A stretch of DNA of 24,350 nucleotides from the IMG/VR virus record IMGVR_UViG_3300032117_000152, positions 1 through 24,350 of that record; one strand, written 5' to 3'. The notes under the pieces are model-generated. The model saw only the letters and a program-made list of their open reading frames with translations, ran no database searches and was not told the DNA's origin. Shown one piece after another: positions 1-24,350 of the stretch (positions are counted from its first letter, which is position 1; each line of letters opens with the position of its first letter). The translations under genes were made by a program, and so were the position numbers. Source of the DNA: a virus.

Positions 1-54
1 ACGGTCACTAGCTTTAGCGCCTTTAGGCTCAACTTCCATTTTGGGATAACCCAT
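1..54 (-). CDS. Partial hypothetical protein, N-terminus only
   Basis: Only the first 18 codons are inside the window, reading MGYPKMEVEPKGAKASDR; the gene runs off the left edge. The start is the ATG at 54-52, preceded on the minus strand by AAAGGA about 7 nt upstream, a good SD. It lies just after the terminator-like hairpin at 79-103, so it may belong to a separate or read-through transcript. The product cannot be recognised from 18 residues. Confidence 0.55.
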   Translation of the reverse strand, partial: MGYPKMEVEPKGAKASDR

Positions 55-78
55 GATTTTTTCCTTTGCAAAGAAAAT

Positions 79-103
79 AAAAAAGTGGGGCTGTTATACC
101 CCA
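79..103 (-). terminator. Rho-independent terminator after the HNH gene
   Basis: On the minus strand a 5-bp stem TGGGG/CCCCA with an 8-nt loop is followed, after one C, by six T. It sits 20 nt past the stop of the HNH gene and just before the SD of the next gene. The short stem makes it a moderate terminator, perhaps partly read through. Confidence 0.6.
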
Positions 104-122
104 AAGAGACAACTGCATTATC

Positions 123-452
123 TCACCGCAATTCTGACACATCAGGTACGGGTACGTCAACTACCCATAACCCTTGTTTTTGCATCAATTGTATGGTTTT
201 TTTGTGGGCATTCAGCCACATCTGCTTACGTTCCTCTGAAGATTTGCGCCCCTGATCTACTTGAACATGACAATAAAAACATAAACTGGCAATCAAATTA
301 TCGTCAGCCTTAATGCCACGTCCTTTGCCCCCGCCCCAATTGGTGTGAGACGCAACAACAGTTCCATCGTCTTTACCGCAATGCTGACAAGACAAACAAC
401 GGGCGTTTTCTAGCAATTTTTTCGATCTAACATAGGTTCGCTTGGGTATCAT
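123..452 (-). CDS. HNH-type nuclease, YbcO/DUF1364-like
   Basis: A 109-aa protein with a zinc-finger-like cysteine cluster at C19, C22 and C25, a VASH motif (H36), then C58-x2-C61-H62 followed by D66. This C..C/H/C..CH spacing is typical of small phage HNH nucleases of the YbcO (DUF1364) kind, which lie near recombination genes and are thought to cut branched or recombining DNA. The start ATG overlaps the stop of the upstream gene (ATGA), so translation is probably coupled; its own SD is weak. It is the last gene before the terminator at 79-103. Assignment to the nuclease superfamily is fairly safe; the exact family and substrate are inferred. Confidence 0.75.
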   Translation of the reverse strand: MIPKRTYVRSKKLLENARCLSCQHCGKDDGTVVASHTNWGGGKGRGIKADDNLIASLCFYCHVQVDQGRKSSEERKQMWLNAHKKTIQLMQKQGLWVVDVPVPDVSELR

Positions 453-799
453 GTATGCGCCCTGTCTACGACCCGATTAGTGGCTTCCTCGGTGCGCCAA
501 ATCTCTACTCTGAGCCTTGCCGCTTCCATTTTCCATTTTATGGTTTCTTCAACTTCGATTGCGTGACCCAGTCCCATCAGCAATTCAATATATTCAGGAT
601 GACTGTATGCTTCCCGTTCTTGCTGGTTGACTGCTGATATGCCTTGTTCCATAGCATCTTTCATCAACAGCGCTTTTTTAGATTTTCTGAATTCCTCAAG
701 ATAAACACGCTCTGATTTAGCTTTTGCGTAAACTTTAGCGTTGTCTCTTATAAAATCAACAGCTCTGTGATGAGCATCCATCAAATCTTGTTCTGTCAT
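449..799 (-). CDS. Conserved phage protein, helical, unknown function
   Basis: A 116-aa, highly charged and apparently all-helical protein (MTEQDLMDAHHRAVDFIRDN...). The central YLEEFRKSKKALLMKD and the C-terminal region rich in E, R and K (IEVEETIKWKMEAARLRVEIWRTEE) look like coiled coil. I recall similar proteins as conserved hypotheticals in betaproteobacterial phages, but no function is known to me. The start is preceded by AAAGGAGAGG, which is encoded inside the end of the upstream gene, and the two genes overlap by ATGA. It also overlaps the nuclease gene downstream, which suggests co-expression with it. Confidence 0.75.
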   Translation of the reverse strand: MTEQDLMDAHHRAVDFIRDNAKVYAKAKSERVYLEEFRKSKKALLMKDAMEQGISAVNQQEREAYSHPEYIELLMGLGHAIEVEETIKWKMEAARLRVEIWRTEEATNRVVDRAHT

Positions 800-1206
800 G
801 TGTTCCTCTCCTTTAATTTAGCTTCTATTGCTCGTCCTACTTCAAATATATTTACACTTCCTTTGATTCCACCTTTGGGGTCAACAACCTTAAGATGACA
901 ACTCTCGTCAAAACAATCTTCTATTTGTTCATCAGTCAAACTCACCCATTCTTTAGTTTGTGGTGTGGTGTAAAGAGGCGTTTCATGCCATCCTTCACGA
1001 CCTGACTTATCCCAACGACTCCAACTAAAAATAGGGTCATTGTCACCATTTCTGTAAACGTAAGCCACCGGCTCATCCTGCTCTGGAGGCTCCCAAAACT
1101 CACATTCACATACATATCTATCTTCACTATGACTAGCATTACGAACAAATCCATGTGGTGCATCTGGGTGTGTTTTGCAACCAAAATTGTTTTCTTCTTT
1201 AGTCAT
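796..1206 (-). CDS. Mosaic early protein, C-terminal LTDEQI...IEAKLKERNT module
   Basis: A 136-aa hypothetical protein. Its N-terminal part has cysteines (C10; CECEF near residue 33) that could bind metal. The middle (EQDEPVAYVYRNGD...PLYTTPQTKEW) and C-terminal module (VSLTDEQIEDCFD...GRAIEAKLKERNT) are the interchangeable kind seen in many betaproteobacterial phage early proteins. The C-terminal KERNT and stop are written in the same bases as the SD and ATG of the next gene. The start is preceded by AAAGGA at 7-nt spacing. Function is unknown. Confidence 0.7.
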   Translation of the reverse strand: MTKEENNFGCKTHPDAPHGFVRNASHSEDRYVCECEFWEPPEQDEPVAYVYRNGDNDPIFSWSRWDKSGREGWHETPLYTTPQTKEWVSLTDEQIEDCFDESCHLKVVDPKGGIKGSVNIFEVGRAIEAKLKERNT

Positions 1207-1209
1207 GTG

Positions 1210-1692
1210 TTATTCCTTTATTCCGTGGGCGGCTTCAATAAATTCTTTAATAACCTTGGCACTTTTTAACAATCCAATTTTTCCTTGCATCTGAATTGAT
1301 CCCCCAACAAAAGTTGTGTAGTGGAGAATTTCAGAGTTACCCTTGCGCAATAACAATTCCAAAAATTCGTCATCCGTCAACGGCTTGCGCTCTTGTTTGG
1401 GTTGTAAATTATTTGTTACTTTATTAGATGAATCAACGTGCATAGTGACACTTCCTTTATCGTCATACCAAGTAACGCTATCTTGTTCTACACGCATACG
1501 ACAAATAGGCTCATCTTGCTCTTGCTTCTCTGCCTGTGCAATAGCTTGGCGTAATTCCTCTGCTTTCATTTTTGACAAGCAACTTGCTTCATACATACTT
1601 GAGGCTAATGCACCAACACTTTGGTCATAATCATACCAACTTGCTATTTTTTCAAACGTTTCAAGCGCTTGTTTCATTATTTCTTTAGTCAT
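1210..1692 (-). CDS. Mosaic early protein with MTKExMKQALE N-terminal module
   Basis: A 160-aa hypothetical protein. Residues 1-14 (MTKEIMKQALETFE) match the start of the next upstream gene's product (MTKEVMKQAFEALE). A middle EQDEPICRMRV segment and a KPLTDDEFLELL segment echo the 136-aa neighbour's EQDEPVAYVY and VSLTDEQI. It ends in FIEAAHGIKE, another common tail in this protein group. The start has AAGGAG upstream, again inside the end of the preceding gene, with an ATGA overlap. The function is unknown; the pattern indicates paralogous, module-swapping genes. Confidence 0.7.
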   Translation of the reverse strand: MTKEIMKQALETFEKIASWYDYDQSVGALASSMYEASCLSKMKAEELRQAIAQAEKQEQDEPICRMRVEQDSVTWYDDKGSVTMHVDSSNKVTNNLQPKQERKPLTDDEFLELLLRKGNSEILHYTTFVGGSIQMQGKIGLLKSAKVIKEFIEAAHGIKE

Positions 1693-1706
1693 GTGTTGCG
1701 CTCCTT
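1681..1706 (-). promoter_or_regulatory. SD/start boundary cassette shared by mosaic early genes
   Basis: AAGGAGCGCAACACATGAC continues into TAAAGAA. The bases AAG GAG CGC AAC ACA TGA are the codons KERNT-stop of one gene and the SD plus ATG of the next. Close variants occur at 794-814 (AAAGGAGAGGAACACATGAC) and 1192-1219 (AAAGGAATAACACATGAC, where the C-terminal KE codons supply the SD). Confidence 0.65.
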
Positions 1707-2186
1707 AAGAATTGCTTCTATTTTTTCTGCTAATGTCAAATCTGCTTTGCCACCAGAAATTTCAATGTGTTCTTTTTCATCATCCAATAGTCCAATCCAT
1801 GTGCGTTGTTGTGGCGGGGGATAATCAACTTCTAAGTCATACTTTTCGTGCGAACCGCATCGTTTGCATTCAACGCTAACCGTGTAGTTCAGGGTTTCAG
1901 GATCACACCGCTTTTGTTTGGCGTTAATACTTTCTAATAACTCAGCCGCTTCAACAGATACTGGGTCGCTGTTTTCATATAAAGCTTCAATCATTTTCTG
2001 AATGTAGATAACTGAATCATCCTGCTCTTTCTTTAGTGCTTCTTCTAAAGTGGAAATAATTTCTTCTGTCATTGCAACACAATCTGATGCCAAATCTTCT
2101 TGACCTTTAAATGGCTTAACGTTTCTAAGAAAAACCAAATTTATTTCCAATGCTTCAAAAGCTTGTTTCATTACTTCTTTAGTCAT
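1689..2186 (-). CDS. Mosaic early protein, MTKEVMKQAF N-terminus and AILKERNT C-terminus
   Basis: A 165-aa protein starting at MTKEVMKQAF. I chose the ATG at 2186-2184 because GGAGG lies 6 nt upstream; the ATG immediately before it would be too close to the SD. The C-terminal half has a CxxC pair (VECKRCGSHEKYDL), perhaps a small zinc site, followed by PPPQQRTWIGLLDDE and IEAILKERNT. It shares its N-terminal cap with the 160-aa neighbour and its C-terminal cap with the 136-aa neighbour. The start overlaps the end of a 53-aa gene by 8 nt. Function unknown. Confidence 0.7.
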   Translation of the reverse strand: MTKEVMKQAFEALEINLVFLRNVKPFKGQEDLASDCVAMTEEIISTLEEALKKEQDDSVIYIQKMIEALYENSDPVSVEAAELLESINAKQKRCDPETLNYTVSVECKRCGSHEKYDLEVDYPPPQQRTWIGLLDDEKEHIEISGGKADLTLAEKIEAILKERNT

Positions 2187-2340
2187 CATTTTCCTCCATA
2201 GCATCATTAATTAAATGTTGCTTAACTAATTCCAAACACCCAATTACTGTTGACATATAAAGTGTCTCATCATATTTGTGGATAAGTTCAAACAATTCAT
2301 CAATAAGACCTTCAGCCAGTTTGCCCTGATTAAGATTCAT
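2179..2340 (-). CDS. Small acidic hypothetical protein, 53 aa
   Basis: A short open frame that fills the gap between the lipoprotein gene and the MTKEVMKQAF gene. It begins MNLNQGKLAEGLIDELFELI and ends in the acidic tail MEENDD. The start ATG (2340-2338) has AGGGG 6 nt upstream, and the stop overlaps the start region of the next gene by 8 nt, as elsewhere in this operon. It looks helical and soluble. No function is recognised; the tight fit between neighbours is the main support. Confidence 0.65.
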   Translation of the reverse strand: MNLNQGKLAEGLIDELFELIHKYDETLYMSTVIGCLELVKQHLINDAMEENDD

Positions 2341-2349
2341 TCTTGTCCC

Positions 2350-2595
2350 CTAGTACATTGATGAACGTTTAGGCATACATTGAACATCTATCACAATGTC
2401 GCTGTACATTCCTGAAACCATACGTTTAGATATGATTGGTACTGGTCTTAGATTACCCGCTTCACATTCCATTGAAGCCTGTACAACCTCATTGCGGCTC
2501 ATCTGTTGAGCTTGTGGCTCTACTTTTACGGGTACTATTGGGGGTTTGTTATCAGCGCACCCAGCTAAAATTAAAATTGCTATTAAATATTTCAT
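2350..2595 (-). CDS. Small phage lipoprotein
   Basis: An 81-aa protein with a short lipoprotein signal: charged MKY, a hydrophobic stretch (LIAILIL) and the lipobox L10-A11-G12-C13. The residue after the cysteine is Ala, so sorting to the outer membrane is expected in a Gram-negative host. The mature part has a proline-rich linker (PPIVPVKVEP) and a small domain with two cysteines (MECEAG..., VQCMP) that could form a disulfide. It has GGAG 7 nt upstream and a TGA/ATG overlap with the nuclease gene. Its place in the early operon, away from the lysis genes, argues against an o-spanin. Superinfection exclusion is one possible role but is not shown. Confidence 0.75.
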   Translation of the reverse strand: MKYLIAILILAGCADNKPPIVPVKVEPQAQQMSRNEVVQASMECEAGNLRPVPIISKRMVSGMYSDIVIDVQCMPKRSSMY

Positions 2596-2879
2596 TTGAT
2601 TACTCCTATCATTCTTAAAGCAGAATCAGCGCTGTCTACGATTGCAAGCGCCCCTCCTCTCCATTCTGCGTGCCATTTTTGTTGGTCAGGTGTTAATTGA
2701 CGATCTGACGGTGGTTTTTTACCGTCTTTGACTTCCATTAACAATGTTACTCCTCTGAATCCAACCAAAAGGTCAGGAACACCTCTACCAACGTCTGAAA
2801 GCAAAACAACCGTAGCACCAGCTGTGCGTAGTGTGTCAACAATAATTCGTTGGTTGTCATCAATTCGTCCACGTCTCAT
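2592..2879 (-). CDS. VRR-NUC domain nuclease
   Basis: A 95-aa protein that is almost entirely a VRR-NUC (PD-(D/E)xK) fold. Visible motifs are G33-V-P-D36-L, E49-V-K51 and a following QLT (61-63), which match the catalytic D...ExK and the conserved Q-x-x of the family. Stand-alone phage VRR-NUC proteins are thought to act as structure-specific nucleases, possibly resolving Holliday junctions. The start is coupled (ATGA) to the upstream replication-like gene and has little SD of its own. It fits the recombination and replication module of this operon. Confidence 0.85.
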   Translation of the reverse strand: MRRGRIDDNQRIIVDTLRTAGATVVLLSDVGRGVPDLLVGFRGVTLLMEVKDGKKPPSDRQLTPDQQKWHAEWRGGALAIVDSADSALRMIGVIK

Positions 2880-3241
2880 AATTTGTTTCTGATTTTCTGC
2901 ATCTTTTCTCTTATATGATCTGGCATTGGAACAAATTTCTTACGTTCCTCCTCCAATTTAATCAAATACGGGTCACGGTCTTGAGCAATATCAGTTGTTT
3001 CGGGTATTTCAGCCCCGTCCCAGCGCTGACCGTTCAAATAAACCAACGGTGCGGGAATGAACGCCCCGTTATCCTTACGCCATTGATCTGTGGTTTTCAT
3101 CCAATCAACGTGTTTAATGATTTGGTCAGCACAAGTCTCACAATAGTATTTTTTCCATTTCTTGAGACATTCTTGTTTTGCGCCCTTACGTGGGTTTTTT
3201 GGCCATGCCGCCCAAAATCTATCAAAGCCCGTCTCTAACAT
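2876..3241 (-). CDS. Replication-initiator C-terminal-like (DnaT/O-type) protein
   Basis: A 121-aa protein starting FDRFWAAWPKNPRKGAKQEC, then a KHVDW segment and DNGAFIPAPLVYLNGQRWDGAE. This pattern (F..FW..WP....K..A...WKK, later FIPxPxxYLNxxRWD) is typical of the C-terminal part of many phage replication initiation proteins of the O/DnaT type. Such full-length proteins usually also carry an N-terminal winged helix, which is absent here. It has a GGAGG SD and overlaps the 74-aa gene upstream by 20 nt. A role in loading the host helicase is a reasonable inference, not proven. Confidence 0.65.
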   Translation of the reverse strand: MLETGFDRFWAAWPKNPRKGAKQECLKKWKKYYCETCADQIIKHVDWMKTTDQWRKDNGAFIPAPLVYLNGQRWDGAEIPETTDIAQDRDPYLIKLEEERKKFVPMPDHIREKMQKIRNKL

Positions 3242-3446
3242 ACAAACCCTCCCGATTGAGTGAATCCATAATTTCTTTTGCTGTGTAAAGATGTTCAGCC
3301 CATAAGAAAATGTGCATATACATCTGTGCTTGTGATTTTTTACCCTGTGCGTATTTTTGTCTAGCTAAAATATAATTTTCAACACCAGACCATTTGTGCC
3401 CGTAGTAATCTTGAAGTATTTTTAATACTAATTCTGCATCATCCAT
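3222..3446 (-). CDS. Hypothetical protein, 74 aa
   Basis: Begins MDDAELVLKILQDYYGHKWSG and is predicted helical, rich in Tyr, Gln and Lys. It has a strong SD (AAGGAG, 5 nt from ATG), preceded by a GC-rich stem-loop at 3461-3476. The end overlaps the replication-like gene by 20 nt, so the two are probably made together. No family is recognised. Confidence 0.65.
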   Translation of the reverse strand: MDDAELVLKILQDYYGHKWSGVENYILARQKYAQGKKSQAQMYMHIFLWAEHLYTAKEIMDSLNREGLYVRDGL

Positions 3447-3460
3447 GTTTGCTCCTTGAA

Positions 3461-3476
3461 AGGGGGCGTACCCCCT
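3461..3476 (-). other. Stem-loop between SSB-like gene and 74-aa gene
   Basis: On the minus strand AGGGGG-TACG-CCCCCT forms a perfect 6-bp GC-rich hairpin with a UACG tetraloop, a few nt after the stop of the SSB-like gene and directly before the SD of the next gene. Only TTT follows, so it is a weak terminator at best. It could instead stabilise the mRNA 3' end or modulate expression of the replication gene. Confidence 0.5.
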
Positions 3477-3479
3477 ACG

Positions 3480-3725
3480 TTAAAACGGTATGTCATCCTC
3501 TTGTTCAGTACGCTTTGGGGGCGCTGAATCTTTAGGCAACGGTGTGTTTAAATAAGCCCAGCCATTCCAATGTTCGTCTGTTACAGGAAATGCGCTGAGT
3601 TTTAACATAAGCCCGTTTTTAGTGTCTATTACGCTACCAATTTGTGTGTAACGCAACTTTTCTTTGCCTTCTCTATCGGTATATTTACCTGATACAACTT
3701 TTACTTCATAGACTGTTTTACTCAT
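3480..3725 (-). CDS. SSB-like single-stranded DNA-binding protein
   Basis: An 81-aa protein beginning MSKTVYEVKVVSGKYTDREGKEK with alternating beta-type segments (RYTQIGSVI, GLMLKLSAF), consistent with a small OB fold. It ends in EQEDDIPF, the acidic tip ending in IPF by which bacterial SSBs recruit partner proteins. It is shorter than cellular SSB (about 170 aa), as is common for phage versions. The gene start overlaps the exonuclease stop (ATGA), placing it with the recombinase module. The C-terminal tip is direct evidence; the fold is inferred. Confidence 0.7.
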   Translation of the reverse strand: MSKTVYEVKVVSGKYTDREGKEKLRYTQIGSVIDTKNGLMLKLSAFPVTDEHWNGWAYLNTPLPKDSAPPKRTEQEDDIPF

Positions 3726-4339
3726 TTTGTTACCTTTAGTTTGTTTAATTGTGCTACTTTGTTATCTAAATCACCCAAAAATTGAATAACCTCTTTTTCC
3801 AACATCGCTACATAGGGCGGGTCATATTCCACACGCTTAACAAACAGTTGTAAATCTAATGGCATACGTGGGTCGAATGACACAAAATCGCACCAATGAC
3901 GTCCAGCACAAGCCATTTGCCATTGCATTTGCGTGTTGTATTTGCCTGGTACTGTTTGCGTTAACAAAGTATCAATGTGCGTTGCTGTATTTGGGCATTT
4001 GATTTCAACCATACCCAAATCACCTACCAATCCATCAGGACTTGCGCCTGATTCCCATATAGTTGGATGAGTTAGAAACCCAACTTCATCAACCAAAACG
4101 TTTTGATAACTTTCGTAAGCCGCACGTGCTAGTGGCTCTTGATCTACTCCCCATTGCATAGCCGCATTGGTAAAAGATTCAGCGGGTTTACCCGTAAGAA
4201 CCTCACAAACTAACTGAGCCAAATAATTCTCACGGGATGTAGAATACCCTGTCTTTGTCTTAGCAATCACGTCTGCGACACGACTAGCTGTCACCTTGCC
4301 CATTCTTGCCGCAAACCATTCTTCAGTTCTTTGTTCCAT
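3722..4339 (-). CDS. YqaJ-family phage recombination exonuclease
   Basis: A 205-aa protein of the YqaJ/lambda-exonuclease group (PD-(D/E)xK fold). Motifs visible: RTEEWFAAR-x-GKVTAS at 4-19, E68 in GVDQEPLAR, the SPDG motif with D102, E112-I-K114 and the glutamine-rich NTQMQWQM helix (135-142). In this family the enzyme degrades one strand of a DNA duplex 5' to 3' and hands the single strand to an annealing protein; the DUF1071-type gene upstream in the same operon is the likely partner. Length matches the family. The start overlaps the end of a 67-aa gene. Confidence 0.92.
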   Translation of the reverse strand: MEQRTEEWFAARMGKVTASRVADVIAKTKTGYSTSRENYLAQLVCEVLTGKPAESFTNAAMQWGVDQEPLARAAYESYQNVLVDEVGFLTHPTIWESGASPDGLVGDLGMVEIKCPNTATHIDTLLTQTVPGKYNTQMQWQMACAGRHWCDFVSFDPRMPLDLQLFVKRVEYDPPYVAMLEKEVIQFLGDLDNKVAQLNKLKVTK

Positions 4340-4526
4340 TTTTTTTCCTTAGTTCAATGTTTCTTACATAATGTAATACAGCACTTCGATCTTCAATATC
4401 AAGATCATCTAAATTCTGATACATCTCATCTAGTGCTTCGTTAAAAATCGCATTTCCATGTAAATCCTGATAATTTTTTATGCTCTCATAAGCAGATTCA
4501 TCAGTGTGATAGTACGGTGTTCCCAT
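4323..4526 (-). CDS. Hypothetical acidic protein, 67 aa
   Basis: Begins MGTPYYHTDESAYESIKNYQ and continues with an acidic helical stretch (NEALDEMYQNLDDLDIEDRS). No SD is evident; the ATG follows the upstream stop within one base (TAATATG), so translation is probably coupled. The end overlaps the exonuclease start by 17 nt. Function unknown; the location suggests an accessory of the recombination module. Confidence 0.6.
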   Translation of the reverse strand: MGTPYYHTDESAYESIKNYQDLHGNAIFNEALDEMYQNLDDLDIEDRSAVLHYVRNIELRKKNGTKN

Positions 4527-4527
4527 A

Positions 4528-4743
4528 TTATTTTGATTTCAAAGAATAAACTGCCACAATTACGTCTTTACCAAACTGGTTTTTGACTTGCTTCCTTGAA
4601 GACACGATTTCAATGCCAGTTGTTTTCAGCTCTGCGATTCTTGCCGCAAGTCTAAAACAACCAAACATTTTTAAAGCATCCATTGCTGTCAAAGATTTGC
4701 CCTTGGACAAATAATCAAATATCATCATGTTCTGTGTTTCCAT
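4528..4743 (-). CDS. Small winged-helix/HTH-like protein
   Basis: A 71-aa protein (METQNMMIFDYLSKGKSLTA...). The pattern I-x2-YL-x-GKSLTAMDALKMFGCFRLAARIAELKTTGIEI fits a small HTH domain of the kind often seen in phage early operons: helix, LT turn, recognition helix with RLAARI, then a basic wing (SSRKQVKNQFGK). I chose the ATG at 4743, with AGGAG 6 nt upstream, over a GTG 24 nt earlier. It overlaps the upstream gene by 29 nt. Likely DNA-binding; whether regulatory or replicative is unknown. Confidence 0.65.
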   Translation of the reverse strand: METQNMMIFDYLSKGKSLTAMDALKMFGCFRLAARIAELKTTGIEIVSSRKQVKNQFGKDVIVAVYSLKSK

Positions 4744-4960
4744 CAGATTCTCCTGTTTCAACTTCACAGATGTCTCGAATCAAATCAAACATAAAGCTGT
4801 TGTGACCCTCCAATCGTTTCAGCCTTGTCTTTAAATTTTTGTTTTGTAGTTTTATCTCTCTCATTTCTAAACACATTTCATAATCCCATTTTTCACGGTA
4901 ATTGAAATTGTCCATTACATAACTAATGCGATTGTTGATTTCCTCTATTGGTATTGTCAT
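4715..4960 (-). CDS. Hypothetical coiled-coil protein, 81 aa
   Basis: Starts MTIPIEEINNRISYVMDNFN. Residues about 25-50 (MCLEMREIKLQNKNLKTRLKRLE) form a probable coiled coil, and the tail is acidic (ETGESDGNTEHDDI). The ATG at 4960 has AAAGGA 8 nt upstream and overlaps the stop of the annealing-protein gene (ATGA). A longer frame reaching 5011 exists but has no SD. Function is not recognised. Confidence 0.6.
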   Translation of the reverse strand: MTIPIEEINNRISYVMDNFNYREKWDYEMCLEMREIKLQNKNLKTRLKRLEGHNSFMFDLIRDICEVETGESDGNTEHDDI

Positions 4961-5532
4961 GATAGTTTTCCTTTGATTTGATCTTTTTTCGCTATGATCT
5001 GTTTTTGCCAATTTGTATCGCCATCACACGACGCATATGCTTCAATGTAAAGTTTTTTCAGCCCGTCCATATCAGTTACTTCATCAAATGCCGCAATGTA
5101 ATCTAACATTTTTGATTCATCGACTTTAGTGGTTGTTGCTGATTCCTCTCCTTCAGGCAAATCCTCACCAGCGTAAATGTATAAACCCAGACCGTGTAAA
5201 CTCAGCGCTTTAGTCATACATCGCATAATGGAAGTATTGACGGCAAAAGCATCAGGGTTTTGAATAGCTTTGTTCATATGATTCATCACGGGCAACTGAC
5301 ACGTCATTGGCTTACCAAACAGCGTAACCGTTACCCAAACCATACAAGTGCCGTTAATGTTCATGAAAGGCTGTGACACGCCTTCGCTGTTATTGAACAG
5401 CTCTACTTTGTATGTAGCCTTTTCGTCAGCCTTGAGTGCTTCAGCCCAAGCCCAAGCCCAAGATAAATACGTCAATTTGTTTTTCTTTTCTGTGTGTTCA
5501 TTGACGTTGAGTGCTAGTAAATCTTTAATCAT
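4957..5532 (-). CDS. Single-strand annealing protein, DUF1071-type
   Basis: A 191-aa protein with the YLSWAWAWAEALK motif near residue 22, then CMVWVTVTLFGKPMTCQLPVM and NTSIMRCMTKALSLHGLGLYIYAGEDLP. This arrangement is characteristic of DUF1071-type phage recombinases, considered single-strand annealing proteins. The last 50 residues are helical and may bind partners such as SSB or the exonuclease. AGGAG lies 8 nt before ATG, and the start overlaps the upstream gene by 8 nt. With YqaJ and an SSB-like protein in the same operon, it forms a complete two-component recombination system. Confidence 0.82.
   Translation of the reverse strand: MIKDLLALNVNEHTEKKNKLTYLSWAWAWAEALKADEKATYKVELFNNSEGVSQPFMNINGTCMVWVTVTLFGKPMTCQLPVMNHMNKAIQNPDAFAVNTSIMRCMTKALSLHGLGLYIYAGEDLPEGEESATTTKVDESKMLDYIAAFDEVTDMDGLKKLYIEAYASCDGDTNWQKQIIAKKDQIKGKLS
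5444..5462. repeat. Hexanucleotide tandem repeat GCCCAA x3
   Basis: Three tandem copies of GCCCAA plus one G within the annealing-protein gene. On the coding strand they encode the Trp-Ala repeat of the conserved YLSWAWAWAE motif. The repeat reflects the protein motif but could also allow slippage in steps of two residues. Confidence 0.7.
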
Positions 5533-5827
5533 TTTTTAATCTCCTGAGTGCTTTGATCCTGAGTGCTTTGAGTTTGTGTGTCTCACCATCAAATAAAAAT
5601 TCAACGTTGTGCGCACCGTTTTCAGCAAATTCAACTCCTTTGTATAAATCTGAAAACATTACCCTGGCTGACACGGCAAAGTCAGGTGTTGGATTTGGGT
5701 CAACACGGTATTCAGTATTTTCATCCCAGTTTGGTTTTCCACACGCAATCCATTCGTTGTAAACTTTTTGCTGTATGCGCTTACCTTCAGCCCAATCAAT
5801 AATTGTGTGATAGTGTTTGTGTTTCAT
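5525..5827 (-). CDS. Conserved phage protein with HYHTIIDWAEG motif
   Basis: A 100-aa protein starting MKHKHYHTIIDWAEGKRIQQ, then WIACGKPNWDENTEYRVDPNP. The H..II.WAEGK.I......W......W....EYR..P pattern is one I associate with a widespread small phage family of unknown function. The C-terminal half (DLYKGVEFAENGAHNVEFLFDGE) is beta-type and ends in a basic tail produced by a 15-nt tandem duplication. ATGA overlap with the upstream gene; it precedes and overlaps the annealing-protein gene. Confidence 0.7.
   Translation of the reverse strand: MKHKHYHTIIDWAEGKRIQQKVYNEWIACGKPNWDENTEYRVDPNPTPDFAVSARVMFSDLYKGVEFAENGAHNVEFLFDGETHKLKALRIKALRRLKND
5543..5572. repeat. Tandem 15-bp duplication in coding DNA
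   Basis: Two adjacent copies of CCTGAGTGCTTTGA(T/G) with a period of 15. Read on the minus strand they give LKALRIKALRR at the C-terminus of the 100-aa protein. The period is a multiple of three, so the frame is kept, and the near identity suggests a recent duplication. Confidence 0.8.
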
Positions 5828-6015
5828 TGTGATTCCTTTGCGATAATTTCATACTGGAGTTCTTTGATGTACTCCTCATGTTGTCGAATAATTGCTACCA
5901 ACTCGTGTATTTTGAATTGATATAGATCAATTAAATTTAAAGTGACCTTGATCGTGTCGTCTGAAGTGTTCAATGCCGCTTCATGTAATTCTGCAATGAT
6001 GTCTGTTCCGTTCAT
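5824..6015 (-). CDS. Hypothetical helical protein, 63 aa
   Basis: Starts MNGTDIIAELHEAALNTSDD at the ATG 6015-6013, with GGAG 6 nt upstream and a TAATG overlap with the previous gene; a TTG 12 nt earlier is a poorer choice. The second half (LYQFKIHELVAIIRQHEEYIKELQYEIIAKE) looks like a coiled coil. It overlaps the next gene by ATGA. Function unknown. Confidence 0.65.
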   Translation of the reverse strand: MNGTDIIAELHEAALNTSDDTIKVTLNLIDLYQFKIHELVAIIRQHEEYIKELQYEIIAKESQ

Positions 6016-6197
6016 TACGGTCTCCAAACAAAAAAGTCTAACAACATAACAACAACAGCAAATACATACACCACAGCAAAAACCCAGTTCATAGCATTTG
6101 GGTTAGCGTAATGTTCTATTGGTGAATCGTCTTGAGGAAATGCCTCACGCATAGTGCGTGGAAATTTTTTGGTTGTATCGTTCAAATCTTCATTCAT
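6015..6197 (-). CDS. Small C-terminally membrane-anchored protein
   Basis: A 60-aa protein: a charged N-terminal 33 residues (MNEDLNDTTKKFPRTMREAF...) and one hydrophobic helix at about 37-57 (MNWVFAVVYVFAVVVMLLDFF) ending WRP, so a tail-anchored inner-membrane protein is expected. AGGAG lies 5 nt before the ATG. It is the first gene after the terminator at 6228-6252, so its expression depends on read-through or a promoter not visible here. Function unknown. Confidence 0.65.
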   Translation of the reverse strand: MNEDLNDTTKKFPRTMREAFPQDDSPIEHYANPNAMNWVFAVVYVFAVVVMLLDFFVWRP

Positions 6198-6227
6198 AAA
6201 TGCTCCTAAAAGACCCTTGCGGGGATT

Positions 6228-6252
6228 AAAAAAAGAGGGGGCAAGCCCCTCT
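6228..6252 (-). terminator. Strong Rho-independent terminator after DUF932 gene
   Basis: On the minus strand a perfect 7-bp stem AGAGGGG/CCCCTCT with a 5-nt loop is followed directly by seven T. It begins a few nt after the DUF932 stop. It should limit transcription of the rest of the early operon unless anti-termination or read-through occurs, and so may set a high ratio of the DUF932 product to the downstream genes. Confidence 0.85.
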
Positions 6253-6257
6253 ACAAG

Positions 6258-7226
6258 TTACGCCATCAACAGCTCTTTAGCGTGCGATTTCAGGCGGTTT
6301 CCATCTCCAAACCATGCGTTTGCAAGTCTGGAGTCAGATTCACGACCAGCTTCATGGTCAACGTACTCAGTAACAGCGTTCAACAAGCCCCATTTTGTCC
6401 CGCTTACGCCAGGCAAATCTGAACCACGTCCACGTCCGTCAAACAGCTCTAAAACAGCTTTGTAACCCTTTGATTCTTTCATTTCACCCGCTTTGAAAGG
6501 ATTTTGAACCATCGGAAATATCTGTTTCAAAAATTTGTCGACTTGCGCTTTTTTGACTGACTTGCGTGCCAAAAATCTGAAATCATCCATCATGCCTTCA
6601 AATCCGCTAACCGCAATACCAAGCTCATCACGCAACAAACTAGCATCAAAATATGAACCGTGTGTCAACTTAACACGACCAACATTTTTTTCGTTGTCTG
6701 CCATTGATATAGTGTTATTACACACAACACGAACGCTAGTGAATTGACCGATAGTGGCTGTTGAACCGTCAAACGATGTGGACAACAACAAATAACCTTT
6801 GACCATATCATCGTGCAATACACAGGCTTCTTTGTTAACGTTAGCAAGTGCCCAAATACGTTTACCGCCACGCAAACAACCAGCAACTTCTAATTTGAAA
6901 CCAGCAGACTGAACAAGCGTGTTAAAAAAATCTAATATTTCAGTAGGCTGATGGATTTTGTAACGCCCTGTCATTACGCCAAGTGATTCGTAATTGTCGC
7001 TACGATAAATTACGTTGCGACCAGAGTTCAGTTGAAGTTGTGTGTGTGCGGGTGTGTAGACAGCTGGGGCAATGAGTGCTTCCCAATTAAGACCAGCTTC
7101 AACGCTCCAAGTGTCGATTGATGCGTCAGCTGTTAGTTCTTGACCAAGACCGTGCCAGGGGGTTTGTCCAACAAATGCGATTTCAGCTTTGCCAGTGATC
7201 TTGTTTGTTTCGATTTCGTGTGCCAT
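6258..7226 (-). CDS. DUF932-family phage/plasmid protein
   Basis: A 322-aa protein, first gene of the minus-strand early operon. The N-terminus (AFVGQTPWHGLGQELTADASIDTW...AGLNWE), the central RYKIHQPTEILDFFNTLV, and VRVVCNNTISMA near the middle are diagnostic of the DUF932 (phage/plasmid-like TIGR03299) family. Length agrees. The biochemical role of the family is not established to my knowledge. The start has AGGAG exactly 7 nt upstream, and the promoter-operator pair lies just before it. The terminator right after the gene suggests it can be made alone early or in large amounts. Confidence 0.9.
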   Translation of the reverse strand: MAHEIETNKITGKAEIAFVGQTPWHGLGQELTADASIDTWSVEAGLNWEALIAPAVYTPAHTQLQLNSGRNVIYRSDNYESLGVMTGRYKIHQPTEILDFFNTLVQSAGFKLEVAGCLRGGKRIWALANVNKEACVLHDDMVKGYLLLSTSFDGSTATIGQFTSVRVVCNNTISMADNEKNVGRVKLTHGSYFDASLLRDELGIAVSGFEGMMDDFRFLARKSVKKAQVDKFLKQIFPMVQNPFKAGEMKESKGYKAVLELFDGRGRGSDLPGVSGTKWGLLNAVTEYVDHEAGRESDSRLANAWFGDGNRLKSHAKELLMA

Positions 7227-7274
7227 CAGATTTCTCCTAAAGTTTAAAAGACCCCAAAATCGGGGGGTGAAAGA

Positions 7275-7304
7275 ATTATAAGCTAACTTATATTCCCGAG
7301 TAAA
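7275..7304 (-). promoter_or_regulatory. Early leftward promoter for the DUF932 operon
   Basis: On the minus strand TTTACT (-35, 7304-7299) and a perfect TATAAT (-10, 7280-7275) are separated by 18 bp. The predicted transcript starts near 7268, about 40 nt before the DUF932 ATG. The -10 box is inside the palindrome at 7276-7293, so a bound repressor would block it. The sigma70 match is by eye. Confidence 0.65.
7276..7293. promoter_or_regulatory. Operator 1, TTATAAG-N4-CTTATA palindrome
   Basis: TTATAAG-CTAA-CTTATAT: a 6-bp perfect inverted repeat with a 4-bp spacer, nearly identical to the palindrome at 7342-7359. It covers the -10 of the leftward promoter. It is the likely binding site of the 51-aa HTH protein encoded next to it; binding is inferred. 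Confidence 0.65.
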
Positions 7305-7330
7305 GTTTAGGGTTATGTTTTGATTTGATG

Positions 7331-7360
7331 TTGGTAAAAACTTATAAGAACCCTTATAAT
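7331..7360 (+). promoter_or_regulatory. Rightward promoter of the repressor gene, leaderless transcript
   Basis: TTGGTA (-35, 7331-7336), 18-bp spacer, perfect TATAAT (-10, 7355-7360). The expected start of transcription, about 7 nt past the -10, coincides with the A of the repressor ATG at 7367, and there is no SD. A leaderless mRNA like lambda cI from PRM is implied. The -10 box lies in operator 2, which fits autorepression. Confidence 0.65.
7342..7359. promoter_or_regulatory. Operator 2, perfect TTATAAG-N4-CTTATAA palindrome
   Basis: TTATAAG-AACC-CTTATAA: a perfect 7-bp inverted repeat with a 4-bp spacer, 18 bp in total, overlapping the -10 box of the repressor promoter. Its centre is 66 bp from that of operator 1, roughly six helical turns, so two bound dimers would face the same side of the DNA. 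Confidence 0.7.
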
Positions 7361-7366
7361 TACAAC

Positions 7367-7522
7367 ATGGATAAAAAAGAATTGTGTAAATTAGCGGGTG
7401 GACAGACCAAATTGGCTCAGTTGCTGGGTATTTCCCAAGCGGCAGTTAGTCAATGGACATTGATTCCTATGGCGAGACAATGGCAGTTGCAACTTTTAAA
7501 GCCAGAGTGGTTCAAAAAATAA
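7367..7522 (+). CDS. Cro/YdaS-like HTH repressor, 51 aa
   Basis: One of the few plus-strand genes. The 51-aa protein (MDKKELCKLAGGQTKLAQLL...) has a compact HTH: GGQTKLAQLLGISQAAVSQW, with the turn at LGIS and recognition helix QAAVSQW, close to the Cro/YdaS pattern. The C-terminus (ARQWQLQLLKPEWFKK) is short, so dimerisation must use few residues. I chose the ATG at 7367 rather than 7325 because the upstream stretch contains the operator and -10 box. Divergent from the DUF932 operon and flanked by two palindromes, it is the likely switch protein controlling early transcription and itself. Confidence 0.82.
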   Translation: MDKKELCKLAGGQTKLAQLLGISQAAVSQWTLIPMARQWQLQLLKPEWFKK

Positions 7523-7538
7523 AAATTTAGCTTATAAT
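7511..7538 (+). promoter_or_regulatory. Possible promoter for the structured RNA
   Basis: CTTATAAT, the same octamer found in both operator/-10 boxes, recurs at 7531-7538. TTCAAA at 7511-7516 would be a 4/6 match to -35 with a 16-bp spacer. Transcription would start near 7545, just 5' of the structured RNA. Only one palindrome half is well kept (left half 4/7), so control by the same repressor is uncertain. Confidence 0.4.
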
Positions 7539-7544
7539 TAAGTT

Positions 7545-7640
7545 GTTGCCGTCGCACGCAATAGCTGAAGCCACTTACAGAAGTATCTTGCCCCTTGAAT
7601 AAGGGGGTGCGACCAAGGTACTTTTTTAAGTGGCTTTTTT
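7545..7640 (+). ncRNA. Structured small RNA with pseudoknot, ending in terminator
   Basis: A non-coding stretch with four compatible helices: P1 7568-7577/7627-7636 (10 bp), P2 7581-7590/7614-7623 (10 bp, one G-U), P3 7591-7596/7601-7606 (6 bp, GAAT loop) and a pseudoknot of GTCGCAC 7551-7557 with GTGCGAC 7607-7613 (7 bp). All bases from 7581 to 7623 except the 4-nt loop are paired. P1 is followed by a T-run, so the element ends as a Rho-independent terminator. It may be its own transcript from the TATAAT at 7533 or the 3' end of the repressor mRNA. I do not recognise a known RNA family. The 5' end is inferred. Confidence 0.65.
7568..7640 (+). terminator. Rho-independent terminator of the repressor/sRNA transcript
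   Basis: The outer stem AAGCCACTTA/TAAGTGGCTT (10 bp, perfect) ends in a run of six T at 7635-7640. It should end plus-strand transcription from the repressor promoter. On the other strand no T-run follows, so it would be a poor terminator for the late operon. Confidence 0.75.
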
Positions 7641-7885
7641 ATTTTGTGACGCATCCGTACCCCACACGGAGCAGAGTGTCTGAATGGACAGCTTGGGAGA
7701 AAACACCGCTAATCAGTTACACCCCTGATTTTGTGACCAGACTTGATTTAGGTACTGGTAAAGCACGATATAACTTAGGTGGAAAACTAGGTATCGTGTA
7801 TAAGATGAATAAATCCGTTATGCGCACTTAGTCTACTAATACTGGTAGATGGAGCTGGTTGGTACTATCCACCCTAGGAGAATCT
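7641..7885 (+). other. Non-coding leader region with several hairpins
   Basis: No convincing gene lies here on either strand. Small inverted repeats are present: TCCGT/ACGGA (7654-7670), TGTC/GACA (7677-7690), AATCAG/CTGATT (7711-7730) and an imperfect 9-bp stem 7844-7852/7865-7873 directly before the SD of the leader ORF. TACTGGTA is repeated directly at 7753 and 7840. TATAAC at 7769 and TATAAG at 7799 are poor promoter candidates without good -35 boxes. It could be the structured 5' UTR of the small membrane peptide. Confidence 0.4.
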
Positions 7886-7918
7886 ATGCCTAAAAAAAAG
7901 GACATTCAAAATGATTGA
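7886..7918 (+). CDS. Ten-residue leader peptide MPKKKDIQND
   Basis: A mini-ORF with a strong SD (AGGAG, 5 nt before the ATG). Its Lys-Lys-Lys-Asp codons contain the AAGGA that acts as SD for the membrane peptide, whose ATG (7911) lies before this ORF's stop (7916-7918). The two are thus arranged for coupled translation, as in mok/hok-type leaders. It is too short for composition tests; the SD quality and overlap are the evidence. Confidence 0.45.
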   Translation: MPKKKDIQND

Positions 7919-8018
7919 TACCATTTTATTTTTATTGATCGGTTTTCTGTTGGGAATGCTCTCGATCATTGCGGGTGCAATTTTTATTTGCTGGGCTGGG
8001 GGTTGGTCTGAAAACTAA
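7911..8018 (+). CDS. Small single-pass membrane peptide, 35 aa
   Basis: The 35-aa product starts MIDTILFLLIGFLLGMLSII, continues AGAIFICWAGGW and ends SEN. About 27 consecutive residues are hydrophobic, with a GxxxG-like spacing and a short acidic start and tail. AAGGA lies 8 nt upstream of the ATG, and the start overlaps the 10-aa leader. It converges on the last late gene with a 4-nt overlap at 8015-8018. Candidates are a type I toxin-like peptide, an exclusion protein or a lysis modulator; the sequence alone does not decide. Confidence 0.55.
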   Translation: MIDTILFLLIGFLLGMLSIIAGAIFICWAGGWSEN

Positions 8019-8212
8019 CGCATATTGGGCAGAGGTGCACTAGATTGATCCCTAGGGTGTGCTTTATCTGCGGGTAAACTTTCATGTTTTTTTAATTTGT
8101 CCGCAAGTCTGTGAATTTCGTTTTCATTTGCTTTTTCATGTTCACGCAAAACAACATAGTGTGATTTTGGTGATTTGTGTTCTTTGCCGCTGATTTTGAA
8201 ATTTGTTGCCAT
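8015..8212 (-). CDS. Small basic hydrophilic protein, 65 aa
   Basis: Starts MATNFKISGKEHKSPKSHYV, rich in Lys, His and Glu, no membrane segment; a central helix (NEIHRLADKLKKHE) is likely. AAGGA lies 6 nt before the ATG and the gene follows the endolysin by 9 nt. It is the last gene of the minus-strand late operon, convergent with the plus-strand membrane peptide. Function unknown. Confidence 0.65.
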   Translation of the reverse strand: MATNFKISGKEHKSPKSHYVVLREHEKANENEIHRLADKLKKHESLPADKAHPRDQSSAPLPNMR

Positions 8213-8221
8213 GATATTTCC

Positions 8222-8641
8222 TTATGCTATTGTTTGACCTGATTTGAGTTCAGCGATAGTTAAACCGCCCGTGTATTGGAAGTGAGCCAATTCTTTGAAA
8301 GAATGCCATTCACCAGCCCAATCTAATCCAGCTTGTTTCCCCAGCTGTCCTACTGTTTGCCATATTGGATGAGTTCCGTCCCAATCAGGCTTCCCAGAAA
8401 CGAGAGGAACAACGTCAACAGCACAGTGATAATTATGGAAAGAATCACCGCTTTTAGCGTTTGTAACAATTCGTCCTGGTTCTGTTCGTCCTTGTGCATA
8501 CAATTTCTCCTGACTTTCGTTATCACGATATGTAGAAGTAACCAATAAATCAATGTTATTGTCTTTACATAATTGTATAAATGTTTCAACACGTTTTTTG
8601 ACTTCAGGCAAAAGTTCATCTAGTGATCTTGAATTTATCAT
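8222..8641 (-). CDS. Endolysin, M15-family L-Ala-D-Glu/D-Ala peptidase
   Basis: A 139-aa protein with all landmarks of the M15 (VanY/peptidase M15C) zinc peptidases: STYRDNESQEKLYAQGR (36-52), the SFHNYHCAVD motif with zinc ligands H69 and D76, and the third ligand H120 in ELAHFQY, near W112-H113. Family members cut the peptide stems of peptidoglycan at the end of infection. There is no signal peptide, so it needs a holin; the 3TM holin gene is immediately upstream and overlaps by ATGA. Codons 35-90 also contain an out-of-frame membrane ORF. Confidence 0.92.
   Translation of the reverse strand: MINSRSLDELLPEVKKRVETFIQLCKDNNIDLLVTSTYRDNESQEKLYAQGRTEPGRIVTNAKSGDSFHNYHCAVDVVPLVSGKPDWDGTHPIWQTVGQLGKQAGLDWAGEWHSFKELAHFQYTGGLTIAELKSGQTIA
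8350..8499 (-). CDS. Nested membrane ORF inside the endolysin gene
   Basis: In another minus-strand frame wholly inside the endolysin gene, an ATG at 8499 follows AGGAG with 7-nt spacing. It encodes 49 residues: a charged N-terminus (MHKDEQNQDELLQTLK), a hydrophobic segment of about 24 residues (AVILSIIITVLLTLFLSFLG), and a short tail ending QYGKQ. It looks like a one-TM antiholin, holin or lysis regulator. Caution: AGGAG lies in codons for the conserved SQEKLYAQGR motif, so the SD could be accidental. Confidence 0.45.
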   Translation of the reverse strand: MHKDEQNQDELLQTLKAVILSIIITVLLTLFLSFLGSLIGTELIQYGKQ

Positions 8642-9138
8642 TTTAATTCCGCAAATTTTGATTGATGTAACATTTGGTCTTTAGCTTGGCTACCAGCTGA
8701 ACTGCCAAAATAAAACGCTATTACGCCTGTCCAAGCTGTTGATAACGAACCCAACATAATCATCAATTCGTCTGATTTGGTTACTTTGTCCGTCATTAGC
8801 GCATAAAGAATACCAAAAAATCCAATTGTGATACCAAATGCTAAAAATGGGGGTATCCAACTATGTGTTGCAGTTTGCATCGTTCTAGCGCTTGAACGGT
8901 CTTCTACTGCTAATTTTTCAAAATCCAAATTCAACTCTTGTGCTTTGGCTTTTAGGGCAATTTCAGCTTGCTGGACTGACGCTATTTGGTCAGCAGTCAA
9001 TTTACCGTCATCTAGCATCTTTTTAGCGTCGTCCTGAGACACTCCTAGCACTTTAGAGACTGCTTCATACGCTAACCCACCTAATGGTCCACCAAGCGCT
9101 GTTGCGATGGTAGGTGCTATTGTTTTTAACCAATCCAT
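8638..9138 (-). CDS. Holin, GTA-holin-3TM-like
   Basis: A 166-aa protein: an apolar Gly-rich N-terminal segment (TIATALGGPLGGLAYEAV), an amphipathic charged middle (KAKAQELNLDFEKLAVEDRSSAR) and two membrane helices, WIPPFLAFGITIGFFGILYA (about 93-114) and LMIMLGSLSTAWTGVIAFYF (about 124-145), then FGSSAGSQAKD. This matches the three-TM holin type first described for gene transfer agents. AAAGGAG precedes the ATG by 5 nt. Placed directly upstream of the endolysin, it is the likely pore-former that times lysis. Confidence 0.8.
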   Translation of the reverse strand: MDWLKTIAPTIATALGGPLGGLAYEAVSKVLGVSQDDAKKMLDDGKLTADQIASVQQAEIALKAKAQELNLDFEKLAVEDRSSARTMQTATHSWIPPFLAFGITIGFFGILYALMTDKVTKSDELMIMLGSLSTAWTGVIAFYFGSSAGSQAKDQMLHQSKFAELK

Positions 9139-9140
9139 AA

Positions 9141-9338
9141 TTACTCCTTTGTTGTTTCCTTTTGCTTTTCTAGCTCTTTTTTTAGTTTTTCAATTCTTTT
9201 CAAATCATACGCAATCATTATTCGTTCTTGTCTAATGTCCATGTACATAAAACCGATTACAGGCAATATCAACACAAACAAAAATGCTAAACAAATAATA
9301 ACAATTACATATCCCCAGTCATTAGTTTTAGTGCCCAC
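9141..9338 (-). CDS. Small membrane protein with coiled coil, spanin-like
   Basis: A 65-aa protein starting at a GTG (9338) and overlapping the upstream gene by 34 nt. Residues about 9-32 form one membrane helix (YVIVIICLAFLFVLILPVIG), followed by a strongly charged coiled coil (RIEKLKKELEKQKETTKE). N-terminal anchor plus coiled coil next to holin and endolysin resembles an inner-membrane spanin, though it is shorter than usual and no o-spanin lipoprotein is nearby. The SD is weak; its last codons encode the holin SD. Confidence 0.6.
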   Translation of the reverse strand: MGTKTNDWGYVIVIICLAFLFVLILPVIGFMYMDIRQERIMIAYDLKRIEKLKKELEKQKETTKE

Positions 9339-9955
9339 ATAAAGCTCATAATGTAAATTGAAACAAAAATTACCGCAATAGTTGATGCTGTTCTAAACCA
9401 AATTTTGTCAGCAAACTCTCGTTGTTCAGCTTCAATTTGTCTCCGTTTTTTGAATTGAGCTTGTCTAGCCAACGCCTGTTCGTTTTGAATAGTACCAATC
9501 ATCTGATTGATGCGAGTGTACAAATCTTTGAGTTCTGGTGGAACGTGATACACCATATATTCCCTTAGTTCTATTTGCATCGTTTCCATTTGACTTAGCG
9601 CTAACACACGTTGAACAGCTTTTTCAGTTTGATCTCCTGTTGGGTCATACACAGTTTTGGACTTTTCTTCCTCCTCTGCAATATGATCTTTCAATGCGTT
9701 GTATGCTTTAAAAAAATCCGTTATGTTCTTTCCAATTTGTGAATAAACAGCATTAGCATCAAATTCTTGTTTGCGTTTAGACTGTTTTAAATCTGTTTTT
9801 TGCGGTTTTTCTGCAATTTTTTCATTTATTTTTGGTTTAAAACCGAAAATAGCTTTTAGTTCGCCCCAAAACCCCAAAACTTCATTACCAATTGCTTGTA
9901 CTTCTTTAGCCGTCTTGACAACGTCCTTGACATACGCTTGACCCTCACGGAACAT
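9305..9955 (-). CDS. Helical protein with C-terminal membrane anchor, start uncertain
   Basis: 216 aa from the ATG at 9955: MFREGQAYVKDVVKTAKEVQ, a Lys-rich linker (about 45-65), long helical regions (NITDFFKAYNALKDHIAEEEEKSK; ARQAQFKKRRQIEAEQREFA) and one membrane helix near the end (TASTIAVIFVSIYIMSFMWAL). The frame stays open upstream for 22 more codons, reading IDPFTLIAAASTALKLVKQG, back to an ATT at 10021 with GAGG 7 nt before it. That extension looks like a real N-terminus, so translation may begin at ATT. The ATG also has an AGGG upstream. The role is unknown; its location suggests a lysis accessory or virion membrane protein. Confidence 0.7.
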   Translation of the reverse strand: MFREGQAYVKDVVKTAKEVQAIGNEVLGFWGELKAIFGFKPKINEKIAEKPQKTDLKQSKRKQEFDANAVYSQIGKNITDFFKAYNALKDHIAEEEEKSKTVYDPTGDQTEKAVQRVLALSQMETMQIELREYMVYHVPPELKDLYTRINQMIGTIQNEQALARQAQFKKRRQIEAEQREFADKIWFRTASTIAVIFVSIYIMSFMWALKLMTGDM

Positions 9956-10030
9956 TTCGCAACCCTGTTTAACAAGTTTGAGAGCCGTGCTTGCGGCGGC
10001 AATAAGCGTAAACGGGTCAATTCAAACACC

Positions 10031-10264
10031 TCATTTGTCAGCTTTGTTGTCTAGTTTGTCAAATATTTTGTCTAAGATGTTTTCCAAACGATCAAATCTT
10101 TGTTCAATGTCGATTTTTCTAACGTAATGTGTTGGCAAATCAACTTCAATTTTTTGAACGTCTTTTTTGAGAGCCTGTACTGAATCCCAAATTTGACGAC
10201 ACCACCAGCCAAGAGCCATTAGCAATGTTGAAGCACCAATGTTGATAAGTTGTTGCCATTCCAT
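10031..10264 (-). CDS. Small membrane/coiled-coil protein, 77 aa
   Basis: Starts MEWQQLINIGASTLLMALGW, an apolar helix of about 18 residues with a Trp pair (GWWCRQIWD), then a heptad-like coiled coil (ALKKDVQKIEVDL; RFDRLENILDKIFDKLDNK). I recall similar proteins in other podoviruses next to lysis genes, without assigned function. TAATG overlaps the stop of the large ejection protein gene. A holin-like or i-spanin-like role is possible. Confidence 0.65.
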   Translation of the reverse strand: MEWQQLINIGASTLLMALGWWCRQIWDSVQALKKDVQKIEVDLPTHYVRKIDIEQRFDRLENILDKIFDKLDNKADK

Positions 10265-12651
10265 TATTTTGTTTTTCCAAAATCAATAAAGTCTTTGACC
10301 CTATTAACATCTCTAAGGGTTTTGACTTGATTCGCTGTATATTTAGCGCCCATAACTAAAGGAGCTGGTACGCCTGTTAAAGCATATGAACCCGCTATAT
10401 CAGCCAACAATGTTTTAAGATTAGCCGCAGTACCAGAATAATTGACTGAACCTTCAGGTACTGTACGAATATCCTGTACAACTTCATTAAGCGTCCTAAA
10501 ACGTTCAGCATCTTTTTTACCAAATACTAAATCCAGCTTTCCACTTTTATCTAGTTTTTCTAATGCCGCCTTAAGTTTAGGCGCAGATGGAACGTAATTT
10601 CCATGTACGTCTCTGTTGACACCTTGGAAAGTTTGATCACGCAAATGTTCGCCCAAAACGCCTTTTAGCTCATTTATCATTTGCTGACCTTCTGGTCCAG
10701 CTTTAGCTAAAGTGTTAAATACTTGTTGTACTTGATCTTTTGTAGCACTGAGTAACAATTTTTCGGGCAATTGCTCTAATGGAACAACCCTATCGACCGT
10801 GCCTTTTTTAAGTGCTGTAATGTTTTTAACAGTAGGCGTATCTTCAAATTCAGTCATGTAATCTGTATTAAGTTTACGTGCTGTTTTGTAAAGTTCACCG
10901 CCTTTGTTGGCTGTCAACTGATCTATGGTTTTACGCAACTGATTGCCATGAAAACCGTTAGATGTGCCTTGTTCTGTTTCTTCAGCAATTAATTTACGAA
11001 TATCCTCAAATTGACGCAAATTGATTGTGCCATTCTGATATTCTTGTTGTACTTTTTTTCCTTCTTTGTCTAGTACTTCTCTTATTTGAATTGGGTCATT
11101 GTGAGCTAATTCTTCTTCAATCGTACTGAGAATAGGATTTTGTTTTTTTACTGTTGGTCGTTTATTGTTGATGTAATCAAGCAAAGGTTGATATGAAACT
11201 TGTTCAAGTGTTTCACCAGCTTTATCTGCCGCATCATACGCATCGCTGACTTTTTGATAACGATCTTTTTTGTATGTGTCAACAACATTATTTATTTTTT
11301 GACCAAGTTCAGCACGCTCAACGCCTGTTAATTCAGCGCCCGTATTGTTAATAGCTTTTTGGAAATTGGTAGCAACTTTAGCGTTTTGATCTGCGTACAA
11401 ATCACGAAACAATTTTCCAGCAACAGGGTCTTTTGCGTGTTCCCTTGCCCAATTTACATCGCCAAAATCTCTGGTCAACTGACTTCTTTCAAGGTCTATT
11501 GGTTCCCACAAATCTTGAGTATTAGCTTTACGCACAGAAACCTTATCAGCTTCAGCCGCACCAATACTACGCAAATTTGGATTTGCTTCAGGCTTCATCG
11601 CTTCTTTTAGGGTTTGAAACTGTTGTTGTACTTGTTCTTTAGCTTTGCCAACAGTTTCAGCGCCCTCAATAGCGGCAGTTTTTACTTTACCAGCGCCTTC
11701 AGCAACAGCTTTACCGACAACTGGTGCTAATTTGATACCAGCCGCTTGTGCGTACCAAGACACTTCATCTTTAGGCAATCCTGTTTGTTCAGCTATATAT
11801 GAGATTGGTTTGTCAGCATATTGAGCAATCGTACCCAATATTTTTGTAGCAACTTCTTTTTGATATACAGGGTCATTAGTGATGCCCATTGCTTTACCAA
11901 CAGGATGACTAGCAAAATCCGCTACACGATTCAATACGTCTGTACCAGCCGTAGAATTAGTCAAATAATCTGCCGCTTTAGCAAACGGTGTAGCAACAAA
12001 TTGTCCAGCGCCCAATAGACCGCCATAAGCAACGTCCGCTTTTGCCGCAATGTCTTTAGCCCACCATTCAGGGTTAGCAATAGTTTGTTTAGCCGTGGTT
12101 TTCAATTCTTGCGTTGTTGGCAAAGTAATTGACGGTGTTGTTTTGGCTGTTTTTTGTGTCGTAACCGTGCCAGGTGGCGTTAAATATTTAAACCCAGGCA
12201 CATCTATGTCATCAGTTTGAGCCATGACAGTACCAGGTTTTAATTCAACATGTACGGGGTCTTTTGCGCCAAACGGTCTGTGCAAATCGTATTTGTCTAA
12301 CAATTCGTTGGGCACAGTTGGCAACAAATCAAAAGCATCTCCGCTTTCGTGTTTGCTAGTACCAGGAAATGCGACTAAATTACCTTTTTTACCACTGGCA
12401 ATCCAAGCATCATATAATTTTTTTTCTTGATCGTATGTGCGTGATTTGCTTGTGATTGGCAAATCCAAACCTTTAGGATTAAGGTCTTTGCGAGATTTCC
12501 ATTCATCATTAAGCCTTGAAATACGATCTTGTAAATCAGGATTGATTGGAAGCGCTTCAGTAGCTGGAGCAGTTGTAGCTGACGCAGTAGGTGCGACAGG
12601 CTTCAAATACTTGAGACCAGGTACGTCTACATCATCAGCTACGTCTGTCAT
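10264..12651 (-). CDS. Large ejection (internal virion) protein with N-terminal M15-like peptidase
   Basis: 795 aa. Residues about 40-140 look like an M15-type peptidase: LPITSKSRTYDQEKKLYDAW, then SKHESGDAFDLLP with H101 and D108, and PVHVEL with H134 as the third zinc ligand. DDVDVPGLKYLKP (6-18) and DDIDVPGFKYLTP (147-159) flank this domain. The remaining 630 residues are mostly helical with Ala-rich stretches, as in ejected virion proteins such as P22 gp16 or T7 gp16. It is last in a gp7-gp20-gp16-like order. Probable role: enter the host envelope with the DNA and open the peptidoglycan locally. ATGA overlap with the upstream gene. Confidence 0.72.
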   Translation of the reverse strand: MTDVADDVDVPGLKYLKPVAPTASATTAPATEALPINPDLQDRISRLNDEWKSRKDLNPKGLDLPITSKSRTYDQEKKLYDAWIASGKKGNLVAFPGTSKHESGDAFDLLPTVPNELLDKYDLHRPFGAKDPVHVELKPGTVMAQTDDIDVPGFKYLTPPGTVTTQKTAKTTPSITLPTTQELKTTAKQTIANPEWWAKDIAAKADVAYGGLLGAGQFVATPFAKAADYLTNSTAGTDVLNRVADFASHPVGKAMGITNDPVYQKEVATKILGTIAQYADKPISYIAEQTGLPKDEVSWYAQAAGIKLAPVVGKAVAEGAGKVKTAAIEGAETVGKAKEQVQQQFQTLKEAMKPEANPNLRSIGAAEADKVSVRKANTQDLWEPIDLERSQLTRDFGDVNWAREHAKDPVAGKLFRDLYADQNAKVATNFQKAINNTGAELTGVERAELGQKINNVVDTYKKDRYQKVSDAYDAADKAGETLEQVSYQPLLDYINNKRPTVKKQNPILSTIEEELAHNDPIQIREVLDKEGKKVQQEYQNGTINLRQFEDIRKLIAEETEQGTSNGFHGNQLRKTIDQLTANKGGELYKTARKLNTDYMTEFEDTPTVKNITALKKGTVDRVVPLEQLPEKLLLSATKDQVQQVFNTLAKAGPEGQQMINELKGVLGEHLRDQTFQGVNRDVHGNYVPSAPKLKAALEKLDKSGKLDLVFGKKDAERFRTLNEVVQDIRTVPEGSVNYSGTAANLKTLLADIAGSYALTGVPAPLVMGAKYTANQVKTLRDVNRVKDFIDFGKTK

Positions 12652-14165
12652 TGGTATTTTCCTTGCTCAAGACGATGAATTGTTTTAGCATCATTTACAA
12701 ATTTTGTGTATGCGCTTGGCGACATATTTTTTGTCAAATCTTGAATACGTGCTGTTTTTTCTGCGTCAGGCAAATTAGAGTTTGCAATGTTATCCATTTG
12801 GAATATTTTTGAGTCATAAGCATTAGACCATGCTGACTTAAATCTTCCTTCGTGAATACTTGCGTTGATTTCGCCACGTTTTTCACGGTAATTTTTAACG
12901 GCAGTAGCATATTTATCAGCCGCACTTGCTTGAGCATCCGCCCTTTGCAATATGTCTTTAAGCGCTTCATTAGATATTTTTGCGCTACCGCTAAGTTTTT
13001 CAGCATCGGCAAAAGACGCATCAGAACGATTCAAGCCCATTGTGTTTGCGTTAGAAACAAGCACACCAGCCAAGTTTTTAGTCAATCGGTCTAATTCAGG
13101 GTTTTCAAAAACGTATTTGCCACCAGCTTGCAATTTCTGAGCAAGCGTACTACCTTTTGCCGCTTCAACAGCGTTTGTTGCGCCCCGTACGTATTCTTTG
13201 GCTTCTTGAGCTTGTTGTTGAAGTGCGGGTAACTTGTTAAAGTTTTCTTGACCAGCCTTGAATAACCCTTCTTGAACTGGATTGAGTTGTAAAGGTTGTG
13301 CTGGTCCAGTATATGTAAGAGTTGGGTCTTCGTTAACAATTTTAGGCATACCAGGCGCACCAGCTGGTGGTTGCGTTTGAGGCGTTGTACCTCCAAATTG
13401 ACCAACGTTGACTTGAGGTGCGCCCCCAGTAGCAGACGGTGTAGTTGTAACGGGTACTTGTTGACCGCCAACAGTAGCAACGTTTGTTGTGGGCGTAAAT
13501 GCTGTTTGTTGTTGTGGCAAAGTAAGCAACTGATTAGCCGTTCCAATAGCAACAGCTGGTAATTTTGAATGATCTCCAACCATCATTAAATTGCCTTTAG
13601 CCGCATCAGCGTATTGTTTCATTGAAGGACTATCAGGAAATGCTTTAACTAAATTGTCTAAAGCACTAGCATATTCTTTTGGGTCTGTTACGTTAGCACG
13701 CCCCAATGCGCCATATGTAGACGCAACAATTTCTCTTTCATTTTGACTAAATTTAAGTTTAGCGTCTTTCGCAAGAGTATTGTTTTGAGCAAGTGTAGAC
13801 AACTTACTTAAATGATCTGTTCCTGTCATTGGCGCAATAATTGGTATAGCCTTGTTAGCTTTTGTCAAATCAATGTCGCCATTTTCGTCCATGTAGTTTT
13901 TCGGGTCTTGCATAAACGCATTGAGCTTCATTTGCTCTTTGTTGCGAATTGATGCTTGTGATGCTTCAATATCTTTCATAACAGCGCCTGATTGAGCCGA
14001 TTCAGATTCAGCTTTGGCTTTTTCAATCATAGCTGGATACAGCTCTTTCATTTTCTTTAGCTCATACCCTTTTGAAGCCATGTTCAGCATATCGCTGAGT
14101 TTCATTTGCTCAACTTGTGGTGGTTTGGCTTGTATCGCTGAAGTATCAAAATTAAAAGATGCCAT
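12648..14165 (-). CDS. Putative internal virion/ejection protein (P22 gp20 position)
   Basis: 505 aa. Residues 1-170 are helical and charged; about 210-290 form a low-complexity Thr/Pro/Gln/Gly linker (QQQTAFTPTTNV...GGTTPQTQPPAGAPGMP); 290-505 are again helical (KLPALQQQAQEAKEYVRGAT...). No enzymatic motif is seen. Position between the gp7-like gene and the large peptidase-bearing protein, and co-transcription with both, support a role in the ejected channel. SD is AGGA with 6-nt spacing. It is assigned by context and architecture only. Confidence 0.6.
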   Translation of the reverse strand: MASFNFDTSAIQAKPPQVEQMKLSDMLNMASKGYELKKMKELYPAMIEKAKAESESAQSGAVMKDIEASQASIRNKEQMKLNAFMQDPKNYMDENGDIDLTKANKAIPIIAPMTGTDHLSKLSTLAQNNTLAKDAKLKFSQNEREIVASTYGALGRANVTDPKEYASALDNLVKAFPDSPSMKQYADAAKGNLMMVGDHSKLPAVAIGTANQLLTLPQQQTAFTPTTNVATVGGQQVPVTTTPSATGGAPQVNVGQFGGTTPQTQPPAGAPGMPKIVNEDPTLTYTGPAQPLQLNPVQEGLFKAGQENFNKLPALQQQAQEAKEYVRGATNAVEAAKGSTLAQKLQAGGKYVFENPELDRLTKNLAGVLVSNANTMGLNRSDASFADAEKLSGSAKISNEALKDILQRADAQASAADKYATAVKNYREKRGEINASIHEGRFKSAWSNAYDSKIFQMDNIANSNLPDAEKTARIQDLTKNMSPSAYTKFVNDAKTIHRLEQGKYQ

Positions 14166-14168
14166 AAT

Positions 14169-14888
14169 TTATCCTATTGCGTTCAAAATAGCGGGTAACG
14201 TAACAGCATTAGAGTAAGCCTGTCCAGCACCTTGAATGCCGCTTGAAATTGCATTTGCAGAGCCTGTAATACCAGCCGCAGTAGCTTGTGCGCCTCCAAC
14301 ACCCAGTTGTGCAACGTTGGTCGCTGTACCAGTAGCCAAATTGCTAAGACCGCTAACGGCATTTTGACCAATCTGAGCAACAGAAGCAAGTCTATTGAAT
14401 ATGTTGGATTGAGACGTTTGTTGTTGATTAAACCCTTGTTGTTGCTGTGTCATGTAGTTGTTTAACGCATTTTGATATGCGTTACTAGCGTAATCTTCAG
14501 CAAATTTTGTGTTGGCTGTGTTTATGTTAGAACCGCCTCCACCTACGTTCATTGCTTGAGATTGCGCCCCAAGACCTTGTTGTAACATAAACTGATAATT
14601 TGGTGCTAAATTAGCATTCAAATCTTGTGCTGTAAAAGGTTTGTATGGCGTAGGCGCTTGTGTTAAAGACGGCATAGCCGCATTCAAATTAGCAAGTCCA
14701 GTTTCGCCTGTTTGAAGATACGACGTGTAATTTGGAGACAATGCTTGCAAATTAGCTTGCATTTGCTGTTGACCTTGGGTCGTAGCATTAGCAACTGTAT
14801 TAGCCGCACTTTTTGATGCTTGACTAGCTAGATATCCTCCAACTAGCGATGTTCCCCCAACGATTGCCGCCGCAGTTATAAATGACAT
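14169..14888 (-). CDS. DNA transfer/ejection protein, P22 gp7-like
   Basis: 239 aa: an N-terminal apolar helix (ITAAAIVGGTSLVGGYLASQ), then a Gln-, Asn- and Ala-rich body (NLQALSPNYTSYLQTGETGL; FAEDYASNAYQNALNNYM...) and a Gly/Ala-rich C-terminus (GITGSANAISSGIQGAGQAY). This composition, including the xxSPNYTxYLQTGxxxL-type motif, is typical of podovirus DNA transfer proteins of the gp7/gp14 type. It follows the closure proteins and precedes two larger ejection proteins, as in P22. GGGAG is 5 nt before the ATG. Confidence 0.72.
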   Translation of the reverse strand: MSFITAAAIVGGTSLVGGYLASQASKSAANTVANATTQGQQQMQANLQALSPNYTSYLQTGETGLANLNAAMPSLTQAPTPYKPFTAQDLNANLAPNYQFMLQQGLGAQSQAMNVGGGGSNINTANTKFAEDYASNAYQNALNNYMTQQQQGFNQQQTSQSNIFNRLASVAQIGQNAVSGLSNLATGTATNVAQLGVGGAQATAAGITGSANAISSGIQGAGQAYSNAVTLPAILNAIG

Positions 14889-14889
14889 A

Positions 14890-15396
14890 TCAACTCCCTA
14901 AGACTTTTGTTTTTAATACATTCCCTGGAGCATACATAGACAATTCATCAGGCTCAACCAGGTCAACTTCAATTTCGTCAATATTGGTTTTATCAGTAAT
15001 ATGTACCGTAATTCCAATGGCATCTGTTAATGCTAAAGTAACACGTTTTGTGCCTGTTTTGCATTCAATTATATCTCCCGCACTCAGTTTGCGCATCCCT
15101 TTTTCTGTCCAGGCAATAATCTCTCCTTTAGCACACATGAAAAAATGTTCTTTTTTGTGTACTTTTCCAACAATCAACGTCCCCGCTTTTCTTGGCAATT
15201 TTCGGCAATACATACCACCGCTGAAATAATGCTCAGTATCAAATACTGGCTGTTCCATTTTTGCAATTTCTGTTTGTAGTTGCTCAATCTCTTGACGATT
15301 TGGGATTTTGGCTAATTGTTCCAAAATTTCATATTGATGCTTAGAATCATCGCAATCAAAAGATAGTTCAGAGCTGGGGGTAAGTACAAGCTCCAT
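14890..15396 (-). CDS. Cupin-like virion-region protein
   Basis: 168 aa. The first 55 residues include a helix (EILEQLAKIPNRQEIEQLQTE). Residues about 60-145 have the spacing of a small cupin barrel: LPRKAGTLIVGKVHKKEHFF, KGEIIAWTEKGMRKLSAGDI and a second His in GITVHIT; metal binding is uncertain. The ATG at 15396 is preceded by AGGAGGTG at 8-nt spacing, the strongest SD in the window, so high expression is expected. It sits where P22 has gp26/gp14 but does not resemble the tail needle. Role unknown. Confidence 0.6.
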   Translation of the reverse strand: MELVLTPSSELSFDCDDSKHQYEILEQLAKIPNRQEIEQLQTEIAKMEQPVFDTEHYFSGGMYCRKLPRKAGTLIVGKVHKKEHFFMCAKGEIIAWTEKGMRKLSAGDIIECKTGTKRVTLALTDAIGITVHITDKTNIDEIEVDLVEPDELSMYAPGNVLKTKVLGS

Positions 15397-15602
15397 CAAA
15401 ATACACCTCCTGAGATGCCACCTATTGCGTTTAAAGTACCATTTATATATTCATTTCCATTTATCGTTTGCTGACCAGTTGTGGTTTGAATAAAATTAGG
15501 ATTTTGTAACCATAACAACCATGGTAAAGAAGGTCTGCCAGTTGTTTGATCAAGAAATTGACCTTGCGGAATATTGATGTTGGAATTTAATTGTGTTGCC
15601 AT
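15396..15602 (-). CDS. Small virion-region protein, 68 aa
   Basis: Starts MATQLNSNINIPQGQFLDQT and continues GRPSLPWLLWLQNPNF, then TINGNEYINGTLNAIGGI. The N-terminal part looks like the short peptides that attach to portal or tail proteins; the C-terminal part has an NG-rich beta pattern. I chose the ATG at 15602 (GGAG, 7 nt), overlapping the gp10-like stop as TGATG. Its last codons (GGVF) encode the SD of the cupin-like gene. Function unknown. Confidence 0.65.
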   Translation of the reverse strand: MATQLNSNINIPQGQFLDQTTGRPSLPWLLWLQNPNFIQTTTGQQTINGNEYINGTLNAIGGISGGVF

Positions 15603-17065
15603 CAATTTTCTCCAACTTCAGCTTTTAAATTTGCTGAAACAATAACTGCCTTAACAGGGTCTGTTATCGCAACTTCAAAAATTCTATCTCTTGCCCAACC
15701 TAATCGTCTCCATATAGCACGATTTTTGTATTTACCAACAGCACCAATACTTACCCAATGTTCATTTGAATATGTTGACCCGCCATCATTACTCCAACGC
15801 AACATAGCTTGAGGGTTTTGCCCTTGTCCTGTTTCAAGTCCAACACCAGGCTGAAATTGAATTTGAAGTTCAGAAAAATATTGTCTTTGTAAATCGCTTG
15901 TAATGTGAGGAGCACGTCTAATTCTGCGAATAGTTGAACCGTTTTCTGTGTAATTATTGTTGTCAACAGAATAAATCATTCCGTTTGCATAATCACCTAC
16001 TAAATACGAATTATTGAAAAACGCACCACAATTTGACCGATGACGATTAAATTGTATGCCATCCCAAGATAACCATTTGTGCCACATTTGACTAGCAAGA
16101 TCATAAACCCAAGTTATATTGATAGATGGAAATGTAACAACATAAAATTCGTGACCTTCAAGCTGATATGTATAAGCAACCGCATCAGATATTGTTTGAT
16201 TTAACAATGTTTGTTCAACAGCGTGTGTAGATATTCTTGTAAAAGCATATCCTTGTATAACACCAATAATTCCTTGACCTCTACTGTCTTTAGATACAAA
16301 CATAAACATTTCAGAAAATTGAGCAACAGAACCAATAGCCGCACAACCGTGTTGCATCATTGTTCCCTGAATACGCTGAAATGGAAATGAAATGATACCC
16401 GTTATAACGTTTCCAACATCAACCCAAACTTCAGTTGTTTGTTGACCTAATAGATAAATTTGCCTGTGATTTGCTATAAGAGTAACAATAGGGTCTGGTG
16501 CGGCATCTTTTGTTCCATAATAAGCGTTTGTAGACAAACTTGAGCCAAGGTCTGTGCAAGCCCAATTTCGAGTGCCTACGTTGTTATAAACGTTGTAATT
16601 GTCGCAAACGTCTACAATAGAAGCACCTACCCATGGTCCATCGGTAACTGGCAAAGTTAAAAAAGTATTACTATTTGCAACCCATGTGTAACGATTAGCA
16701 CCGTCAACAATATAAGCAGTCAATCCGTTATTGGTTGTAATATTGTCTGAAATAGATACAAAACCTATTGACGTGCTAAGTGAACCAACTTTCGTGTATA
16801 CATAATTTGTTGTTACGCTATAAACCGATGAATTTATAACAACTAATAATATGGCATTACCAGACAAATTACGCATAGCACGTACTGGACCAACTTCAGG
16901 CTGAATAATTTTTGTTAAACCAGGCGTTGGATAAAGCGCAACAACCCCTCTTATTCCAGGTTGTTTAAGCGGGTCAATCTCAGGATAAAAGTTGATACAT
17001 TCTTGAGCGTCCTGGTAAATACTAGGCGCTTCATAAGATGGACCAACAAAACCAAAATCAGGCAT
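15602..17065 (-). CDS. Packaged DNA stabilization protein, P22 gp10-like
   Basis: 487 aa, beginning GFVGPSYEAPSIYQDAQECINFYPE, then ALYPTPGLTKI. This N-terminus (xGPSYxxxSxxxDAQxxINxYPE) and the all-beta, propeller-like body with RAMRNLSGNAILLV, QIYLLGQQTTEVW and the GHEFYVVTFPS...WVYDLASQMWHKW region are characteristic of gp10-type closure proteins. In P22 gp10 forms a hexameric ring below gp4 that seals the packaged DNA. Length is close to P22 gp10 (about 472 aa). AAGGA is 6 nt before the ATG; gp4-like is directly upstream. Confidence 0.88.
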   Translation of the reverse strand: MPDFGFVGPSYEAPSIYQDAQECINFYPEIDPLKQPGIRGVVALYPTPGLTKIIQPEVGPVRAMRNLSGNAILLVVINSSVYSVTTNYVYTKVGSLSTSIGFVSISDNITTNNGLTAYIVDGANRYTWVANSNTFLTLPVTDGPWVGASIVDVCDNYNVYNNVGTRNWACTDLGSSLSTNAYYGTKDAAPDPIVTLIANHRQIYLLGQQTTEVWVDVGNVITGIISFPFQRIQGTMMQHGCAAIGSVAQFSEMFMFVSKDSRGQGIIGVIQGYAFTRISTHAVEQTLLNQTISDAVAYTYQLEGHEFYVVTFPSINITWVYDLASQMWHKWLSWDGIQFNRHRSNCGAFFNNSYLVGDYANGMIYSVDNNNYTENGSTIRRIRRAPHITSDLQRQYFSELQIQFQPGVGLETGQGQNPQAMLRWSNDGGSTYSNEHWVSIGAVGKYKNRAIWRRLGWARDRIFEVAITDPVKAVIVSANLKAEVGEN

Positions 17066-17074
17066 AACACATCC

Positions 17075-18052
17075 TTATCTAAAGAATCCACCCGACAAAA
17101 TCCATCCAGCATCTTTTGAACGTGAAGTTGTAATGACTTCATCATATCTTGAAACTTTTGGTGGTTTCATGTTTGTTCGCTTAACAGTTGATTTGCCTTT
17201 TGCGGCAAACTGCTGAACCATTTGTATTTGTGTTGCTGAAGACTTACCATAGGACGGCATTAAATATTCAGCCAAACACCATTCAAGAGCCATGTTATAG
17301 CCCTGTGGTAATGTAATTTGATCGGTCAAATTCGTATATTGAGAAAACAGCGTGTCAGCAAAAAGGTGCATTTCTCCTTGTGCTGGATTAGGCCATACGA
17401 AAATGTTACCTAGAATTTCTGTTGGCTGATAATAGAATGCTTTGGGCCATGGTCCATTTAACGTTTTAAGACCGATTAACTGATAGCTGTCATAGTCTAA
17501 AACTGTCAACGGATAATCTAAACCGCCATTAACTATCGGATAACCGTTGCTATTGGTAGCTATACGTACAAACCCTGAGTTGATTGATAAAGGACGTGGA
17601 TAAAAAGCGTTGATTGTTGTTGAAGATACGCCTGTTGGATAATTTACATTTAATTGATATGTACCCGCTTCGTTAATGTTGCCTCCAGCTCCACTACCAA
17701 AAGCAACAATTTTTGTGCCGTTAGTTATTCCTGTACCAGATATTGTTTGATTCAGGTTTATAGCTCCTGAAGTGATCGAAGTGACAGTTAAGGTTGTTCC
17801 CGATATAGAACCCGTGAAAACAGCTCCAATTTCGCCATTTGGTCCAATAGTGTATTGAGTTTGTCCTGATGTAAGCGTCCAAATAATTTCGGATTGATAA
17901 TACACCATCATTTCTTCATTTGACCATTGGTCAAGCATGTTTAACAACATATTGAAAGCATCTTGTGCCGCATCAGCAGTTGGATTTTCCCCAGCTTCTA
18001 AAGCACCAATGTCTTTTAAGGCTCTGCTAATAATATCTAATGGTGTAGTCAT
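17075..18052 (-). CDS. Tail accessory factor, P22 gp4-like, with inserted beta domain
   Basis: 325 aa. The N-terminal helices (MTTPLDIISRALKDIGALEA...AQDAFNMLLNMLDQWSNEEM) and later YYQPTEILGNIFVWPNP and the YNMALEWCLAEYLMPSYG helix match the P22 gp4 family, the ring joining portal to gp10. Canonical gp4 is about 166 aa; here residues about 75-151 (FTGSISGTTLTVTSI...GTGITNGTKIVAFGSG...VSSTTINAF) form a Gly/Thr/Ser-rich beta domain inserted between TIGPNGEIG and YPRPLSINSGFVR. AAGGA is 8 nt upstream, and TAATG overlaps the tailspike gene. Confidence 0.83.
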   Translation of the reverse strand: MTTPLDIISRALKDIGALEAGENPTADAAQDAFNMLLNMLDQWSNEEMMVYYQSEIIWTLTSGQTQYTIGPNGEIGAVFTGSISGTTLTVTSITSGAINLNQTISGTGITNGTKIVAFGSGAGGNINEAGTYQLNVNYPTGVSSTTINAFYPRPLSINSGFVRIATNSNGYPIVNGGLDYPLTVLDYDSYQLIGLKTLNGPWPKAFYYQPTEILGNIFVWPNPAQGEMHLFADTLFSQYTNLTDQITLPQGYNMALEWCLAEYLMPSYGKSSATQIQMVQQFAAKGKSTVKRTNMKPPKVSRYDEVITTSRSKDAGWILSGGFFR

Positions 18053-19965
18053 TATAGATTTCCTTCAGATACCCAAGTGCCAGGTGTACCAGTTACTGTA
18101 CAAACCCATGATTTAGGAGAGCCAGTTGCTGGTGCTAAATTAAATGTTCTTTGTCCTTTATTCCAAGCATTTCCAGTTGGTGCTCCAAATCCTGTAACAG
18201 TTCCTGTTGCATAACTTGAACCATCAAATATGCTTGAGATTGACCCAGAACTTTGTGTCAAAGTACCATTTATAACTGTATTGCTTAAATATATAGAACC
18301 AGGGTTTAATGTAATGTTTGCATTGATAGTACAGCTATTAAAATAATTTGCAGAATATCCAATGTTATATGTAGATGAACAAGTAATATTACAGTTGTTA
18401 TAAATAGATGTTCCTTGTAGACCATAAACACCACTTGTTGCCGACAAATTAGCAATATTACAATCATTAAAAGTAGCAGATGAATTTGTACTTCCACTAG
18501 ATAAAATTGAAATTACCGCACCAAATACTTCAAAATTTTTAGGGTCTGATGAACCAGAATAATTTATAGTTAAAGTTCCAATATTTGTCGAAAATATTTT
18601 CCACCCTAATGCTTGTGAATTTAAATTTGAAACTGATCCACCAATTAAAGTAATAGTGCCAGTTTGATTACTTTGAGCTTGTAATGTTCCTTGTATTTCA
18701 GGTGTTTCAATGGTTATTGGACCACCATTAACGCCAGATGCAGATACAACAATTGCACCTTCAACCAATAAATTTGCAAAAGTTGTATTAACGCCTAAAA
18801 TTTGAACGGTAGCTGTTGTTGGTTGATTTGATTCTAATCTTGCAACATTGTATCTACATCTATTACCACCTAATGCCCATGTAGGATATGCTTGATAAGA
18901 TGCACTTGTAGTAGCTCTTTCTGAATGAATATTATCAATCAAACAACTTAAAGTGTTACCAGATACATAAATAGCATAGTATTGTGCTTGCTCCACTTGC
19001 AAACGCAAAATGTGGGACATATTACAAGTGTCACCAGCATCAAACATACCAAAAGCATAATTTGGATATGAATAAGAATTTAATGTTGTAGATGATGTAT
19101 TTCCACAAACTTCAGCAGATAAAACTTCAAATACTGTGTCATACACTTTATCAATACGAATCCCAAAACCATTGAAGTTATAAACTCTAACTTTGTTAAC
19201 TAAACTTAATGATATATTATTGAAATACAAACCATTTATTGTATTTCCACCACCACCTAAACAGACACTAAATACATTAACATTACCACTTACTGTTAGT
19301 GCTGTATAACCTGAGCCAGTAGGAAATATTCCATTGTCATTAGTTGATCCACTACCATAGCCAACTCCTTCCATGAAAATACCACCACTGCTAAAACTAG
19401 CAGTTAATGCAGAAGTTGTTTTGTATTGACCTGGAGGGAAGACTACAACATATCCAAGGGGTGCGGCATAGTTCAGAGCCGCCTGTATTGCATTTGTATC
19501 ATCAGCAGTATTATTTCCTATTGCACCAAAATCTTTAACAGATACAAATTCTTGTAATTTAGACTGAACTGTTCTAGTTGTAGCACTTGAGCTTCCTTGG
19601 TTATAACCAACTAATGAAGAACCAGTAGAACCAATTAAAGTGTTTTCAAAAGCAATTAATGAAGTAGTATCGTTTATACCAGGAATATTATCGTAACTTC
19701 CTATTTGTGTACCACTAGAATTTTGTATAATAAATTTATATGAATAACCATTAAGCAACCATATTTCTTGTGGTGTCCTACCATCAGAACCTAAAACAAT
19801 TGGGTTTGAATTTGCAATATTTCCTGTTGAAGTGGTATAAGTTGCTTGTGGTGTTGTTGTACCAGACGCATAGGTATATATCAACCCCCCAGACAAAGGC
19901 ACTCCATTGGAATCAAAAAATTGTGCCCCTGCCCCTGCAAATGGTGATAAATTTACTGTTGACAT
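18052..19965 (-). CDS. Tailspike with pectate-lyase-type beta-helix
   Basis: 637 aa. Residues 1-100 (NLSPFAGAGAQFFDSNGVPL...GGLIYTYASGTTTPQATYT) are a virion-attachment domain common in podovirus spikes. A linker (QSKLQEFVSVKDFG) leads to AIGNNTADDTNAIQAALNYA at about 148-167, the entry motif of pectate_lyase_3 right-handed beta-helices. Rungs follow to about 590, ending in a short NKGQRTFN...SPKSWVCTVTGTPGTWV region. It probably binds and cleaves a host surface polysaccharide; the substrate cannot be told. AAAGGA is a good SD. The beta-helix part has the most AT-rich codon use nearby, a hint of separate origin. Confidence 0.87.
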   Translation of the reverse strand: MSTVNLSPFAGAGAQFFDSNGVPLSGGLIYTYASGTTTPQATYTTSTGNIANSNPIVLGSDGRTPQEIWLLNGYSYKFIIQNSSGTQIGSYDNIPGINDTTSLIAFENTLIGSTGSSLVGYNQGSSSATTRTVQSKLQEFVSVKDFGAIGNNTADDTNAIQAALNYAAPLGYVVVFPPGQYKTTSALTASFSSGGIFMEGVGYGSGSTNDNGIFPTGSGYTALTVSGNVNVFSVCLGGGGNTINGLYFNNISLSLVNKVRVYNFNGFGIRIDKVYDTVFEVLSAEVCGNTSSTTLNSYSYPNYAFGMFDAGDTCNMSHILRLQVEQAQYYAIYVSGNTLSCLIDNIHSERATTSASYQAYPTWALGGNRCRYNVARLESNQPTTATVQILGVNTTFANLLVEGAIVVSASGVNGGPITIETPEIQGTLQAQSNQTGTITLIGGSVSNLNSQALGWKIFSTNIGTLTINYSGSSDPKNFEVFGAVISILSSGSTNSSATFNDCNIANLSATSGVYGLQGTSIYNNCNITCSSTYNIGYSANYFNSCTINANITLNPGSIYLSNTVINGTLTQSSGSISSIFDGSSYATGTVTGFGAPTGNAWNKGQRTFNLAPATGSPKSWVCTVTGTPGTWVSEGNL

Positions 19966-19974
19966 TTTTTTCCT

Positions 19975-20301
19975 TTAAGTTGTTGACCAAGGCAATTTTG
20001 TTACAACTGATGGATTCACTATGTTAGCTATTTTTGCATCAAGTTGTGATTGAACATCCTGAACAGATGAACCTAAAGCATTTTGAACCCAGCCAATAAT
20101 TTCTGATTCTGTTAATTGATTAAATGGAATAAAATTATTGCCTGAGTTATAAATTATTGCTTGTGAACCATTCATTTGTGCTGTGTTAGTACCATCAGTT
20201 CCAAAACAAATCCAATCAACATTAGACACAACATTTGGTTGCCCATTTGAACTCGCAAATGCTTGTAAATTTGTTATTTTCCAAGTGTATGTATTAGCCA
20301 T
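19975..20301 (-). CDS. Small fibre-associated protein, WKI...PW family
   Basis: 108 aa: N-terminal NTYTWKITNLQAF, beta-rich middle (VVSNVDWICFGTDGTNT), an acidic helix pair (FNQLTESEIIGWVQNALGSS; VQSQLDAKI) and the end TKLPWSTT. The architecture xTWKIxxL...W....L....Q.DA.....PW recurs in the 104-aa protein at 21481-21795. Similar proteins accompany fibre genes in marine and freshwater phages (I believe DUF7936, unverified). AGGAG is 6 nt upstream. It may be a fibre chaperone, connector or decoration. Confidence 0.7.
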   Translation of the reverse strand: MANTYTWKITNLQAFASSNGQPNVVSNVDWICFGTDGTNTAQMNGSQAIIYNSGNNFIPFNQLTESEIIGWVQNALGSSVQDVQSQLDAKIANIVNPSVVTKLPWSTT

Positions 20302-20302
20302 T

Positions 20303-21481
20303 TTATGCTCCTACCTTTGCTTCTAGAGCTGTTACTTTTGCTGTTAAGGCTTGAATACTTGCAATCATCAAAGGTATAAGTTCTGTATAACGTACTGACA
20401 AGTATTCTGTTTGGTCATTTAATTCATCAGCATTTGCAAGTTTGAATTGGTCAACTGCTTCAGGAACAACAGTTTGTACGCTTTGGGCTATAACACCAAC
20501 ACAAGGTTTATTTGTTGTATCAGATTTCCAAGTAAATTTAACTGGTTGAAGTTGTGCAATATCTGATAATGGGTTTGCATAAGTTCCAGTTACATTTTTT
20601 AACCTTGAATCAGAATATGCTGACCAAGAATTTCCACCATCTGCTATTTGTACCCCAACATTACTTCCATTAAGAAAATAATAAGTGTTACCGCTACTTA
20701 CAGCTTCATACCAAAATTTTGTACCCGCATTGGTGTTTTGTAATTGTATTAAATTTTGTGTAGCAAGTGATACCGTCAATGGGTATCCAGGGCTTGTTGT
20801 TCCTATACCTAAATTTGTACCAGTAAATTGAAGTCCTGACCCAGTAGCTAAAGCACTTGAACTAGATGCGTAAACCAAACCATTTGCTGTGAATGATGTT
20901 AATCCTGTTCCACCATAAGCAGTACCTAAAGGATTTGTGGGGGTTAAATATGATGTTGTTAAAGTTCCTGTGCTTGGCACAAAACTAAATTTAGTGCTTG
21001 ATGTGGTTTGTGGTAAGTTTCCAGTTGTTGCTGAAACTATGGTTGGATACCAAGTAGCGCTTGAACTTGTATTGTCAGTAATTGCTGTATTTGTTGCGTT
21101 TGTAGCTGTACCAGCTGTTGCGGCATTTAAATTAGCTACTTGCGTAGTTGAAGATACTGTAAATGGGGCTGTTCCTGTTGAAACAGTAGAAGTAATTACG
21201 CCTGAAGCTGAAATTGTAGTAAATGCTCCAGTAGATGCTGTTGATGCACCTATGGTTGTATTGTTTATTGAACCTCCAGTAATTGATACGCTGTTGGCGT
21301 TTTGATTACCTAAAGTACCAACAAGAGTAACAACAGCATTGCTTGCTGAATTCAACATATAGACTTTTTGATCTGCTACATTGATAGCTATTTCACCTAA
21401 AGTCAAATTACCAGTTGTAGGAGTATTACCGCCTGTAATTGAATAATAATGTTGTATTGGGGTATACCCTGTTTGTGCCAT
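20303..21481 (-). CDS. Tail fibre with C-terminal S74 autocleaving chaperone
   Basis: 392 aa. N-terminus TPIQHYYSITGGNTPTTGNLTLGE...NVADQKVYML is a known fibre start module. The shaft carries the ITGGSINNTTIGASTASTGAF repeat, an ITDNTSSSATWYP module, and YGGTGLTSFTANG followed by NLGIGTTSPGYPL. From residue about 287 is a peptidase_S74 domain: S290-D-S-R-L-K295 matches the Ser/Lys catalytic pair with the same spacing as endosialidases, and YTELIPLMIASIQALTAKV is its terminal helix. Family knowledge: the domain guides trimer folding and cuts itself off. TAATG overlap with the gene upstream. Confidence 0.87.
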   Translation of the reverse strand: MAQTGYTPIQHYYSITGGNTPTTGNLTLGEIAINVADQKVYMLNSASNAVVTLVGTLGNQNANSVSITGGSINNTTIGASTASTGAFTTISASGVITSTVSTGTAPFTVSSTTQVANLNAATAGTATNATNTAITDNTSSSATWYPTIVSATTGNLPQTTSSTKFSFVPSTGTLTTSYLTPTNPLGTAYGGTGLTSFTANGLVYASSSSALATGSGLQFTGTNLGIGTTSPGYPLTVSLATQNLIQLQNTNAGTKFWYEAVSSGNTYYFLNGSNVGVQIADGGNSWSAYSDSRLKNVTGTYANPLSDIAQLQPVKFTWKSDTTNKPCVGVIAQSVQTVVPEAVDQFKLANADELNDQTEYLSVRYTELIPLMIASIQALTAKVTALEAKVGA

Positions 21482-21795
21482 TACACGCTCACTTTAAAAG
21501 TTTCAGGTGGAGACCAAGGCGCTTTTGTATTGACGTTTTTATTCAATGCGTCTAATTGTTCTTGTAACCTAGATTCTATGGCATTTACACCATTTTGAGT
21601 TGAATCTTCTCTAGCCCAAGCGCATACTGTCTCATGTTGAATACTGTTGAAATCGGGTTTGGGCGTACGTTCTTTTATTGGCAACCATCCTTCTGTTTCA
21701 ACGGTGTTTTTTTCATCAGTCACAGACGCAAAATAACGTACTTGTGTAATTGTTTCGTTTTCTGAATGAGCTTCAAGTATTTTCCAAGTAAACAT
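21481..21795 (-). CDS. Small fibre-associated protein, second WKI...PW copy
   Basis: 104 aa starting MFTWKILEAHSENETITQVR at the ATG 21795, with GGAGG 9 nt upstream; a longer frame to 21870 lacks support. The body (YFASVTDEKNTVETEGWLPI...) is beta-type, followed by a helix (VNAIESRLQEQLDALNKNVN) and TKAPWSPPETFKVSV. It matches the 108-aa protein at 19975-20301 in layout: TWKI start, QLDA helix, PW near the end. Each copy directly follows a fibre gene, which suggests fibre-specific partners. Confidence 0.7.
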   Translation of the reverse strand: MFTWKILEAHSENETITQVRYFASVTDEKNTVETEGWLPIKERTPKPDFNSIQHETVCAWAREDSTQNGVNAIESRLQEQLDALNKNVNTKAPWSPPETFKVSV

Positions 21796-23291
21796 TAGAA
21801 TGTTCCTCCATTTATACCGTGAGATGTACCAGTTCCACCATATGTTGTGGCAACAACAGTACCTTGCCAAATTCCTGTACCGATTGTCCCAACAGTCGTC
21901 AAACTGCTTGTAACAATAGTGCTGGGCAATGTTGTTCCAGTTAAATTTGATGCCGCTAATGACCCGCTAAAAACAGTCGCAGTAAAAGTACCCGTTGAGG
22001 GTTGATATTGTAGTTTTGTTGAACTTGTGTATTCAGTTGCTACGTTACCACTTGTTTGATTGGCAAACAAAGGGTATCTTGTGCCAGTTGAAGTTGTATC
22101 ATCAGTTATGGTTGCGTACGCAGTTGGCAACACCCAGCTAGGGGCGCTCGTGCCATTTGATTGCAAAACATAACCAGATGTTCCAGCGGACAAAAATAAC
22201 GTGCTTCCTGACGCAGATTGATACGGAATGTACCCAGCTCCACCCCCGCTTAAATTCGTTGCACTCGACACCGATAAAGTGTTTGCTGACACCCAACTTG
22301 GAGCTGAAGTACCGTTAGATTGTAAAAGTTGAGACGCAGACCCAACTGCGGTAAATCCTGTTGCACCAGTTGCAGTTTGATAAGGGATAACCCCAGCTGA
22401 ACCACCTACGATGTTTGTAGCAGAACCAACTGAAAGGGTAGATTGACTAACCCAAGCTGGAATTGCTCCCGTGCCTAATGTTTGAAGAATTTGTCCCGAA
22501 GTGCCCGCAGATAGGAATGTAGTTGAGCCTGAAGCCGTTTGATAAGGAAAAGCATATGTGGAACCCCCTGACAAATTAGTTGAAGAAGTTGCTGTTGCGG
22601 CATTTCCACCAATAGACAGCGCTGACGCTGTTCCCGAAATATTTGTGCCCGTTATAGTAGGCGTTGTTGTAAATGTTGGTGTTGAACCGCCTACCAATAC
22701 GCCCGTACCCGTAGCAAAAGCTGTTACGCCCGTTGCGGATTGATACGGAACAGCTCCAGCAGAACCGCCAATGATGTTGGTTGTATTCGTTGCGTTTGTT
22801 GAGTTTGTTGCGTTTGTAACAAACGTATTACCTATTACGCCAACAATTTGATTTGCTGTAGCCGCAGTAGCGTTCGAAGTTGAATTTGCGTAAAGCAATC
22901 CAGTTAGACTCGTAACAGCTAAATTTGTTGTGGTTGTAGTTGTAGCTGAAAGAGTAGTAAACGCACCCGTAGATGGCGTTATATTGCCGACTGGCGTGTT
23001 GTTTAACGCTGTAATCGTAATACTTACGCCTGTGATTGACCCGCCCGTGATTTGGGCGTTATTGGTCGTCATTGTCGTAAACGTACCCGTACTAGCATTT
23101 GTAGCACCAATAGCAGTACTATTAATTGTGCTATTCGTTATTGTTGCAAAGTTGATTGTGTCGGAACTAAGTGGGGGAGAGAAAAACTCCCCCCCTGGTC
23201 CAACCAATCCAACGCAAACGCCATTTACATCAAATATTGCCTGTACAGGAACAATATTTGTTGTGACGGTGACTGCGGTTTGATTTGACAT
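21795..23291 (-). CDS. Repetitive tail fibre protein without C-terminal chaperone
   Basis: 498 aa from the ATG at 23291, which overlaps the upstream stop (TGATG); an ATG 15 nt earlier has no better SD. Residues 50-115 hold two ITGGSI...GAFTTLS repeats. Residues 240-387 hold three units of about 53 aa (GGsaGxIPYQtAsGsTxFLSAGTSGxxLQSNGTSAPSWV), with a partial one at 173-190. Then come ITDDTTSTGTRYP and GIWQGTVVATTYGGTGTSHG. It stops soon after YGGTG, where other fibres continue to a tip and chaperone. Ser/Thr/Gly-rich, no signal peptide. Confidence 0.8.
   Translation of the reverse strand: MSNQTAVTVTTNIVPVQAIFDVNGVCVGLVGPGGEFFSPPLSSDTINFATITNSTINSTAIGATNASTGTFTTMTTNNAQITGGSITGVSITITALNNTPVGNITPSTGAFTTLSATTTTTTNLAVTSLTGLLYANSTSNATAATANQIVGVIGNTFVTNATNSTNATNTTNIIGGSAGAVPYQSATGVTAFATGTGVLVGGSTPTFTTTPTITGTNISGTASALSIGGNAATATSSTNLSGGSTYAFPYQTASGSTTFLSAGTSGQILQTLGTGAIPAWVSQSTLSVGSATNIVGGSAGVIPYQTATGATGFTAVGSASQLLQSNGTSAPSWVSANTLSVSSATNLSGGGAGYIPYQSASGSTLFLSAGTSGYVLQSNGTSAPSWVLPTAYATITDDTTSTGTRYPLFANQTSGNVATEYTSSTKLQYQPSTGTFTATVFSGSLAASNLTGTTLPSTIVTSSLTTVGTIGTGIWQGTVVATTYGGTGTSHGINGGTF
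22131..22775. repeat. Coding repeats in the fibre shaft, about 160 bp period
   Basis: Three consecutive units at about 22574-22413, 22412-22254 and 22253-22131 (last one short) encode the GGxxGxIPYQxAxG...APSWV motif, and a partial unit lies near 22775-22722. Neighbouring units 2 and 3 share SNGTSAPSWV exactly, so they are recent or homogenised copies. Such repeats can expand or contract and change fibre length. Confidence 0.75.
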
Positions 23292-23650
23292 CAGTATGGA
23301 ATACAAGTCATAACAATCACATCACCAGCAGACATATTTGCCGCTAGTCCAGTAGTTATGCCATAACCCGTTACAGTTACTGATGTAGTGCTACTTGCAG
23401 TCTGTTGTAAAAACAAAGCAGAACCATTGGTAACATCGTTTGCAATACACATCCAACCATTTGGAGCTGGAGGTAATGTAATCGTGCCGTTTGCCGCACC
23501 ACCGCTTCCAACTGTTACAGCAAAACAATTTGGCGTAGCGCCTTTGATTGTTGGCGCAGTACCAAAACCGCTTGCTATAACGGGTTGTGAAGCAAACGTG
23601 TTCAAAAGTACCGTGTTAGGGGTATTTGTATTTGCTACTTGATTGGTCAT
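23291..23650 (-). CDS. Small beta-rich structural protein, 119 aa
   Basis: Starts MTNQVANTNTPNTVLLNTFA, then a Gly/Thr/Ala-rich body (APTIKGATPNCFAVTVGSGG; GTITLPPAPNGWMCIANDVT) ending AGDVIVMTCIPY. It looks like a single all-beta domain of the type found in phage decoration or fibre-base proteins. ATGA overlap with the upstream gene and TGATG with the fibre downstream. No family is recognised; location among virion genes is the main clue. Confidence 0.65.
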   Translation of the reverse strand: MTNQVANTNTPNTVLLNTFASQPVIASGFGTAPTIKGATPNCFAVTVGSGGAANGTITLPPAPNGWMCIANDVTNGSALFLQQTASSTTSVTVTGYGITTGLAANMSAGDVIVMTCIPY

Positions 23651-24009
23651 GATTGATCTGCCATTGGGGTAACGTAAAGCGTTGTTGTGCCTGTGCTTGT
23701 AATGGCTGACATTGAGAACCCGTTGGGGGGTACTGCAATTACCATTGGTGAAGTCATAGCAACGCCTAAAATTACCGTGTTAGTAGGGCTTCCAGCTGTT
23801 GGAAGTACTGCGGCTGGAGCAGTCAACGAATTTAAAGCATTTGCTTCTGCTATTGTCAAAGCAATAGGATTAGCAGATGTATTTAAAAAACCGCAATAAT
23901 TGATCTGATCGTTACCCGCTGGGGTTACGGTCAAAGCAGTTGATGCGGTTGTTGAAACAGCAACAGCATAAGATAAACCGACTGGTCTAAATACGCTTGT
24001 GTTTGCCAT
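23647..24009 (-). CDS. Small beta-rich structural protein, 120 aa
   Basis: Starts MANTSVFRPVGLSYAVAVST and has Thr/Ala-rich strands (ALTVTPAGNDQINYCGFLNT; AVPPNGFSMSAITSTGTTTL). Apart from a short helix (LTIAEANALNSL) it appears all-beta. GGAG is in the SD, encoded at the end of the upstream gene. It is similar in size and composition to its two neighbours. Possibly a head decoration protein; not recognised. Confidence 0.65.
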   Translation of the reverse strand: MANTSVFRPVGLSYAVAVSTTASTALTVTPAGNDQINYCGFLNTSANPIALTIAEANALNSLTAPAAVLPTAGSPTNTVILGVAMTSPMVIAVPPNGFSMSAITSTGTTTLYVTPMADQS

Positions 24010-24011
24010 AA

Positions 24012-24350
24012 TTAAGCTCCATTAGTAGCTTGTGGATAACCTTCAACACGAACAACTTGAAATTGATAAACCCCTGCGGCTGGTTGAATAGCAGTTGCCG
24101 CACCTGAAATATTTTGAAATTGAACAGTCAAAACACCAGCTGTAGCAACATCAACATTTGTTATTGCAATGTTGGAAGTTTGGTTACCTTGATATTGTTG
24201 AAAAGACACAATATCAGTTGTTTGCAAACCAGCAATAGGGAAAGTTTGAAGTGAACTAACAGACGATGTTGTTAATGAAGCTGGGGTGATGTTTGGGGCA
24301 ATGTAAAAAGTCTCGTGAGCATTACCACGGGCAACGGTTGTAGATGACAT
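24012..24350 (-). CDS. Small beta-rich structural protein, 112 aa, at window edge
   Basis: Starts MSSTTVARGNAHETFYIAPN with its ATG exactly at the window edge, so the SD cannot be seen and a longer frame is not excluded. The body (SLQTFPIAGLQTTDIVSFQQ; NVDVATAGVLTVQFQNISGA) is beta-rich and ends VVRVEGYPQATNGA. The last codons supply the SD for the next gene. First of three like-sized small structural genes; probable virion protein. Confidence 0.62.
   Translation of the reverse strand: MSSTTVARGNAHETFYIAPNITPASLTTSSVSSLQTFPIAGLQTTDIVSFQQYQGNQTSNIAITNVDVATAGVLTVQFQNISGAATAIQPAAGVYQFQVVRVEGYPQATNGA

Follow-up and report, generated by a model that had tools for sequence, protein, structure and literature searches.

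The 6S RNA of phage lambda, which lies before tR', is a leader RNA ended by an intrinsic terminator that is passed by read-through, and it precedes the late genes; no conserved pseudoknot is known from it. Kissing loops occur in plasmid antisense RNAs such as ColE1 RNAI/RNAII and FinP, while in transcription-terminating riboswitches a structured leader is joined to a terminator before genes. In phage HK022, putL is located just after PL, and putR lies ~270 nt after the PR start (PMC9378689).

Here, we describe RNA1, a predicted discrete RNA of ~95 nt in a window of 24,350 bases (the whole stretch of DNA that was analysed, an IMG/VR virus record). We read it, with a probability of about 0.5, as a cis-acting gate (attenuator) on an early phage transcript, formed by a kissing-loop terminator; the terminated product would be a stable sRNA. 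Like lambda 6S, RNA1 is short, promoter-proximal and terminator-ended, with genes behind it that would be reached via read-through only, but it has a conserved pseudoknot and stands before early genes. It shares with the plasmid RNAs short kissing hairpin loops, a 3' terminator hairpin and a loop sequence that varies between relatives; unlike them, it kisses within one molecule, and no antisense partner was found. As in terminating riboswitches, a structured leader is joined to a terminator before genes, whereas the folded part of RNA1 lies inside the terminator hairpin and does not compete with it, and there is no strong conserved antiterminator. RNA1 is similar in size to HK022 putL and putR, and like them it is predicted to put two stem-loops at, or shortly downstream of, the point where an early transcript begins. 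In contrast to the put sites, RNA1 has kissing loops, a U-run at the end of its second hairpin, a pseudoknot sequence that can vary freely, and no Rfam match. The put sites are the nearest functional comparison, by position and the two stem-loops.

Fold, promoter and terminator of RNA1

The features of RNA1 and its immediate upstream region are as follows (window coordinates):

7367 to 7522, + strand: 51-aa cro-like HTH gene 5' of RNA1 (PHROG 409/35, transcriptional regulator)
7511 to 7538, + strand: sigma-70-type promoter, TTCAAA, 16 nt, TATAAT (TATAAT at 7533-7538)
7545 to 7640, + strand: RNA1, a kissing-loop (pseudoknotted) RNA, with predicted +1 at 7545 and predicted 3' end within the T-run
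7545 to 7562, + strand: P0 hairpin GTTGC[CGTCGCAC]GCAAT, helix 7545-7549/7558-7562, the loop being the 5' pseudoknot (PK) strand
7551 to 7557, + strand: PK 5' strand GTCGCAC, forming a 7-bp helix with 7607-7613
7568-7577/7627-7636, + strand: P1, base of the terminator hairpin, 10 bp
7582-7590/7614-7622, + strand: P2, 9 bp with one G-U
7591-7596/7601-7606, + strand: P3 hairpin CCCCTT GAAT AAGGGG, 6 bp with a 4-nt loop
7607 to 7613, + strand: PK 3' strand GTGCGAC, a bulge separating P3 from P2
7635 to 7640, + strand: T-run of the intrinsic terminator (T5-T9 after GGC/GGT in 62/62 aligned copies)

The topology of RNA1 is that of a hairpin loop kissing the bulge of a terminator hairpin, with the bulge set between P3 and P2, and the 4-nt loop holds the only unpaired bases between 7582 and 7622. 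The first-pass annotation had drawn P1, P2, P3 and the 7-bp pseudoknot by hand and had likewise counted a 4-nt loop as all that is unpaired from 7581 to 7623; these helices lie where it placed them (P2 being limited here to 9 bp), but it had missed a fifth helix, P0, and the 5' PK strand is a hairpin loop. The MFE fold predicted for the trimmed RNA includes P0. Even the nested fold alone is unusually stable compared to dinucleotide shuffles (z = -6.7; 0/200 equally stable), and across the family the kissing helix is 7-9 bp long.

The best sigma-70 promoter has its -10 end 6-8 nt 5' of P0 in 56/57 distinct upstream sequences, versus 12% in shuffles, and therefore P0 should start at +1. The family consensus of the -35 side is TTGACA, with the full TTGACA in many copies. 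At the other end, a G+C-containing hairpin stands directly before the U-run, as in the definition of an intrinsic (Rho-independent) terminator. The promoter spacing and the T-runs of the family agree with the TATAAT and T-run recognized in the first pass, and a promoter and terminator of its own around a conserved structure would make RNA1 an independently transcribed sRNA gene. Varied palindromes overlap the RNA1 promoters in L062, L064, L085, L091 and others (for example ACACAA...TTGTGT, ACAAAC...GTTTGT and ACTTGTTCTAGCAAGT), as if distinct repressors acted on the same RNA1.

Relatives of RNA1 and covariation of its helices

Close copies of RNA1 were recovered with a 19-base pattern, one of them with a two-sided change in P3 (P3 of L001 reads CCTCTT/AAGAGG). 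Scans with neighbouring cro-like and DUF932-type genes gave diverged copies with wholly different yet matched pseudoknots (GTGGAAA/TTTCCAC at L041; GTAACGGTC/GACCGTTAC at L042), and a scan with a conserved motif just 3' of RNA1 gave ~100 further contigs. The covariance model R1 was made from 16 sequences, including the window, and without the pseudoknot; searched against chosen sources, it found 62 copies at E < 1e-8. RNA1 of the window, itself one of the 16 model sequences, scored 93.5 bits (E 1.8e-18). Extra pattern matches obtained with the window's own PK in the pattern (L011-L016) look like chance, and a generic script for kissing-loop terminators gave many 6-bp chance matches, of which only loci with further support were kept.

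Among the 16 representatives, 97.0% of cells were paired and two-sided changes were found at 23/36 pairs, with 0/500 shuffles reaching this and slid controls at 38-51%. Across the 62 copies aligned by covariance model (52 distinct), 96.9% of cells were standard pairs with two-sided changes at 24/36 pairs; 0/500 shuffles matched the observed values, the number of pair types excepted, and slid controls were at 41-52%. By helix, the 62 copies were paired at 98.8% in P0 (two-sided changes at 2/5 pairs), 99.8% in P1 (4/10), 93.2% in P2 (9/9) and 95.0% in P3 (4/5). The pseudoknot, to which the alignment was not fitted, was paired at 97.0% with two-sided changes at 5/7 pairs, and its strands comprise 15 different 7-base sequences in the family. 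An unsupervised helix scan of the same alignment recovered P1, PK, P2 and P0 along with two weak 5-bp alternatives, while P3 fell under the cut-off of that scan, though 95% paired in the pair-by-pair count.

A chance fold is excluded because the helices covary, and a chance pseudoknot in particular is refuted by the covariation in both the representatives and the full set of copies. This bears out the first-pass view that the structure is hard to get by chance, and the compensatory changes it had proposed to look for in relatives were found in P1, P2, P3 and the pseudoknot alike. Comparative evidence of this kind shows RNA1 to be a genuine RNA element of phages, and a new phage-encoded pseudoknotted RNA family as judged against Rfam 15, in line with the earlier failure to match it to a known family: the window gave 0 matches at gathering threshold, positions 7280-8020 gave 0 at E<=5, and nine relatives of RNA1 gave 0 at gathering threshold. 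A tRNA/tmRNA search found none. No tandem repeats were found in 7200-8100 and RNA1 is present as a single copy per phage record, unlike a type III toxin-antitoxin RNA (ToxI-like), in which a pseudoknotted RNA is repeated in tandem ahead of a toxin gene.

Could RNA1 be an ordinary intrinsic terminator behind cro, with a pseudoknot that is functionless or due to chance? P1 with its T-run is indeed a standard terminator, but we regard this as very improbable, given that 97% of cells keep the pseudoknot, that five of its seven pairs show two-sided changes, and that the element has its own promoter at a fixed distance. The rate at which the kissing helix changes raises another alternative, in which it is a fast-diversifying specificity element: copies of RNA1 would interact as dimers or by kissing between phages, and phages would diverge to avoid or block each other, as with plasmid incompatibility RNAs. 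Among pairs of copies <5% diverged outside the PK, the PK differs at 0.10 per site, versus 0.01-0.05 in the other helices and 0.13 in the unpaired linker, while its pairing is retained to the same 97% even though each change needs a change in the partner strand. L062 and L103, for instance, differ by 1.4% outside the PK and at 6/14 sites within it. Neutral compensatory drift combined with sequence constraint on P1 and P2 would give the same pattern, however, and no partner RNA was found for RNA1; we consider such a specificity role quite unlikely.

Distribution of RNA1 in phages

The RNA1 family belongs to bacterial viruses known chiefly via environmental DNA. More distant relatives (type C) scored 38-46 bits with R1, and larger relatives (type B), with the same kind of pseudoknot by inspection, were missed by R1 (for example L023, L061, L077, L079, L105, L116 and L131). 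DNA comparison of the window region with named phages yielded nothing beyond chance matches of 34 nt, and a search of plasmids only a match of 38 nt. One metagenome-assembled genome (MAG) carries RNA1, on an 8.8-kb contig (L183), this being the one true RNA1 among 20 pattern matches in a genome-contig scan of bacteria. When L183 was used as a DNA query against named phages, it had one real relative, MW202484.1, a named GenBank podovirus from Manatee Spring, in which RNA1 scores 69.5 bits with R1. Within the bacterial family of that MAG, 300 additional genomes gave no R1 match under stricter filters, and RNA1 is therefore not widespread as a prophage or host RNA. Each phage record searched has one R1 copy, antisense echoes aside. 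RNA1 is phage-borne. Solely from the name of the MAG contig, we infer Comamonadaceae as the host group.

RNA2 and the genes behind it

RNA1 is followed by another conserved structured RNA, with these features:

7655 to 7832, + strand: RNA2, ~180 nt, with its own pseudoknot 7745-7750/7810-7815
7863 to 7888, + strand: conserved RBS-side element (ACTATCCACCCTAGGAGAATCTATG) 3' of RNA2
7911 to 8018, + strand: ORF of 35 codons for a putative membrane protein, the sole + strand ORF after RNA2 hereabouts, with no PHROG match

RNA2 is represented by 82 distinct sequences; its 27 pairs are 99.1% paired, 18 of them with two-sided changes, and the pseudoknot between loop 7745-7750 and 7810-7815 is intact in 25/25 at every pair. 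It has no match in Rfam. The CWAGG of RNA2 covaries with CCTWG in the RBS-side element (75 vs 7 sequences), and RNA2 possibly extends to that element.

An RNA1-type element lies directly 5' of RNA2 in 79/79 copies with enough upstream DNA. An automated test for a terminator plus pseudoknot was positive in 78/79; the strand that it reported is sometimes another repeat, and in such cases the R1 match carries more weight; the 79th case, L114, has an R1 match at 79 bits with one mispair. The first-pass annotation had placed RNA1 beside the phage switch, and cro is indeed upstream in the window, but it precedes RNA1 in some relatives only, whereas RNA2 follows in every copy checked; RNA1 is thus not mainly a companion of the cro switch. 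No promoter was found in the 60 nt before RNA2 (median best score of 2.6 versus 3.9 in shuffled sequences). Since RNA1 is always 5' of RNA2 with no promoter between them, RNA2 and the genes behind it need read-through of RNA1.

Most RNA2 copies have same-strand early genes behind them, with a replication-initiation-like gene in 115/123 contexts (redundant contigs counted). The lineage of the window has its replication-type genes elsewhere and just the 35-codon ORF behind RNA2, L042 has RusA, and in MW202484.1 the RNA1-RNA2 cassette sits after a replication-type gene with another ORF behind it. Because the genes behind it differ, the cassette is a module not bound to one gene. In MW202484.1, the annotated hypothetical protein UOF77725.1 (33533-33892; L223:3827-4186) covers RNA2 entirely and RNA1 for the most part, and its annotation as a gene is probably wrong.

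This variety of downstream genes would also suit a different role, in which RNA1 is mainly a trans-acting sRNA or a protein-binding decoy early in infection, the terminator serves just to form its 3' end and RNA1 and RNA2 stay together by inherited order. In favour of this, RNA1 is a discrete unit with a predicted +1 at P0, a terminal terminator and almost all conserved bases in helices. We give this clearly less than an even chance: RNA1 has no conserved single-stranded seed, and its apparently perfect linkage to RNA2 is unexpected for a free trans gene.

Two stem-loops that open an early transcript at its +1, or that follow cro, with an early operon behind them, also recall an HK022 put-type antitermination RNA, in which two 5' stem-loops bind the beta' zinc-binding domain of RNA polymerase so that terminators are ignored, its own included. 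Both HK022 sites are similarly placed, and pairing in putL begins with the third transcribed base (PMC9378689). That RNA1 works in this manner nevertheless seems unlikely to us, as its second stem-loop is itself followed by the T-run in every aligned copy, the PK sequence varies freely and Rfam, where it has no match, does not place it.

RNA1 as a predicted terminator gate

We prefer the cis terminator gate over a free sRNA mainly because RNA2 has to be reached by read-through. Helix covariation, promoter spacing, the T-runs, linkage to RNA2, the early genes behind it and a second locus of the same architecture (see below) all favour it, as does the close positional parallel in HK022 (PMC9378689). 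RNA polymerase coming from the RNA1 promoter, or from upstream (cro), would transcribe RNA1, which would fold while emerging, and would mostly stop at the T-run to leave the stable ~95-nt sRNA. Termination would be partial or regulated, and the read-through fraction would continue into RNA2 and the early genes. The kissing helix may lock the hairpin in a fixed three-dimensional fold that sets termination efficiency, or that a protein, or RNA polymerase itself, would recognise.

Any regulation of the gate would act through a bound protein, polymerase modification or termination efficiency and not through a refolding switch. In the 62-copy alignment, only two 5-bp alternatives reach >=90% pairing, compared to the 10-bp P1, and this lack of a strong conserved antiterminator argues against an RNA switch that regulates the gate. 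An attenuator or riboswitch with mutually exclusive folds was accordingly rejected, as no strong conserved pairing that would break the terminator was found; the first-pass idea of a switch between pseudoknot and termination is not supported in the form of mutually exclusive folds, with all helices conserved together.

Besides the lack of such a switch, two observations weigh against a cis gate. The window lineage keeps RNA1 without replication-type genes downstream, where a purely cis regulator might be lost, and a hairpin at +1 of a fully structured RNA also suits a trans-acting sRNA. We infer both the gating and any role in trans. With RNA1, the phage RNAs gain a family that is strongly supported by comparison; at ~95 nt it is small enough for structure determination, and at an early operon it stands in front of another structured RNA that is likewise uncatalogued. 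How phages gate early transcription by RNA alone, and why a kissing helix would change faster than the other helices of one RNA, become questions open to experiment.

Similar architectures elsewhere

R1 also gave weak matches to another RNA that these phages carry (L145, L165 and L170), and a scan with the ORF behind that RNA gave 29 loci (L194-L222). These represent a second kissing-loop terminator RNA, for example:

L195 (contig of L145), 1715 to 1802: second kissing-loop terminator RNA
L221, 2906 to 2999: second kissing-loop terminator RNA

The 29 loci have five matched pseudoknot sequences (TCGCGT, TCTAGC, TCGCGCC, TTGCGCC and TCGCACC), and the promoter gap is 6-8, as for RNA1, in the four upstream sequences tested. 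In this family a conserved 74-aa ORF follows the RNA; its AAAGGG Shine-Dalgarno is part of the P1 3' strand, 8 nt upstream of the ATG. L145 has both RNA1 and this second RNA. A bolder proposal is that RNA1 is the first member of a new class of kissing-loop terminators, placed at several operon starts, whose kissing helix is more than a structural clamp: it would be selected to diversify, as a recognition code that gives related phages specificity in superinfection or co-infection. We think this improbable as a whole.

Two further arrangements were observed in these searches. At L029:3800-3880, a hairpin (P0 CGCAT/ATGCG) has the loop GTACTAG, which can kiss CTAGTAC, the loop of a terminator-like hairpin (CCCTCGA/TCGAGGG followed by TTTT), so that here the kissing partner is a loop and not a bulge. 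A likely structured leader RNA, closed by CCAAGACGCATGG...CCAGCCGTGTTGG, is found just after cro in L024, L025, L027 and L028 and 5' of terminase genes in L170; after cro it stands behind a plain terminator, as RNA2 stands behind RNA1.
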